A DNA stretch of 61,473 nt from Bacteroidales bacterium. GTDB lineage: Bacteria; Bacteroidota; Bacteroidia; Bacteroidales; F082. Location of the stretch: NCBI GenBank assembly GCA_030683155.1, contig JAUXMV010000048.1, positions 1 to 61,473 on the forward strand. Direction: 5' to 3'. Shown here in pieces: positions 1 through 61,473 of the stretch. The notes beneath the pieces are model-generated. The model was not told the origin of the DNA, ran no database searches, and saw only the letters and a program-made list of their open reading frames with translations. The first letter of the stretch is position 1. Every line of letters starts with the position of its first letter. Position numbers and translations under genes: made by a program.

Positions 1-73
1 TCGGAAGGTGGGTCTTTCACTTGAAGAAATTACTGTTTCATAAGCAGTCTTTTTTTTTGACATAGAGTGAGAA

Positions 74-148
74 GGGAGCAACTGACTCTGCCGAAAGCTT
101 TCGGCACAGTAGGTCCCAGGTTCATTCCGAAATTTTTCGGAAGGTGGG
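74..148 (+). repeat. tRNA-like palindromic repeat unit 1
   Basis: The unit begins GGGAGCAACTGACTCT and contains the perfect 16-bp palindrome GCCGAAAGCTTTCGGC (90-105). It then has the tRNA-like stretch CAGTAGGTCCCAGGTTC and a second inverted repeat, TTCCGAAATTTTTCGGAA (125-142). Outside the palindromes the text matches the 3' half of a bacterial tRNA-Lys as I remember it. The first palindrome lies where the anticodon loop would be and the second where the T-arm would be. No matching 5' half is present, so this is not a functional tRNA gene. Confidence 0.75.
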
Positions 149-200
149 TCTCAACCTGAAGAGATTTTGATGTATTCTTGGCAGTCTTTTTTAAAAACCT

Positions 201-497
201 ATGGAAGCATGTTGTTACATTCTTTATAGCAAACAAACCGGCAAGTATTATATCGGCGCTTGTCACAATAATTTGTCTGAAAGAATTAAAAAGCATAACC
301 TTCATGAATATGGCAGTCATCGTTACACCGCCAATACAAACGATTGGGAATTGTATCTTGAGCTGCCAGCAATTGATTATCCGCATGCTATACGCCTTGA
401 ACGCCTTATTAAGTCAATGAAAAGCAGCAGATATATTGAAAACCTGAAGAAATATCCTGAGCTAATTCAAAAAATCTTTAATCAAACGCACAACTGA
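201..497 (+). CDS. Small GIY-YIG nuclease-domain protein, copy 1
   Basis: This 98-residue protein is essentially a single GIY-YIG endonuclease domain, cytoplasmic and with no added DNA-binding region. The N-terminus carries CYILYS and KYYIGA as the two halves of the signature (residues 5-19). A conserved Arg sits in SERIKKH and the likely metal-binding Glu in RLERLIKS. Family members cut or nick DNA; small stand-alone versions like this are common in Bacteroidota and their role is unclear. The ATG follows directly after a GCAGTCTTTTTT terminator-like element, so the gene appears inserted at the end of a tRNA-like unit. The stop codon lies next to the following unit (491-554). Nuclease activity is inferred from the motifs. 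Confidence 0.85.
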   Translation: MEACCYILYSKQTGKYYIGACHNNLSERIKKHNLHEYGSHRYTANTNDWELYLELPAIDYPHAIRLERLIKSMKSSRYIENLKKYPELIQKIFNQTHN

Positions 498-554
498 CTC
501 TGCCGAAAGCTTTCGGCACAGTAGGTCCCAGGTTCAAGTCCTGGTGGGCCCACT
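491..554 (+). pseudogene. tRNA-Lys-like 3' half with intact T-arm and palindrome in the anticodon arm (unit 2)
   Basis: A stem ACTG/CAGT encloses the palindrome GCCGAAAGCTTTCGGC (502-517). It is followed by a textbook T-arm (CCAGG, loop TTCAAGT, CCTGG; 528-544) and an acceptor 3' strand TGGGCCC plus discriminator A (545-552). The D-arm and 5' acceptor strand are absent upstream, where the GIY-YIG gene ends instead. It therefore looks like the 3' remnant of a tRNA whose anticodon loop was replaced by a hairpin. A terminator follows at 564-591. Assignment to tRNA-Lys rests on remembered similarity of the anticodon-stem and T-arm text. Confidence 0.65.
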
Positions 555-563
555 AAACAAAAA

Positions 564-591
564 AGACTGTTTTATAGCAGTCTTTTTTTTT
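564..591 (+). terminator. Rho-independent terminator after the tRNA-like unit
   Basis: AGACTG (564-569) pairs with CAGTCT (578-583) around an 8-base loop and runs into a T tract ending at 591. Related hairpins (ACTG/CAGT plus T tract) follow the other units at 32-58, 701-727 and 1249-1275, so the terminator belongs to the repeated unit. Confidence 0.75.
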
Positions 592-606
592 GACATAGAA
601 TGAAAA

Positions 607-681
607 GGGAGCAACTGACTCTGCCGAAAGCTTTCGGCACAGTAGGTCTCAGGTTCATTCCGAAATTTTTCGCAAGGTGGG
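607..681 (+). repeat. tRNA-like palindromic repeat unit 3
   Basis: Same organisation as unit 1: palindrome GCCGAAAGCTTTCGGC at 623-638 and a second inverted repeat at 658-675. In the second repeat one arm base is changed (CGCAA instead of CGGAA), so the palindrome is slightly imperfect. Confidence 0.75.
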
Positions 682-742
682 TCTTTCACTTGAAGAAATT
701 ACTGTTTCATAAGCAGTCTTTTTTTTTGACATAGAGTGAGAA

Positions 743-817
743 GGGAGCAACTGACTCTGCCGAAAGCTTTCGGCACAGTAGGTCCCAGATTCATTCCGAA
801 AGTTTTCGGAAGGTGGG
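743..817 (+). repeat. tRNA-like palindromic repeat unit 4
   Basis: This is the 669-base-shifted copy of unit 1. The first palindrome (759-774) is identical. The second (794-811) reads TTCCGAAAGTTTTCGGAA, keeping its pairing arms while the spacer changed, which suggests the hairpin rather than the exact sequence is kept. Confidence 0.75.
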
Positions 818-869
818 CCTCAACCTGAAGAGATTTTGATGTATTCTTGGCAGTCTTTTTTAAAAACCT

Positions 870-1166
870 ATGGAAGCATGTTGTTACATTCTTTATAGCA
901 AGCAAACCGGCAAGTATTATACCGGCGCTTGTCACAATAATTTGTCTGAAAGAATTAAAAAGCATAACCTTCATGAATATGGCAGCCATCGGTATACCGC
1001 CACTACAAACGATTGGGAATTGTATCTTAAGCTGCCAGCAATTGATTATCCGCATGCTATACGCCTTGAACGCCTTATTAAGTCAATGAAAAGCAGCAGA
1101 TATATTGAAAACTTGAAGAAATATCCTGAGCTAATTCAAAAAATCTTTAATCAAACGCGCAACTGA
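870..1166 (+). CDS. Small GIY-YIG nuclease-domain protein, copy 2
   Basis: A 98-residue paralogue of the gene at 201, differing at four positions. One change hits the signature: KYYIGA has become KYYTGA (residue 18), replacing the usual hydrophobic residue of the YIG half. The Arg of SERIKKH and the Glu of RLERLIKS are kept. The open frame is intact, so the copy may still make protein, possibly with weakened activity. Its position between tRNA-like units 4 and 5 mirrors copy 1 exactly, so gene and flanks were duplicated together. Confidence 0.8.
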   Translation: MEACCYILYSKQTGKYYTGACHNNLSERIKKHNLHEYGSHRYTATTNDWELYLKLPAIDYPHAIRLERLIKSMKSSRYIENLKKYPELIQKIFNQTRN

Positions 1167-1229
1167 CTCTGCCGAAAGCTTTCGGCACAGTAGGTCCCAG
1201 GTTCATTCCGAAAGTTTTCGGAAGGTGGG
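1161..1229 (+). repeat. tRNA-like palindromic repeat unit 5
   Basis: Counterpart of unit 2 in the second tandem copy: palindrome at 1171-1186, then a second inverted repeat at 1206-1223 in place of the intact T-arm. A terminator-like hairpin follows (ACTG 1249-1252, CAGT 1262-1265, T tract). Confidence 0.75.
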
Positions 1230-1290
1230 CCTTTCACTTGAAGAAAATACTGTTTTATAAGCAGTCTTTTTTTTTGACATAGAGTGAAAA

Positions 1291-1320
1291 GGGAGCAACT
1301 GACTCTGCCGAAAAGCTTTT
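1291..1320 (+). repeat. Truncated tRNA-like repeat unit 6 (right end of the array)
   Basis: GGGAGCAACTGACTCTGCCG repeats the start of the other units. The palindrome then decays (AAAAGCTTTT) and unique sequence follows, marking the right boundary of the array. Confidence 0.65.
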
Positions 1321-1358
1321 TCCTTTTTTTGATAACCCTGAATTAGTCTGTTTTTTTA

Positions 1359-1389
1359 TTGTAATCCGATAGAGATTTGTTTAATTTTG
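1359..1389 (+). promoter_or_regulatory. Bacteroidota-type promoter for the T9SS protein gene
   Basis: TTG at 1359-1361 and TAATTTTG at 1382-1389 are 20 bases apart, fitting the TTTG-N19-21-TAnnTTTG consensus. Transcription should begin only a few bases before the ATG at 1399. This rules out an in-frame TTG at 1387 as the start, because it lies inside the -7 box. Confidence 0.65.
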
Positions 1390-1398
1390 AGCATAGTT

Positions 1399-4017
1399 AT
1401 GAAACAACAAAATTGCCCAATGAAACTACCGGTTATCAGTCTGTTTTTATCGATTATATCACTTTGTCTTCATGCTCAATCATGGAAAGTACATAGTATA
1501 ATTGACACATTAAATTACACTCACAGTGCAAATCTGCTGCCTGTGCCTGACTATGGTATGCGGGTGATTTCGATTGATATGATTGGCAGCGACTCTGTTT
1601 ATTTTCTGAATACTATGACGCGCCTCGTAACCTCATCATTGGCACTTATAAACCAACCCACTTTTTTGCAAAAACGAATAATTCTGAAATCGGATGGTTT
1701 GGTTGAACTCAACGATACCGCCACCTATCATTTTTATCCCGGTGCATCAGTGGGGCAAAGCTGGATATTTAATCCTGCAACCCAGCTTTCTGCTGAGGTT
1801 GTTGCAATGCAATCAACCGTACTTTTCGGATTGCCTGACTCTCTGAAAACAATCCTCCTTGGCACGGGCGATACCATTCAACTAAGTAAAAACTGGGGTA
1901 TTTGCCGCTTTCCGGATTTCCTTTCACCCGGAAATTATTATACTTTAACAGGTATTGACAATCACCGTCTTGGATATTATTTGCCCCATAAACGCGATTT
2001 TATCCTGAACAATGAAGTGAGTGATAAATTTGGACACAGAATAATTTCATATGGTGATTCCGGTCCCGGAGGTTTATCCTGGCGCACCAACTACTACAAT
2101 GATTACTTAATTGTTTCCAAAGCATTGGATTCCAATTCAGTGAGTTATACAACCAAAAGAATTTCATTCTCAGTATATTACCCTCCCAACATGGGGGAGC
2201 CACAAACCTCTCCTATAACTTTGGCAACTGTATATTTTTCCCATAATTTTAATTACAATCCCTTATATGATGGCTATCCGAATGAATACTTCTATGACAA
2301 CAATTTTGGCTATCCGCGATACTTTATTATCAAGATTGGAATACACCAGGCAACCGGCCAAGTAACAAAATACACAAACTGCAGACCATTCAATATTTTC
2401 CGAAACGATTCTCTTATCTACCAGTCATTTGATCCCGTGATCGGTACAGAAAATCCGGTAAATCTTCTGGAACACCTCATCATTCCCGGAATTCCGATTA
2501 ACATTTATCCCAAAGAACAAGGTGGTAACAATTTAACTTATAGAAGTTTAGGGGGCTTTCAAAACAAGTTTGGGTCAAATTACTCCTGGATAGGAAATCC
2601 CAGCAGTAGTGAGCAATGGCCTCTGATCAAATCGAACGATACGCTGAATTTTATGGTAAATTCAAACAACGAAAGCACTACCGAATCCATTTGGGTCAGG
2701 GCAAAGGAATATGAGAACGGCGATACAACATTCTATCTGAATACTTTCATAAAACCCCTCCCCGACAACAGATTTCTCATCAATCAAGCAGGGAATTTTG
2801 GTCGGAGTTTTGTTAAAAAAGGCAATCAGGAATACCTTCTCAATATGGGTGATGAAAGTAATCAATGGAATAAAATTCCATTCTATCCAAGCGCTACAGC
2901 AGGTTTCTTATGGGTTACAGATTCGGCAAGCGGAAATGTGGCCTATGTTAAAGGTATCACCTTTGCAAACATGTTTGGCAAGCCTGACTATATAAAGACT
3001 TTCATACTTGCCGATGGTAGTCGGCTCAGGTTGAGCAGGAACTGGGGCATACTCGAAGATTCCTTGTTTTTAAATAATTCATCAGTAGCCCGTCTTCTTA
3101 ACCCAGTTGTGTACAACCCCGATGCCCAGGCTCCATTCATTCATAAACTTGCTGACGGAATGGAAGTTGGCGATGTGTTTAGAACCAGGTCGGGAATAAA
3201 ACATCAGGATGGTACTGACGTTTTCAAGATCACACAAGCCATTAACAAACAATTTGAAATTAAAGAAAAGTTTGTGACCGACACATTGATTAGTTATGTT
3301 GTTCAGGGTGCCTTGTGGGAGGAACCTTACGAAAATCAGATGGACTTCTTACCTTACCAGGACACACTGAAATTCGACCTAAGAACTCCTGATGTATTCA
3401 AATTCAGAGGACTCAACCGTATGCTTTTCAGGTTATGCCCGGATACTATCACAACAGTTTTCGGAAGAAAGAATTATATACATGTGGTTGAAGAATATTG
3501 GAACGATTCGCTTCAACGCAAGGGCTGTCGTCTTGTTCCATGGCTTTATGGCAGTTTGGACAACGACACACTGAATTTTGCCCAGACAAATCCAGGAGAT
3601 CTTGTGTCAAGTCGTTTTCACCACATTGCAGGCTTTCCGCTGTGGGAATATGCAGAGGTAAAAGCAGCCACTACAACCACTCCTTCAAGCATGGATTTTT
3701 ATGAAATGGTTGCCTGGGCGACAGTTCTAGATTCACATGGTGAGTTGGTTGCTTATCCATCAGGTATTTCAGATCAGTATGAGAAACTACAAGTCTATCC
3801 TAACCCTTTTTTGGAAGGCTTTACAGTGAAACTAGAACAGAATAGACGCATTGACAGATGCGAGCTATGGAATAGCAAAGGAGCGAAAGTATTACTTTTG
3901 GAAGATCAGGCAAGCAGCTTATTTATAAGCACCTTGCATTTTCCTGCAGGTGTTTACATGCTTCGGGTGTATTCCGGATCAAAATACCACACACAAAAAC
4001 TAATTAAGAAACAATAA
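1399..4017 (+). CDS. Large secreted protein with T9SS type A sorting tail
   Basis: An 872-residue exported protein. The N-terminus (MKQQNC, then a hydrophobic stretch ending LCLHAQS) is a Sec signal peptide. The C-terminus, from LQVYPNPFLEGF to the end KLIKKQ, is a type A sorting domain: YPNPF start, a GAKVLLL strand and a GVYMLRV strand. The protein should cross the outer membrane by type IX secretion and be attached to the cell surface or released. I recognise no catalytic domain in the body, which is rich in aromatic residues, Asn and Asp, as in beta-rich extracellular proteins. The gene at 4038 follows after 20 bases and encodes another T9SS cargo, so the two may be co-transcribed. Confidence 0.85.
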   Translation: MKQQNCPMKLPVISLFLSIISLCLHAQSWKVHSIIDTLNYTHSANLLPVPDYGMRVISIDMIGSDSVYFLNTMTRLVTSSLALINQPTFLQKRIILKSDGLVELNDTATYHFYPGASVGQSWIFNPATQLSAEVVAMQSTVLFGLPDSLKTILLGTGDTIQLSKNWGICRFPDFLSPGNYYTLTGIDNHRLGYYLPHKRDFILNNEVSDKFGHRIISYGDSGPGGLSWRTNYYNDYLIVSKALDSNSVSYTTKRISFSVYYPPNMGEPQTSPITLATVYFSHNFNYNPLYDGYPNEYFYDNNFGYPRYFIIKIGIHQATGQVTKYTNCRPFNIFRNDSLIYQSFDPVIGTENPVNLLEHLIIPGIPINIYPKEQGGNNLTYRSLGGFQNKFGSNYSWIGNPSSSEQWPLIKSNDTLNFMVNSNNESTTESIWVRAKEYENGDTTFYLNTFIKPLPDNRFLINQAGNFGRSFVKKGNQEYLLNMGDESNQWNKIPFYPSATAGFLWVTDSASGNVAYVKGITFANMFGKPDYIKTFILADGSRLRLSRNWGILEDSLFLNNSSVARLLNPVVYNPDAQAPFIHKLADGMEVGDVFRTRSGIKHQDGTDVFKITQAINKQFEIKEKFVTDTLISYVVQGALWEEPYENQMDFLPYQDTLKFDLRTPDVFKFRGLNRMLFRLCPDTITTVFGRKNYIHVVEEYWNDSLQRKGCRLVPWLYGSLDNDTLNFAQTNPGDLVSSRFHHIAGFPLWEYAEVKAATTTTPSSMDFYEMVAWATVLDSHGELVAYPSGISDQYEKLQVYPNPFLEGFTVKLEQNRRIDRCELWNSKGAKVLLLEDQASSLFISTLHFPAGVYMLRVYSGSKYHTQKLIKKQ

Positions 4018-4037
4018 CATCTGACAAATCATAACCA

Positions 4038-6563
4038 ATGATTAGAAAACTATTGTTATCAGGGATATTGCTGGCCTTATTTCTTCCATTTCAAACCGCA
4101 GCTCAGGCGATTATTGGATATTCGGCAGGAGCTGAATATGAACATTATGGAAACCAGTACTGTAATGGAATGGTCAAAACCTGGTCCGGAGGTTATTTGT
4201 TAACAGGCTCTACTGACAGGCTTTGGTTTCCCTGGGAGCCAAAGAGTGAAACAGCTACGATAATACCAAAGGATTTAATCCTTGTACGTTTCAATGAACA
4301 ACATGAATATGGCTGGAAAGTCAGATTTGGTGGTGAAGCTGATGATGAAGGTCTTGGAATCATCCACCATTCCAACGATGGGATTTATGTTGCCGGCTAT
4401 ACCAAATCATTTGCCGGAGATGTTTCTGGTAACCATGGAGGTAGCGATTTTTGGCTCATTAAAACAAATCCATCGAATCTGGCTTGGCAAAAATGCTTCG
4501 GAGGAAGCAATGATGACGTAGCAAACACGATAATAGAAACCCCTGATGGAGGTCTTTTACTGGCAGGTTATACCAACTCGGCAGATGGTGACGTAAGCAT
4601 ACACCATGGGCAGGAGGATGTTTGGGTGGTCAAAACGGATGCAGATGGCAATCTAGAATGGGAGAAAAGTTATGGTGGCAGCGGGGATGAACGTGCTTTA
4701 AAAATAGTTTCAACAGCCGATGGTGGCTTTATCATCGCAGGTTACACTACATCTTCCGATGGATTGCCGGATAATAACTTTGGTGACAAGGATGCCTGGC
4801 TGATAAAAGTGGCATCAAACGGCGAGGTTCAATGGCAGAAAACATATGGTGGATCCAATGAAGATACTGCAAACGATGTGATTGAAAAAGCCAATGGTGG
4901 ATATACCTTTATTGGTACATCCTCATCTGATGACAAAGGCATTTCAGTAATCTCTCAAAGCAAGGACATTTGGATAGTAGACACTGACCATCAGGGAAAT
5001 ATCAACTGGCAGAAAACTTTTGGAGGTGTTTGGGACGATTACGGAATCGCGCTACGGCAAAAAACAAATGGTAACTACATTCTTACAGGTAATTTGAAAA
5101 GGATTATTGAGACCAACGTACAATCAGATATTTGGGTATTGGAATTGGATCATATTGGGGAGCAGCTTTATGAAGGTACACTTGGTTACTACTTTGACGA
5201 CAGTGCAGCTTCAATACTATGGATAAATGATGAAAACTGGATGATTGCAGGAACTATAACCCGCTCTAATTATGCCAATGTTGGCTATTATAAGCCCTGT
5301 TACACTTTGCCGACCGATATTACGATCGATCCTGTCTACTTTTGTACTTTCACAACCCTTTCAAGTACCACAGAATATGACCAATATCTTTGGGATACCG
5401 GTGAGACAACCCGCGATAATGTAGTAAACTTTCAAGGACTGTATTCTATGTATGGCACTTTAAATGGCTGTACCAGCCGGTTCGATGTTATCGTTCCGGA
5501 ACGTCACCCATATGTCAATGGGCCGGTAATTTATCCAATCATCGATTTTTATAACTGTGATTCTGCTGTAATTACGGTTGATCGGGATAAATATCGATTT
5601 GTTTATTGGGATCCACAAGAATATACCGGTTGGTTTTATCATGCACCATGGGGAGCTTCGGTATACGTAAGAACGCTGGATCGCGGAGGGTGCAGATCAA
5701 TAAAGATATTTACATTACCTGAGGAACCTTTTGATTTTTTTCAGTCAGCAAGTTTTGTTACCACAGATCAGGAAACCCAAAAGAACATCTTGGTTTTTCC
5801 TGATATCCTTGAACCGCATATCATTCAAACAGACGTCCATCGTTCATATGACCTAGATGGTAGCTTTGAATGGGTTGGTCAGCTAGACCCGGAACAAAAG
5901 TATTTGGTTGATCTCAACTCTGGAGATACAAATGCTGTCATGTATTATAAAGTCACAGCAAATGATATTTGCGGAAGGGTGGCCGAAAGTCCTGTTCAGT
6001 ATCTTTCAGTGGCTTTGAAGGGGGCTAAAAATGCGGATGGAACGGTGAGTCTTTCATGGAACAGACCCGCCAATTCCTGTATTTCACGCATTGAATTATT
6101 CCGGTCAGTGAATGGCTTTGAACCGCTGTTTTTATTGGATTTTCCTGCCCATGTTCAGAACGTTTCAGATCCGTTGCCTCCTTCAGGAATTTTGAGTTAT
6201 TATCTCCGGATGACTTTGTCGGAAGAGTGCCAAAGACATACTTCCAGCTTTAATTATGCTTTTTCAAACAAGTTTGATGTTAGCACCCTTGGAGAAGGAG
6301 AAATAGCATTCCCACTGACCGTTGCATATCCGAATCCTTTTACCGACATTTTGAACCTGGCTTTTATCAACCTTAATCCGTCAGGTATGGTCAAGCTATA
6401 TGATCAAATGGGAAACATGGTTTTTACCGCCAATATACCCAATGCAAAGAAGACCAGTTTTCATCTGAGCCATCTCCCGACAGGGGTATACTTTTTACAG
6501 TATATTTTTGGGCAACACCAGCAAACCTTAAAAATTTTGAAGATGAATCAGCAAAAGCAATGA
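4038..6563 (+). CDS. T9SS-exported protein with repeated GG(S/T)xxDxA blades
   Basis: An 841-residue protein with a signal peptide (hydrophobic to PFQTAAQA) and a C-terminal type A sorting domain (VAYPNPFTDIL, KLYDQMGNMVF, GVYFLQYIF). Residues about 90-350 hold at least five imperfect repeats of roughly 55-60 residues. Each contains a GGSxDD-like turn, a DGGxxxAGYT strand and a DxWxxKxDxxG strand, as in SBBP/delta-60-like beta-propeller proteins. A fibronectin-like segment precedes the tail (about 650-740). The likely role is adhesion or binding at the cell surface; no enzyme signature is visible. It lies 20 bases after the preceding T9SS gene and converges on metF. Confidence 0.85.
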   Translation: MIRKLLLSGILLALFLPFQTAAQAIIGYSAGAEYEHYGNQYCNGMVKTWSGGYLLTGSTDRLWFPWEPKSETATIIPKDLILVRFNEQHEYGWKVRFGGEADDEGLGIIHHSNDGIYVAGYTKSFAGDVSGNHGGSDFWLIKTNPSNLAWQKCFGGSNDDVANTIIETPDGGLLLAGYTNSADGDVSIHHGQEDVWVVKTDADGNLEWEKSYGGSGDERALKIVSTADGGFIIAGYTTSSDGLPDNNFGDKDAWLIKVASNGEVQWQKTYGGSNEDTANDVIEKANGGYTFIGTSSSDDKGISVISQSKDIWIVDTDHQGNINWQKTFGGVWDDYGIALRQKTNGNYILTGNLKRIIETNVQSDIWVLELDHIGEQLYEGTLGYYFDDSAASILWINDENWMIAGTITRSNYANVGYYKPCYTLPTDITIDPVYFCTFTTLSSTTEYDQYLWDTGETTRDNVVNFQGLYSMYGTLNGCTSRFDVIVPERHPYVNGPVIYPIIDFYNCDSAVITVDRDKYRFVYWDPQEYTGWFYHAPWGASVYVRTLDRGGCRSIKIFTLPEEPFDFFQSASFVTTDQETQKNILVFPDILEPHIIQTDVHRSYDLDGSFEWVGQLDPEQKYLVDLNSGDTNAVMYYKVTANDICGRVAESPVQYLSVALKGAKNADGTVSLSWNRPANSCISRIELFRSVNGFEPLFLLDFPAHVQNVSDPLPPSGILSYYLRMTLSEECQRHTSSFNYAFSNKFDVSTLGEGEIAFPLTVAYPNPFTDILNLAFINLNPSGMVKLYDQMGNMVFTANIPNAKKTSFHLSHLPTGVYFLQYIFGQHQQTLKILKMNQQKQ

Positions 6564-6607
6564 TTTCAAAAAGTGATTAAAAGGAAAAATGGCAATTTCT
6601 ATAACCC

Positions 6608-7573
6608 CTAAAAAACCGCCCTCGCAATTCTTACAATGTTATCAGCCCTTCCCATCGTGTAGAAGTGAATGGCCGGACTGTTTCTGATCACAAGTTCTTT
6701 GCTCTGGGAAATAGCCCACTCTGCTCCAACTTCTCTTACTTGCTGGTTGTTAGCGCATTTCTGCACTTCCTTCACAAGATCATCAGGCAAATCGATGTTA
6801 AAAGTCTGTGGCAAAGTATTCAACTGACCTAATGAAGAGATTGGTTTTAACCCCGGAATGATCGGAACAGTTATGCCAAATGCGCGACAACGATCAACAA
6901 ATTCAAAGAATTTTGTGTTGTCGAAAAACATTTGTGTGACAATGAATTCAGCACCGGCGTCAATTTTCATTTTTAGGAATTTCAGGTCACTTTCCATATT
7001 TGGGGCCTCAATATGTTTTTCCGGATAGCCCGCGACGCCAATGCTAAAGTCGGTTGGTGTCGAGTTGAGCAGATCTTCTTCAAGATAAATACCTTTGTTG
7101 AGATCACCGATTTGCTTCACCAGATCGAGGGCATGACTGTGTCCACCCGGTTCAGCCTGAAAATATTTCATCGAAGGCTGTGCATCGCCGCGCACTACAA
7201 GCAGGTTTTTGATGCCAAGAAAGTGCAGGTCGATCAGGGCATTTTCTGTTTCCTCTCTGGTAAATCCGCCACAGATAATATGTGGAACAACGTTCACGCC
7301 ATAACGATACATGATTGCGGCAGCGATACCAACTGTTCCCGGTCTTTTTCGAATGGTCTTCTTTTCTATAAGCCCGCTGGGGAGCGTTTTATAAACAAAT
7401 TCTTCCTGATGGTAAGTCACATTGACAAAAGCTGGTTTGAGCTCCATCAGAGGATCGATAGTGTTCTGAATATTTTCAATATTCTGACCTTTCAACGGTG
7501 GAAGCAGCTCGAATGAAAACAAAGTTTTTTTTGCCGCCGCGATATGTTCGTTTACTTTAAGCAGATTGTTCAT
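6608..7573 (-). CDS. metF: Methylenetetrahydrofolate reductase
   Basis: This 321-residue flavoenzyme reduces 5,10-methylene-THF to 5-methyl-THF, the methyl donor used by the upstream metH product. The N-terminal FSFELLPP strand is the family's FEFFPP substrate motif. VNVTYH, NLLVVRGD, FSIGVAGYPEKH and FIVTQMFFD follow in the order expected for the FAD-binding TIM barrel. Length is normal for bacteria. The gene starts 59 bases after the metH stop on the same strand with no terminator seen between, so both are probably read from one transcript controlled by the SAM riboswitch upstream of metH. Confidence 0.95.
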   Translation of the reverse strand: MNNLLKVNEHIAAAKKTLFSFELLPPLKGQNIENIQNTIDPLMELKPAFVNVTYHQEEFVYKTLPSGLIEKKTIRKRPGTVGIAAAIMYRYGVNVVPHIICGGFTREETENALIDLHFLGIKNLLVVRGDAQPSMKYFQAEPGGHSHALDLVKQIGDLNKGIYLEEDLLNSTPTDFSIGVAGYPEKHIEAPNMESDLKFLKMKIDAGAEFIVTQMFFDNTKFFEFVDRCRAFGITVPIIPGLKPISSLGQLNTLPQTFNIDLPDDLVKEVQKCANNQQVREVGAEWAISQSKELVIRNSPAIHFYTMGRADNIVRIARAVF

Positions 7574-7632
7574 TTTATGTATTATGACTTTAAGTTGCTC
7601 TATATGTGTGTGTTGGAAAACTTTTGTTTCAT

Positions 7633-10600
7633 TTATCTATAGTTCAGGTTGGCATTTAAAAGCCTTTCAGTTTCTGAATTACTCATCTTTTTTCTTTTTG
7701 CGTAGTCGTTGATCTGATCAGCACCAATTTTTCCAATGTTGAAATACTGGGCGTCAGGATGGGCGAAGTAGAATCCGCTTACAGCTGCAGGCGGTGTCAT
7801 CGCAAAGTTTTCAGTCAGTTGGACGCCGGTATGTTTTTCTGCATCAAGAAGTTGGAAAATTACTTCTTTTTCAGAGTGTTCCGGACAAGCTGGATAGCCC
7901 GGAGCAGGCCGGATGCCCTGATAACCCTCAGATAACATTTCTTCCAGTGTAAGTTGTTCGTCTGGAGCATATCCCCAGATTTCACGACGGACTTTATGAT
8001 GGAGAAACTCTGCAAAAGCCTCAGCCAGTCTGTCGGCAAGCACTTTCACCATGATGGCATTGTAATCATCGTTTTGCTTTTCGTAAGTCTTTGAAAGTGT
8101 TTCCGCCCCATGACCTGCAGTAACAACAAAAGCACCCAGATAATCGGTTATTTTGGTTGATGTCGGCGCAATGAAATCAGATAGGGAAAGATTGGGAATA
8201 CCGTCTTTCTTTTCTTGTTGGTTACGCAAAAATTCAAAACGGAATTTTTCGGTCTTGCTATCTTTTTCATCATAAACGATGATGGTTTCGGCGTCTGAGT
8301 TTGCCGGAAAGATACCTGCTACTCCGCTGGCTTTGAGGGATTTGTTTTTCACAATTTCATCCAGCAATTGCCTTGCATCAGCATAAAGTTTCTTTGCTTC
8401 TTCACCTTTGGCTGGATCATCAAATATCTGGGGGTATTTTCCGCTTAGACGCCACGAATGGAAGAAAAATGTCCAGTCGATAAAAGGAACCAATTCTGCA
8501 AGTGGTTGATCGTCGATCACGAAAATTCCCGTTTGTTTTGGTTTGAATACAGTCGAAGCATCAAAACCGGCATTAAAGCGGTTGCGCTTTGCTTCGGCGA
8601 AATTCAGATAGCGGTCTTCGCTCTGACTGTTGCGGTATTTTTGCGTCAGTTTTTCATAGCGGTCTTTCATTTGTTCGATGTAGGCGTTTCGCTTTTCCAT
8701 TGGGGAAAGCAGCTCTGCAATAACGGATGTCACCTTTGATGCATCGCGCACATGGATGACAGGGTTGCTGTAGGAAGGGGCAATTTTCACAGCGGTATGA
8801 ATCTCAGAAGTTGTTGCTCCGCCTATCAAAATTGGCCAGTGCAAGTTGAGGCGCTCCATCTCCGAAGCCACATGCACCATTTCTTCCAATGAAGGTGTGA
8901 TAAGACCGCTAAGACCTATAATATCAACCTGTTGTTCTTTTGCTGTTTGCAGAATCCTCTCTACAGGAACCATCACTCCCAGATCAATAACCTCAAAATT
9001 GTTACACGCAAGTACCACCCCAACAATATTTTTACCGATATCATGCACATCGCCTTTCACCGTTGCTAAAAGCACTTTACCTGCGGAAGAGGTGCCTGAA
9101 ATTTTTTCCGCTTCTATATAAGGTAGAAGCACTGCAACAGCTTTTTTCATCACCCTGGCGCTTTTCACTACCTGTGGAAGGAACATTTTTCCGGAGCCGA
9201 AAAGATCTCCGACAACGTTCATCCCGTTCATAAGCGGACCTTCAATAACATCCATGGCACGCGGGAATAGGAGGCGCGCTTCCAACACATCTGACTCAAT
9301 GTAATCAGTGATTCCTTTCACCAGCGAATGTTTTAATCGTTCTTCCACATTGGTACCGCGCCATTCGTCGGCAACCTCTTCTTTTTTACCCTTTGATTTA
9401 ACATTTTCCGCATAATGCAAAAGCCTTTCCGTGGCATCGCTTCTTCGGTTTAAAACAAGATCTTCTGTTAATTCTAGAAGTTCTTTAGGTATTTCATCAT
9501 AAATCTGAAGCATGCCTGGATTCACAATACCCATATCCATGCCTGCTTTGATGGCATGATACAGAAAAACAGAATGGATGGCTTCTCTTACAGTATCATT
9601 ACCCCTGAAGGAGAATGAAAGATTGCTCACCCCTCCGCTGACTTTTGCGTGGGGAAGGTTTTCCTTGATCCATATTGTGGCATTGATATAATCCACAGCA
9701 TAGTTGTTATGTTCCTCTATTCCAGTGCCGATAGCAAGAATGTTTGGATCGAAAATAATGTCTTCAGCTGGAAAACCGACTTCTTGGGTAAGTATATCGT
9801 ATGCTTTTTTGCAGATTTGGATTTTTCGTTCAAATGAAGCAGCCTGGCCTTCTTCGTCAAAAGCCATCACAACAACGGCTGCACCATATTTGCGAATAAG
9901 CCGCGCCTGAGCACGGAAGGCTTCTTCCCCTTCTTTCATGCTGATCGAATTGACAACCGCTTTTCCCTGAAGGCATTTCAATCCGGCTTCGATAACATCA
10001 AAACGCGATGAGTCGATCATGATTGGAAGTCTTGAAATATCGGGATCTGACATCAGCATATGCAGAAAACGGGTCATTTCAGTTTTAGCGTCGAGCATGC
10101 CATCATCCATATTCACGTCGATCATCTGTGCGCCGCCTTCCACCTGATGCCGGGCGATACTCAAGGCTTCCTCATATTTTTTTTCGCGGATTAGTCTGGC
10201 AAAACGTATGGAACCGCTAACATTTGTGCGTTCACCTATGTTGATGAAATTGCTTTCACGGCTTATTTTTAAAGGCTCCAAACCCGTCACGATTGTTTCA
10301 GCTTTGTGGGCTGGCACCTTTCTTAAACCTGATTTCTTTGCCAGCGCTGCAAATTCTCTTATGTGGTCTGGAGTGGTGCCGCAACATCCGCCAACAATAT
10401 TCAAAAATCCATGGGAAAGAAAATCATGCACATGTCCGGCCATCACAGCGGGAGTCTCGTCATATTCTCCCAATTGATTTGGCAGTCCGGCATTGGGATA
10501 GGCACTTACCGGGAAATGTGCATTTTGAGATAATTCTTCAATATAAGGTCTCATTTCTTTAGCGCCAAGCGCACAATTAAGGCCAATGCTCAGCAGCTCG

Positions 10601-11313
10601 AGATGCGAAACGGAATGCAGAAATGCTTTTACAGTTTGTCCTGACAATGTTCGTCCGCTGGCATCGGTAATTGTTCCTGAGACCATCACAGGAATTTTTT
10701 CTCCTTTTTCTTCCTGCAGTTGCAGAATGGCAAACAGTGCCGCTTTTGCGTTAAGCGTATCAAAAATGGTTTCGACAATCAAAATTTCAGCACCACCTTC
10801 AAGCAGCGCGCTTGCCTGCTCATAATAGTTTTGGACAAGGTCGTCGTAACTTATGGCCCTGTAACCGGGGTCGTTTACATCGGGTGACATGGATGCCGTT
10901 TTGTTGGTCGGACCGATGGCGCCAGCTACATATCGTGGTTTATGTGGATCCAGGGCAGTGAATTCATCTGCCGCTTGTCGGGCCAGCCGTGCAGCTTCCC
11001 GATTGATAGCCGGCACAAAATTTTCGGTATGATAATCCGATTGCGATATGCGTGTTCCATTGAAAGTGTTGGTTTCAATGATATCGGCACCGGCTTCAAG
11101 ATATTGTCTGTGGATATCAAGAATTATGTGGGGTTGTGTAAGGCTTAGAAGGTCGTTATTGCCTTTCAGGTCAGAAGCATGATCGGCAAAGATGCTTCCA
11201 CGGTAGTCTTCTTCACTAAGTTTATAGCGTTGAATCATCGTTCCCATCGCGCCATCAAGCACCAGCACTCTTTCGTTAAGCAATTCCCTTATGGGAGGTT
11301 TTTGTAATTTCAT
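7633..11313 (-). CDS. metH: Cobalamin-dependent methionine synthase
   Basis: A 1226-residue four-module enzyme that moves a methyl group from 5-methyl-THF to homocysteine via cobalamin. The order is complete. The homocysteine domain carries zinc ligands in GLNCALG and [10 protein letters not shown]. The folate domain has [14 protein letters not shown], the B12 cap has [16 protein letters not shown], and the B12 domain carries the base-off motif DVHDIGKN. The C-terminal reactivation domain has [12 protein letters not shown]. Length nearly equals the E. coli enzyme. The ATG at 11313 gives [12 protein letters not shown]; an in-frame TTG 24 bases upstream is less likely. The gene lies behind a SAM-I riboswitch and in front of metF. 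Confidence 0.97.
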
Positions 11314-11437
11314 ACAAGAAAAATTATTACAAATCAAGCGAATAAACAGTTAAATTGTTCACGGTCAATACATGAAAACACACATTTCGTGATGATGACT
11401 GTAGAATTGCATTGTTTGCATTAGGTTAACACTTTTA

Positions 11438-11542
11438 ATTTATCATCTCCCGGTTTCCCGGGATTAGGTCTTAGCACCACTCCCTGCCGGGAAGGTTGCT
11501 AGAGCTTCACAGAGCCTAATCTCTCCACTCTTCTTTATAAAT
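11438..11542 (-). promoter_or_regulatory. SAM-I (S-box) riboswitch upstream of metH
   Basis: Read on the minus strand, the 105-base element has an outer helix ATTTAT/ATAAAT, then AGAGTGGAGAGATTAGGCTC, the conserved GAAGCTCTAGCAACC, a GC-rich P3 arm, GGTGCTAA, and the closing arm CCCGGGAAACCGGG followed by AGATGA. These are the S-box landmarks in the right order. The element ends about 125 bases before the metH ATG. High S-adenosylmethionine should reduce metH-metF expression. I see no clear intrinsic terminator between it and metH, so control may act on initiation or through a weak hairpin. Confidence 0.9.
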
Positions 11543-11583
11543 CAAAGGCCTTTTTTAAGGAAGGACAATTGATATATGCCGCA

Positions 11584-11591
11584 CAAAACTA
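11584..11591 (-). promoter_or_regulatory. Candidate -7 box for the riboswitch-metH-metF transcript
   Basis: Minus-strand TAGTTTTG matches TAnnTTTG and lies 42 bases ahead of the riboswitch 5' end, a plausible leader. No good -33 TTG is found at the expected distance. Confidence 0.45.
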
Positions 11592-11987
11592 CAATTTTTT
11601 TTGAAATAGGAGGTTTTGGTAAAATTTTTTGCTTCTGGGCTAAATCTTATTTTGAGGCGCTAGGCATAAAATTGACTAAGTCTAAAGAAGAAGAAATCTT
11701 ATCTTTGTTTATATAATTAAAAGGCTGAGCGTATCTTATGTTTTGAATTTTAGCCCTTTAGCTTTTTACTTATTGTTGATTGACTGTTGGTGGTCTGAGG
11801 TTGGGTTCATTAATTTAATTAAGATTCAATCCATCAGGGCGGACATGCTTTCAATCAGGTAAAGAATGGCTTTGTTCGTCGTAACGAATTTATACGGATA
11901 GGTTTAAGGATTTTTGTTTTGGTATGAGGGAGTCCAAGTATCAAGTCTATACGATTGGAAATCTTGCTAGCAGTGATATTAACTAAA
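11592..11987. other. Intergenic stretch without recognised genes
   Basis: About 400 AT-rich bases between the metH promoter region and the toxin gene. I see no open frame with a recognisable product, RNA gene or strong hairpin here. Confidence 0.5.
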
Positions 11988-12254
11988 TTAGGGGAAATAC
12001 TTGTAAATGTTTGACCTATGATCAAAAGCAGCAAATATTACTGTGTTATTTTTGAATACTAATCCTATACGGTAATCTCCGATTTTTAGTCTGTAGAAAT
12101 TATTATGACCTTTGAGCTTTTTAATGCTTTTAATTTCTGAGAAACGCCCTGCTTTCAAAATGCCATCTATTACTTTTGAAAGTCTGACCAAAATAGAATA
12201 GTCCTGACATTTCTCAATTTGTTTTCCAAATTTTTTTGTGAGCTCAATTTCCAT
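11988..12254 (-). CDS. RelE/ParE-superfamily toxin
   Basis: This 88-residue protein matches the RelE/ParE toxin fold. It starts MEIELTKKFGKQIEKC, has a central Lys/Arg-rich region (KSIKKLKGHNNFYRLKIG), then the typical core DYRIGLVFKNN and a final FAAFDHRSNIYKYFP strand. Family members cut ribosome-bound mRNA or act on gyrase; which one applies cannot be told here. The start codon lies 2 bases after the stop of the upstream 70-residue partner, the usual antitoxin-toxin order. Chromosomal modules of this kind are often stress-related or selfish. Confidence 0.85.
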   Translation of the reverse strand: MEIELTKKFGKQIEKCQDYSILVRLSKVIDGILKAGRFSEIKSIKKLKGHNNFYRLKIGDYRIGLVFKNNTVIFAAFDHRSNIYKYFP

Positions 12255-12256
12255 GT

Positions 12257-12469
12257 TTATTTATTCTCTGCCAAAGATTTGAGAAACCTGATTTTTTCTT
12301 CTTCAACCATCAAGCCAGACTCTAATCCCTCTTTAATAGAATAAACAAGACCAATTTCTTCCGCTTCTTCAGAAGTGATTCTTTTTGCTTTGAAATCCAG
12401 CTTGTTTGCAAGTTCCATAAGTAACTTTGCATTTGATTTTGAGTTTCCTTTCAATATTATTGTGTCCAT
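12257..12469 (-). CDS. Antitoxin partner of the RelE-type toxin
   Basis: A 70-residue acidic protein. The N-terminal TIILKGNSKSNAKLLMELANKL looks like a short strand plus helix, such as antitoxins use to dimerise and bind DNA. The C-terminal half is acidic and probably disordered (EEAEEIG, MVEEEKIRFLKSLAENK), suited to wrapping the toxin. The antitoxin role is inferred mainly from size and its position 2 bases ahead of the toxin gene. It probably represses its own promoter in the 204-base gap before ahcY. Confidence 0.7.
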   Translation of the reverse strand: MDTIILKGNSKSNAKLLMELANKLDFKAKRITSEEAEEIGLVYSIKEGLESGLMVEEEKIRFLKSLAENK

Positions 12470-12616
12470 TATTACGGTATTAATATGTTAGTCATTGTGA
12501 AAACAAATATATAACATTTTTGTCATTTTTGAAAAGATAAAGACATAAAAGCAATCTGAAAACAAAGTGAAATACGAACAACGATGACCACAACCTAAAA
12601 CATTTTCAGTCTCCAC

Positions 12617-12649
12617 TTGTTCTGATTTAGAATTAATGCGTAATTTTGC
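12617..12649 (+). promoter_or_regulatory. Promoter for ahcY
   Basis: TTG (12617-12619), 21 bases, then TAATTTTGC (12641-12649): a near-consensus Bacteroidota housekeeping promoter, 24 bases before the ahcY ATG. Confidence 0.75.
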
Positions 12650-12673
12650 AACCCTTTAAATTATAGATATATT

Positions 12674-14101
12674 ATGAGTCAAACAATAGTTGAAAACACG
12701 CTCCAATACAAGGTTGCAGACATAAATCTTGCTGATTGGGGACGTAAAGAAATAGAAGTCGCTGAAAAAGAAATGCCAGGTTTGATGGCGCTCCGTGCCA
12801 GATTTGGCAAGGAAAAACCGCTCAAAGGAGCACGTGTAACGGGTTCGCTGCACATGACAATTCAGACGGCCGTTCTTATCGAAACCCTCGTTGAGCTTGG
12901 TGCTGATGTGCGCTGGGCTAGTTGCAATATTTTTTCAACGCAGGATCATGCTGCCGCCGCTATTGCTGCTACCGGTATCCCGGTTTTTGCATGGAAAGGT
13001 GAAACCCTCGACGAATATTGGTGGTGTACAAAACAAGCCCTCACATTTGAGGATGGAAATGGTCCACACCTTATCGTTGATGATGGTGGAGATGCAACTT
13101 TAATGATCCACAAAGGTTTTGAGATTGAAAAAAACCCTTCTTTGCTAGGTCAAAACGTTGATAATGCAGAAGAAACTGCCTTGATGAAATCACTGGCTGA
13201 GACTTTTACTGAAGATACGCGCCACTGGCATCGCACCGTTGAAAGCTGGGCAGGTGTTTCTGAAGAAACCACTACCGGAGTACATCGCTTGTATCAGATG
13301 AAAGAGGCTGGAAAGTTACTTGTTCCAGCAATCAATGTAAATGACTCTGTTACAAAATCAAAATTTGACAATCTTTATGGCTGTCGCGAATCACTTGCTG
13401 ACGGTATCAAGCGAGCTACAGATGTAATGCTTGCCGGTAAAGTTTGCGTCGTTTTGGGCTATGGCGATGTAGGCAAAGGTTCTGCGAAATCTTTGCGTGC
13501 TTATGGTGCTCGTGTAATTGTTACCGAGATCGATCCAATCTGTGCATTGCAGGCTGCCATGGAAGGTTTTGAAGTCACAACCATTGAAGATGCATTAAAA
13601 ATCGGAAATATCTATGTCACTGCTACAGGAAACAAAGATGTGATCACCTTCGAACATATGCAGCAAATGAAAGATCAGAGTATTGTTTGCAATATCGGAC
13701 ATTTCGACAACGAAATTCAGGTGAGTAAACTAGATAAAGATCCAAGCGTGAAAAAGCTTACTATAAAACCACAGGTTGACAAATACACTTTTCCTGCAGG
13801 AAATGCAATCTTTATGTTGGCTGAAGGTCGTCTTGTGAATCTTGGCTGCGCTACAGGACATCCAAGTTTTGTGATGAGTAACTCCTTCACAAATCAAACC
13901 CTTGCACAGATTGACCTCTGGAAAAACAGGGGAAAATATCAGGTTGACGTCTATCGTTTGCCAAAACATCTGGATGAAGAAGTTGCCCGTTTACACCTCG
14001 AGCAAGTTGGCGTAAAGCTTACAAAACTTACAAAAGAACAGTCTGATTATATCAACGTCCCTGTTGAAGGGCCTTACAAACCTGATCATTACAGATACTA
14101 G
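12674..14101 (+). CDS. ahcY: Adenosylhomocysteinase
   Basis: A 475-residue cytosolic enzyme that reversibly splits S-adenosylhomocysteine into adenosine and homocysteine, removing the product inhibitor of methyl transfer and feeding homocysteine to MetH. The substrate half includes [14 protein letters not shown] and [15 protein letters not shown]-type text. The NAD-binding Rossmann segment reads [16 protein letters not shown], followed by [10 protein letters not shown]. The chain ends in the canonical PDHYRY. Length agrees with bacterial SahH. It sits opposite metH-metF, grouping three SAM-cycle enzymes within 8 kb. It has its own promoter and a terminator downstream. Confidence 0.97.
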
Positions 14102-14139
14102 AAATTCCTGTTTATTCAGAACTGAATTCAATAAAAAGC

Positions 14140-14172
14140 AAAGAGGCTGTTTCAGATCGAAGCAGCCTCTTT
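14140..14172. terminator. Bidirectional terminator between ahcY and the PNGase-like gene
   Basis: AAAGAGGCTG (14140-14149) pairs perfectly with CAGCCTCTTT (14163-14172) around a 13-base loop, with T-rich sequence on the 3' side in both orientations. It separates two convergent genes. Confidence 0.85.
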
Positions 14173-14198
14173 TTCTTTATTGAAAGTCCGGATTAGGG

Positions 14199-16703
14199 CT
14201 ATCTGAGTACGAGCTTTTTAACTTCCTTCTTTTCTGTTGTCTGAATCATCAGCATATACATTCCTTTTGGATGGCTCGAAAGATCAAGTCTTGCGGATTG
14301 TCCGTTCCACTCAAACTGATCCATGAGATTGCCGGTCAATGAATAAAGTTTTATAGTTGAAGCTTTGTAAACCTCAGTGCCGGTTACAGAAACCTCAATC
14401 AATCCGGTGCTGGGATTGGGATAAACGATGAACTCCGAAGCAGCCAGTTTTTCACCCATTCCAACGATAGGATTGGTAGCAAAAACAACCAGATTACAGG
14501 CTACATCAAGCACAGGATTATAACCATCATTGCAGTCGGAGCATGTTACACCGGTTACACAGTTGGGATGATTCGGATGACAGAGATCAACATATTGCTC
14601 ATAGAACTTGTATTGAAGCGTGAAATTTCCATTGGAAACATAAGGGGTCATATTGAAATCAAACCATGGAGCAATGGCGCCCGGACACCATCCTGCACGG
14701 TTGTGATACCATGTTCCACTTTGTGGTTGACAACCATCCGGATTTGGATTGCATACATTCCAATTGTGTTGGGTAAAAGTTTGCGCCCCATTTACCCATA
14801 AATGATGGGTTGCATTGTAAAACTCAGCTGCATTTCCTGTATTAAGGTTGCCCCAGCCATGTCCTGTCGAAACCAGCTTCAACTTTGAAGCAACGGCATT
14901 GTCAGGGAACTCAAAAGCATAGTTTTCAACTGGTTGAAGGTTGGCATAATCACCAAATGGATATACGTCTTTCCACACTTCATACACCGAGCTGTAAAGA
15001 TAGGTTGGAGTTCCCTGCCGGTAATTGAGGGTTAATTTATATTTGAAACCATTATCAAGCGTTTCGCAGTTGAACCGGAAACTTACTTTTCCTTGCAGTA
15101 ATGACATATAATCTGTGAGGTCAATTGTATGTGAACAGGCTACCCCATAAGGAGTTATGTAACGGATAATTTCGAACCAACGGCCATCAATGCCTCTGGC
15201 ATCAACACTGGCTTTACGATCCCATTCGCCACAACCTCCGGGTGGGCAGGTTACTTGGAGCGTTGCTGTAATCTGGTCGAAGGCTCCAAGATAGGAAGGC
15301 AATTCTGCTTCCACAGTTTGGGTAACATTGCTCGGACTGATCCATACGTCTTCAGCTGCAACAACCGACATATTTGAAGCATCTGCAATAACATTGATGT
15401 TAACGTTTTGTGTAGCCGAAGTACCGAAATTATTGGTTGAAACGATTGTTAAAACATGGTTTCCATGTGAAGGAGGCGTCCACCATGCAGTGTAAAAACC
15501 TTTATTGTATAAATCCTGAGCCGGAATATTTTGTCCATTGATCTGAAACATGACATTTTGAACGGAAAATAATTCAGGATAACCGATGCTCGACCTCACA
15601 GAAAGCTGTACAGGGGATAGTGATGGCATATACAAATTTCCGGGAAGTGGGTGGCGCGCATCAATTTCAGGAACGAAAGTGGCAGGATTCAAAACCATGA
15701 AACTGTTATCGATGGGAACCGCCGGATCATATTGGTCGTTACCGGCTTGTGTTGCTCTCACTGTAACCTGACCGGCTTGTCCCGTAAGGGTAATGGTGTT
15801 TCCATTGATGGTGGCCGGACCGGAAACAATTTCAAAACTGACAGGCAGACCTGAAGTGGCTGATGCTTCGATGGTAAATGGCTGATCTGTTGTAAGTCGA
15901 TTTGCAATCTGTGGAAACGAGATGGCTTGATAACCGGCGTCGAGTGTTCCATTGAAATTGGAAGTTTCGCCTGTCATGGCAAAATTCATCAAATCTGCAT
16001 CGCGTTCTCCATTGCCTATTTCGCAAATGAGTTTTGTGATGCTGGTATTGTCACCTCCGGGTTCACCCTGATTAAATTTGTAATACAAATGAAGATCTGG
16101 TTCATTTCCTGTGGGTTCTGTTTCCATCATGGCCTGAATTTCGGCTTGTGTAAGTGCCTTTTTCCAAACAGTGACTTCATCAATTCTGCCGCCATAAACA
16201 AAATTGAAGCCCCCTAAAAGGCTCTTTCCGATTCCAAAAGGCACATTTTCGCCAAGAAATATGCCGGATGCGGCTGCACTGCCTCTGAGAATGCCATTCA
16301 CATAAAGTTTGACTGTATTCACGTCAAAAACCCATGCGATGTGTTGCCAAACCTGCGGTATTGCTGTATTGGCAGGTGAAACGTATTGGTGCAAGCCTGT
16401 TGTGGTAAGCACGCGGCATTCCATCACGCCATTGTTCAGCTGAATCAGATAAAACTCAGCTGTACCGGAACCGGATCTGAAACCCATATATCCTTGCCCA
16501 TAAGCAAGTGCGTCGGTGTAAAACCAACCTGTCATCGTCAATTGGTTGGTGTTTGAAAAGTATTGCGAAGCATTCGGTAAAATCGCAAAATCATCAACTC
16601 TGTCGAAATGCAGATACTGATTTGACTGTGCATTCAATAGCACAGGCTGCAGAAAAAACAAAACAACGAGAAGTGCAAACAATTTTGAGTAGATTTTTTT
16701 CAT
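14199..16703 (-). CDS. LamG - PNGase F-like protein with T9SS sorting tail
   Basis: An 834-residue exported protein. After a signal peptide (to LLNAQS), residues about 30-210 form a LamG/concanavalin-like domain (RIDEVTVWKKALTQAEI). A beta-sandwich linker follows. Residues about 450-750 match peptide-N-glycosidase F, with GGCGEWDRKASV, RYITPYGVACS, CETLDNG, AAEFYNATHH and RAGWCPG. The three acidic residues of the PNGase F active site have clear counterparts (Asp495, Glu547, Glu627). The tail (FIVYPNPSTGLIEVS, MYMLMIQTTEKKEVKKLVLR) is a type A sorting domain. The predicted role is surface cleavage of N-glycans from glycoproteins. It follows susD by 64 bases on the same strand and appears to be the third gene of that operon. 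Activity is inferred from conserved residues. Confidence 0.88.
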   Translation of the reverse strand: MKKIYSKLFALLVVLFFLQPVLLNAQSNQYLHFDRVDDFAILPNASQYFSNTNQLTMTGWFYTDALAYGQGYMGFRSGSGTAEFYLIQLNNGVMECRVLTTTGLHQYVSPANTAIPQVWQHIAWVFDVNTVKLYVNGILRGSAAASGIFLGENVPFGIGKSLLGGFNFVYGGRIDEVTVWKKALTQAEIQAMMETEPTGNEPDLHLYYKFNQGEPGGDNTSITKLICEIGNGERDADLMNFAMTGETSNFNGTLDAGYQAISFPQIANRLTTDQPFTIEASATSGLPVSFEIVSGPATINGNTITLTGQAGQVTVRATQAGNDQYDPAVPIDNSFMVLNPATFVPEIDARHPLPGNLYMPSLSPVQLSVRSSIGYPELFSVQNVMFQINGQNIPAQDLYNKGFYTAWWTPPSHGNHVLTIVSTNNFGTSATQNVNINVIADASNMSVVAAEDVWISPSNVTQTVEAELPSYLGAFDQITATLQVTCPPGGCGEWDRKASVDARGIDGRWFEIIRYITPYGVACSHTIDLTDYMSLLQGKVSFRFNCETLDNGFKYKLTLNYRQGTPTYLYSSVYEVWKDVYPFGDYANLQPVENYAFEFPDNAVASKLKLVSTGHGWGNLNTGNAAEFYNATHHLWVNGAQTFTQHNWNVCNPNPDGCQPQSGTWYHNRAGWCPGAIAPWFDFNMTPYVSNGNFTLQYKFYEQYVDLCHPNHPNCVTGVTCSDCNDGYNPVLDVACNLVVFATNPIVGMGEKLAASEFIVYPNPSTGLIEVSVTGTEVYKASTIKLYSLTGNLMDQFEWNGQSARLDLSSHPKGMYMLMIQTTEKKEVKKLVLR

Positions 16704-16767
16704 AATGTTTTTGTTTTTAGGGTTACTATTTCATTCTTATTTAGAATTTTAATTGAATTATATGCTA

Positions 16768-18405
16768 TCAGGGAACCCACCATAATTTCACCTCAGGGGC
16801 ATCTCCGCCTTGCTGAGATACTGCTGCTGACATGCTAACACTGTTGTAGGCTGCTTCAGAAGGTGGATAAGGAAGGCGAAAATGGCTTAAAGCTATTCCG
16901 TTGTTTGGTGTTAATTTGGTTCTGCGCGCTAAAGCATATGCTTCCGATGGTTGCCTGAAAGCGTCGAGCCACCATTGCGTATAAATAAACCCCAGCTTTT
17001 GTTCTTCAGATGTTGCATTCCAAAAGCCAAACTGCATTTGCACAGATACGGCAGTGAGGTTGCCGGGAATAGGAATCGTTTCCGGGAAAGTCATTGAGGA
17101 AGAGGGTAATTTTGAGTTTCGGGCTACTTGCATCCACCATTCAACCGAGGAATTGATTCCATTTAAATATTCAATTTCTGCCTGAACCTTATCAACTCCT
17201 ACGCCAATACCACGAAAATATGCCTCTGCCAGAAGGAAATGAGTTTCTGCTCCGGTAATGAGAATGATGGGCATAAAGTCTTCATCACGCACAACGAAAT
17301 AGTTGAATGGTGAATAGATGCATGTTTCGCCTTTTATTTGAAATGCTCCAAGTTGGTCGCGATGCGAGCCGTATGGTATTCCGCCTGAAGATGGCGTGTT
17401 GATATCAGGCAACTGAGGGTAGGGTCTCCACTTGTTGGCGTTGTTGGTTTCAAAAAAGATATAAGCCCTGGGATCAAAAATGCCGCTTCCATCGATGCTG
17501 TCGTGGCGCGAAAGTTGACGCCAGACAGTAGAGCCCATGCGCAGATTGTTGTGTTCGCGGAACGACCAGTTAAGGCCTTCATTCTTGAAACCCATCGCTG
17601 ATGGCCACAAACAAGCGCTTTCCAAAACAGGATTGATAAAATCATATCCCAGAATAACGGGTAGATTGTTATCAACGATTTCTTTGATGATATTGCCGGC
17701 AAGCTCAGGTTCTTTTTCTGACATACGCATGGCATGCCTGAGACGTAGTGAATTGGCAAGTTTTCGCCATTTCAGCATGTTGCCGTTAAATAGTTTATCA
17801 AAGCCGATAAAAGTGCCATAAGCACCTGTAAGTGGTACAGTAAGACTGATATTCTCTTCTGCCCATTTAAGATCTTCCAAAAGTTGAAGATAGATTTCCC
17901 GTTGAGAATCATAGCCCGGACGAAGCAGGCTCAGGTCCTGAAAACCATATCCGGCCTTGCTGAAAGGGATGTCGCCAAATAAGTCTGTCACTTTGAAAGT
18001 TTTAAGTGCCAGCGTGATTTTGAGTATCGCCTGCATGTTTATCACAGCGGGAGAAGCTTCATAGGATTTGAGCCTTCTTTCGAGCTCCCTTATTTCTGGT
18101 AAAGTGCCATAATAATTTGTCCAGATGCTTTCTGTTCCAATGGTATAATTACCCCATGCTTCTTTTGTGAGGGCAGCCAGTTGCGTTTGTTTATAAAGGA
18201 TTTCATTGTGGATGTAGAATTGTTCATCACCCGTTGGAATCATTGATTGAATCACATTGTTGAAAAGCGATCCGTCACTGGCAGTTGTAAATCCATGCGG
18301 ATTGGTATTTATGTCATCAAAATTTTTGGTGCAGGAAGTCAGAAGCATCAAACTTATCGCAATAATTCCAAAAATAAACTTTAATGTTTTCATTACTTTT
18401 TTCAT
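16768..18405 (-). CDS. SusD/RagB-family outer-membrane lipoprotein
   Basis: A 545-residue surface lipoprotein with lipobox LLTSC (Cys25), followed by FDDINTNPHGFT, typical of the SusD-like_2 subfamily. SusD proteins cap the SusC channel and bind the incoming oligosaccharide or glycopeptide through a TPR-rich fold. TPR-like helices (about 90-240) and the C-terminal region GFIYTQWWLDAFRQPSEAYA fit the family. The start is 9 bases after the susC stop, so the two are translated as a pair. The substrate cannot be read from the sequence; the following PNGase F-like gene points to N-glycoproteins. Confidence 0.93.
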   Translation of the reverse strand: MKKVMKTLKFIFGIIAISLMLLTSCTKNFDDINTNPHGFTTASDGSLFNNVIQSMIPTGDEQFYIHNEILYKQTQLAALTKEAWGNYTIGTESIWTNYYGTLPEIRELERRLKSYEASPAVINMQAILKITLALKTFKVTDLFGDIPFSKAGYGFQDLSLLRPGYDSQREIYLQLLEDLKWAEENISLTVPLTGAYGTFIGFDKLFNGNMLKWRKLANSLRLRHAMRMSEKEPELAGNIIKEIVDNNLPVILGYDFINPVLESACLWPSAMGFKNEGLNWSFREHNNLRMGSTVWRQLSRHDSIDGSGIFDPRAYIFFETNNANKWRPYPQLPDINTPSSGGIPYGSHRDQLGAFQIKGETCIYSPFNYFVVRDEDFMPIILITGAETHFLLAEAYFRGIGVGVDKVQAEIEYLNGINSSVEWWMQVARNSKLPSSSMTFPETIPIPGNLTAVSVQMQFGFWNATSEEQKLGFIYTQWWLDAFRQPSEAYALARRTKLTPNNGIALSHFRLPYPPSEAAYNSVSMSAAVSQQGGDAPEVKLWWVP

Positions 18406-18414
18406 TTTTGTCGA

Positions 18415-21400
18415 TTAAAATCCAGCACTCAAACCAAATACAAATGACCTTGTTCCGGGGTATGATGCCCACTCAAAACCCTGGGCATTACCGGCTCCCA
18501 TAATTCCTTCCGGATTAATTTTATCGGGTAATGTGGTATAAATGTAAAATAAATCACGTCCGGTAACCGAAAGGGTGAGGTTTTGAAACACTTTTGTTTT
18601 ATCTGTGATTTTCTTGGGGATAGTGTAGGACATTGAGATTTCGCGCATTTTAACCCATGTATTTTCAAGGATTCCCGGCATGGAAACGAACTTTCCCCAA
18701 CCACCTGCATTGGGCAAGTATTTGTAATAATAATGCACCACAGTTGTGTTGGGTGTTCCATCTTCATGTACACCAGGCAAAATGACTCCAATGTTGCTGG
18801 TGTTTCCAGCCGGATCGGTATAAGGCAAGCCTCCACCTTCGCGCTCAATCAGTGTTTCAGGACTTTGACCTGTCTGCAGTGAAATAACATACGAACCACT
18901 GTAAATATCCCCACCCCATTTGGTGTCGATAAGCATGCTCAATTTGAGCCCTTTATAAGTAATCATGGCGTTCCAGCCTGCGATAAAATCAGGTGAAGCA
19001 TTTCCTATTGGCACGCGGCTGTCTGTTATCAGGTATTTTGTTCCTTCAGCATTTAAAACCCGGTTGCCATTATCATCGTAAATATAGTCGTACCCACTGA
19101 TTGTTCCAAAGTCATCGCCGGCTTCAAGCACCATTGCCGGGCCATTCAAGCCCCAGATATCAGCCAGAAGATAAGTCTCTGCATTGCTGCCAAGGCTAAC
19201 GACCTTATTTCTGTTTCGCGCGATATTAAATCCGCTTCTGATGGTAAGATGTTTTGTTCTGACGGGCACCGTATTCAGGATTATTTCGAATCCTCTGTTG
19301 GATAAAACACCTTCATTGGTCATAATATTTGATGCACCGGAGGATGTTGGTATGGGAAGGTTTGGAATAATCTGATCAAAGGAATAGAGGTAATAATAGG
19401 TGAAGTCAAAATCGATTCTGTTGTCAAAGAATCCAAAGTTAACACCTGTTTCATAAGCATTTACGCGCTGTGGTTTCAAGAGAATCGGCGGAATAGTGGA
19501 AGGAAATCCGGAGGTCTGTTGTCCGCCAAATCTGCCTGTATTGTAATAAAATGAAAGGAGATATGGTTCTGTATCTGTTGCTGTTTGGGCTAAACCTCCT
19601 CTGATTTTCATAAAGTTCATCCATGGAATTTTGTCTTCGAAATTGAATATTTCCGAAGGGATAAAACTTAAAGAAAGGGAAGGATAGAAGTATGAGTTTG
19701 CGCCGGAAGGAAGGGTAGATGACCAGTCGTTTCGACCTGTTAGCTCAAGGAAAAGATAATTGGCATAAGATAGGTTAAGGAAGGAATAGACTGAATTGTT
19801 GCGTTTGCGTAAGATACCTTCGCCCGGAATCATTGAGCCCGCTGAATTGCCTAGCTGCTCCACGATGGTGTTGTTGTTGGCATCGGTAGAGAAAATATTG
19901 TCAGTATAATTAAAGAAGGTGTACATATTGGGATAATACCATGTGCCTGAATGTCCGTTTATGAAGTAATAATCCTGATTCCAGCGACTGGCGCCGGCTG
20001 TGAGCCTGACATCAAATAATGAATTCAGTACTTTATCCTTGAATGCAGTAACAGTGAAGTCGTAGTTGTCACCAATATTCCTTGAAAGGCCGTTGCTGTA
20101 GTATCCGTTCTGAAGTCCGATCACATCAATGGGTTTGTTTCTTGTTTCAAATTGCTCGATGGTAAAATCGCGTCCGACCCTTCCCTGAGCACTTATTCCC
20201 GGAGCGATGTCGTATGTTAAAGTTAGTGCTGCCGTGTATTTGTCTCTGTTGAGGGTGGTGTTATTGTTGTAATATCCCCACCAAAGTGTCGGACTCACAT
20301 AATAAAATGGATACCCTTCCTGTGGGTTTTGGGAGCCATCTGAATTCTGGTAATTCTGCTTATCGATACCCTGATAACTTCGGGGCCATGAATAGAGCAA
20401 GCCTTTGTTGAAAGAATTTGCATCTTCACCAAGCATCGGACTGTTTAATCTTTGAAAATTGATAAAAGACACAGTGACATCAGTTTTCAGCTTTTCGCTG
20501 ATGTTCAGGTTGGCTCCAAGATTTATCGTTGTGCGGTTGAAATTGCTGTTGTCAACGATGGGTTTATTGTCCTGACGTGTTAACGAAACCCTCATCGTGC
20601 CTTTATCGTTTCCTCCGGTGGCCGAAACATTGTGGGTTACGGTATATCCGTTTTGGTAAGGAATTTTAAGGTTGTCAGGCTGTGGTGACCATGATCTCAT
20701 TTTGCCATCCCACCATTTCACCATCTGACCATCCATTTTTGGCCCCCATGAAACGGCTGAGCCATAATATCCAAATTCAGCACTGGTGCTTGAGGTTTCG
20801 CCCTGCTGATTGATGATAAGATTTTCGTTCCCATAAATACCGGGATACAGCAGTGTGTCGCCTGACATTGGAAAAGTCGGCGGCGTAAAAGAAATCGGAC
20901 CTCCATGACCAAAAACATTCTGCACTTCGCGGTATCGGTAAGGGTTGGTCGTTTTGTAATCAACATTATAGGTTATTCCGATTCCTTTTTGTTTGTTACC
21001 GCGTTTGGTGGTGATAAACAAAACCCCGTTGGCACCCCTTGAGCCGTAAAGTGCTGATGCTGCGCCACCCTTCATGAGTGTCATGTTTTCAATGTCGTAG
21101 GCGTTCAGGTCGTTTATCACACTTCCCCAGTCGACACCTCTGCCAATGTTTGTAAGCCCCGGAATGTTTTCCATCGGGATATTGTCAACCACAATCAATG
21201 GCTGGTTGTCGGTTCCAATGTTGTTATTTCCTCTTATAACGATTCTTGTCGAGCCACTGTCGACGCCATCCGACTGGGAAATCTGCACTCCTGCCGAACG
21301 TCCTGAAAGCGCATTTAAAACATTTGGTGCTTTTGAATCGACTATCACAGAGGATTCTACTTTTTCTGTGGAATAGCCAATTTCACGCTTTTGGCGACTG

Positions 21401-21735
21401 ATACCCAAAGCAGTTACAACCACTTCTTCAAGCTCTTTGGCACTTTCCCTGAGTTTTATGTTAATTATTGACTTTCCTTCAACAGGTATTTCTATAGTTT
21501 CATAACCCACAAAACTTACCACAAGCACTGATTCAGGCCTGGCGCCGGAAATAGTAAATTTGCCGTCAAAGTCGGTTACAGCGCCAATTAGTGTTCCCTT
21601 TATCTGCACCGTGACACCGATCAGGGGGAGGCCATCTTCGGCAGCGGTTATGCTTCCTCTGATGGTTAAATCCTGCGCAACAAGCACTCGGATAATAAGC
21701 AAAAAGAAAGCGAATGTGAGTAAGATATTTTTCAT
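18415..21735 (-). CDS. SusC/RagA-family TonB-dependent transporter
   Basis: A 1106-residue outer-membrane transporter. A signal peptide (to RVLVAQ) precedes a carboxypeptidase-regulatory-like beta domain (RGSITAAEDGLPLIGVTV, about 25-105). Next come a TonB-box region (EEVVVTALGISRQ) and the plug domain (LSGRSAGVQISQSDG, GANGVLFITTKRG). The 22-strand barrel contains the SusC-typical LTGRNDWSSTLP and ends in a C-terminal Phe (SFVFGLSAGF). It energises uptake of the ligand bound by the downstream SusD protein. It is first in the susC-susD-PNGase-like operon. No sigma/anti-sigma pair or hybrid sensor of the usual polysaccharide-locus type adjoins it. Confidence 0.95.
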   Translation of the reverse strand: MKNILLTFAFFLLIIRVLVAQDLTIRGSITAAEDGLPLIGVTVQIKGTLIGAVTDFDGKFTISGARPESVLVVSFVGYETIEIPVEGKSIINIKLRESAKELEEVVVTALGISRQKREIGYSTEKVESSVIVDSKAPNVLNALSGRSAGVQISQSDGVDSGSTRIVIRGNNNIGTDNQPLIVVDNIPMENIPGLTNIGRGVDWGSVINDLNAYDIENMTLMKGGAASALYGSRGANGVLFITTKRGNKQKGIGITYNVDYKTTNPYRYREVQNVFGHGGPISFTPPTFPMSGDTLLYPGIYGNENLIINQQGETSSTSAEFGYYGSAVSWGPKMDGQMVKWWDGKMRSWSPQPDNLKIPYQNGYTVTHNVSATGGNDKGTMRVSLTRQDNKPIVDNSNFNRTTINLGANLNISEKLKTDVTVSFINFQRLNSPMLGEDANSFNKGLLYSWPRSYQGIDKQNYQNSDGSQNPQEGYPFYYVSPTLWWGYYNNNTTLNRDKYTAALTLTYDIAPGISAQGRVGRDFTIEQFETRNKPIDVIGLQNGYYSNGLSRNIGDNYDFTVTAFKDKVLNSLFDVRLTAGASRWNQDYYFINGHSGTWYYPNMYTFFNYTDNIFSTDANNNTIVEQLGNSAGSMIPGEGILRKRNNSVYSFLNLSYANYLFLELTGRNDWSSTLPSGANSYFYPSLSLSFIPSEIFNFEDKIPWMNFMKIRGGLAQTATDTEPYLLSFYYNTGRFGGQQTSGFPSTIPPILLKPQRVNAYETGVNFGFFDNRIDFDFTYYYLYSFDQIIPNLPIPTSSGASNIMTNEGVLSNRGFEIILNTVPVRTKHLTIRSGFNIARNRNKVVSLGSNAETYLLADIWGLNGPAMVLEAGDDFGTISGYDYIYDDNGNRVLNAEGTKYLITDSRVPIGNASPDFIAGWNAMITYKGLKLSMLIDTKWGGDIYSGSYVISLQTGQSPETLIEREGGGLPYTDPAGNTSNIGVILPGVHEDGTPNTTVVHYYYKYLPNAGGWGKFVSMPGILENTWVKMREISMSYTIPKKITDKTKVFQNLTLSVTGRDLFYIYTTLPDKINPEGIMGAGNAQGFEWASYPGTRSFVFGLSAGF

Positions 21736-21767
21736 ATACCTTCAATTTGACATTTTGTTATATCTCC

Positions 21768-21775
21768 CAAAAATA
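21768..21775 (-). promoter_or_regulatory. Candidate -7 box of the susCD operon
   Basis: Minus-strand TATTTTTG fits TAnnTTTG and lies 32 bases ahead of the susC ATG. A TTTT (not TTTG) occurs about 19 bases further upstream. Confidence 0.5.
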
Positions 21776-22340
21776 CAAAAAGAATCAAATGTGTAAAACG
21801 ATTTAGATTATTATTAAAAAAACTTTAAAAAGAGTGATTTTATGAATTGGTTCATTTTCCAAAAACAATTTGCACATTTTTTAACTAAATCTTTGTTTGA
21901 TGTGTTGAGGGGTGTTTTTGATCCGAAAACTTTCGGATTCTGAAAGTATTATCTCTTTTGAGCAATTCTGTGATTCCTTGGGTAACTTTGTGATATAGCT
22001 ATTGCACAGAACGTCAACAAGAAGGCCTAAGTTTCTCATAGAATAGCCAATGCCAATTGTTTATATAGAAGTTAAGCTTTAACAAGGTAATTGGATCGAA
22101 TTGTTAATCGAAAAAAAGGTGATAGTAGAAATAAAATAATTGAGGCGTTTTGCGATTTTGGTACTGCTCAGGTTCTTACTTAATAAAAACCAGGCTTTTA
22201 TCAAACTGGTTTGCTTAACTTTTTTTTCAGACTACCTTCATAAAAATGGCGTTAAAAGTCTCATAATTTGAAGGCAGCACATAAAATAAGATTTAGCCGT
22301 TTTTCTGCAAGCACCTGAAAATAAAACTGGCCAAATATAT
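21776..22340. other. Divergent intergenic region between susC and the sensor kinase
   Basis: This AT-rich stretch has no credible gene. It contains the inverted repeat at 21921-21938 and a hairpin AAACCAG/CTGGTTT (22187-22193, 22206-22212), followed six bases later by a run of T. The hairpin could be a weak plus-strand terminator, but no gene is seen to feed it. Confidence 0.5.
21921..21938. repeat. Inverted repeat ATCCGAAA-AC-TTTCGGAT
   Basis: Two perfect 8-base arms with a 2-base spacer. The core CCGAAA...TTTCGG is shared with the palindromes of the tRNA-like array at 74-1229, 20 kb away, so it may be a dispersed member of the same palindromic repeat family. Confidence 0.55.
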
Positions 22341-22349
22341 TAACTTTGC
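22341..22349 (+). promoter_or_regulatory. -7 box immediately before the LytS-like kinase gene
   Basis: TAACTTTGC fits TAnnTTTG and ends only 6 bases before the ATG at 22356, so the transcript should be leaderless or nearly so. No clear -33 element is present. Confidence 0.5.
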
Positions 22350-22355
22350 ATTTGA

Positions 22356-23126
22356 ATGACAGAATTAGCAGACATATCGTATCATTTTTTAATCACAATA
22401 GGAGTAATTGGAATAATTCTAATGTTGATTATAGTTTACTTATTTGTTAAACTTACAATATCAGAGAAAAAAAGAAAGGAATCAGACGAAAGGTTCCAGC
22501 TACTTGAGACTAAAATCAACAATCTTGAATTGCAAACTCTTGAATCTAAACTCAATCCACACCTTTTCAAGAACATTCTTAATTCAATACAGTCACACGC
22601 TTACCAAACATATTATTCTCTTGACAAACTGGCTAATGTATTGGATTACATACTTTATGATAGTAGAAGCAAGTATGTTACTCCAAAGGAAGAAATAGAT
22701 TTCGCATTAAATTTGATTGAAATTAATAAAATAAAGGTCAGTCCTCTTTTTGAGCTAAAAGTAAAATCAATAGTCAATGAAACTGAACCTATGTATGAAC
22801 AAAAAGTATTGGCACCTTTGATTTCGATAGATTTGATTGAAAACGCTTTTAAGCACGCAGATCTTCAAAGTGCTGATTCTTTTATATCAATTGTGTTTGA
22901 GTTTAAGGAAAATACATTTTATTTGACCGTTTCTAATAAAATATCTGGTCGAAGCCCAATGAGGAAAGAAAAGGGCGGAATTGGTATTGATACCCTTAAA
23001 CAACGATTACAAATTATTTATAAAGATAATTTCAAGCTTGAAAGTTTTGCGGAAGCTGAAGTCTATACAACACATTTAAAAATTAATTTACTTGAACACA
23101 AAGCTAAAATGTTTACTGCTCGATGA
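22356..23126 (+). CDS. LytS-type membrane sensor histidine kinase
   Basis: A 256-residue kinase of the His_kinase/LytS class. It has one or two N-terminal membrane segments (residues 10-34), a short coiled coil, and the phospho-acceptor segment ESKLNPHLFKN (His69, matching the family INPHFLFN). The ATPase part has LAPLISIDLIENAFKHA (N box) and GGIGIDTLKQRL (G box). There is no periplasmic sensor domain, so the signal is probably sensed in or near the membrane. The 3' end overlaps the next gene by 35 bases, coupling it to the LytTR regulator that should be its partner. Confidence 0.9.
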   Translation: MTELADISYHFLITIGVIGIILMLIIVYLFVKLTISEKKRKESDERFQLLETKINNLELQTLESKLNPHLFKNILNSIQSHAYQTYYSLDKLANVLDYILYDSRSKYVTPKEEIDFALNLIEINKIKVSPLFELKVKSIVNETEPMYEQKVLAPLISIDLIENAFKHADLQSADSFISIVFEFKENTFYLTVSNKISGRSPMRKEKGGIGIDTLKQRLQIIYKDNFKLESFAEAEVYTTHLKINLLEHKAKMFTAR

Positions 23127-23817
23127 TGAGCTGCCGGGTTTAACGTACCTTAAAATGCTCTGTGACCAGCTTCCGGAATTGGAAGTTGTAAGGGCTTTTA
23201 ACAGCCCTACTATTTTTTTAGCTGAGTTACCGAATCTTGATTTCGACCTTTGTATTCTGGATATTGAAATGCCCGAAATGAATGGCTTACAGGTTGCAAA
23301 CTTATTAAATGGGAAACCTGTTATTTTCACTACAGCATATAAAGAATATGCCGCAGATGCCTTTGACCTTAACGCAATAGACTATATCAAAAAGCCTATC
23401 AAGATTGACCGACTAAAACAAGCTATTGAAAAGGCGAAAAACCATATTGGCAGCTCAGTATACCAAAAAAAACGAACTTTTATTCAGCTTACTACCAACA
23501 AAGGAAAAGCTATACTCTTTTTTGATAAAATTGCCCTCATAAGAACATCTGAAAACGATAGTAGAGACAAGGTTGCCCGACTTTTTAGTGGTGAAGAATT
23601 TGTGCTGAAAAATATAACTTTTGAAAAGTTGACTGAATTTCTACCATCCTCTGAGTTTTGCAGAGTGAACAAAAAAGAAATTATTTCTATCAAAGCGGTT
23701 CAGGTCTTTTCATTTGATGAAATAATTACAAATTTAGTTTCAGACCAAGGCAAAAACATTAAGCTCACTTTAAGCGAGAACTACCGAAACGATTTTCTGC
23801 AAAAGCTCAAAAGCTGA
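23092..23817 (+). CDS. LytTR-family response regulator
   Basis: A 241-residue two-domain regulator. The receiver domain (1-120) has the acidic pair DDE (11-13), phospho-acceptor Asp57 in CILDIEMPEMNG, a Thr in VIFTTAY and Lys in YIKKPI. The C-terminal LytTR DNA-binding domain (about 140-240) includes KNITFEKLTEFLP and FCRVNKKEIISIKAV. The start is a TTG inside the end of the kinase gene; no in-frame ATG exists nearby. Targets are unknown. The adjacent barrel protein and antiporter genes are candidates. Confidence 0.88.
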   Translation: MNTKLKCLLLDDELPGLTYLKMLCDQLPELEVVRAFNSPTIFLAELPNLDFDLCILDIEMPEMNGLQVANLLNGKPVIFTTAYKEYAADAFDLNAIDYIKKPIKIDRLKQAIEKAKNHIGSSVYQKKRTFIQLTTNKGKAILFFDKIALIRTSENDSRDKVARLFSGEEFVLKNITFEKLTEFLPSSEFCRVNKKEIISIKAVQVFSFDEIITNLVSDQGKNIKLTLSENYRNDFLQKLKS

Positions 23818-23925
23818 TACTTTACATTTTTTCCCGATCTGGTTACATTTCATCCACTTTTCAATTCATCCTTGAATTTTCCCTCTATTATATTTTCCAA
23901 CTTTGTTATATAAAATCACTTTATT

Positions 23926-24681
23926 ATGGATGCAATTATCAATGTTGGGTCGATTTGGGAATCGAAAAGATTGCAAGAAAATTTTTTTCAAAACATCTTT
24001 TCTTCAGCCAAACAAAAATCTAAGAAGATTGCTACACCCGCTATAATTAATGAAAAATGCAATGGAGTAACCCTCGGAAACTTTTTCATTAAATCATTGA
24101 TTTTTTCAACAGACATGGCGCTGATTGAAAACAATGATTCTGATGCCATTTTAGCAGTGTACCCATTCCCTCCTTCAACAAAAATTATGAAAGGGTTAAT
24201 TGAGTTCTCAGAAAAACCAGTAATATGTGGTGTAGGAGGAGGATTAACACAAGGTAAAGTTTCGTTAGAAATGGCTGTTGCTGCCGAAAGTATGGGAGCC
24301 GCTGCAATCATTGTAAATCAACCTTTTAAGAACAAGCATATTGAAACAATTAAACGGAAAATTAGCATTCCCATTATTTCAAGCGTTTCCATTATGGAAT
24401 TCTCTTTCCGTGACAGAGTTAATGCAGGGGTTGATGTTTTTCACGTAACAGGTGGTTCTAACACAGCTTCCATTATAGAACATATAAAGTATGCAACACC
24501 TTGTTATCCCATAATTGCCACTGGTGGTAAAACCATTGAGAATATCCAGACATCCATTCATGCAGGAGCAGATGCCATTGTACTTACACCACCATCAAGC
24601 GGGGAATTATTTAAAACAATAATGAATCAATACAGAACGGGATACAACAAGCTGAAAAACCGCTTGAAACCATTTAATTAA
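23926..24681 (+). CDS. TIM-barrel protein of unknown function
   Basis: A 251-residue soluble protein without signal peptide. The pattern of short hydrophobic strands and GA turns is that of a (beta/alpha)8 barrel: ILAVYPFPP, VICGVGGGLTQG, GAAAIIVNQPF, IPIISSVS, AGVDVFHVTGG, and the late phosphate-binding-like YPIIATGGKT plus HAGADAIVLTPPSSGE. This resembles ribulose-phosphate-binding barrels such as NanE-like epimerases or thiamine-phosphate enzymes, but I cannot match a specific catalytic set, so no function is assigned. It lies 108 bases after the LytTR gene on the same strand. Confidence 0.6.
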   Translation: MDAIINVGSIWESKRLQENFFQNIFSSAKQKSKKIATPAIINEKCNGVTLGNFFIKSLIFSTDMALIENNDSDAILAVYPFPPSTKIMKGLIEFSEKPVICGVGGGLTQGKVSLEMAVAAESMGAAAIIVNQPFKNKHIETIKRKISIPIISSVSIMEFSFRDRVNAGVDVFHVTGGSNTASIIEHIKYATPCYPIIATGGKTIENIQTSIHAGADAIVLTPPSSGELFKTIMNQYRTGYNKLKNRLKPFN

Positions 24682-24689
24682 ACCCGCTT

Positions 24690-24869
24690 GAAACAAATGT
24701 TAAGGAAGTAAATGGAGAATTACTTAGAGAATTGAATTATAAACAACACCAAACCATCATGTTAGTCACACGCAATGTAGTAAAAACCATGATGATAGAC
24801 GATCGGATTGTTGAGCTTAATGTTAAAGAGTCAGCTATTGCCGGAATAGAGATAGAAGTGATTTTTTGA
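24690..24869 (+). pseudogene. C-terminal remnant of an ABC-transporter ATPase
   Basis: An open stretch of 60 codons with no start codon reads ETNVKEVNGELLRELN, then QTIMLVTRNVVKTMM and DDRIVELN. This resembles the end of a LolD/MacB-type ATPase after Walker B: D-loop helix, the switch-His strand (here Arg replaces the usual His of VTH) and the final DRIIEL strand. Walker A, signature and Walker B are absent. It starts right behind the barrel gene, where a 10-base direct repeat (CGCTTGAAAC at 24661 and 24685) marks a likely deletion joint. The rest of the gap to 25014 shows nothing clear. Confidence 0.55.
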
Positions 24870-25014
24870 TTCTTCCATAGCCATGCCAAGCTTGTGGAGG
24901 AGGTAAAGTTTAACCGATTACAAAATCAAACTCTGAAGCATTAGGAATCCTATTGTAGCACGAAGATTTACTAGAAGAAGAAACAGTTTAGTTTGAATCA
25001 AATAGTTTAGTCAA

Positions 25015-25467
25015 ATGGGATGCAGAATTATTACATACAGTATGGCAAGTCTTGTTGTTTTGCTTGGTGCTTGTGCAAGTCCCAAAGGGGAAAAGGAAAA
25101 TGATGCTAATTTGTACAGCACTTGGCAACTGGATGAAAAATCACATCAAGCTATAGTCAATCATTGCGTGGAAACTGAATTTGCAGACAGTCCGGCTATA
25201 TTCATATTGCAAAGAAAAGAAAACGAACTGATATTACAGTTTAAAGGACAGCCCCACGTTTGGATAGCACCGGCTGATAAGAGATACTTTAATTCAAGCC
25301 AACTGTTAAAATCTTCTGTGGCTGGCAGGTTATGTAATTATCAAACAGAAATTAGCATCAATTTCAGATTGACTGGTAGTGACCAAAAAAGAATACAGGG
25401 CACTTGGAGGGCTCCAAGGTGTCCTTATTGTACGAAAGTGTATTTTAATGCTAACAGAATTAATTAA
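25015..25467 (+). CDS. Small lipoprotein of unknown function
   Basis: A 150-residue protein with a lipoprotein signal: a hydrophobic stretch ending VLLGAC, so lipidation is expected at Cys20. The mature part has about 125 residues, with a WQLDEKSH start, an ILQRKENELILQF strand pair and a CPYC motif near the end (RCPYCTKVYF) that could bind a metal or form a disulfide. I do not recognise a family. It ends 32 bases before the first antiporter gene and may be co-transcribed with it. Confidence 0.65.
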   Translation: MGCRIITYSMASLVVLLGACASPKGEKENDANLYSTWQLDEKSHQAIVNHCVETEFADSPAIFILQRKENELILQFKGQPHVWIAPADKRYFNSSQLLKSSVAGRLCNYQTEISINFRLTGSDQKRIQGTWRAPRCPYCTKVYFNANRIN

Positions 25468-25499
25468 CCAAATCATCATTATATCAAAAACAACTTTTT

Positions 25500-27500
25500 A
25501 TGAGTGAGATTACTTTGCCGATAAACGACAATGTATTATTGTTTTTTGCATTGCTTTTTATAATACTGATAGCACCAGTACTTTCCCGACAGATTAAATT
25601 GCCTGGAATTGTTGGGATTATCATTGCAGGCGTTATTGTTGGTCCGAATGGATTGAACATTATCGCTATGTCGTCTGCAATTGAACTGCTGGGAGCAATA
25701 GGGTTGCTTTATATAATGCTTCTGGCAGGCTTAGATATAAATTTATTGGACTTTAAACGTAATAAGAATCAAAGTCTGATATTTGGTATTCTCACATTTA
25801 TTATCCCGCAGGTTGTTGGAACAGCTTTGTTCAGGCTACTGGGATTTTCATGGTCTGCATCAGTATTAATTGCCAGCATGTTTGCTTCTCATACACTTGT
25901 TGGTTATCCAATAATCACAAAACTTGGAATAACACGTAATAGGGCAGTTATTACTACTGTTGGAGGAACAATTTTTGCTGATACACTTGCACTTTTGGTT
26001 TTGGCTGTTGTAGCCCGTTCTGTTAATGGAGGTCTCGACTTCAATTTTTGGATTACACTGACCATCCTTTCTGCCGTTTATTTGTTTCTGGTTGTATATA
26101 TGTTGCCAATTTTAGGACGGTTTTTCTTTCGGTTTGTTGATGATGGGATTGTTCAATTTCACTTTGTTCTTGGAGTAGCCTTTTTATGTTCATTTCTTGC
26201 CAGAGCAATTGGGATTGAACCAATAGTAGGTGCATTTTTGGCCGGAATCATTTTAAACAAAATGGTTCCGGCATCGAGCCAGTTGATGAACAGGGTTCAG
26301 TTTGCAGGTAATTCTCTGTTTATTCCCTTTTTTCTGCTTTATATTGGGATGATTGTGGATGTGGAAATTCTTGTTAAGTCGCCATCGTCCTGGATTGTTA
26401 TGGCAATAATGCTGGCTACTAATGTGATAACCAAACTTGCCTCATCGCAAATAACACAAAAGATTTTCAAATTTTCAAAAGCTGAAGGGTGGATAATTTT
26501 TGGACTGAGTACAACGGAGGCAGCAGCCACTCTGGCAGCGACGCTTGTTGGATTAAGACTTGGAATTATTGGCGACGAAATACTTAATGGAGTGGTTCTG
26601 ATGATTTTGGTAACATGCATTATTGGCCCTTGGATTGTCGAACATTTTGGGCGTAAAATTGCGTTGGAGACAAAATTTGAGAAAATTGAAAATACAAGAG
26701 TACCTCATATTCTTGTGCCACTTTCAAATCCGGCAACTTCGAATAATTTACTTTCAATAGCGCTGGCAATAAATGAACAGACATTTAGCAAAATTTCTGT
26801 TCTTTCGGTCGTCACAAAACAAGCTCAACTTGATGAGGAAATGGAGAAAGCAAACGCCTTATTAAAAGGGGGCACTGATTATGCAATTTCAGCAGGCGTA
26901 AATATCAACCCTTTGAAAAGAATAGATATTAATGTAGCAAATGGTATTGCTCATGCAGCCCTGGAAGAGAATGCCGATTTAATAATAATTGGGTGGAATG
27001 GAAAAATCAGTGCCCAAGAACGAATTTTTGGCAGTGTTCTGGATCACCTTTTAGAGCAAAGTCCACAAGCTGTTTTAGTTAGTAAACTTGAAAAATCAAT
27101 TATGAGCAATTCGAGGATTGTTGCACTTCTGCCATTATCATCGATTAATGAGCCTGGTTTTTTTGCAACCCTGAATATAATTTTTGGTTTATCAAAAAGC
27201 CTGAATTGTCCAATTCATCTATCAGTGGAACACGAATCTATGGTTATTGTTAAATCTTTGTTAAAAGAAAGTCAATTCGATGTTGAAATAAATTATCAAA
27301 TAGCATCTGAAGACAATGATCATTTCAGACACTTTTCGTCATTAATTAAAAAAGATGATTTTATTATTGCATTTGGAGCCCGTCGCAAAACAATAAGCTG
27401 GATACCTTCTGTTGACAAAATCCCCCAAAAAATAGCTGCTCAGTTTGGGGATTACAATTTTATAATTGCATACCCGGGAATTTCCTATGAGAAAACATGA
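25500..27500 (+). CDS. CPA2 cation:proton antiporter with UspA-like tail (1)
   Basis: A 666-residue inner-membrane protein. Residues 1-385 form about 12 membrane segments of the Na+/H+ exchanger fold, including LPGIVGIIIAGVIVGPNG, the cation-site region TVGGTIFADTLALLVL and GIEPIVGAFLAGIILN. The cytosolic remainder (about 400-660) contains a universal-stress-like domain (HAALEENADLIIIGWNGK) and a second, more diverged one. Monovalent cation/proton exchange for pH or salt homeostasis is likely; the ion cannot be determined. A second, related antiporter gene follows after 100 bases. Confidence 0.88.
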   Translation: MSEITLPINDNVLLFFALLFIILIAPVLSRQIKLPGIVGIIIAGVIVGPNGLNIIAMSSAIELLGAIGLLYIMLLAGLDINLLDFKRNKNQSLIFGILTFIIPQVVGTALFRLLGFSWSASVLIASMFASHTLVGYPIITKLGITRNRAVITTVGGTIFADTLALLVLAVVARSVNGGLDFNFWITLTILSAVYLFLVVYMLPILGRFFFRFVDDGIVQFHFVLGVAFLCSFLARAIGIEPIVGAFLAGIILNKMVPASSQLMNRVQFAGNSLFIPFFLLYIGMIVDVEILVKSPSSWIVMAIMLATNVITKLASSQITQKIFKFSKAEGWIIFGLSTTEAAATLAATLVGLRLGIIGDEILNGVVLMILVTCIIGPWIVEHFGRKIALETKFEKIENTRVPHILVPLSNPATSNNLLSIALAINEQTFSKISVLSVVTKQAQLDEEMEKANALLKGGTDYAISAGVNINPLKRIDINVANGIAHAALEENADLIIIGWNGKISAQERIFGSVLDHLLEQSPQAVLVSKLEKSIMSNSRIVALLPLSSINEPGFFATLNIIFGLSKSLNCPIHLSVEHESMVIVKSLLKESQFDVEINYQIASEDNDHFRHFSSLIKKDDFIIAFGARRKTISWIPSVDKIPQKIAAQFGDYNFIIAYPGISYEKT

Positions 27501-27600
27501 AATTGATTAATAGCTTGGATGCTATTGTGAAGAATTCTCAAGGCTATAAATCCAGCGAGTACATTCTTTTGTATTTTTGCGTGATTTTGTATCTGAAGAG

Positions 27601-29877
27601 ATGAAAAAATTTAAAAATATCTTTTTCTATATAGGAATTATCGGCGGATTTTCTGCCTTAATGTATTGGATTGTTTTGATGGGTTCAAAAATGGAAAACG
27701 GTCTAAAAGCAGAAATTTCAGCTTCAGAAACTAATGCATGGGATCAGTTTATATATTCTTTGCACTACAATTTGGAGCATCCATTGGCTGTGCTATTGGC
27801 ACAAATTGTCACCATCATTTTTGTAGCGCGTCTTTTGGGTTGGTTATGTAAAAAAATAGGCCAGCCAATGGTCATTGGAGAGATTGTCGCAGGAATTATT
27901 CTTGGCCCTTCTTTGATCGGGTTTTATTTTCCGGAATTTTCAACAGCATTATTTCCAGACCACTCTTTAGGAAATCTACAATTTATAAGCCAAATCGGCC
28001 TGATCTTGTTTATGTTTATTATCGGCATGGAACTGGACTTAAAGGTACTTAGAACGAAAGCTCATGATGCAATAGTTATCAGTCATGCAAGTATTATTAT
28101 TCCCTTTGCTCTGGGCATGGGATTGGCATATTTCATTTATGGTTCATTTGCTCCGGAAGGCGTTCCGTTTTCTTCTTTCGGATTGTTTATGGGTATTTCA
28201 ATGAGCGTAACTGCATTTCCTGTTCTTGCCCGCATTATTCAAGAGCGTGGAATCCATAAAACCCGGATAGGAACAATTGTTATTACTTGTGCAGCTGCTG
28301 ATGATATTACCGCTTGGTCGTTATTGGCGGCTATTATTGCTATTGTGAAAGCAGGTTCTTTCGTCAGTTCAATTTACACCATTTTGTTAGCAGTAGGATA
28401 TGTACTTTTTATGATAAAAATAGTAAGGCCTTTTCTAAGACGTGTGGGAAATCTGCATTCATCCAGAGAAAACCTGAGCAAGCCTATTGTTGCTATCTTT
28501 TTTCTTACACTTATTCTTTCAGCATATGCATCTGAAGTTATTGGTATTCACGCTTTGTTTGGAGCTTTTATGGCAGGTGCAATTATGCCCGAAAACGCGA
28601 AATTCAGAAGTATTTTTATTGAGAAAGTAGAAGATGTTGCTTTGGTTCTTTTATTGCCCTTGTTTTTTGTATACACCGGTTTGCGGACTCAAATCGGATT
28701 ACTTAACGACATATATCTGTGGAAAGTTACTGGCATGATTATCCTTGTTGCAGTTACAGGTAAATTTATCGGAAGTGCATTGGCTGCCAAATATGTTGGT
28801 CAAAGCTGGAAAGATAGTTTAACCATTGGCGCATTGATGAATACACGTGGTTTAATGGAGTTGGTAATTTTAAATATAGGCTATGATTTAGGTGTGTTAA
28901 CACCAGAAATTTTTGCCATGATGGTAATAATGGCTTTGGTTACAACCTTTATGACAGGTCCTTCATTGGATTTTATTAATTGGGTGTTCAGATCAAAATC
29001 TGATGAAGTGTATCAGGAAATTAGCGAAATTGGCAAATACAAAATACTTGTGTCATTTGGTAATCCTGAACGCGGAAAGTCTCTTCTGCGTTTAGCCCAC
29101 AGCTTGACAAAAAAGTTGAAGGATAATGTAACCATCACAGCAATGCACTTAACAATGAATAACAAGTTGTCTCGGTTTAACGCCGAAGAATACGAAGCAG
29201 ATAGTTTTGCTCCCATCATTCAAGAATCAGTAATCCTGAATCAAAAGTTCACAACTCTTTATAAAGAAACAAATGACATTGACGCTGATATTGTTGAAGT
29301 TGCAAATAAGGGAAAATATGACCTGCTTTTAATCGGTGTAGGTAAATCTATTTATGAAGGAAGCTTACTGGGGAAAATTTTAGGGTTCACCACAAAAATC
29401 ATAAATCCCGAAAAATTGATAAATCAGGTAACTGGAAAGGAAAATTTGTTTGAAAGCTCTCCGTTTGATGACAGAACCAGAAATATAATCAGCAAAAGCG
29501 AACCTTCCGTAGGGGTATTGATAGACAAGGGTTTTGGAAAGATTGATCAGGTTTATATTCCTGTTTTCAGCGAAAAGGATATTTTTCTGATTTTGTTTGC
29601 TCAAAAATTAATCAAAAATTCGGGTTCCCAAATTACTATTTTGGACATAGCAGGCAGCATAAAAACGAATTCTGAAATAAAAGAACTAATCAGATCAATT
29701 GAACAATTTGCGCCAAATCATATTAACCTTGTTAATAAAAGAATTTTGGAAAAAGATGCTTTATCAAAAATTGATTTAATGCTAGTTAGCGCCGACAGTT
29801 GGAAAAAGCTACTTGAAGCCAAAAGTTTATGGCTATCCGACATGCCTTCAACGCTGATCCTTTCAAATAAAAACTAA
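27601..29877 (+). CDS. CPA2 cation:proton antiporter with UspA-like tail (2)
   Basis: A 758-residue membrane transporter. A first membrane segment (about 7-25) precedes an extra ~30-residue loop. The exchanger domain (about 55-470) then has KKIGQPMVIGEIVAGIILGP, FIIGMELDLKVL, TAFPVLARII, TCAAADDITAW (the paired Asp typical of electrogenic members) and IHALFGAFMAGAIMP. The C-terminal half is cytosolic and UspA-like (KYDLLLIGVGKSIYEGS). It differs from the upstream antiporter by having the DD motif, so the pair may have different stoichiometry. I chose ATG 27601 because the alternative start at 27577 overlaps a TATTTTTGC promoter-like box (27572-27580). Confidence 0.88.
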   Translation: MKKFKNIFFYIGIIGGFSALMYWIVLMGSKMENGLKAEISASETNAWDQFIYSLHYNLEHPLAVLLAQIVTIIFVARLLGWLCKKIGQPMVIGEIVAGIILGPSLIGFYFPEFSTALFPDHSLGNLQFISQIGLILFMFIIGMELDLKVLRTKAHDAIVISHASIIIPFALGMGLAYFIYGSFAPEGVPFSSFGLFMGISMSVTAFPVLARIIQERGIHKTRIGTIVITCAAADDITAWSLLAAIIAIVKAGSFVSSIYTILLAVGYVLFMIKIVRPFLRRVGNLHSSRENLSKPIVAIFFLTLILSAYASEVIGIHALFGAFMAGAIMPENAKFRSIFIEKVEDVALVLLLPLFFVYTGLRTQIGLLNDIYLWKVTGMIILVAVTGKFIGSALAAKYVGQSWKDSLTIGALMNTRGLMELVILNIGYDLGVLTPEIFAMMVIMALVTTFMTGPSLDFINWVFRSKSDEVYQEISEIGKYKILVSFGNPERGKSLLRLAHSLTKKLKDNVTITAMHLTMNNKLSRFNAEEYEADSFAPIIQESVILNQKFTTLYKETNDIDADIVEVANKGKYDLLLIGVGKSIYEGSLLGKILGFTTKIINPEKLINQVTGKENLFESSPFDDRTRNIISKSEPSVGVLIDKGFGKIDQVYIPVFSEKDIFLILFAQKLIKNSGSQITILDIAGSIKTNSEIKELIRSIEQFAPNHINLVNKRILEKDALSKIDLMLVSADSWKKLLEAKSLWLSDMPSTLILSNKN

Positions 29878-30029
29878 TCCTCATTCTGTGGTAGCCTCCT
29901 TAGAAAAAAACTCAATCGAACCAATTGGCAAATGATGTCGAGTTGTAAAAGGGTAATTATTAATAAATTTCATGCTCTTTCACAAAAAATGTATATTATT
30001 TCTCAGAATTAAAAAGCAGAAGTTTTTTC

Positions 30030-30038
30030 TACTTTTGC
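30030..30038 (+). promoter_or_regulatory. -7 box for the ABC transporter pair
   Basis: TACTTTTGC matches TAnnTTTG, 20 bases before the ATG at 30058. No clear -33 element. Confidence 0.5.
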
Positions 30039-30057
30039 GTTCATTCACCCTTTACTA

Positions 30058-31005
30058 ATGATCAAATCATTTTTGCAAATTCGTTTAATTCAGACAAAAA
30101 GAATAGCAGATCAGCTTGGTCTTCCTCGGGCGATGCTGTTGATCGGTCTATTGGTGCTGGCAGGTTTTTTTCTTTTTTACTTTGCAAAAGATTCTGCCAA
30201 AGCTACTTATGTAACGATCTTTTTTCTGGGGGCACTTTTGGTGCTGCATCTAAACCGACCTGACAGATTTTTTCTGCAAACCCACTTTGATCGCTACAAG
30301 GAATTGTTCTTTGCAGAATATTTGGTTTTTGGGCTGCCATTTGCTGCAGCATTTTTGTTTTATGAACATTTTCTTCATACCGCAGTTCTCATAGCAGGCA
30401 TTATTGCAATCTTGCCGCTGAAATTGAAACTGCAACAAAACACGCTCAATACAGCCCTTCAGCGCCTTTTACCTGATCACTGTTTTGAATGGAAAAGTGG
30501 TGTAAGACGCAGTTTTTTCTTAATAATACCTGCATGGATTTTGGGTTTGAGTTTCTCTTTTTTGGTTGGCAGTATTCCGGTCACCATGGTTTTTATTGGG
30601 ATTATCGTAACGACTTTTTATGAAAGAAGTGAACCCTTGCAAATGCTGCTCGCCTTTGAGACAAAGCCTGAATTGTTTTTAAAACAAAAAGCAGGCAATC
30701 ACTTGCTGGTTTTTATGGTTTTGATGCTTCCGCTTTTTCTTGCATTTCTTGTTTTTCATGCCTCGCTGTGGTATATACCGGGAATAATTTTCGTTGTTCT
30801 GACCAGCATTTTGCTTTATGCAATTTTTACAAAATATGCGTTTTACATACCAAACAGCAAATCTGGAGCTGCCGGATTTTTTCAGGCTCTTGGAGCTGCA
30901 GCACTTTTTTTGCCAGTACTTATTCCATTGCTATGGCTGCTTACCATAAGATTTTACTTCAAATCGATCAAACAACTCAATCCATACCTGCATGATTTCG
31001 ATTGA
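30058..31005 (+). CDS. ABC transporter membrane protein (permease)
   Basis: A 315-residue, very hydrophobic protein with about eight predicted membrane segments in pairs (about 25-65, 88-125, 155-190, 218-258, 275-300) and no known catalytic motif. Its gene overlaps the next one, an ABC ATPase, by 14 bases, the main reason for calling it the transport partner. No extracytoplasmic binding-protein gene is nearby, so export is more likely than import. The substrate is unknown. Confidence 0.7.
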   Translation: MIKSFLQIRLIQTKRIADQLGLPRAMLLIGLLVLAGFFLFYFAKDSAKATYVTIFFLGALLVLHLNRPDRFFLQTHFDRYKELFFAEYLVFGLPFAAAFLFYEHFLHTAVLIAGIIAILPLKLKLQQNTLNTALQRLLPDHCFEWKSGVRRSFFLIIPAWILGLSFSFLVGSIPVTMVFIGIIVTTFYERSEPLQMLLAFETKPELFLKQKAGNHLLVFMVLMLPLFLAFLVFHASLWYIPGIIFVVLTSILLYAIFTKYAFYIPNSKSGAAGFFQALGAAALFLPVLIPLLWLLTIRFYFKSIKQLNPYLHDFD

Positions 31006-31684
31006 AAATTTAGTGGTTTCCTATAAGAAGGACATTTATGTGATTGATGTACTCAATCTTGAAATGCAAAAAGGGAAAATTCATGGCATTGTAGGTCTGA
31101 ACGGAGCTGGAAAAACAACGCTTCTTCGCGTTATCGCCGGTTTAAAAAATCCTATCCGCGGCACTGTTAAAGCTTTTGGTGAGACGAAATTCAGAAAGAA
31201 AATAGCTTTCCTTGAAACCGAAAACTTTTTCTATTCATACATTACAGGTCGTGAATATCTGAGTCTTTTTAAGAACAACGATTTCAATAATGATGACTGG
31301 AATACCCTTTTTGCTTTGCCACTTGATGAAAGTATTGAAACCTATTCATCTGGAATGAAGAAAAAACTGGCTCTTTTGGCTGTAATTCGGCAAAACAAAC
31401 CCATTTTGATTCTCGATGAACCCTTCAACGGACTTGATATTGAAAGCTGTGGCGTACTCAGAATGCTCCTTATCCAGCTAAAAGAAAAGAAAACCATCAT
31501 TGTCACTTCTCATATAATTCAGACGCTGACCAACTTATGCGACCAGATTCACTATCTCGAAAAGGGGAAAATCAGTTTCAGCTCCGAAAGTCAGGAATTT
31601 GATGAACTCGAACAGAATATTTTCAAGACGATCGAAAACAGGCATCAAACACTTATAAATGCACTTTCGGAGAAACTCCAGTAA
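30992..31684 (+). CDS. ABC transporter ATP-binding protein
   Basis: A 230-residue ATPase with Walker A GLNGAGKTTLL, signature YSSGMKKKLALL, Walker B ILILDEPFNGLD and switch His in IIVTSHII. It is of the CcmA/NatA export-type subgroup, where one ATPase dimer energises a small hydrophobic permease. The start codon lies within the 3' end of the permease gene, implying translational coupling. The C-terminal 30 residues are helical and family-variable. Confidence 0.93.
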   Translation: MISIENLVVSYKKDIYVIDVLNLEMQKGKIHGIVGLNGAGKTTLLRVIAGLKNPIRGTVKAFGETKFRKKIAFLETENFFYSYITGREYLSLFKNNDFNNDDWNTLFALPLDESIETYSSGMKKKLALLAVIRQNKPILILDEPFNGLDIESCGVLRMLLIQLKEKKTIIVTSHIIQTLTNLCDQIHYLEKGKISFSSESQEFDELEQNIFKTIENRHQTLINALSEKLQ

Positions 31685-31742
31685 ACAAACTAAAACAGCC
31701 GGATTTCCTGTAAAATATTTTTATCAAATTTTCGGTTAATGC

Positions 31743-31772
31743 TTGACGCTTATCGTTAAAAGACTACTTTTA
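31743..31772 (+). promoter_or_regulatory. Promoter of the zinc-ribbon protein gene
   Basis: TTG (31743-31745), 19 bases, then TACTTTTA (31765-31772). The TTG that opens the longest frame is thus better explained as a -33 element, favouring the ATG at 31791. Confidence 0.55.
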
Positions 31773-31790
31773 CGCACAAATTTTTCGAAA

Positions 31791-32555
31791 ATGCGTTCCT
31801 TTATTGGATTTGAAATAGTTTGTCCAAACTGTGCAGCGAAGCTAGCCGGAAAAAGACTTAAAACAGATTCAATCAGTTTTTCAGAGCTATATTCTGATGG
31901 CAAAATGTTATGCAATGGCTGGCTTTCGACAGAACAGAAAGTTGTGATTTGTCCATCATGTTCGCATGCTTTCTGGAATCAGGAAATAAATAACCCAGAT
32001 CTTTCAATCTCAGCCAGGGAGCAGGAGTTTGTCTCAGAGAATGCGGTATATCAGTTTAGTAACTGGTATCAATTTGGTTGTGACACAACACATTCTGAAG
32101 GTAAAAGGGCACTCATCGAGCGTTATCAGGATTTACTCATTCTTTTGAAACCATATTCTGTTGAACAGGAAATGATTCTAAGAAAAGAGCTTCTCTGGGC
32201 TATCAATGACCTCGTCAGGGAGAAAAGACTGTATCAGCTGAGAGATATTTTTAGTGGAAAATTCAACTTTTTTTCATGGAGAAACGAAAGAAAAGAGTGG
32301 TTTAGGCAACGTATTTTGTTTTTGAAATTCAATCAGCTTCGTATTTCAAACATCAAAAGACTTATCGAGCTGACCCGTATCTCGGAAGAAAAAGATATAA
32401 GCAGGGCATTTCTTGCTGAACTTTACCGGGAAAAAGGCAACTTTACTAAAACCATTCAACTTATTGGAGAACTGAGCCGGTCAACACACTTTGTTTCAAT
32501 GATTCTGGAAAAAGCCAAAAAAGGAAACAACATGGTTTTTAAAGTTGCCGGATAG
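31791..32555 (+). CDS. Zinc-ribbon protein with helical C-terminus, unknown function
   Basis: A 254-residue soluble protein. Two CxxC pairs, VCPNCAAKL (near residue 10) and ICPSCSHAFW (near residue 57), should form one zinc ribbon separated by about 45 residues. The rest is helical and rich in charged residues, with a TPR-like repeat near the end (LAELYREKGNFTKTIQLI). I do not recognise the family; DUF2225-type proteins share a CPxC-plus-TPR build, but the match is only general. It has its own promoter and no evident operon partners. Confidence 0.6.
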   Translation: MRSFIGFEIVCPNCAAKLAGKRLKTDSISFSELYSDGKMLCNGWLSTEQKVVICPSCSHAFWNQEINNPDLSISAREQEFVSENAVYQFSNWYQFGCDTTHSEGKRALIERYQDLLILLKPYSVEQEMILRKELLWAINDLVREKRLYQLRDIFSGKFNFFSWRNERKEWFRQRILFLKFNQLRISNIKRLIELTRISEEKDISRAFLAELYREKGNFTKTIQLIGELSRSTHFVSMILEKAKKGNNMVFKVAG

Positions 32556-32810
32556 CATAAGCTTAATCAGATTTCAATGTTCTTGTTGCTGCCTAAATTT
32601 TAAGAATATCACAAGGAAGCATAAAGGATGATAGAAAAGCTAATTTGCAATAAAAACATAAGATGCCTATTACATCTTTAATTCAATATAGGACAACAAC
32701 AGCTCGACTTTAAACTTTGCTGTTTCAAGTTACTTGCGCATTAATTCGGGCTATAAAAGCCAATAAAAGCTGAAGAGTATGATATTTAGTATATTGCAGA
32801 GAAAGTTTAA
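32556..32810. other. Intergenic stretch without recognised genes
   Basis: AT-rich sequence with stops in all frames and no strong hairpin. It leads into the gene fragment at 32811. Confidence 0.5.
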
Positions 32811-32960
32811 AAAGAAATTGACATAGACCACAAGTTTCTTGAAATAAATGAGTTAGAGCTAATATCCAAGGAATTTGTAACGTATAGCAAAATCAAAAGA
32901 CGTTTTGGATATAAATTCGAGCCAATTTTCAATGAAATTTTTGATGACAATCAATCATAG
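32811..32960 (+). pseudogene. Short gene fragment (49 codons, no start)
   Basis: A frame open from the TAA at 32808-32810 to a TAG at 32960 reads KEIDIDHKFLEINELELI, then SKEFVTYSKIKRRFGY and FNEIFDDNQS. Its composition is protein-like (alternating charged and hydrophobic residues) but there is no ATG, GTG or TTG in frame. It is best seen as the 3' remnant of an unidentified gene next to the truncated DUF1016 gene. Confidence 0.35.
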
Positions 32961-33009
32961 AGAATTTTAGTAGTTGAACCTTTTTTATCGAGAAAAATAG
33001 TTTTAAAGC

Positions 33010-33567
33010 ATGATACCTGACATTCATTATAAAAATTGGCTCAAAAGTCTGAAACATAAAATCAAATCTGCTCAATTAAAAGCCGCAGTAACTGTAAATA
33101 CCCAGCTACTGGAACTGTATTGGGATTTAGGCAAAGACATTGCGCAAAAACAACAGGAAGCCAATTGGGGAGATGCTATTTTGGAACAACTGTCTATTGA
33201 TTTGAGATTGGCATTTCCTGATATGAAAGGGTTTTCCAGAAGAAACCTCTATGCAATCAAACAGTGGTATAGCTTTTTTAGTACTGAATCCGAATTTGTG
33301 CCACAGCCTGTGGCACAAATTCCTTGGGGACATAATCGCTTGATTGTATCCAAGATAAAAAATACCGAAGAAGCCTTGTTTTACTGCAAAATAACATTGC
33401 AAAACAGCTGGAGCAGAGATCAATTGGAAATCGCAATAAAAAATAACTGCTTTGAGACAAAAGGCAAATCCATTACCAAAATCACCTTTGCCAAGTCCGA
33501 AGCAGGTAAACCATCGCTAGAAACTTATAGTTTCAAGATGCCTCTGATAACAACTGAAGCACAATAA
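33010..33567 (+). CDS. Truncated DUF1016 (YhcG-type) protein
   Basis: A 185-residue protein matching the N-terminal domain of DUF1016/YhcG proteins: LLELYWDLGKDIAQKQ, WGDAILEQLSIDLRLAFPDMKGFSRRNL-type text, QIPWGHNRLIVSKI and SWSRDQLEIAI. Full-length members have about 340-380 residues with a C-terminal PDDEXK nuclease domain, which is missing here. After KGKSITKITF the sequence leaves the family pattern and the frame runs 43 bases into the 3' end of the convergent tcdA gene, so a deletion probably removed the nuclease half. Any remaining function would be DNA or protein binding. The neighbouring fragment at 32811 suggests a decayed accessory locus. Confidence 0.7.
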   Translation: MIPDIHYKNWLKSLKHKIKSAQLKAAVTVNTQLLELYWDLGKDIAQKQQEANWGDAILEQLSIDLRLAFPDMKGFSRRNLYAIKQWYSFFSTESEFVPQPVAQIPWGHNRLIVSKIKNTEEALFYCKITLQNSWSRDQLEIAIKNNCFETKGKSITKITFAKSEAGKPSLETYSFKMPLITTEAQ

Positions 33568-34247
33568 CAACCAAAGATGGCAGGCATATAGGAGATTGTT
33601 CCCACGGTAGACCTTTTGTTGAATTCGCCACGTTCGGCTATCACGGCACTTCTTGAAACTACTTCCGGCGAATAAACGGCAGTGATGCCTGTCCATACAT
33701 CCAGTTTGTGCAGTTTTTTACGGATATAATAGGCCAGCCGGCAATTGTTGGTTTCGTTGATATCGACAATCTGAATCATTTGCGGATCAAATTTTCCTCC
33801 TGCACCCATCGAACTTACAACGGGCAAACCAAACTTATGTGCATAATAGAGAAAGAAAACTTTTGGTGCCAGCGTGTCGATGGCATCAATTACGAAGTCG
33901 TAAGGATGACTTAAAACATCGATCAGACTTTGATCTTTGATATAGTGATTCACGATGATAAGTTCAATTTCGGGATTGATATCACGGAGTCTTTCAGCAA
34001 CAATATCAGTTTTATTTTTGCCCTCAGTGCTCAGAAGTGCCGGAAGCTGCCGGTTACGATTGCTAGCATGCACTGTATCTCCGTCAACAATTGTAAGTTT
34101 TCCAACACCTGCTCTTGCAAGTTGCTCTGCAGCATAAGCCCCAACTCCACCCAACCCGGCCACTAAAACATGACTTTGGTTCAATTTGTTCAGGTTTTCA
34201 CTACCCACAAGCAACTCGGTGCGGGTTTGCCAATGTTCATTCATCAA
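33525..34247 (-). CDS. tcdA: tRNA threonylcarbamoyladenosine dehydratase
   Basis: A 240-residue E1-like ATP-dependent enzyme (ThiF/HesA/MoeB family). It carries the nucleotide-binding VAGLGGVGAYAAEQLARAGV, then VDGDTVHASNRNRQ with the conserved Asp and Arg residues, NKTDIVAERL, and DAIDTLAPKV. TcdA cyclises t6A37 in ANN-decoding tRNAs. Adenylation-only members without a partner carrier protein are typically TcdA, and SSMGAGGKFDP fits that branch. Its start overlaps the end of tatD by 11 bases, so the two are one operon. Length is slightly below the E. coli enzyme (268). Confidence 0.9.
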   Translation of the reverse strand: MMNEHWQTRTELLVGSENLNKLNQSHVLVAGLGGVGAYAAEQLARAGVGKLTIVDGDTVHASNRNRQLPALLSTEGKNKTDIVAERLRDINPEIELIIVNHYIKDQSLIDVLSHPYDFVIDAIDTLAPKVFFLYYAHKFGLPVVSSMGAGGKFDPQMIQIVDINETNNCRLAYYIRKKLHKLDVWTGITAVYSPEVVSRSAVIAERGEFNKRSTVGTISYMPAIFGCYCASVVIRGILKL

Positions 34248-34929
34248 ATTTTATTTTAAAACAGCGGGCAAAATTAGCAAAGATGCCCGATTTTAAAGCA
34301 TCCAATGATAGCATACGACAATCGGCTGCTTTTTGGTAAATCTCCTCAATGTTGCCATTACTTTCGTCTGTTTCTAAAAACAGCTGCTCATTCGGCACTA
34401 TTATGAGTGCTGAAAGGAGCTTTTCATCCTCCTTGAGAAGAGCTGAACCAAAAGATAGGGAAATGCCTTGTTTTAACAGCTGAAGGGCAGTTTCATGTCC
34501 CCCTCTGAAACCATGCACAATCCAGATGCCTTTGGCTTTTGTCGATTTTCTGAGTTGGATGATCTCCCCAAACGTTCGTACAGCATGAATTATAAGTGGT
34601 TTTTTTGTTGTTTCCGCTAATTCTATCTGCATCCTGAAAACAGGAATCTGTGTTTCAATGGGTGTTTTAATGGCTTTATCGAGCCCAGCTTCACCAATTG
34701 CAACCACCTGAGGGTTTTTCACAGAATCCTGAAATGCCTGTTTCAGTTGGTCAATATTTCCATCTTCCAATTGCCAGGGATGAATGCCGACCGAATAAAA
34801 TCTATCAGTATCATTCGGAATCATTTCTCCCGCCAGCAAATTCTGAACTGAAACAATGCCGGATTCAGTTTTTTTGTTGCCGTGGCTGTGAATATCGATA
34901 AAGGGTATTATCAGGCTCATTTCAGGCAA
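34237..34929 (-). CDS. TatD-family metal-dependent hydrolase (short form)
   Basis: A 230-residue protein of the TatD DNase-like amidohydrolase family. Visible are IDIHSHG (metal His pair), YSVGIHPWQ, VAIGEAGLDKA, FRMQIELAETTKKPLIIHAVR, WIVHGFRGG and FLETDESNGNIEEIY. It is shorter than E. coli TatD (260), a form common in Bacteroidota. Family members are metal-dependent nucleases or esterases; the substrate here is unknown. It is the first gene of a two-gene unit with tcdA, 117 bases downstream of the sulfur-cluster operon on the same strand. Confidence 0.85.
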   Translation of the reverse strand: MPEMSLIIPFIDIHSHGNKKTESGIVSVQNLLAGEMIPNDTDRFYSVGIHPWQLEDGNIDQLKQAFQDSVKNPQVVAIGEAGLDKAIKTPIETQIPVFRMQIELAETTKKPLIIHAVRTFGEIIQLRKSTKAKGIWIVHGFRGGHETALQLLKQGISLSFGSALLKEDEKLLSALIIVPNEQLFLETDESNGNIEEIYQKAADCRMLSLDALKSGIFANFARCFKIKFDE

Positions 34930-35046
34930 AAATACGAATGATGATTGCAGAAGTTATAATTATTTTTATCCGAAAATAGAAATGTCTCACAGAAATCAGC
35001 AACTTCTGTAAGACATTCAATATAAACACAGCAAAATTGAAATTGC

Positions 35047-35673
35047 TTAACAACCTCCGGCAACAGCTTTTATCTCAGTTGAACCCTGGGGTAATTGTGG
35101 GTTGGCAACAACTCCAGCCTTGCCTTTTGATTCGTTGCTAAAAAACCGTCCAAAATCAAAGCGGGCTTTTTCGGTATGCGTTTCAGCCACCTTTGGTTTG
35201 AAGTCATTAATAACAGATTTCTCAAAAAAGCTTGCATCATTGGCAACCGCAAAAACCTGTTGATAGCCTTTCGCCAATAATAGATGTACAGCGATCATCG
35301 CTTTTGATTCATCATCTGCAAAAAACAGTATTTTTTCATCCTTTTTCAGCTTTATCAGTTGATCTTTCTCAAGCAGCTGTGACAAAGGTATTTGAATAGT
35401 TTCCTTAAAAAGTTCAGATTTGGTGAGCTTTTCTGAACTCAAATCAACAGCTGTAAAAGTATTGATACTTCCATCATTGGCCATTTGCTTCAATTGCCAT
35501 GGTAAAATCAATACATTCTTTGAAAGAATTTTTTCGTGAACATCTTTGTTCGTTCGTGAGTAGGAGGGCGCCAAAATCCATTGGATGAACATGGAGCCAA
35601 TTATCACCAACACAAAAAGCAGTGCGGCGTTGGTGAGCATTTTATCGTTGAAACTTTTTTCCATTTTTTCCAT
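35047..35673 (-). CDS. Membrane-anchored degenerate rhodanese-like protein ending in Gly-Gly-Cys
   Basis: A 208-residue protein with one N-terminal membrane anchor (about 15-35, lysines before it), placing the rest in the periplasm. Residues about 50-150 follow the rhodanese fold (VLILPWQLKQ, FTAVDLSS, IQIPLSQLL, KILFFADDESKA, GYQQVFAV). The catalytic-loop Cys is absent: the loop reads FADDESKA (118-125). The only cysteine in the whole protein is the last residue, in the tail VAGGC. A flexible Gly/Pro/Gln segment precedes it. It is the last gene of a six-gene operon, 9 bases after the YeeE/YedE-rhodanese fusion. I infer a carrier of a thiol-bound sulfur group on the terminal Cys rather than a sulfurtransferase. 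Confidence 0.75.
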   Translation of the reverse strand: MEKMEKSFNDKMLTNAALLFVLVIIGSMFIQWILAPSYSRTNKDVHEKILSKNVLILPWQLKQMANDGSINTFTAVDLSSEKLTKSELFKETIQIPLSQLLEKDQLIKLKKDEKILFFADDESKAMIAVHLLLAKGYQQVFAVANDASFFEKSVINDFKPKVAETHTEKARFDFGRFFSNESKGKAGVVANPQLPQGSTEIKAVAGGC

Positions 35674-35682
35674 TTTTTTGGT

Positions 35683-36909
35683 TTAACAACCACCTTTACC
35701 TGCTGGAGGTGCTCCTATTTCGACAATTGTTTTTACAGGAGTTCCTTTGCTAACAACCTTTTCAGCTGCTTGTCCGGTTTTGAAAGCCTCCATAGCGCGC
35801 TCGCGAAATCTGGCATCAAATTGCTCCATCTCGCTTTTGCTATCCGTTTTATGTTCTTTTGCAAAAATTTCTTCAAAGAACCCATTCAAACCACCTTTGA
35901 GAACTCTAGCATTTTTTAAACCATTTCTGCTTGCAAGCATCCATGCCTGATCAGCGTTTGTAGAACTAAAACTGTAAAATACTATGGAGTTTTTCGATTC
36001 AAAAAGAATGCTTTTGTATTGCGGAAGCATGATTTCACTCAAAGGAATATTTATTGCTCCCGGAAAGCTAAACTGTTGAAAAGCGTCTTTTTCTCTCACG
36101 TCAATCAGCAGAAGATCGTTCGCCTTGGGATTTAAAAGTTTCCATGCCACTTCATTTATTTCAGCATAATGCCCTTCAGAGGTTACTTTGGCAAGAATTT
36201 CTTTTGCATCTTCTTCATGCCATTTTGCTTTTGGTGTTTCGGGCAGGAACAGAACAAGCAGTGCCAGTCCAAGCATCAGAGAAAAAGGCCCGTTATAGGA
36301 TGGATGAAACAAGCCGGGTGTTGAAGGAATTCCGTTTACTTTGTCTTCAATTTTTCGTGTTATAATAAAAGCTGTTAAAGCAATAGCTACAAGCATAAAC
36401 GTGAATAAATCTCGGCTCATTCCGAGGGAATCATAAACAAAAATGCCTCCAAATGCGTATCCGGTATAAATGGGCTCAAAAACGACATAAAGCGAACCAA
36501 ATATGAAAATGCCAATCATCATTCCGATGACGAAAACCATCGCATCGATCTTGCCAATAACAGCAGCAACAATACTTGTTCCGGGGCAAAAGCCACCCAG
36601 AATGAAGCCTACTCCCATTATCACACCACCAACGATGATGGACCAGAGGAATGTTGGATTGATATAGAGCAGGTCGTAGTCAATCCAACCTAAATATTGA
36701 AATAGCAACAAACCCAGCGCAGCCGTAGTGGCAGCGGTGAAAAACACGCGCAAAACCACAAAATCGTATCCGTAAAATACACCAGCCAGCTTACGGGAAT
36801 TAGAAAAACCACCCTGTTCGAGCACATATCCAAAGCCAAGTCCGATGACAAAGGCAAAGAAAAGACTCAGGTCGGGGTTAACAAATCCTTGAGGAATTAA
36901 AGGTCCCAT
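35683..36909 (-). CDS. YeeE/YedE transporter fused to a cysteine-less rhodanese domain, Gly-Gly-Cys tail
   Basis: A 408-residue protein. Residues 1-250 form about six to eight membrane segments with the YeeE/YedE signature GGFCPGTSIVAAVIGK (Cys108), which in thiosulfate transporters relays the substrate. Residues about 275-350 are a rhodanese domain (LLLIDVREKDAF, FPGAINIPLSEI, VLKGGLNGFF) whose active loop FYSFSSTNADQ lacks the Cys. A charged helix and Pro/Gly linker end in GKGGC. Only two cysteines exist: Cys108 and the terminal residue. I used ATG 36909; the longer frame to 36975 would overlap the preceding gene by 53 bases. Topology suggests the rhodanese and tail are periplasmic. Confidence 0.85.
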   Translation of the reverse strand: MGPLIPQGFVNPDLSLFFAFVIGLGFGYVLEQGGFSNSRKLAGVFYGYDFVVLRVFFTAATTAALGLLLFQYLGWIDYDLLYINPTFLWSIIVGGVIMGVGFILGGFCPGTSIVAAVIGKIDAMVFVIGMMIGIFIFGSLYVVFEPIYTGYAFGGIFVYDSLGMSRDLFTFMLVAIALTAFIITRKIEDKVNGIPSTPGLFHPSYNGPFSLMLGLALLVLFLPETPKAKWHEEDAKEILAKVTSEGHYAEINEVAWKLLNPKANDLLLIDVREKDAFQQFSFPGAINIPLSEIMLPQYKSILFESKNSIVFYSFSSTNADQAWMLASRNGLKNARVLKGGLNGFFEEIFAKEHKTDSKSEMEQFDARFRERAMEAFKTGQAAEKVVSKGTPVKTIVEIGAPPAGKGGC

Positions 36910-36922
36910 TGTTTCGGTGTTT

Positions 36923-37447
36923 TTAGTGAATCCAAAGTTTTCTGAAGAAATAGGCAACCACATATCCTGTCCCAAAAATTGCCATCATGGTCAGGAATCC
37001 AGCGCTGGAAAGTACAGCCATGCCGCTCAGCGCTGCACCACTGGTGCAACCGCGTCCAAATTGCGATCCAAGGCCGAAAAGTATTCCACCCATAGCGGCA
37101 AAAAGCAATCTGATGCCATTGCTGATTTGTGGTCCTTTATCAATCGCAAAACCTGCACGTCCCGACATAAAGCCAGAAAAGAAGGCGCCTCCCAGTACAC
37201 CAATTACCAGATAAACGAGCCAGTTTTTCATCGGACGGCCATCGCCATCGGCAAAAAAAGCGGAATAGAAAGGATGTTCGGCAGCATAGTCGGGAGCAAC
37301 TCTGCCTACAGTTTCAACGACAACACTTTTAGCTGCACCGCTGGCTCCCAATCCCCTTCCGGTGATAAAAAACGATGCCAAAAGCACCAGCCCCAGCAGA
37401 AATCCTGCCAGATAGGGGTTCATATAAGGTTTAGGTTTTTGTTCCAT
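36923..37447 (-). CDS. YeeE/YedE family transporter half
   Basis: A 174-residue membrane protein with four to five hydrophobic segments and the family signature FGRGCTSGAALSG (Cys134, its only cysteine). Two-gene YeeE/YedE systems, one copy with GRGCTSG and the next with GGFCPG, are known as PmpA/PmpB-like or split thiosulfate transporters, and this gene plus the following fusion form such a pair. A large hydrophilic loop (about 45-75) is unusual. I prefer ATG 37447 because the longer alternative (37471) would overlap the upstream stop. It lies 17 bases after the double-rhodanese gene. Confidence 0.88.
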   Translation of the reverse strand: MEQKPKPYMNPYLAGFLLGLVLLASFFITGRGLGASGAAKSVVVETVGRVAPDYAAEHPFYSAFFADGDGRPMKNWLVYLVIGVLGGAFFSGFMSGRAGFAIDKGPQISNGIRLLFAAMGGILFGLGSQFGRGCTSGAALSGMAVLSSAGFLTMMAIFGTGYVVAYFFRKLWIH

Positions 37448-37464
37448 TGTTCTTGTTTTTTTTA

Positions 37465-38544
37465 TTAACAACCACCTTGAACTGATTTCACTTCTGAAAG
37501 ATCCGATGCAGCAGGCATGTTTGTTTGCTGACCTGCTACAAGCGGGAAATTATTTTTATGCGATTCAAGCCACATTTGTGTAGGTTTGAAGCCTGCATTC
37601 TGCATTTTGCTGTGGGCAAAACTATTGGCTCCATAAAGTAAGGAGTATGCGTTGTAACCGAGCATCTGTAAAAATGCCGCTGTATGTGCTGAATGATGTC
37701 CGGTATAGCAATACAAAACAATGGCCTTGTCAGTTGGAAGCGTCAGCAAACCGGCTTCTGGTTTCAATGACTTTTTCGGTACATATTGCACGGAACCCTT
37801 TAAATGACCAAAAACGCTATAAGCGTCATCAGGCCAATAACTTACATTGTAGTACTTTTCAGGATTACCCGTTACTTCCCTGTAATCAATCAGGAATTTT
37901 TCTGATGATTGTTTTAAAAGTACTTCTGCACGTGCTTTGGCAATTTCAAAGCCATTGGATTTGCCTGTGTTGATTTGTGGCAATTTCGTTTCGGGAAGTT
38001 TTGGGTTAGGAGATAGTTCAAGCGCAGATTCCAGCTCATTTCCAACAGCAATTTCCCATCCGTTTTTAGCAAAATCATGGCTCCAACCACTCAGTCCAAA
38101 ACGAAAAGAGTAGGTGTTGTCGAATCCAAGCAAACGCATGATGCCGGTAACATAGGCTGAAAGTTGTCCGCGATTGCAAACAAAAACGATGTTTTCGAAG
38201 GAGGGAGCATCAATGACATTGGTAAAATAATCTAAAACACCGGCTGGTTCCACATTCACAGCACCGGAAATATGGGCTTGATCGAATTGCTCTTTTTCAC
38301 GCAGGTCAATGAAAAGGGTGTTTTTATCCTGAAGTGCATAGGCTGCTTCAGCCGTGAGAATTGCCGGTGCATCCGGACTATTGATGTAATCTCCATTTTG
38401 AATGAGGTATTCAAGTAAAATCTGAGATTCGTTTTCTACAATCTGCATTTTTGTTTCATCGCTCTTCGAACTGCAGGAAGTAAAAAACAGCATTAAGAAC
38501 GGAAGGGCAAAAAGCATTGATTTTATTAAATTTTCCTTTTTCAT
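37465..38544 (-). CDS. Double-rhodanese lipoprotein ending in Gly-Gly-Cys
   Basis: A 359-residue lipoprotein (lipobox FFTSC, Cys24) with two rhodanese domains. Domain 1 (about 60-165) has LFIDLREKEQF, HISGAVNVEP and active loop FVCNRGQLS (Cys123). Domain 2 (about 200-315) has FLIDYREVTG and active loop LYCYTGHHS (Cys279). Both catalytic cysteines are present, so it can carry persulfide, unlike its two downstream relatives. The chain ends KSVQGGC, adding a terminal thiol. It should face the periplasm or the cell surface. Its start overlaps the cytochrome b stop by 4 bases. The likely role is transferring sulfane sulfur between the octaheme cytochrome and the YeeE/YedE transporters. Confidence 0.87.
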   Translation of the reverse strand: MKKENLIKSMLFALPFLMLFFTSCSSKSDETKMQIVENESQILLEYLIQNGDYINSPDAPAILTAEAAYALQDKNTLFIDLREKEQFDQAHISGAVNVEPAGVLDYFTNVIDAPSFENIVFVCNRGQLSAYVTGIMRLLGFDNTYSFRFGLSGWSHDFAKNGWEIAVGNELESALELSPNPKLPETKLPQINTGKSNGFEIAKARAEVLLKQSSEKFLIDYREVTGNPEKYYNVSYWPDDAYSVFGHLKGSVQYVPKKSLKPEAGLLTLPTDKAIVLYCYTGHHSAHTAAFLQMLGYNAYSLLYGANSFAHSKMQNAGFKPTQMWLESHKNNFPLVAGQQTNMPAASDLSEVKSVQGGC

Positions 38545-39209
38545 GACTTTTGATTTGTTGATTCAACATCATCTTTCTTTTCATCAACTTCATCTTCTTC
38601 CTCGAGATCTTCCCATCCTGTAATCATTGCCTTAAGATTGGAAGTGATTGTATGTCCTGTTGTAATAAGGTAGAGGTGAACTATCACAAATGCCAGAACA
38701 ACAAAGGCACCAAAAGTGTGGATTACTGCAATAATTTCAAGACTTTCGATATTTGTGATGGCAATTTCGTCTCCCTGCGGATATCTGTAAAACATATAAA
38801 TGAGGCCGGAAACGACCATCACGGGTATGATCAGTATTTTAAGACCAAGATAAACGATTCTTTGCAAAGGGTTTAGCTTACTGATAAGCGTTTTCTTTGT
38901 GGGATGAGGAGCCTTTCTGAAGATACCAAAAAGGTAAAATTCCACCTGGGCCTGAAGGTTCTTGGTTGTTGGAATATACTGTCTCCATTCTCCGGTTGTG
39001 AAATGCCAAAAGATGGCAAAAACGATCAGAATGATGAAGCCCCATGCAGCCTTATTGTGTATATCCACAGCTGTTTCAAAGCCGAAAAAGGTGTATGAGC
39101 TATGAATTTCAAATCCGGTGAGGGCGAGCAGAAAGATGAGCAACGACTGATTCCAATGCCAGAAACGCTCGAATCCTTTATAGACATATGCTTTTTTTGG
39201 GTTTTTCAT
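38541..39209 (-). CDS. Membrane cytochrome b (cytochrome b561/b6-type)
   Basis: A 222-residue protein with four membrane helices and His residues placed as for two b hemes: FERFWHWNQ, FEIHSSY, VDIHNKAAW, FAIFWHFTTG, AVIHTFGAF and IVHLYLITTGH. Proteins of this type pass electrons between the quinone pool and a periplasmic multiheme partner. The gene lies 10 bases downstream of the octaheme cytochrome and overlaps the rhodanese gene by 4 bases. The C-terminus is highly acidic (EDLEEEDEVDEKKDDVE), presumably cytosolic. Confidence 0.88.
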   Translation of the reverse strand: MKNPKKAYVYKGFERFWHWNQSLLIFLLALTGFEIHSSYTFFGFETAVDIHNKAAWGFIILIVFAIFWHFTTGEWRQYIPTTKNLQAQVEFYLFGIFRKAPHPTKKTLISKLNPLQRIVYLGLKILIIPVMVVSGLIYMFYRYPQGDEIAITNIESLEIIAVIHTFGAFVVLAFVIVHLYLITTGHTITSNLKAMITGWEDLEEEDEVDEKKDDVESTNQKS

Positions 39210-39219
39210 GACTTAGGTT

Positions 39220-40818
39220 TTAGAGTGTTTGGATTGATTTTCTCCTTTTACGTGCAGCAAGGATGCGAATAAATGAGTGAACCATGACGCCGATAAAAGA
39301 CAAGATTAACAACATTTGTCCGGCAAAATCAAGCAATTCGTTTCTGTCACGGCCTGGCATATAGAAATCTGTCAAGGCAGCCAACCGTCCGTTTTCGCGT
39401 GTATGACATTCTTTACAACTAACTACCTCCGATTTTGGAGAAACCATATGGTTCACGGGAAGATACATTTCTGTATCGATAAAATCATGCTTGCCGCTGT
39501 AGGGCATTCCCACATAAGCCATTCCTTCTTCGATAGCGCGTTCCCATTCAAGATCCAGCCAAAGTGCGCCTTTACCCGTTTCCTTGTCCCAAAGCTTGGT
39601 CTGAATAACTGTCAGATTTTCAGTGTCATAGGGTTGTCTTCCACGGTGAACTTTCATCGGAATAATCTTACTCTTCGGGTCGCTGTATTTTCCAAATAAG
39701 GTATTAATTTTCAAAAACGCCTGTGTTGTATCCACTTTATCGGTCATCAAATGGTGATCCGCTGTTCCATTGAACCAAGTATATTCAGGAACTACATTTT
39801 TTTCCCATACAAAATCACCTTTGATGGAAGTGTATAATTGGTTGCCATCTTCATCGAGCTCTTCATAACCTTTACCATCTTTTTTGCGCGTTGCTGTTGA
39901 CCAATCCCAATACATTTTAGTAGCATTGACTTTGGCATAAACAGGGATATGGCAAGTCTGACAAGCGACTTTTATGCTGTGTTCATTGAGAATGCTTTTT
40001 TGGTGGGGGAATGCTGTATGACATTCCTCACAGCTCATGCGATCCTTATCGGTTGAAGAAATGCCATAATAACGACCTTTCATTTTGTGGTTTTCTGCTG
40101 TGTGGCAATTGACGCAACTCATATTCATCCCGTCAACACCCATATGTACATCCACATCGCGACCGGCAGTTAACAGTGCAATTTCAAGATCGCCATGTTT
40201 TACATTGTTTCCGCCGCCGCCACTAAAGTGACAACTACCGCAGTTTTCGCTTTTTGGTAGTCCCATACTTCCAAGAATGGCCTTAAAATCAGGACCGGTT
40301 TCTCCCATCACAGGATAGCCTGCGCCACCACTTGCTTTTAGGTAAGTGCCTGTATTGTCATGACAAACGATGCAGTCAATGTTGTAAGGGTTTTCAAAAT
40401 CAAAATCTTTATCGTCCCATCCAAAGCCGGCATGGCATTTCATGCAGCTTCCTTCGTTGGATTGCACACCCGTGCAGAAATTATTCAATAGATTTTTTTT
40501 ACCAATATAAGTAATACCTCTTCCGGGAATATATTCTTCACGTTCCCATTTAAAATGAGCACTTTGTAGCAGCTCATGTCCTCTTTCGGTGTGGCATGAA
40601 AGACAAGCTGCTGTTATTTCATGAGGATTTTTGAAGTCTTGCTGAAGAATTTCCATTTTGCTGTGGTCAACTCCGGACTGATGTTCCACAAGATACTTCT
40701 CCCTCAGATTATCTAACATTCTTTGGTCTTCTTTCGGCTGTCGGAGCGCTACCGTCACAATGATAAGAGGCGCTATCACAGCTAAAAAGAAGGTGATTGC
40801 TGTTGTGAATTTTTTCAT
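39220..40818 (-). CDS. Octaheme c-type cytochrome, tetrathionate reductase family
   Basis: A 532-residue periplasmic protein with exactly eight CxxCH motifs between residues 72 and 472 (CLSCH, CMKCH, CIVCH, CGSCH, CVNCH, CEECH, CQTCH, CKECH). It has an N-terminal signal anchor (about 4-25) and a C-terminal membrane helix (about 500-520) followed by basic residues. The spacing and the context with cytochrome b match the octaheme tetrathionate reductase (OTR) family. The Shewanella enzyme reduces tetrathionate, nitrite and hydroxylamine in vitro. The physiological substrate is uncertain, but the rhodanese and YeeE/YedE genes in the same operon argue for a sulfur compound. It is the first gene of the operon. 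Confidence 0.92.
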   Translation of the reverse strand: MKKFTTAITFFLAVIAPLIIVTVALRQPKEDQRMLDNLREKYLVEHQSGVDHSKMEILQQDFKNPHEITAACLSCHTERGHELLQSAHFKWEREEYIPGRGITYIGKKNLLNNFCTGVQSNEGSCMKCHAGFGWDDKDFDFENPYNIDCIVCHDNTGTYLKASGGAGYPVMGETGPDFKAILGSMGLPKSENCGSCHFSGGGGNNVKHGDLEIALLTAGRDVDVHMGVDGMNMSCVNCHTAENHKMKGRYYGISSTDKDRMSCEECHTAFPHQKSILNEHSIKVACQTCHIPVYAKVNATKMYWDWSTATRKKDGKGYEELDEDGNQLYTSIKGDFVWEKNVVPEYTWFNGTADHHLMTDKVDTTQAFLKINTLFGKYSDPKSKIIPMKVHRGRQPYDTENLTVIQTKLWDKETGKGALWLDLEWERAIEEGMAYVGMPYSGKHDFIDTEMYLPVNHMVSPKSEVVSCKECHTRENGRLAALTDFYMPGRDRNELLDFAGQMLLILSFIGVMVHSFIRILAARKRRKSIQTL

Positions 40819-40840
40819 TGACAGTTATTTTGCTTTTTTG

Positions 40841-40856
40841 TGTTATTCAAATAACA
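40841..40856. promoter_or_regulatory. Inverted repeat upstream of the octaheme cytochrome gene
   Basis: TGTTAT-TCAA-ATAACA: two perfect 6-base arms centred about 30 bases before the octaheme cytochrome ATG. It is a candidate operator for a dimeric regulator, and also overlaps where RNA polymerase would bind. Confidence 0.45.
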
Positions 40857-40967
40857 ATGATTCATTTAAATCACTCTAATTCAGTTATATATAAATATAT
40901 AGATGTTTGACATAGATATATGCAAATGTATATATATCAAATCATACAAGGGTGTTTTTGAAGTAAT

Positions 40968-40994
40968 TTAGGTTGTTTCTAAATACCAACCTAA
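40968..40994. promoter_or_regulatory. Inverted repeat TTAGGTTG / CAACCTAA
   Basis: Perfect 8-base arms with an 11-base spacer. Neither side has a T tract in the right place for an intrinsic terminator, so an operator or an RNA hairpin is more likely. Confidence 0.45.
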
Positions 40995-41030
40995 AAAAAT
41001 GATTAACAATACATTACAGTTAACATATAA

Positions 41031-41047
41031 TTTAGAATATTTCTAAA
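41031..41047. promoter_or_regulatory. Inverted repeat TTTAGAA-TAT-TTCTAAA
   Basis: Perfect 7-base arms and a 3-base spacer, midway between the divergent operons; candidate operator of an unidentified dimeric repressor or activator. Confidence 0.45.
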
Positions 41048-41223
41048 TTAGGGATACTTAAGTTTTTAAAAGAAAAGGGTCAATGTGCTCTATGATTTTT
41101 TAATCTACATGAATTCAATACTTTATATTAAATTCTTCCATAATTCATAAAATACTTTTGCTTAAAGAGTATTTTTTGCATAAGAATGTTGAAGAATCAT
41201 TTTTTATTAGGGTTTCAATCAAA

Positions 41224-41243
41224 TTTGTGATACAAATCACAAA
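41224..41243 (+). promoter_or_regulatory. CRP/FNR-family operator upstream of cydA
   Basis: TTTGTGATACAAATCACAAA holds TGTGA-N6-TCACA with extended TTTGTGAT/ATCACAAA arms. It resembles the TTGTGA-N6-TCACAA sites of CRP and HcpR-type regulators. The centre is about 44 bases upstream of the start predicted from the -7 box at 41264-41271, where class II activators bind. The regulator is not encoded in this window. Confidence 0.7.
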
Positions 41244-41263
41244 CCATTAGTTCTAAATATATT

Positions 41264-41271
41264 TACTTTTG
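41264..41271 (+). promoter_or_regulatory. -7 box of the cydAB promoter
   Basis: TACTTTTG matches TAnnTTTG, about 50 bases before the cydA ATG. There is no good -33 TTG; the operator just upstream overlaps that place, consistent with activator dependence. Confidence 0.55.
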
Positions 41272-41322
41272 ACAGATCTTAAAAAAGCCTTTTTTAAAAC
41301 AAAAACGCTAAAAAAATAAGCT

Positions 41323-42717
41323 ATGGACGTTGAAATACTATCACGGATTCAGTTTGCTTTCACCATTTCCTTTCATTATATCTACCCTCCGCTAAGTATT
41401 GGCTTAGGTTTGATGATGGTTATTTTTGAAGGTGCTTACATCCGGACACGAGTTAAAATGTATGAACAATTGGCAAGGTTTTGGACAAAAATCTTTGCAA
41501 TCACTTTTGGATTGGGTGTAGCAACAGGTATTGTGATGGAGTTTGAGTTTGGAACCAACTGGGCTACATATTCACGTTTTGTTGGCGATGTTTTCGGAAG
41601 TGCATTGGCAGCTGAGGGCATTTTTGCGTTTGCACTTGAAAGCGGATTTCTTGGTGTTTTGCTTTTTGGCTGGAACATAGTAAAGCCAATCGTGCATTTC
41701 ATTTCAACGATTGGTGTATTTTTTGGCTCAATGTTTTCTGCTGTCTGGATTGTTATTGCAAACAGCTGGCAGCAAACCCCTGCAGGATATCACATTGTGG
41801 GTGAAGGCACAGCAGCCAGAGCAGAAATAATTGACTTTTGGGCCATGGTATTCAATCCATCCAGTGTCGACAGGATTCTTCACGTATGGATTGGAGCGCT
41901 TATTGCAGGGGCTTTCTTGGTAATGAGCGTTCATGCATGGTATTTAGTAAAAGGAAGATATGTTGAAATGTCGAAAAAGGCTTTTGTGTTAGCACTTTCA
42001 GTTGCTGCATTGTTTTCGGTGCTTCAACTGGTCACAGGACATAGTTCGGCTGCAGGAGTTTCAGAAAATCAACCTGCTAAACTGGCAGCTTTCGAAGGGC
42101 ATTATAACAGCACTGATGCTGCAGACCTATATCTTTTTGGCTGGGTTGATCAAAAAAATCAAAAAGTTTATGGTCCTTATGTTCCCGGCGGCTTAAGCTT
42201 TTTGCTTTACAACAATTTCGATACCCCTGTCAAGGGTTTGAATGACTTTCCGCAAGATGAGATTCCAACACAAGTAAATACCGTATTTCAATTTTACCAT
42301 CTGATGGTTGCTTTTGGACTTTATTTTATTGGGCTTACGCTTTTTGGTCTTTTCCTATGGTGGAGGGGAAAACTTTTCGAGTATAAGTGGCTGTTGTGGG
42401 TGTTCGTTTTTTCGGTTCTGTTACCGCAGCTTGCCAATCAATTTGGATGGTTTGCTGCCGAAATGGGCCGTCAGCCCTGGGTTGTTTATGGCTTGCTAAA
42501 AACATCGGATGCGCTTTCTGTTGTTGTAACAGCCAATCAGGTTCTGTTTTCATTGATCATGTTTACTTTGATTTATGCACTACTCTTTGTTCTTTTCCTT
42601 TATCTCATGGACAAGAAAATTAAAGCAGGACCTTATGACGAAAGCAATACCGACATGCATCAGGGGCAAAAAGAGATCATGGAAGTGCTTGACACAAATG
42701 TTTCACATCAATCCTAA
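41323..42717 (+). CDS. cydA: Cytochrome bd ubiquinol oxidase subunit I
   Basis: A 464-residue integral membrane protein with about nine helices. It carries the heme ligands of the family (axial His in FTISFHYIYPP, His in DRILHVWIG, Met in AEMGRQPWVVYG), the quinol-loop start ENQPAKLAAFEGHY, and GFLGVLLFGW. It is shorter than the E. coli subunit (522), so the Q-loop is of the short type. Cytochrome bd oxidises quinol and reduces oxygen to water with high affinity, and protects anaerobes from oxygen, nitric oxide and sulfide stress. The cydB start is 11 bases downstream. Confidence 0.96.
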   Translation: MDVEILSRIQFAFTISFHYIYPPLSIGLGLMMVIFEGAYIRTRVKMYEQLARFWTKIFAITFGLGVATGIVMEFEFGTNWATYSRFVGDVFGSALAAEGIFAFALESGFLGVLLFGWNIVKPIVHFISTIGVFFGSMFSAVWIVIANSWQQTPAGYHIVGEGTAARAEIIDFWAMVFNPSSVDRILHVWIGALIAGAFLVMSVHAWYLVKGRYVEMSKKAFVLALSVAALFSVLQLVTGHSSAAGVSENQPAKLAAFEGHYNSTDAADLYLFGWVDQKNQKVYGPYVPGGLSFLLYNNFDTPVKGLNDFPQDEIPTQVNTVFQFYHLMVAFGLYFIGLTLFGLFLWWRGKLFEYKWLLWVFVFSVLLPQLANQFGWFAAEMGRQPWVVYGLLKTSDALSVVVTANQVLFSLIMFTLIYALLFVLFLYLMDKKIKAGPYDESNTDMHQGQKEIMEVLDTNVSHQS

Positions 42718-42728
42718 AAAGATAAATA

Positions 42729-43763
42729 ATGGCAACAATATTAGGTATAGATTATCCAACACTTTGGTTTTTGGTTGTAGGCGCACTTTTTTCGGGTTAT
42801 GCGATTCTTGATGGATTTGATCTTGGGGCTGGCGCATGGCATCTGTTTTTTAAAAAAGAAGAAAGCCGGCGAATAGCATTGAATGCAGTTGGTCCGGTGT
42901 GGGATGGCAACGAAGTATGGCTGGTCATTGGAGGCGGCGCGCTTTTTGCCGGTTTCCCGATTTTGTATGCTTCCATGTTTTCAGGGATGTATATTCCATT
43001 TATGCTGTTTCTGTTTGCCTTAATTTTCAGAGCTGTTTCCATCGAATTCAGGTCGAAAGAGCAAATGAAATGGTGGCGAAAATCCTGGGACATCAGTTAT
43101 AGTGTCTCCAGTATTTTGATGGCAATTTTGCTTGGTGTTGTGGTTGGAAACATCCTTCAGGGAATAGCTATTGGCCCGGATTTTGAATTTCAGGGTCACT
43201 GGACTGAATTTTTGAACCCTTATGCAATATTGGTCGGTATAACAACATTAGCACTTTTTATGATGCATGGAGCTATTTATCTGGCAATGAAGACAGAAGG
43301 AAAGCTCTTCGAAAAAGTAAATGACCTGCTTAAGAAATCTATAATCTTCTTTATTGTAACATATTCTATAGTAACACTTTATACACTTATCTATTTGCCG
43401 CACCTTTCGGATGACATATATGAAAATGTAGCCCTTTTCATTGTTCCTTTGCTGGCATTTCTAAGCATAGCCAATATACCCCGATTGGTCAGTAAAAGAA
43501 AATATGTTCATGCATTTCTGTTTTCAGCATTGTCAATGAGTTTTTTGCTCATTCTTGTAGCAATTGAACTTTATCCCGTCATGATTTTTTCTACAATCTC
43601 TCCAGAATTCAATCTCACAGTTTATAATGCAGCATCTTCCGAAAAATCACTTGGTATCATGCTTCTTATGACTGCAATAGGGGCTCCGCTGGTCATCACT
43701 TATACGGTTTTTGTGTATAAAACTTTTTGGGGAAAAGTTAAAATGGACGAAACGAGCTATTAA
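42729..43763 (+). CDS. cydB: Cytochrome bd ubiquinol oxidase subunit II
   Basis: A 344-residue membrane protein with about eight helices. The N-terminal YPTLWFLVVGALFSGY and ILDGFDLGAGAWH (conserved Asp and Gly positions), VGPVWDGNEVWLV and FPILYASMFSGMYIPFM are diagnostic for CydB. It follows cydA in the same operon. No cydX-like small gene or cydDC transporter is found in the window. Confidence 0.95.
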   Translation: MATILGIDYPTLWFLVVGALFSGYAILDGFDLGAGAWHLFFKKEESRRIALNAVGPVWDGNEVWLVIGGGALFAGFPILYASMFSGMYIPFMLFLFALIFRAVSIEFRSKEQMKWWRKSWDISYSVSSILMAILLGVVVGNILQGIAIGPDFEFQGHWTEFLNPYAILVGITTLALFMMHGAIYLAMKTEGKLFEKVNDLLKKSIIFFIVTYSIVTLYTLIYLPHLSDDIYENVALFIVPLLAFLSIANIPRLVSKRKYVHAFLFSALSMSFLLILVAIELYPVMIFSTISPEFNLTVYNAASSEKSLGIMLLMTAIGAPLVITYTVFVYKTFWGKVKMDETSY

Positions 43764-43941
43764 CATCCGATTGAAAATAACTCACGTTTTAACATTCTGT
43801 AGTTATTGTAAGTAAGATTTTTTCTTAGTGCTGTGTACTTCCATTTTCATAAAAAGCTAATTTTGGCATAGAAAAAGCAAAGTATTCTGCATTGGCTGTG
43901 CTATTGCTTTGAAGAAATTCTCATACATTAATAAAGGTACA

Positions 43942-44964
43942 ATGAAAAAAATCGCTATTCTGATAATTTTGTTGATTTCAACCGTTATCTTACAATCCCA
44001 GACTCCTTCTGATTGCACCATTCCATATGAACTGATTGAAAATTATGAAAGGGATATCAAAAACCTTTCACTCAAAAGAATGGCAGAACTTAACAGTCCT
44101 GACTTTGCATTAATCAGTATTCCGCAAACCTGGCAAGATACCATTGCGGGCGGAATGGCTGCCATTATGAATGCGCTTTCATTGCCCGAAAGTGATTCGG
44201 TTTTCAATCTTTATTGTGTGCATGATCTCACGGGTCCACTTCAGATTTACAACGAAATGCTCATTCAGGTAGATGTTTCTTACCCCTGGACCCAAGCCTG
44301 GCAGAATCTCAATGCTTTAACAGGAAATCCGGCTATTGATGCATTGGTTACAAGATATGGACTAACAGTATCAGCATTTTACGACTGGAGTTTTGCAGAT
44401 TATGCGCTTTTACACACAGATTCTTTATTAAACATTTATGCTTTGATCGACAGCCTTGTTGCTGTTGAAGGCGTTATCAGCGGAGAACCCAATGCTTTTT
44501 TTGGCACTGCCGGAAAAATTGAATACCAAAAACTTGGAGATATCCGGTATTACGATTTTTATTTTCAGTTTAACGATTGTTTTGATGGGTGCGACAATCA
44601 CCGGAAATGGATGTTTAAAGTCAATGCCGATTGCTCGGTTGAATATCTCGGAGCTGAAAACTGGGGTGTTTTTGGCATTGAACCGCTGCCTGCTCCGGTC
44701 AACTGTAATATATTTACTTCGCTCAGAGAAAGACAGTTGCATAAAAGAGTCAGTATTTTTCCCAATCCTTCAGATGGTGTTTTCACCATCGAAAGGCTTG
44801 AAACAGGAAATATCCTGATAATTTATGATGCCTCAGGAAGAATTCTGCAAATGAAAAGGGTAGAGGGCACAACAACGCAAATAAGTATTCAGACAAAGGG
44901 CATTTATGTACTCGAAGTAAAATGTGTCAATGGCATCGAAAGGCATAAACTGGTTGTTCGGTAA
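43942..44964 (+). CDS. Secreted protein with T9SS type A sorting tail
   Basis: A 340-residue exported protein with a signal peptide (MKKIAILIILLIS to LQSQ) and a C-terminal sorting domain (VSIFPNPSDGVFTIE, LIIYDASGRIL, GIYVLEVKC). The mature region has about 240 residues with FNDCFDGCDNHRKWMF and an AIPYELIEN-like start; I recognise no domain. The ATG at 43942 places the signal peptide correctly. An in-frame TTG 33 bases upstream would add residues before it. A -7-like box TAATTTTG (43858-43865) lies 77 bases upstream. Confidence 0.75.
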   Translation: MKKIAILIILLISTVILQSQTPSDCTIPYELIENYERDIKNLSLKRMAELNSPDFALISIPQTWQDTIAGGMAAIMNALSLPESDSVFNLYCVHDLTGPLQIYNEMLIQVDVSYPWTQAWQNLNALTGNPAIDALVTRYGLTVSAFYDWSFADYALLHTDSLLNIYALIDSLVAVEGVISGEPNAFFGTAGKIEYQKLGDIRYYDFYFQFNDCFDGCDNHRKWMFKVNADCSVEYLGAENWGVFGIEPLPAPVNCNIFTSLRERQLHKRVSIFPNPSDGVFTIERLETGNILIIYDASGRILQMKRVEGTTTQISIQTKGIYVLEVKCVNGIERHKLVVR

Positions 44965-45126
44965 GAAGATTTTGTAAAAAACCGTTTTGTAATCTCTTAA
45001 ATGAGTGCTTCGTCATTTATTTGTATTACCCTTTTTCATCTGTATTGGTATCTCGGTTTAACTTCCAGCGCTTTCTGAACGAAATTCTTCTATTTTTGTA
45101 ATTCAATCCTGTTAAGCTGAAATTCT

Positions 45127-45735
45127 ATGAAGAATATACTTTTACTATCGTTCTCAATTCTAATCTTAAGCCACTTAAGCTTTGCTCAAAACTTCAAAGG
45201 AGGCGTAAATGCCGGGCTGGCTATTTCCCAAATTGCCGGTGATGGTCTGTCAGGATACAATAAAGCAGGTATCCATACAGGTTTTTTTGTTAATTATCTG
45301 GTGAAACCCAATGTTGCTGTACAGATGGAACTTGCGTATATTCAGAAAGGTTCAGCGCAAAGTGAGAATCCTGATAATCCGCAGGGTTTTCAGTTTTTGC
45401 GTCGCCTGAATTATATTGAGCTTCCGTTATTGCTTCAATATCAGTTGAAGCCATTGCTTTTGGAAGTTGGGGTATCAGCAGATTTTCTGGCAGGCACCTA
45501 CGAAGAAATAAACTATCAATTTAATGAGCAACCTGACGTCTGGCGGAAATCAACTTTAAACACCGTTTTAGGAGTCAAATATATGATCGGAAATAATTTG
45601 ATGATTAATATCAGGACAACAAATTCGATCAACTCAATTCGCAAAAATACTGTCCCACTCAATGTGCGTCGCTATACCAAAACCTATGGCGAATACAATG
45701 ACGTGATTACATTTGGATTAAGCTATCAGTTTTAA
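45127..45735 (+). CDS. Outer-membrane beta-barrel protein (PorT-like family)
   Basis: A 202-residue protein with a signal peptide (to LSFAQ), then the pattern of an eight-stranded barrel: NFKGGVNAGLAISQIAGDG, GIHTGFFVNYLV, VAVQMELAYIQKGS, NYIELPLLLQYQ and a last strand ending FGLSYQF with C-terminal Phe. This is the outer-membrane beta-barrel family named after PorT. The function is not known; such small barrels are numerous in Bacteroidota. A TATTTTTG box (45091-45098) may be its promoter. The gene converges on the thioredoxin-like gene with a 4-base overlap. Confidence 0.85.
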   Translation: MKNILLLSFSILILSHLSFAQNFKGGVNAGLAISQIAGDGLSGYNKAGIHTGFFVNYLVKPNVAVQMELAYIQKGSAQSENPDNPQGFQFLRRLNYIELPLLLQYQLKPLLLEVGVSADFLAGTYEEINYQFNEQPDVWRKSTLNTVLGVKYMIGNNLMINIRTTNSINSIRKNTVPLNVRRYTKTYGEYNDVITFGLSYQF

Positions 45736-46292
45736 GCCTTTTTCCACTTGATATTGCATCCCATCGAAGGTTGCTGCTCCGAAGGAATTGTGTCTCCATT
45801 CAACAGCTGATCGAGCGCTTTACGCATATCTGAGCCCGTGACCGGAATGTCATTTCCTGGTCTGCTGCCATCAAGTCTGCCTCTGTAAACACATTTTCCA
45901 TTGGCATCAAAGAGATCGAAATCAGGCGTGCAAACTGCATCGTAGGCTTTGGCTACTTCTTGTGTTTCATCAAAAAGATAGGGAAACGGAAAAGCATGCT
46001 GTTTAGCAAAATCCTTCATTTTCTCCGGTGAATCTTCAGGGTAATTTTCCACATCATTTGAATTGATGGCAACAAAGCCAATTCCTTTAGTGATATAATC
46101 GTGTCCTAAAAGAACCAATTCCTGAATCACATGTTTTACATAAGGGCAGTGGTTGCAAATAAACATCACAAGTGTACCCTTTTCGCCTTTTACATCTTCG
46201 AAAGACATCATTTTGCCGATTGGAATATCCTGCAAATAGAAATCAGGAGCCTGAAAACCAAGTGGAATTTGTTTTGTGGGTGTAAGTGCCAT
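45732..46292 (-). CDS. Thioredoxin-family (AhpC/TSA-like) redox protein
   Basis: A 186-residue protein of thioredoxin fold without signal peptide. Visible are APDFYLQDIPIGK, the active-site segment VMFICNHCPYVKH (CNHC-PYV: a Cys pair with an extra Cys), GFVAINSNDVENYPEDSPE, YDAVCTPDFDLFD (cis-Pro region) and YRGRLDGSRPG. This is the widespread redoxin group annotated as thioredoxin-family protein, often a peroxiredoxin or thiol reductase; its partner is unknown. The 3' end overlaps the convergent barrel gene by 4 bases. Confidence 0.87.
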   Translation of the reverse strand: MALTPTKQIPLGFQAPDFYLQDIPIGKMMSFEDVKGEKGTLVMFICNHCPYVKHVIQELVLLGHDYITKGIGFVAINSNDVENYPEDSPEKMKDFAKQHAFPFPYLFDETQEVAKAYDAVCTPDFDLFDANGKCVYRGRLDGSRPGNDIPVTGSDMRKALDQLLNGDTIPSEQQPSMGCNIKWKKA

Positions 46293-46374
46293 TTTTTGAG
46301 TAATTTAGTGTTATAGATTAATAATGCTGCCTTTTATTTAAGTATTGTAATCCGTATGAAAGGTCAAGAATGAA

Positions 46375-47319
46375 TTATTCTTTGTCGTCTTTCAAGAATT
46401 CAATATTGCGTTTCAATCCTTCATATTTTGTTCTTTCAACAGCTGAACCGCGAAAAAGTTTCTTAAATTTTTCCTTATCCAGCTTATGCCAGTCTTCTTT
46501 TTTCATGTTGCTGAGTTCTTCAGAAAGGGCAAAGAGTGGTTCCTTATGTGGCTTTGCAAAACGATTCCACGGACAAACATCCTGACAGATATCACATCCA
46601 AAAATATAATTATTGAAATTTTGTTTCAGGTCTGCAGGCAATTTTCCCCTGTATTCTATTGTCAGATAGGAAATGCATTTTCGCGCATCCAGCTGATGGG
46701 CTTCCACAAGGGCTCCTGTCGGACATGCATCAATACACCGCCGGCAAGTGCCGCAGTAATCTGAAACTGTCTGCCGTGTTTCTTCAATGGCAACAGGTAA
46801 AAAAATATGCCCGACAAAAAAAAATGATCCTTTGCGCGGATGGATAAGACAAGTGTTTTTTCCAATAAATCCAAGGCCGCTTTTTTCAGCCCATGCCCGA
46901 TCCAAAGCAGGAGCAGAATCAGTGAAAACCCTCGCCTCCAGATGACCTGCAATCGTTTCGATACTTTGTAGTAACCGGCGTAGTTTTTCCCTTAATACAT
47001 CATGGTAGTCTTTGCCAAGCGCATATTTTGAAATTTTGTAATTTTCCTCTTCTGAAGGGGTTTCCGCTGGAAAATAATTCTGCAAAACAGTGATTATCGT
47101 CCTGGTGTTTTCAACCAACTGCCGTGGATCATAACGTTTTTCTTTGTTTCGCTCCAGATAGGACATCTCTCCATGAAAGTCTTTTTCAAGCCATTGTTCC
47201 ATCAGCTGTGCATGTTCCGGCATAAAGTCAGCTTTAGAAATGCCGCAATCATCGAAGCCAAGTGCTTGGGCTTCCTTAATTATAAATTCATGCAGAAAGT
47301 TCGTATTTATAGATTCCAT
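46375..47319 (-). CDS. queG: Epoxyqueuosine reductase
   Basis: A 314-residue cytosolic cobalamin- and iron-sulfur-dependent enzyme that makes the last step of queuosine synthesis in tRNA. It has FDDCGISKA, MSYLERNKEKRYDP, SDSAPALDRAWAEKSGLGFIGKN-type text, and two 4Fe-4S motifs: CGTCRRCIDACPTGA and CDICQDVCPW. The C-terminal RGSAVERTKYEGLKRNIEFL fits the family. The gene lies 10 bases after ruvB on the same strand and is probably co-transcribed with it. Its cobalamin dependence matches the cobalamin-type methionine synthase in this genome. Confidence 0.95.
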   Translation of the reverse strand: MESINTNFLHEFIIKEAQALGFDDCGISKADFMPEHAQLMEQWLEKDFHGEMSYLERNKEKRYDPRQLVENTRTIITVLQNYFPAETPSEEENYKISKYALGKDYHDVLREKLRRLLQSIETIAGHLEARVFTDSAPALDRAWAEKSGLGFIGKNTCLIHPRKGSFFFVGHIFLPVAIEETRQTVSDYCGTCRRCIDACPTGALVEAHQLDARKCISYLTIEYRGKLPADLKQNFNNYIFGCDICQDVCPWNRFAKPHKEPLFALSEELSNMKKEDWHKLDKEKFKKLFRGSAVERTKYEGLKRNIEFLKDDKE

Positions 47320-47329
47320 TCTTCAAAAC

Positions 47330-48358
47330 TCAGGGCTCAAAAAGCTTTCCCTGACTTGGATTTTTGATTTTGCCCAGATGCCTGTATGCCAGTTCTGTTG
47401 CTTCCCTGCCTCTTGGTGTGCGCATCAGATAGCCTTCCTTAATGAGAAATGGTTCGTAAACTTCTTCTATCGTACCTCCTTCTTCTCCAACAGCAGTAGC
47501 AATAGTAGTTAATCCAACCGGGCCTCCTTTAAATTTATCGATGATGGCAGAAAGAATTCTGTTGTCCATTTCGTCCAGCCCATGCTGGTCTACATTGAGT
47601 GCCGAGAGCGCATATCTTGAAATTGGCATATCGATACTTCCGTTACCTTTTATCTGTGCAAAATCGCGCACCCTGCGCAAAAGAAGGTTTGCAATACGTG
47701 GTGTTCCACGGCTGCGCCGGGCAATTTCGAAAGATGCTTCATCCACAATAGGTACTTTAAGAATGGAGGCTGAACGTTTTACGATTCCGGCAAGGGTTTC
47801 AGCATCGTAATATTCAAGCCTTGAAGTAATGCCAAAACGCGAGCGAAGTGGGCTCGTCAGCAAGCCTGATCTTGTTGTGGCACCAATTAGCGTAAAATGA
47901 TTGAGAACGATCTGCACACTTCGGGCATTGGGTCCTGTTTCAATCATGATGTCAATCTTATAATCTTCCATGGCAGAATAAAGGTATTCTTCCACCACAG
48001 GACTCAGCCGATGTATCTCATCGATAAAAAGCACATCGTTTTCTTCCAGATTTGTAAGCAAGCCAGCCAGATCACCGGGTTTATCCAGCACAGGACCTGA
48101 GGTAATTTTGATATTCACACCAAGTTCATTGGCAATAATATGCGATAAAGTAGTTTTGCCCAATCCCGGAGGTCCGTGCAGCAAAACGTGGTCAAGTGCT
48201 TCTCCTCTTTGTGAGGCTGCCTTGACAAAAATTCGCAAATTTTCGACCACATTTTCCTGTCCTGCAAAACTGGTAAATGCATCAGGCCTAAGTACCTTTT
48301 CAATTTCTTTTTCTGCACTGGTGAGCTTTATTCCATGTGCATCAAGGTTTTCGTTCAT
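47330..48358 (-). CDS. ruvB: Holliday junction branch-migration ATPase RuvB
   Basis: A 342-residue AAA+ hexameric motor that drives branch migration with RuvA. The sequence starts with [19 protein letters not shown], has Walker [12 protein letters not shown], Walker [12 protein letters not shown], sensor 1 [10 protein letters not shown] with [10 protein letters not shown], and sensor 2 [19 protein letters not shown]. The C-terminal winged helix has [17 protein letters not shown] and RTPRGREAT. Length is standard. ruvA and ruvC are not in the window. Confidence 0.98.
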
Positions 48359-48545
48359 ATTTTATAAGTCGTAAACAAAACAAATGTACAAAAATGCATC
48401 AACAAGAGGTGTCAGACTTTGCATTTCTATCAAAATGCAGTAACTTAGCATCGTGTTAAGAGTAATCATTAAACTGATGGTAAGTTAGCTGGCAAAACGA
48501 ATAAAATTACTGATTGTCAGATGTATAAACTTAATATGTAAAGCC

Positions 48546-49376
48546 ATGAAACATCTGTTAGTCGCCTTCGATTTTTCGAAAAATTCCATAAAAACGCTTG
48601 AATATGCTATTATGGTAGCAAATAAAACCCGTACCGAACTAAGTTTGGTTTGGGTTGACAGCAGCAGCACACCAGAAAATGTGTTGAATATCGATCAGGA
48701 ACTTCGTATCGAAACGAAAAAACTGTTTGATGAAATTTTACCTAAATACGAACCGCAACTTCATTGCAAAAAAATCAACATCATCTTAAGGAAGGGAAAA
48801 ATTTACAGCGAAGTTGCTATGGCTGCCAAAATGATTGAAGCTGACCTTGTGTTCTCAGGAACGCATGGCGTGAGCGGTTATGAGCAGTATTGGATTGGTA
48901 GCAATGCCTATCGGATTGTTACACACGCACCCTGCCCGGTCATCACTTTGCGAGGTGATTACGAAATCAAAGGTGGAATCAATAAAATCCTTCTTCCTTT
49001 GGATAGCACACCGGAAACCAGGCAAAAACTACCTTTTGCAGCACAACTTGCAGAAGTCTTTGGCGCTGAGATTCATCTTCTGTTGCTTTATAATTCGCCC
49101 ATCAAAGTGATAAGAAACAGAATGAAATCATACGCAGAAGACGCAAAGAAGTTTTTGAAGGAGAAGAATATCGCATATGTGCTTGCTGAAATAGAGGCTG
49201 ACAATATTGTCAGCCGAATCCTTCAATATGCCAAAGAATCTGATGCCGATATGATCTCCATTATGACAGAGCAGGGCAGTACATCAGGAAGTATGTTTCT
49301 GGGGCCCTATGCACAACAATTGATCAATAACTCGTTTATTCCAGTACTGAGTTTACAATCGAAAATAAATGAATAG
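48546..49376 (+). CDS. Tandem universal stress protein (1)
   Basis: A 276-residue cytosolic protein with two UspA domains. Domain 1 (1-140) has LLVAFDFSKNS and the nucleotide-binding pattern GTHGVSGYEQYWIGSNAYRI. Domain 2 (about 145-276) has ILLPLDSTPE but a degenerate loop (GSTSGSMFLGPYAQQL). Tandem USPs bind ATP or other ligands and are induced under stress or growth arrest. A SPOR-domain gene and a close paralogue follow, the last two with a 4-base overlap. Confidence 0.92.
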   Translation: MKHLLVAFDFSKNSIKTLEYAIMVANKTRTELSLVWVDSSSTPENVLNIDQELRIETKKLFDEILPKYEPQLHCKKINIILRKGKIYSEVAMAAKMIEADLVFSGTHGVSGYEQYWIGSNAYRIVTHAPCPVITLRGDYEIKGGINKILLPLDSTPETRQKLPFAAQLAEVFGAEIHLLLLYNSPIKVIRNRMKSYAEDAKKFLKEKNIAYVLAEIEADNIVSRILQYAKESDADMISIMTEQGSTSGSMFLGPYAQQLINNSFIPVLSLQSKINE

Positions 49377-49436
49377 ATTGCTTTTCGGATACAATTTTTA
49401 ATAAAATAGACTGTTTTGACTTTATAATATATTCGA

Positions 49437-49871
49437 ATGAAGAAAACATTATTTTTCTTTACAATGCTCATTCTGAACTCTTTCACTCATGTATTTGGGC
49501 AGACAGAAGGAAGTGTACGTATTTTTCAGGATTCACGTGTCGACACGCTCCTCGCAATAAGCAGGCAGTATACCGGCATTCAAAAAATAGATGGATTCAG
49601 AATACAGATTTTTATGGAATCAGGAAACGAAGCAGTGAACAGTGCCCACGCAGCAATTAAGCAATTTTCTGAATCTTTTCCGGATTTGCCAAGCTACCTC
49701 AGTTTTGGACAACCATACTACCGTGTCCGTGTCGGCGATTTCAGAACCCGTCTGGAGGCTGAAGGACAACTCCGCTTTATCGTACAGCAGTTCGGACAGG
49801 CTTTTATCATTAAAGACCTTATCGAACCACCGCAATTGTCATCATTTCCATCAAAAACCTTTGACCAATGA
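49437..49871 (+). CDS. Exported SPOR-domain protein
   Basis: A 144-residue protein with a signal peptide (to FTHVFGQ) and one SPOR domain (about 50-125): IDGFRIQIFMESGNEAV, YLSFGQPYYRVRVGDFRTRLEAEGQL-type text and QAFIIKD. SPOR domains bind peptidoglycan stripped of stem peptides, often at division sites. It sits between two universal stress genes. Its stop overlaps the start of the second one (ATGA), so translation of the two is coupled. Confidence 0.88.
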   Translation: MKKTLFFFTMLILNSFTHVFGQTEGSVRIFQDSRVDTLLAISRQYTGIQKIDGFRIQIFMESGNEAVNSAHAAIKQFSESFPDLPSYLSFGQPYYRVRVGDFRTRLEAEGQLRFIVQQFGQAFIIKDLIEPPQLSSFPSKTFDQ

Positions 49872-50719
49872 ACAAAATTATTTTATCTGGAATTGATTTC
49901 TCTGACTGTTCCATCAACGCACTGGAACATGCAATTTCTATTGCCAATAAATCGCAGGCTGATGTAGCCATGATTTGGGTTAACCGTCCTGAGAATGGCA
50001 AGGAAATTTATATAATTGATCAGGAAAATATTGTCAGTGAAGCCATTCAGCGTTTTGAAAAATTAGTAGAAAAATATCAGCCGCAGCTTTTGAGCGGACA
50101 TCTTTCCTATCAGATACGCAAAGGAAAAGTGTATCAGGAAATTGTTAGGGCCGCTGATGAAATGGATGCCTTTTTAATCGTTATCGGCACGCATGGATCT
50201 TCCGGCTTTGAAGAATTCTGGATCGGAAGCAATGCCAACCGCATTGTAACCTCCACAGAAAGACCCATCATCACCATCAGAGGTGGTGTAGATATCAGCA
50301 GGACGATAAGAAAGATTGTCATGCCAATCGACAGCACCATCGAAAGCCGGCAAAAAGTGCCAATGACAACCCTGCTCGCAAAGTATTTTGACGCAGAAAT
50401 TTATGTAATAGCAGTCTTTACATCCCCTGCAAAGGAAGTACGGGATATGGTGAAAGAGTATGTAAGTCAGGTTGAGCGTTATCTTGTAGAAAATATGGTG
50501 CATTACAATATCAAGGAAATTGAAGCTGATAATCTAACCAATGCAACAATTGACTATGCGATTAAGGTAGGCGCCAATCTCATAAGTATCATGGACGAAC
50601 AGGAAACCACAACTTCCAACCTCTGGCTGGGTCCCTATGCGCAGCAAATGGTGAACCATTCTCCCATTCCAGTTTTGTGCATACACGCCAAAGATTTGAT
50701 TTCAAGTATTTCAAGGTAA
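49868..50719 (+). CDS. Tandem universal stress protein (2)
   Basis: A 283-residue paralogue of the protein at 48546. Domain 1 has ILSGIDFSDCSINALEHA and GTHGSSGFEEFWIGSNANRIV. Domain 2 has IVMPIDSTIESRQ and a degenerate MDEQETTTSNLWLGPYAQQ loop. The shared loop GPYAQQ(L/M)(I/V)N in both second domains points to a specific subfamily. It is translationally coupled to the SPOR gene. Confidence 0.92.
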   Translation: MNKIILSGIDFSDCSINALEHAISIANKSQADVAMIWVNRPENGKEIYIIDQENIVSEAIQRFEKLVEKYQPQLLSGHLSYQIRKGKVYQEIVRAADEMDAFLIVIGTHGSSGFEEFWIGSNANRIVTSTERPIITIRGGVDISRTIRKIVMPIDSTIESRQKVPMTTLLAKYFDAEIYVIAVFTSPAKEVRDMVKEYVSQVERYLVENMVHYNIKEIEADNLTNATIDYAIKVGANLISIMDEQETTTSNLWLGPYAQQMVNHSPIPVLCIHAKDLISSISR

Positions 50720-50857
50720 TTTTGACGCGTTTACATTGAAATTTAAAGATTTAAAGCTTATTTCTACTGCAAACTGAAATCTAAAGCTTGTAGCTTATCG
50801 ATTATTGTTGTTCAGCAATATCCAATTTATTCAAGAAGTTTATCTGTTGTTTGATTG

Positions 50858-51415
50858 CTATTTTCCGAGTTTGAAACCAATACCAATATTGACGTTGATG
50901 GTATGATTTCCGGATCCCCTGTTGGTGTTTATCAAATCATATTTCGCTTTTAAATCTATAAAAACCTTGTCGTTTAACCACCAGGATAGCCCTGCTTCAG
51001 GGGCCAGATAAAAGTTGTATGGATTTCCTTTAGGATGAGGATCAGAATGATAAAACTGATAAAAATGGAGCCCTGTTGAAAGCCCTATGAAGGGCATCAA
51101 TTTGCCAGTACCGAAATATTTTCTCATCTCCGGTGTGATCAGCAGCTCAAAGGTTTTAACTTCCCTGTTATAAGATGCCGTTTTAGTTTTGAACATTGAA
51201 AAGTTATTCTCGATACTTAGCCCCAAAGCAAAGTTCTCTTTTACAAAATAGAGCGCATAGGGGTTGAATCCAAAATTCAAGGAATTCGCAGAATGTGTTG
51301 ACTGAAAACTGAAGTTTCCATTCATGCCTCCGATCGTACTTCCTTTTTCAATTTGAGCATAGGAGGCAGTAGCGCCTATCAGCAAAATGCACGATAACAA
51401 AATTTGTTTTTTCAT
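50858..51415 (-). CDS. Outer-membrane beta-barrel protein
   Basis: A 185-residue protein with a signal peptide (to ATASYAQ) and alternating amphipathic strands ending in NVNIGIGFKLGK. The pattern GSTIGGMNGNFSFQS, FNPYALYFVKENFALGLSIE, FIGLSTGLHFYQFY and APEAGLSWWLNDKVF is typical of small eight-stranded barrels. Function unknown. It has no operon partner. Confidence 0.8.
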   Translation of the reverse strand: MKKQILLSCILLIGATASYAQIEKGSTIGGMNGNFSFQSTHSANSLNFGFNPYALYFVKENFALGLSIENNFSMFKTKTASYNREVKTFELLITPEMRKYFGTGKLMPFIGLSTGLHFYQFYHSDPHPKGNPYNFYLAPEAGLSWWLNDKVFIDLKAKYDLINTNRGSGNHTINVNIGIGFKLGK

Positions 51416-51720
51416 TTGGGATATTTTTGGTTAGATAAATTTATTAACCAAAAGTATTACGTATAAATAATTGTAAATCATAACATAAGTCAAAAAATCA
51501 AAAGAAAAGTTAAGTGACTAAAATTGATTATTTAATTGAATTCGCAACTGCTTCCCGATGTTGTTACAAGGTCAATCTGATTACCTAATATGTATATTGG
51601 AAAAGATGTTGTGAAAAACAAAATGTCAAGAGTGAATGAAAAGTTAGATCCTATAAACCATAGAAGGCATAAAAAAAGCCGCTCCAAAAAGCGGCTTTAA
51701 GTTTATTGATTCGATAGATC
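51416..51720. other. Intergenic stretch between the barrel gene and fba
   Basis: About 305 bases with stops in all frames. Only the fba terminator (51675-51698) is recognisable. Confidence 0.5.
51671..51698 (-). terminator. Rho-independent terminator of fba
   Basis: On the minus strand AAAGCCGC pairs with GCGGCTTT (51691-51698 with 51675-51682) around an 8-base loop, followed by a T run to 51671. It begins 22 bases after the fba stop codon. Confidence 0.88.
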
Positions 51721-52800
51721 TTAGTAGCGATTTACACAGTTTAAATCTTCGAAAGCAATTTTAAGACGTTCAATCATAGCAACTTCGCCTTCACGAAGCC
51801 ATTTGCGTGGGTCATAATATTTTTTGTTCGGACTGTCTTCCCCTTCTGGATTGCCAATCTGACCCTGAAGATAATCATGGTTTTTCTTTTCAAATTTGCG
51901 GATACCATCCCAGTATGCCCATTGCGTATCGGTATCGATATTCATCTTTACAACACCATAATCAAGCGACTCTTTTATGAGCTCAGGTTCGGATCCTGAA
52001 CCGCCATGAAACACAAAATTTACAGGATTGTGCTCGGTTTTGAATTTCTCCTGTATGTATTTCTGTGAGTTGAGCAAGATTTTTGGTTCAAGTTTCACAT
52101 TACCTGGCTTGTAAACGCCATGAACATTGCCGAATGCTGCTGCAACGGTGAATCTGTCACTTACAGTGCTTAAAACTTCAAAGGCATAGGCAACTTCTTC
52201 GGGCTGTGTGTATAGTTTGGAGCTGTCGACACCACTGTTATCTACACCATCTTCTTCACCGCCGGTGATACCAAGTTCGATTTCGAGGGTCATTCCCATT
52301 TTTGACATGCGCTCAAGATAGCGTTTGCAAATTTCCAGATTTTCCTCAAGTGGCTCTTCAGAAAGGTCAAGCATATGAGAGCTAAAGAGTGGCTTTCCGT
52401 ATTGGGCAAAATGTTTTTCGCCTGCATCAAGCAATCCGTCAATCCATGGAAGCAATTTTTTGGCAGCATGATCTGTATGTAAGATCACAGGAATACCATA
52501 CATTTCGGCAATTTGATGCACGTGAATAGCACCAGAAATAGCTCCGGCAATTGCAGCTTTTTCGCCACTGTTCGACAAGCCTTTTCCGGCATAAAAAGCG
52601 GCTCCTCCATTGGAGAATTGTATGATAACAGGCGAGCCCGCAAGCTTGGCTGCTTCCATAACGCCATTTATTGAGTTGGTGCCTACAACATTAACGGCAG
52701 GCAAAGCGAAACGCTGTTCTTTGGCTGCTTTGAATATTTCCTGTAAAGCATCGCCGGTTGCAACGCCTGGAGCAACCTTAGTTGAAAGTTTTTCTGACAT
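51721..52800 (-). CDS. fbaA: Class II fructose-bisphosphate aldolase
   Basis: A 359-residue zinc-dependent aldolase splitting fructose 1,6-bisphosphate in glycolysis and making it in gluconeogenesis. The zinc and catalytic region reads VILHTDHAAKKLLPW. LEIELGITGGEEDG provides the next ligands, then AAFGNVHGVYKPG and FVFHGGSGS (phosphate and metal site), NIDTDTQWAYWDG and KKYYDPRKWLREGE. Length and the extended C-terminus fit the E. coli FbaA type (class IIA). It stands alone, with its own terminator. Confidence 0.96.
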   Translation of the reverse strand: MSEKLSTKVAPGVATGDALQEIFKAAKEQRFALPAVNVVGTNSINGVMEAAKLAGSPVIIQFSNGGAAFYAGKGLSNSGEKAAIAGAISGAIHVHQIAEMYGIPVILHTDHAAKKLLPWIDGLLDAGEKHFAQYGKPLFSSHMLDLSEEPLEENLEICKRYLERMSKMGMTLEIELGITGGEEDGVDNSGVDSSKLYTQPEEVAYAFEVLSTVSDRFTVAAAFGNVHGVYKPGNVKLEPKILLNSQKYIQEKFKTEHNPVNFVFHGGSGSEPELIKESLDYGVVKMNIDTDTQWAYWDGIRKFEKKNHDYLQGQIGNPEGEDSPNKKYYDPRKWLREGEVAMIERLKIAFEDLNCVNRY

Positions 52801-52900
52801 AATATTAGTTTTTTATCAATGAAAATTCATTTTTTTATCACTTGCTGCATCGGTCTGACGGTTATTCAGACACCATGCAAAAATACGAAATCAAAGCGAA

Positions 52901-54772
52901 TTATTCATTTCGGCCTTTGATGTTGCTGAACTTATCCAACTGATTTTGTATGATTGACATCAGTTCATTTTTATTGATTGGTTTTGCGATGTAATCGTCA
53001 AAACCGGCATCTAAAAATTTCTCTCTGTCGCCTGCCATTGCGTAGGCTGTCTGCGCAATAAAAGGCACTAAGCGGTAGGCAGGGATTTCTTTTCTTACTT
53101 TTTGCATAATCTTTACGCCATCCCATGGTGAGGGTAAATTGATGTCGAAAAGCATCACCTGAAACACATGATCTCTTTTGAATCTTTCGTTGATAATTTT
53201 AAGTGCTTCGTCGCCATCCACCGCCATTGTTACGTTTCCTGTCTTTTGGAGGATTTTTTGCAAAACCATTCGATTCATTCTGTCATCTTCTACAACAAAA
53301 ATATCAATCGTTCCCAATTGTGGCGCACTTGCAATCGAAGCAGTTTGCTTCGGCATTTCTGATGGGTTCCCTCCCTGACAAGGAATATAAATGTCAACGG
53401 TAGTTCCAACAGATCTGACCGATTGAATCTCGATGCTTCCATGCATAAGGTCAAGAAGGCGTTTGGAAAGTGGCAATCCTAGTCCTGCACCTTGATACTG
53501 ACGCCCATAGCCCAAACTTTCCTGTCGGAAAGCATCAAAAAGATACTCCTTGTAAGCGTCGTCCATGCCAACACCAGTATCTTTAATCCTGATCTGAACA
53601 GCATTTTTTTCTCGAATATAGGTCGTAGCAATTGTTACAAAACCCGAATTTGTATACTTTATGGCATTATCAATAATGATGTTCACCACACGCATCAAAT
53701 TCGCGTTATCTGCCACAACCTTAGGCACATCACCTGCTTTTGACTTGAACGTAAGACCCTTTTCGTTGGCGGCAAAAACATACAAATCGCAAACGTTTTC
53801 GATAATTTCATTGACATCACATGGATGCAATTCGACCTCTATATCATTGGCTTCAATCCGGCTAATATCAATGATATTGGTAAGAAGATTCAACAGGCGG
53901 TCGCCACTTTGTTGAATTCCCGATGCATATTCGAAGAGCTCTTTGTTTTCCAGTAATGCAAGCTCTGTTTCGAGCAGACTTGAAAAACCAATGATGCCAT
54001 TGAGGGGTGTCCTGATTTCATGACTCATATTTGCTAAAAAAGCATTCTTCAAATAATTGGCGTCTTCTGCACGTTTGAGCGCTTTCTTAAGCTCTTTATC
54101 TTTTTGACGGCTTTCGAACAACTCTTTTTCAAGATGCTGAGTCTCCTTGCTAATTTTATTTTCAACCGTCTTTGACAAGATCTCATATTGCTCTTTCAAA
54201 ACTTGCAGCTCATTTTTTTTGGAGGCTAATTGTTTCTTCATTCTGGTCCTGACAAGAATACTGTAGGCAAAAACAGCGATCAAGCTTAGAGCTATTATAA
54301 ACAGTAAAAGTCGCTGAATGAAAGAAAAGCCTTTTCCAGCTTCTTTTTCTGCAATGATTTGATTCATGTTCTCCTTGAAAGTATATGCAGATTTTTTAAA
54401 ATCGTTGTTCACAAGTTCATCAGCAGATTTCTGATAACGCATAGCTATTATCAAATATTTATTGGCAGAATCAGCCAAGCCAGCATTATTATACAGCTCA
54501 GAAAGCATTATCAGAGCTTGAGCCCGCTGTGCAGAGCTTAGTATAGAATCACCTGCATTTGATGCCAGCAAAAGATATCTTATGGCCGTAGCATCTGAAA
54601 CTGAAGCCCCAAGTTTAGCCAATTCAATAAGCAACTTAGGTTTTTCAGTTTCTACGGCTTCTTGCAAAACATTTTTTAGACTATCCATCTGCATTGCAAT
54701 ACGTGCAGATTGTGCATTGATAATCGATTGACCAAGCAAGAAGAAAAAAAGAAATAAAAGCGTCTTTTTCAT
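52901..54772 (-). CDS. Hybrid sensor histidine kinase/response regulator
   Basis: A 623-residue protein: signal peptide (to IINAQS), a helical TPR-like periplasmic part (about 25-145), one membrane helix (about 153-174) and a long coiled coil (176-240). Next are HisKA with [15 protein letters not shown] (His251), a HATPase domain ([34 protein letters not shown]) and a C-terminal receiver ([38 protein letters not shown]). Phosphate probably passes to an unlinked output protein. The ATG at 54772 gives a proper signal peptide; the longer start at 54832 does not. Its stimulus is unknown. Confidence 0.92.
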
Positions 54773-55108
54773 TTGTTTTTCATTCCATATTTGAATACAG
54801 TTCTTGAAGAAAGTGTGCAAAAACAAAAACATCTCAATTGATTTTAATCACTTTTACAATGAATTGATTTGTTTTCGACAACGACAAAGGTAGTTTTCTT
54901 TGTATTAAAACACAATATCATAAGGTTAAAAGGATAAAACCATCACTACCAACTTTTTGACATTGATTGATGATATTGAAGTAGTTCCAAAATTTTATCC
55001 GACACCATTTTTATTTAGTCTAAATTATCATATGTAAGAAATTAACTATATTTACCGGCTTTTTGAAACGAAAATTTAAACCAAATTGCAAACATCAAAC
55101 AGTCATTT
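54773..55108. other. Divergent intergenic region between the hybrid kinase and the carboxylase operon
   Basis: 336 AT-rich bases without gene or strong hairpin. TATATTTA at 55047-55054 is a weak -7-like candidate for the carboxylase operon. Confidence 0.4.
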
Positions 55109-56617
55109 ATGATCAAAAAAGTATTAGTAGCCAACAGAGGAGAGATTGCTATCAGGGTGATGCGTTCGTGCCGTGAAATGGGTATCGAAACAGTGGCAGT
55201 GTATTCAGATGTGGACCGGAAAGCCATGCATGTGCGTTATGCTGATGATGCCTATTTCATCGGACCTGCCCCATCTTCAGAAAGTTATTTAAGAATGGAT
55301 AAAATTATTGAAGTGGCCAAAAAATCCGGTGCGGATGCCATTCACCCTGGCTATGGTTTTCTTTCAGAGAATGCCGCATTTTCTGCACTTTGCGAAAAAG
55401 AAGGTATCATTTTCATCGGGCCATCACCTTATGCCATTGAAACAATGGGAGATAAGATTACAGCCCGGAAAACGATGATTGCGGCAGGAGTACCAGTTGT
55501 TCCCGGTACAACCGAGCCTATCAAAGACATTAAAACTGCTGTAGCCAAAATTATGGAGATTGGTTTACCGGTGATGATCAAAGCCAGCGCCGGAGGAGGT
55601 GGCAAAGGGATGCGACTGGTAAAGCGCGAAGAAGACATCATCAATGCAGTAAGTGGAGCCCGCTCTGAAGCCAAGGCTGCTTTTGGCGATGATGCTGTTT
55701 ATATCGAGAAATACATTTCCTCTCCACACCATATCGAGTTTCAGGTTTTAGGTGATAAACATGGCAATATTGTGCACCTTTTCGAGCGTGAATGCTCTGT
55801 ACAGCGCAGGCATCAGAAAGTTGTCGAAGAAACGCCTTCACCCATAATGACACCGGAGGTACGCATGAAAATGGGGGCTGACGCAGTTGCTGCTGCTAAA
55901 GCTGTTAATTATTATGGTGCTGGCACGATAGAATTTATCGTTGACGACAACCTGAATTATTATTTTCTTGAGATGAACACAAGACTTCAGGTTGAGCATC
56001 CAATTACCGAGCGTGTGGTAGGCGTTGATTTGGTAAAACAGCAAATCAATATCGCCAACGGTCTGCCACTGGCTTTTAAGCAAGAGGATCTCAAGCAGCA
56101 TGGTCACGCCATTGAGGTGCGTATCTATGCAGAAGACCCGGACAACAACTTCATGCCTTCGCCTGGTGTAATCAAGCATATTACTGAGCCACTTGGTCTT
56201 GGTGTGCGTCACGATGGATATGCGTATGTAGGGTATGAAATTCCAATGTATTACGATCCCATGATATCAAAACTCATTGTTTGGGCCGAAACACGAAGCG
56301 AAGCTATTGCGCGTCTGAAACGCGCCTTGTATGCCTATAAAATTACCGGTATTAAAACATCTATACCATATTTGCACAGAATTTTGCTCGTTCCGGCCTT
56401 TGTAGAAGGACGGTACAACACCCATTTCATTGAAGAAAATCAGCAATATCTTCAGCCAAAATCAAATTGCACTGATCGTTGCATGGATGTGGCTGCAATT
56501 ACAGCATTTGTGGATTACATCAATAAGCTGGAGAAACTTCAACCTGAAAAACCAGCAAAGCATTTGGGCAATAATTGGAAGGACCTTGGACGTAAACGCT
56601 CAGTTCTTCGTTTTTAA
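55109..56617 (+). CDS. accC: Biotin carboxylase subunit of acyl-CoA carboxylase
   Basis: A 502-residue ATP-grasp enzyme that carboxylates biotin on the carrier protein. It starts KVLVANRGEIAIRVMRSCRE, and has the glycine loop ASAGGGGKGMRLV, ERECSVQRRHQKVVEE, the active-site LEMNTRLQVEHPITE and the C-terminal EVRIYAEDP. The two following genes supply the biotin carrier and a carboxyltransferase of the propionyl/methylmalonyl type. The complex is therefore more likely a propionyl-CoA carboxylase or a methylmalonyl-CoA decarboxylase/transcarboxylase-like enzyme than the fatty-acid acetyl-CoA carboxylase. First gene of the operon. Confidence 0.93.
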   Translation: MIKKVLVANRGEIAIRVMRSCREMGIETVAVYSDVDRKAMHVRYADDAYFIGPAPSSESYLRMDKIIEVAKKSGADAIHPGYGFLSENAAFSALCEKEGIIFIGPSPYAIETMGDKITARKTMIAAGVPVVPGTTEPIKDIKTAVAKIMEIGLPVMIKASAGGGGKGMRLVKREEDIINAVSGARSEAKAAFGDDAVYIEKYISSPHHIEFQVLGDKHGNIVHLFERECSVQRRHQKVVEETPSPIMTPEVRMKMGADAVAAAKAVNYYGAGTIEFIVDDNLNYYFLEMNTRLQVEHPITERVVGVDLVKQQINIANGLPLAFKQEDLKQHGHAIEVRIYAEDPDNNFMPSPGVIKHITEPLGLGVRHDGYAYVGYEIPMYYDPMISKLIVWAETRSEAIARLKRALYAYKITGIKTSIPYLHRILLVPAFVEGRYNTHFIEENQQYLQPKSNCTDRCMDVAAITAFVDYINKLEKLQPEKPAKHLGNNWKDLGRKRSVLRF

Positions 56618-56645
56618 TTTTAAAAGGTATCAAAATAAACTTTTT

Positions 56646-57152
56646 ATGTCATACGAAATCAAAATTAACGACCGCATTGCCAATATTGAACTGCTGAGCC
56701 GCGATGGTTCGAGTTACCAGATTGCTATCGATAATAAAATCTATGAGCTTGATGCCGAAGAAGTGGAGCAAGGAGTTTACAGCATTTTGCTCGACAATAA
56801 ATCCTTCAATGTGGAACTCGTTCAAGGAAAAAATAGCAAGGCTTTTACAGTAAATACCCTGTACGAAACTTTCGACATCGAAATCATTGATGCCGAAACA
56901 AAATATCTGCAAAATCGCAAAAAGGACGACGGCGAAGATACAAATGTAATCACATCACCTATGCCTGGTAAGGTTGTCAAAATTCTATTTAAGGAAGGTG
57001 ACGCTGTTATGGCCGGCGACACAGTTATCGTAGTTTCGGCTATGAAAATGGAGAGCGAATACAAGGTAAAACAAGACCGGATCATCAAGCGAATTCTCGT
57101 AAAAGAAGGCGATACCGTGAGCGGAGATCAGCCAATGGTAATCATTGAGTAA
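56646..57152 (+). CDS. Biotin carboxyl carrier subunit
   Basis: A 168-residue protein. The C-terminal half (about 95-168) is a biotinyl domain ([18 protein letters not shown], then [11 protein letters not shown] with the biotinylated Lys in AMKM, and [13 protein letters not shown]). The N-terminal half is a beta-rich domain ([31 protein letters not shown]) found in carriers of acyl-CoA carboxylases and pump-type decarboxylases. The ATG at 56646 lies 28 bases after accC; a longer frame starting at 56430 would overlap accC and is rejected. The stop overlaps the upstream TTG of the next frame by 8 bases. Confidence 0.9.
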
Positions 57153-57177
57153 AAATATTGAAGAAATTATTAAAGCA

Positions 57178-58713
57178 ATGTCAATAGAAAAAAAATTCAA
57201 ACTTCTTGAAGAAAACAGCCGTCTTGCCGAACTGGGTGGCGGTGAAGACAGAATCAAAAAGCAACATGACGCAGGCCGCAAAACAGCCAGGGAGCGCATT
57301 CTTGAGCTTTTCGATCCAAATACTTTTGTCGAAATTGATAAATTCGTTACCCATCGGACTACGGATTTTGATATGGACAAACAAAAGTTCCTTGGCGATG
57401 GTGTTGTGACTGGTTACGGAAAGATTGACGGCCGGTTGATGTATGTTTTTGCGCAGGATTTCACTGTTTTTGGTGGTTCGCTCAGCAGAGCAAATGCCGA
57501 CAAAATTGTTAAAATAATGGATCTTGCCATGAAAATGGGTGCGCCTGTTATTGGATTGAACGACTCAGGCGGCGCACGCATACAGGAAGGTGTTGAAAGT
57601 CTGGGTGGATATGCTGATATCTTTTACCGCAACGTAATGTCTTCAGGCGTAATTCCACAAATAAGTGCTATTCTTGGCCCCTGTGCAGGTGGAGCTGTTT
57701 ATTCACCTGCCATCACCGATTTTATTATGATGGTAAAAGACACTTCCTACATGTTTGTTACCGGTCCGGATGTAATCAAAACCGTTACGCATGAAGAAGT
57801 AACCAAGGAAGATCTTGGTGGTGCCATGACACACAACAGCAAAAGTGGTGTTGCACATTTGCTTGCCGACGACGATAGTCAGGCCATGATGATGATTCGT
57901 GAACTGATGGGATTTCTTCCTTCCAACAATATGGAAGACCCTCCGGTGAAAGTTTGTACAGACAACATCTACCGTGAAGAGGATATTCTTGACTCAATTG
58001 TTCCGGACGATCCAAACAAACCATACGATATGCACGAAATCATCTCCAAGGTGGTAGATGATCATAATTTCTTTGAAGTGCAGCCATATTATGCAAAAAA
58101 TATCATTATTGGATTTGCACGTCTTGCCGGTAAACCTGTTGGTATTGTTGCCAATCAACCTTCAATTCTTGCAGGTGTGCTCGATATCGACAGCTCAATA
58201 AAAGCAGCACGCTTTGTGCGTTTCTGCGATGCCTTCAACATCCCGATCATTACTTTTGAAGATGTTCCTGGCTTCCTTCCCGGCACTATCCAAGAGTTTG
58301 GCGGAATTATTAAGCATGGTGCGAAACTTCTTTATGCTTTTGCTGAAGCGACAGTTCCAAAAATTACTGTAATTACACGCAAAGCCTATGGTGGCGCCTA
58401 TGATGTGATGTCGAGCAAACACATAGGTGCTGACATGAATTTTGCGTATCCTACAGCGGAAATTGCTGTGATGGGACCTGAAGGAGCTGTGAACATTATT
58501 TACAAAAACAAGCTTAACGAAGAAGAAAGACAAGCTGCCATTGACGATTACCGCTTGCGTTTTGCCAGTCCATACAAAGCTGCAGCGTTGGGCTATATTG
58601 ACGAAATTATCTATCCTAGACAAACGCGCACCAAGCTAATTCAGGCACTTGAGATGACGCAAAACAAGGTGAAAACAAATCCGGCCAAAAAGCACGGAAA
58701 CATTCCGTTGTAG
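57178..58713 (+). CDS. mmdA: Propionyl/methylmalonyl-CoA carboxyltransferase subunit
   Basis: A 511-residue carboxyltransferase with two crotonase-like halves. Landmarks are [103 protein letters not shown] and [18 protein letters not shown]. It moves carboxyl between carboxybiotin and propionyl-CoA, so it takes part in propionate formation or succinate decarboxylation. I prefer ATG 57178 since it gives the usual distance to LGGGE; TTG 57145 is possible. The last 96 bases are duplicated at 60275-60370. Confidence 0.93.
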
Positions 58714-58717
58714 GATT
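58622..58717 (+). repeat. Duplicated carboxyltransferase 3' end, copy A (in gene)
   Basis: These 96 bases, from AAACGCGCACC to GGATT, cover the last 30 codons of the carboxyltransferase gene plus a few bases. They recur at 60275-60370 with 6 differences, all transitions and all in the second half. Confidence 0.9.
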
Positions 58718-58732
58718 GGAAAACCAAACGAA

Positions 58733-58774
58733 AAAACCCCTGTCGAAGTGATGCGCTTTGGCAGGGTTTTTTTT
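58733..58774 (+). terminator. Rho-independent terminator of the carboxylase operon
   Basis: AACCCCTGTC and GGCAGGGTT form a stem (one mismatch) around a 16-base loop, followed by a run of eight T. It lies 20 bases after the stop of the last carboxylase gene. Confidence 0.75.
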
Positions 58775-58938
58775 GATATGTTGCAGGATGCGAATGTGCG
58801 ACTACGGGGCATGCTCTTTTAGCTATTGTGTTTTTTTCTCTCAGTTCAAGTTTTTTGATGCGAGGTGTTTTAGCAGGCATAATTGTTTTTCAGTCCAAAG
58901 ATTTTTTGGCATGATGCCTTTGAAATAAGGTTTTGGTT

Positions 58939-60075
58939 TTAGGTATTTTCCTCTGGCATTTTTATTTTTACGAAATCACGAAAATTTAATCTGTTTATTA
59001 AAAAGGTTTTTGCTTGATATGTTTCAACGAAATTTTGAGGAAAATTGGGTTTTTTGCTATTCCACTTGAATTCATAACCAACAAACTGTCCATTGCTTTC
59101 TTCCACAAAATCAATCTCTTGCTGCTGCTTGGTTCTCCAGAAATACATTTTGGAAAATGTGTTCTTATAGATATTTTGTTTTTTTCTTTCCGAAACCAAG
59201 AAATTCTCCCACAATGCCCCTTTATCTATTCTTAAATCAAGTGGATTGAAATTTCCTATGATCATATTTCTTATGCCGTTATCATAAAAATATATTTTTC
59301 TGTTTTGTTTGATTTCGTTTCTCAAGTTTCTACTAAAACTGTTTAGTCTAAAAACGATGTAGCCTTTTTCTAAAACCTCGATATACTTTTGAACAGTAAG
59401 CTTATTTATTCCAACGATCTGTGATAGCTCATTGTAATTGACTTCGTTACCCATTTGAAGGGCCAAAGCCTGCAATAATTTTTCAAGAACCTCTGGTCTT
59501 CTAATGTCTGAAAATGCCAGTATATCCCTGTACAAGTAGCTATTTACGAGACTCATCAAGGTTTCTCTTTCCTTTCCCTGACTGTTGATTACATCAGGAT
59601 AAAAGCCATATAGCAATCGGCTCTCCAGTTGTTGCTCTGATTTTATAAATCCGATCTTATTCTCGTATTCTTCCCATGATAAAGGAAACATTTCATACTC
59701 CCATTTTCTGCCAGTTAAAGGCTCATTCAATACATTACCAAGGTCAAAAGAGGATGAGCCGCTAACGAATAGTTGAACACTTTTGAATTGATCAGTAATT
59801 ATCTTAAGTGTAAGACCAATTCCAGGTATCCTTTGAGCTTCATCCAGAAAGACAATTTTATTGTCTGCCAGTATTGTTCTTATTTCTTCTGTGTTTGGAC
59901 TTGATAATAAAGTCCTTATGGTGGGGTCATCTGCATCAAGGAACAAATACTCGAGTCCATCTAATATGCTTTTAATCAGTGTTGTTTTCCCAACTTGTCT
60001 GGCACCTGTCAAGACAATTGCTTTACCACTGCCAATCTTTTCCCTTATGCTTTTTTCCAATATGCGTTGAAACAT
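58939..60075 (-). CDS. AAA ATPase with DUF4143 domain
   Basis: A 378-residue protein of the AAA_14/DUF4143 family. The ATPase domain has Walker A LTGARQVGKTTLIKS, Walker B KIVFLDEAQRIPG and sensor text LFVSGSSSFDL. A winged-helix segment follows (VNYNELSQIVGINKLTVQKYIEVLEKG). The DUF4143 region has IYFYDNGIRNMIIG, LWENFLVSER and the nuclease-like strand YFWRTKQQQEIDFVEE, VGYEFKW. Family function is unsettled; members are often in accessory regions. I chose ATG 60075 because the longer frame (60132) runs over a clear promoter. The gene is bracketed by the 96-bp carboxyltransferase duplication, suggesting it came in by recombination. Confidence 0.9.
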   Translation of the reverse strand: MFQRILEKSIREKIGSGKAIVLTGARQVGKTTLIKSILDGLEYLFLDADDPTIRTLLSSPNTEEIRTILADNKIVFLDEAQRIPGIGLTLKIITDQFKSVQLFVSGSSSFDLGNVLNEPLTGRKWEYEMFPLSWEEYENKIGFIKSEQQLESRLLYGFYPDVINSQGKERETLMSLVNSYLYRDILAFSDIRRPEVLEKLLQALALQMGNEVNYNELSQIVGINKLTVQKYIEVLEKGYIVFRLNSFSRNLRNEIKQNRKIYFYDNGIRNMIIGNFNPLDLRIDKGALWENFLVSERKKQNIYKNTFSKMYFWRTKQQQEIDFVEESNGQFVGYEFKWNSKKPNFPQNFVETYQAKTFLINRLNFRDFVKIKMPEENT

Positions 60076-60087
60076 TGTTTTTTCTCG

Positions 60088-60120
60088 CAAAGATATATAA
60101 TAAATATTATAATGTCCAAA
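60088..60120 (-). promoter_or_regulatory. Promoter of the DUF4143 ATPase gene
   Basis: On the minus strand TTTG (60120-60117), 21 bases, then TATCTTTG (60095-60088): a full consensus match 12 bases ahead of the ATG at 60075. Confidence 0.75.
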
Positions 60121-60132
60121 AGTTATAACCAA

Positions 60133-60534
60133 AAGTCATTATGATGTTTAATATATTATTCATCATTGTATCAGACAAACTGGATATTGCTGGAAATTTG
60201 ACTATCGATGCACTTACGATCTTTTCCCATGTCTGCCGATTTAGATACAAAAACCTGGGCAGTCAAATGTTTATAAACGCGCACCAAGCTAATTCAGGCA
60301 CTTGAGATGACGCAAAACAAGGTGAAAACAAATCCAGCCAAAAAGTACGGAAATATTCTATTGCAGGATTTAGTTTAAAATTTTTCAGAGAGGGCCTTAT
60401 GGGTCGACTTTTTCATGTGCATAACTTTTGAATCAAAAGTCCATTTTTGAAGTTTGAAGTCAATTGAAGGAAATGAACTGAAAAGTCATCTTGTGAATTT
60501 TGACTGCTAAAATCCTGTTAAAGATGATGTTTTC
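60133..60534. other. Intergenic stretch holding the duplicated gene fragment
   Basis: No intact gene. The only recognisable content is the partial carboxyltransferase copy at 60275-60370. The rest shows no RNA gene or strong hairpin. Confidence 0.55.
60275..60370 (+). pseudogene. Duplicated carboxyltransferase 3' end, copy B (orphan fragment)
   Basis: 90 of 96 bases are identical to 58622-58717 at an offset of 1653. All six changes are transitions. The stop codon of the gene (TAG) has become CAG here. It is a non-functional fragment marking the far edge of the segment that carries the DUF4143 ATPase gene. Confidence 0.88.
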
Positions 60535-60564
60535 TTGCAATACTTTCTTTTTTAATTAACTTTG
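60535..60564 (+). promoter_or_regulatory. Promoter of the interrupted exported-protein gene
   Basis: TTG (60535-60537), 19 bases, then TAACTTTG (60557-60564), 20 bases before the ATG at 60584. Confidence 0.65.
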
Positions 60565-60583
60565 TGTAAAACATAATAAACCT

Positions 60584-61336
60584 ATGAAAAAGACTGTACT
60601 ATTTTTTAGCATCGTGTTCCTTGCCTTTCTTTCTGTAAATGCTCAGCAATCCAAATCAACTTTAGAAGTGGTTGAAGTAGAGAGAAAAACCAGTGCAGGT
60701 GACGCCACAGGCTGGATAGTTTTCATACCTGATGCCCAATTGAAAAATATCGAAAACGACTGGAAGACAAAAGTTTTTCGTGCAGGGAAATACTCAAAAA
60801 AAGACGGTGATCCAAAACCCGTTTATACAAAAAATGATCTTGAAAGAATTGCTTTCCATACAAGCGTAGATGAGTTATATCCAAAACCCATTATTGTTTA
60901 TGCATTTATCAGTAGTGCCGATGGAGGAGTCAAAGTTTCCGCATTCTTTAATGTTGACAATGATTTTGCCTCTGCCTCTTTGCATGAAGATTTATTTATT
61001 TCGGCTAAAAACTTCATGAATGATTTTCTGATTGAAAGCGTCAGGAAAGTTAAATCTGAAGATCTCAAAAAAGAGAAAAGCAAGCTTAAATCATTAGAGA
61101 AGGAACTCTCTTCGTTGAAGAAGCAAAGGGATAATTACGAAAAAAGCATTGTTAAAAGTAGTTCTAATATTGTGGATTACGAGAATCAGGTAAAGACAAA
61201 CCTGACGGACCAGAAATTGGTTAATGATCATATCAGCGATATCAAATTGACACTTGCTTCTGTGGCTCCTGATACTGAAGCCCACAAGGAGTTCAAAAAA
61301 CGACAGAAAAATGAAGAAAAGAAACTTAAGAGCCTA
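60584..61336 (+). pseudogene. Exported coiled-coil protein gene interrupted by an IS630-type element
   Basis: The frame starts MKKTVLFFSIVFLAFLSVNA, a Sec signal peptide ending at AQQS. The mature part has a mixed domain (about 25-145: TGWIVFIPDAQLKN, YPKPIIVYAFISS, FFNVDNDF), then a long Lys/Glu coiled coil (about 150-248: KSKLKSLEKELSSLKKQ, HKEFKKRQKNEEKKLKS). At CTAG (61334-61337) the sequence changes to the end of an insertion sequence, and the frame continues unnaturally through it to the window end (LVSCQLDIVVYILY). About 250 codons of the original gene remain. I do not recognise the family. The 3' part may lie beyond the element, outside the window. Confidence 0.75.
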
Positions 61337-61473
61337 GTGTCGTGTCAACTTGATATTGTCGTATATATTTTGTATATTTGTCGGCAAAAAAGCCATGATA
61401 AAATACAAAGTCACTTTAACAAAAGAAGAGCACGAGGAACTGATGTCAATAGTAAGCAAAGGCACTCATACCT
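61335..61473 (+). mobile_element. IS630-family insertion sequence, left end (continues past window)
   Basis: The element starts at the TA of CTAG (IS630/Tc1 elements target TA and duplicate it; CTAG is a known preference). The end sequence begins GTGTCGTGTCAACTTG, and a transposase frame opens at 61395. The other end and the terminal inverted repeat partner are beyond the window, so the boundary rests on the break in the host gene and the CTAG site. Confidence 0.7.
61395..61473 (+). CDS. IS630-family transposase, N-terminal fragment (runs off window)
   Basis: The visible 26 residues start MIKYKVTLTKEEHEELMSI and go on to VSKGTHT. This is the usual opening of Bacteroidota IS630 transposases: a short strand, then the first helix of the helix-turn-helix domain that binds the element ends. 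The DDE catalytic domain would lie beyond the window. TATATTTTG-like sequence just upstream could serve as its promoter. Confidence 0.7.
   Translation, partial: MIKYKVTLTKEEHEELMSIVSKGTHT

Follow-up and report, generated by a model that had tools for sequence, protein, structure and literature searches.

A cysteine-tipped tail on rhodanese proteins, found on three adjacent proteins of a Bacteroidales sulfur gene cluster, was present at all but one of the distinct loci examined that carry a split YeeE transporter. Nearly all the domains bearing it have lost the catalytic cysteine of rhodaneses. We infer, with about even confidence, that the tail of these inactive rhodaneses is a persulfide arm in the periplasm which would dock on YeeE.

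Results

Gene cluster and cysteine tails

The window, i.e. the whole stretch of DNA that was analysed (61,473 nucleotides), contained the cluster listed in Table 1. The sequence-only reading had reported Gly-Gly-Cys ends common to three adjacent proteins (VQGGC, GKGGC and VAGGC), each with TGT followed by TAA, and this was confirmed. The double rhodanese contained both active-site Cys loops (FVCNRG and LYCYTG) and a lipobox-like FFTSC. PF04143 was matched by both YeeE halves with 61.4 and 60.3 bits (cut-off 27). The start of the YeeE2-rhodanese fusion was placed at the ATG at 36909, with a TTG at 36975 as a less likely alternative. Rh3 scored 14.6 bits for PF00581, below the cut-off of 22.2, and its rhodanese fold was supported by an AlphaFold2 model (pLDDT 84.1) and by Foldseek matches to rhodaneses. 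The octaheme cytochrome (OTR) scored 564.9 bits for TIGR04315, above the cut-off of 375, and belongs to that family.

Table 1. Cluster genes and tail codons in the window.
Feature	Position	Strand	Match or C-terminal end
Rh3, membrane-anchored rhodanese-fold protein without catalytic Cys	35047..35673	-	end EIKAVAGGC
Rh3 tail codons GGA GGT TGT, then TAA	35050..35058	-	
YeeE2 (PmpB-like half) fused to rhodanese domain without catalytic Cys	35683..36909	-	end AGKGGC
Fusion tail codons GGT GGT TGT, then TAA	35686..35694	-	
YeeE1, PmpA-like half of YeeE transporter	36923..37447	-	PF04143 60.3 bits; Cys in GRGCTSG
Double-rhodanese lipoprotein	37465..38544	-	PF00581 92.2 bits, two stretches; end EVKSVQGGC
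Double-rhodanese tail codons GGT GGT TGT, then TAA	37468..37476	-	
Cytochrome b561-type membrane subunit, same cluster, without tail	38541..39209	-	PF01292 99.2 bits
Octaheme tetrathionate-reductase-family cytochrome (OTR), same cluster, without tail	39220..40818	-	TIGR04315; 1sp3

In a complete listing for the 4.74-Mb genome, GGNGGNTGYTRR occurred at 40 places; 30 of them had a real stop codon and ten read TGG. The raw DNA pattern was not enriched: with TAA it occurred at 11 places and its reverse at 14, and the overall numbers were 40 and 50. What is distinctive is which of these places are gene ends, and not their raw number. Only four open frames of at least 40 amino acids in the genome ended in Gly-Gly-Cys, namely the three of the window and one from a second octaheme cluster (contig C89), which encodes a rhodanese lipoprotein of 172 aa (...ASSGGC). 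The possibility that the tail is equally common in unrelated proteins of the genome was looked at in this way, and nothing beyond the four frames was found. Around 140 stretches and in the window, 169 of 220 module proteins carried the tail, counted as GGC with at most one further residue, whereas 0 of the 1796 remaining ORFs from mechanical calling did. We concluded from the 0/1796 and from the four genome-wide frames that chance is ruled out as the origin of the tail. The module tail counts, as well as the within-operon matching sets described below, are slightly low because the greedy ORF caller missed some tailed proteins, at least Rh3 of loci L123 and L124 and one tailed rhodanese of L151.

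Conservation of the tail in relatives

Conservation of the terminal Cys in homologues of the same gene context held when checked: 138 of the 139 distinct loci examined that have a split YeeE transporter had a cysteine-tipped protein. Distinct-locus counts were obtained after removal of eight loci duplicating others. The 80 named loci are the best 80 of at least 543 confirmed, a non-random sample, while the surveys of 395 genomes were an even draw from the phylum; the OTR loci examined are most of the survey OTR places over the cut-off. Loci L134, L151 and L158 belong to the cultured relatives Yeosuana, Flavivirga and Carboxylicivirga, respectively. The tail was absent from unfused YeeE2 (0/28) and present on 66 of 70 single rhodaneses and 80 of 86 fusions, and therefore goes with the rhodanese and not with YeeE2. 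Many loci had a single tailed protein only.

Of 187 rhodanese parts, a set that includes tail-less members and a few doubtful ones, 181 had Cys at the final or penultimate position. Gly-Gly preceded it in 152 of the 187 and was thus less constant than the Cys itself. Variants with one extra residue (GGCA, GGCS, GGCG, GGCT) occurred, and distant tails read EGC, MGC or RGC. A sorting or processing signal, either for anchoring at the C-terminal Cys or for trimming that leaves an exposed Gly-Gly end, as in the thiocarboxylate carrier QbsE, would fit the Gly-Gly next to the end and the variants with an extra residue. We consider it highly unlikely, as the Cys is more constant than the Gly-Gly, the distant tails lack the pair, and most tailed proteins already carry a lipobox-like motif or a hydrophobic anchor. 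Moreover, thiocarboxylate formation requires ATP and an E1-like enzyme, which are not expected in the periplasm.

Outside Bacteroidota one example was found, a rhodanese beside a YeeE1 match on a Gemmatirosa plasmid, which ends RRRGC and is without catalytic Cys; loci L140 and L181, labelled LCP-89 and Holophagaceae, are metagenome bins. In contrast, a YeeE-adjacent rhodanese of Cupriavidus had the catalytic Cys and no tail, and no Cys tip was found on the three translated neighbours of betaproteobacterial split YeeE pairs on two plasmids. A search of the open-access literature found no description of this tail in rhodanese/YeeE systems.

The tail follows YeeE rather than the octaheme cytochrome

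The octaheme cytochrome had been suggested as the common partner of the tails. This did not hold: among OTR loci whose stretch lacks YeeE, 23 of 24 had no tail (0 of 375 ORFs at these 23 loci end in GC), although the 23 are not independent because many come from one family (f19). Where a PhsA-like Mo enzyme replaces OTR beside YeeE, 46 of 47 loci were tailed. The tail therefore follows YeeE rather than OTR, which rules out the octaheme cytochrome as the general shared partner.

A wider form of that suggestion involves two enzymes. By analogy with SoxXA and SoxCD, which act on the SoxY arm, the active-site channel of each operon's redox enzyme might be where the tail docks, so that OTR (type I) or the PhsA-like Mo enzyme (type II) would use tail-bound sulfur as its substrate. 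One or the other enzyme was found at 129 of 147 YeeE loci (duplicates kept), 126 of these 129 being tailed, and the C89 cluster of the same genome has OTR and a tailed rhodanese with no YeeE in its 18-kb stretch. The tailed rhodanese of C89 has an intact active Cys, and the cluster counts against docking on YeeE. We nevertheless regard docking in the redox enzyme as unlikely: in addition to the tail-less OTR loci, sulfurtransferase YeeE loci without a redox enzyme in the stretch (L223, L224, L225, L227) keep ...LVRMGC or ...LMRMGC, and the same tail would have to be read by two unrelated enzymes. L123 and L124, also loci without redox enzyme, keep a tailed Rh3 (...TPVIGGC).

Matching tails within operons

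In a shuffle test, tails were alike across different proteins of one operon and unlike between operons, EEEEGGC and KKRVAEGGC being tails of two different operons. For the last six residues, the two single rhodaneses (sR1-sR2, 16 loci) matched with z 9.4 (0/10000 shuffles), the double and single rhodanese (dRh-sR2, 19 loci) with z 6.3 (0/10000) and the fusion and single rhodanese (Fus-sR2, 19 loci) with z 3.4 (4/10000). Matching of fusion and double rhodanese (17 loci) was weak, with 808/10000 for the last six, 60/10000 for the last ten and 268/10000 for the last four residues. The permutation test omits the type II rhodanese L110:4118 and the uninformative two-locus pair sR1-dRh. Control stretches 30–50 residues before the end gave no match in seven of eight tests, the exception being dRh-sR2 at -40..-30 (43/10000). 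When shuffling was kept within groups of operons joined at a YeeE1 identity of 65% or more, the matching persisted (0, 0 and 1 of 5000 for sR1-sR2, dRh-sR2 and Fus-sR2, covering 13/16, 15/19 and 18/19 loci), which is a mild control because one large group holds most loci. The earlier proposal of one docking signal with a common reader was thus borne out as far as the signal-like matching within operons is concerned, but not for the octaheme cytochrome as the reader.

Tails could also be alike because adjacent genes were recently duplicated or underwent gene conversion. In the shared tail runs, 121 of 199 codons were identical (14 of 35 loci, chosen for alike tails). The Lutibacter operons L162, L167 and L169, with 11/12, 18/19 and 16/19 identical codons in the shared runs, would suit conversion, and in type II operons the pair of rhodaneses may be paralogous. 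Elsewhere the same amino acids were written with differing codons (7/18 identical in L156, 6/12 in L144, 4/8 in L163), about half of the codons differing in other pairs. The upstream stretches were unmatched, one of the eight tests apart, and the double rhodanese shares the tail despite a body of another architecture. Such a mere copying of neighbouring ends is very improbable as the cause, and has already been largely refuted.

A further explanation is that the terminal cysteines form an assembly clamp, through disulfides with each other or with one scaffold, and carry no sulfur. Several tailed proteins per operon with matching sequences, and a tail Cys that is often the only one of the soluble part, agree with a clamp, but the many loci with a single tailed protein do not, the adjacent genes are for sulfur transfer, and a clamp gives no reason why the rhodaneses lost their catalytic Cys. 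We judged the clamp to be distinctly improbable.

Another reading of the matching, which we hold to be somewhat less probable than its contrary, is that the tail is an operon-specific docking code, kept alike by selection while drifting between lineages, by which periplasmic proteins of different architecture would deliver sulfur via one split-YeeE port, with inactive rhodaneses as holders of a swinging persulfide arm.

Rhodanese bodies without the catalytic cysteine

In a MAFFT alignment of single domains and fusions, the catalytic column was Cys in only 6 of 187 rhodanese parts; in the other 181 it was replaced, mostly by Ser, Ala or Gly. Of 32 double rhodaneses, 23 had two active-site Cys loops and eight had one. 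The tail Cys was the sole Cys in 132 of the 187 parts (last in 117, last but one in 15).

The tail was disordered in both AlphaFold2 models made, those of the fusion and of Rh3; the fusion model was of modest quality (pLDDT 68.5) and did not place the tail position. The proposed thiol swinging arm gained partial support from these results, namely from the conserved tail, from its disorder in the models and from the sole Cys in 132/187 parts, as such an arm needs. The linker had been described as flexible and rich in Pro/Gly/Ser; the models agree with the flexibility, but the linkers of many relatives are Lys-rich.

A periplasmic side was indicated for the double rhodaneses by a lipobox-like motif in 15 of 20 tailed members. 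The ends of unfused YeeE2, mostly basic segments such as RKRVKKVFY, were counted for the periplasmic side, and positive-inside counts of single rhodaneses showed only a tendency towards it (30 for, 16 against, rest tied; n = 68).

Channel cysteines of YeeE

The YeeE1 Cys (in GRGCTSG) was kept in 102 of 102 homologues and aligned with TsuA Cys293 in an alignment to 8j4c, with a weak score (E 0.12). Cys108 of YeeE2, corresponding to the Cys91 position, was found in 26 of 26 aligned fusions; in the wider set the count was 109/109, partly by construction because YeeE2 was recognised by the [CS]PG[TS] motif. At the third channel position, that of TsuA Cys22 with the TsuA register set by eye, no Cys was found, but Ser (104/109) or Gly (5/109). 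The published split PmpAB likewise has one Cys per half only (PMC11582611). A YeeE transporter was not among the best 50 Foldseek matches of the fusion model, nor was one found in a profile search of solved structures with E up to 1.

Discussion

In the mechanism that we propose, the tail would be a flexible periplasmic thiol arm, with sulfane sulfur carried on its terminal Cys as a persulfide or thiosulfonate. The arm might be loaded by an active partner, i.e. the double rhodanese/TST or products of the OTR or PhsA-like enzyme. Once loaded it would dock at the periplasmic mouth of YeeE and pass the sulfur to the first channel cysteine (the one aligned with TsuA Cys293) for import. A fused carrier would be tethered to its own transporter. 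One docking port could be common to several tailed proteins, and the tails of an operon would therefore change together.

For the YeeE-like SoxT, it has been called conceivable that sulfur moves from the cysteine of SoxY to those of the channel, while direct Cys-to-Cys transfer at a spacing of about 7 Å was called questionable by the same authors (PMC11582611). In that paper, carrier-bound presentation of periplasmic sulfur to YeeE-like importers is treated as a model and as unsettled (PMC11582611). Because the carrier arm is fused to the transporter and its terminal Cys is near-invariant, the question of sulfur presentation becomes directly testable by a one-residue change, and the arm offers a reason for rhodanese domains without the catalytic Cys. 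Matching tails on different proteins of one operon would be a rare instance in which several proteins follow a single binding site. A terminal GC beside YeeE also provides an annotation marker for sulfur modules of Bacteroidota.

In the Sox pathway of thiosulfate oxidation, SoxY bears a GGCGG motif on its C-terminal arm. The tails described here share with it the C-terminal Gly-Gly-Cys, the flexible arm, the periplasmic location and the sulfur context, but they stop at GGC or GGC plus one residue, so that the Cys is last or last but one, and the body is an inactive rhodanese fold that is membrane-anchored or fused to YeeE. No SoxY-type family was found for the window proteins in Pfam or NCBIfam at E up to 0.1. 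By analogy the arm would thus resemble that of SoxY in function, not in family. Sulfur from SoxYZ has been discussed as reaching SoxT (PMC11582611).

The transporter resembles YeeE/TsuA, whose system includes YeeD/TsuB, and the split PmpA/PmpB, YeeE1 being PmpA-like with the Cys293 position and YeeE2 PmpB-like with the Cys91 position. It differs from TsuA in the Ser or Gly at the Cys22 position and in the Cys-tailed rhodanese fused or adjacent to it; a YeeD/TusA match was not obtained among the six cluster proteins scanned. In DsrC/TusE, too, a redox/sulfur Cys lies close to the tip of a flexible C-terminal arm, but these proteins are cytoplasmic, have another fold and use two-Cys chemistry. 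The single-domain rhodaneses GlpE, PspE and YgaP share the fold (assigned by Pfam for the fusion, and by AlphaFold2 and Foldseek for Rh3); they differ in that nearly all the proteins studied here have the catalytic Cys replaced and carry a Cys at the C-terminal tip instead.

The tail in the window and in its own genome

The three Gly-Gly-Cys ends reported in the sequence-only reading, together with their codons, were all seen in the translated window (see table). The cluster comprises an octaheme cytochrome of the tetrathionate reductase family (OTR; TIGR04315, 564.9 bits), cytochrome b561, the double rhodanese, YeeE1, the YeeE2-rhodanese fusion and Rh3, a membrane-anchored rhodanese-fold protein; YeeE1 and YeeE2 are the PmpA-like and PmpB-like halves of the split YeeE transporter. 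Two cytochrome bd oxidase subunit-like genes (41323-43763, by sequence look) adjoin it on the opposite strand. Directly downstream of Rh3 lie ThiF/TcdA-like and TatD-like ORFs (33525-34929, by eye), for which an E1-like partnership with the tail was considered and dropped.

Tailed ORFs of the window
Feature	Position	Strand	C-terminal end
Double-rhodanese lipoprotein	37465-38544	(-)	Gly-Gly-Cys, TGT TAA
YeeE2-rhodanese fusion	35683-36909	(-)	Gly-Gly-Cys, TGT TAA
Rh3, small anchored protein	35047-35673	(-)	Gly-Gly-Cys, TGT TAA

The whole genome was scanned for every possible Gly-Gly-Cys-stop pattern, which occurred at 40 places, 30 of them with a true stop codon. Only four open frames of at least 40 aa ended there: the three window ORFs and a 172-aa rhodanese lipoprotein on another contig, C89, in the second octaheme cluster of this genome. 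The stretch fetched from that contig (L050, 82000-100000) encodes OTR, cytochrome b, the 172-aa lipoprotein ending SSGGC, a double rhodanese, a porin-like protein and a two-domain sulfurtransferase; no YeeE was found within it.

Conservation of the tail

Relatives were sampled as 60 fetched stretches, as 80 named loci obtained with a YeeE2 profile (the best 80 of at least 543 confirmed), and as 31 more YeeE loci out of a survey of 395 genomes drawn from the phylum, 55 of which contained the octaheme family above cut-off. In the first sample and the window 29 of 994 ORFs ended in GGC, and each of the 29 encoded either a YeeE2-rhodanese or a rhodanese within these clusters. Counting GGC plus one residue as well, the tail was present on 169/220 module proteins and on 0/1796 other ORFs (140 stretches, L050-L189, and the window), so that it was not equally common in unrelated proteins. 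With duplicates removed, 66/70 single rhodaneses, 80/86 YeeE2-rhodanese fusions, 20/32 double rhodaneses and 0/28 unfused YeeE2 proteins were tailed. A module protein with Cys last or last but one was found at 138 of the 139 distinct YeeE loci, the sole exception (L235) carrying a short 134-aa rhodanese. Distant relatives ended in KKKKEGC, KKKREGC or LVRMGC, and one Gemmatimonadota plasmid in RRRGC; the Gly-Cys tip persists even in tails that lack the first Gly. When 24 sequences, Rh3 and type II counterparts, were aligned, the columns without variation were one fold Gly and the tip G-x-C.

The tail follows YeeE

Type I clusters have the order octaheme cytochrome, cytochrome b, (double rhodanese), YeeE1, YeeE2-rhodanese fusion, (Rh3). 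Type II clusters contain a Mo oxidoreductase, an iron-sulfur subunit, an NrfD-type subunit, YeeE1, an unfused YeeE2, one or two separate tailed rhodaneses and sometimes a double rhodanese. The one type II Mo enzyme examined, of L131, had PhsA as its closest match, at 461 bits against a cut-off of 694. Operons of this PhsA-like kind, combining a split YeeE with tailed rhodaneses, were seen at further type II loci as well as at L131, L134, L151 and L163; named strains of Yeosuana and Flavivirga are among them. A third group (L223, L224, L225 and L227; sulfurtransferase-YeeE1-YeeE2-rhodanese, ending LVRMGC or LMRMGC) has only the sulfurtransferase beside YeeE, and neither OTR nor Mo enzyme in the stretch.

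For counts by context the tail was taken as GC plus at most one residue, and duplicates were kept in. The tail was conserved at 80/82 loci with octaheme cytochrome and YeeE, which answers the check proposed for homologues with an octaheme neighbour in favour of conservation, and at 46/47 with Mo enzyme and YeeE; it was also present at 17/18 YeeE loci with neither enzyme in the stretch. Octaheme loci without YeeE had it at 1/24, namely C89 of the own genome. Several stretches are truncated by the end of a contig, and one family accounts for many of these 24 loci. The octaheme cytochrome as general common partner was therefore rejected. Since the tail was present at nearly all YeeE loci and at one of 24 octaheme loci without YeeE, we concluded that it goes with YeeE, a rule that C89, with no YeeE in its stretch, breaks. 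The four misses among YeeE loci were L096 and L097 (GGLCS), L243 (FQC) and L235.

Loss of the catalytic cysteine

In 187 aligned rhodanese parts the catalytic column held Ser (71), Ala (56), Gly (49), Cys (6), Asp (4) or Tyr (1). Cys closed the sequence in 164 parts and stood one residue before the end in 17 more, and the tip Cys was the sole Cys of the rhodanese part in 132. Judged by the catalytic column, these rhodaneses would mostly be inactive enzymes that carry a new cysteine. The window double rhodanese has kept its active loops and has the tail as well, and the C89 lipoprotein has both tail and active-site Cys; in a betaproteobacterium, a rhodanese next to YeeE retains the catalytic Cys but is untailed. 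The component parts of the module are of known kinds. No description of the tail was found in the open-access literature searched. What appears to be new is the arm at the C-terminus of inactive rhodaneses, with its fusion to YeeE and its matching between proteins of an operon.

Location and structure

The double rhodanese should lie outside the inner membrane, because a lipobox-like motif was found in the window protein and in 15/20 tailed double rhodaneses. The C-terminal segments of unfused YeeE2 proteins are mostly basic, and 68/70 single rhodaneses have a hydrophobic N-terminal stretch with a modest tendency to follow the positive-inside rule (30 proteins in favour, 16 against); both would fit a rhodanese outside. 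The AlphaFold2 model of Rh3 had a confident rhodanese core (pLDDT 84.1; fold also found by Foldseek) and a disordered tail, residues 187-201 and 203-208 being under 50. The fusion model was poorer (68.5), its tail (384-408) disordered.

Matching tails within operons

At 35 loci with at least two tailed proteins, tails tended to be alike inside a locus and unlike across loci, e.g. EEEEGGC on three proteins of L163, GGGGGC on three of L136, RVAEGGC on two of L156 and TTIQGGC on two of L135. In the window, EVKSVQGGC of the double rhodanese resembles EIKAVAGGC of Rh3, and APPAGKGGC of the fusion less so. Partners were shuffled 10000 times, comparing the last six residues before GGC. Matching was strongest for two type II single rhodaneses (16 loci; z 9.4, 0/10000 shuffles), followed by double rhodanese with Rh3-type (19 loci; z 6.3, 0/10000), fusion with Rh3-type (19 loci; z 3.4, 4/10000) and fusion with double rhodanese (17 loci; z 1.4, 808/10000; 60 with the last ten residues, 268 with the last four). 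The pair of single and double rhodanese (two loci) was uninformative and left out. Control stretches 30-50 residues upstream gave no matching in 7/8 tests, the remaining one reaching 43/10000. Matching persisted when shuffling was confined to YeeE1-identity groups, one of which holds most loci.

Identical tails often used different codons (121/199 codons identical in 14 of the 35 loci, picked for alike tails; 7/18 in L156), which argues that selection on the protein, and not copying alone, keeps the tails alike. Three Lutibacter operons (L162, L167, L169) look recently homogenised, with 11/12, 18/19 and 16/19 tail codons identical between neighbouring rhodaneses.

Proposed role and channel cysteines

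We infer that the tailed proteins would be periplasmic carriers, whose terminal Cys would be loaded with sulfane sulfur, either by an active sulfurtransferase or through thiosulfate/tetrathionate chemistry, and would, after docking, deliver it to YeeE for import. Less probably, a redox enzyme would be the reader of the tail. The channel of TsuA (YeeE) has three cysteines, which follow one another as Cys293, Cys91 and Cys22; the last sits where TsuA meets cytoplasmic YeeD (PMC11073785). The first was kept by YeeE1 in 102/102, and the second by YeeE2 in 26/26 aligned fusions and in 109/109 of a larger set partly picked by that motif; the position of the third is Ser or Gly in YeeE2 (register by eye).
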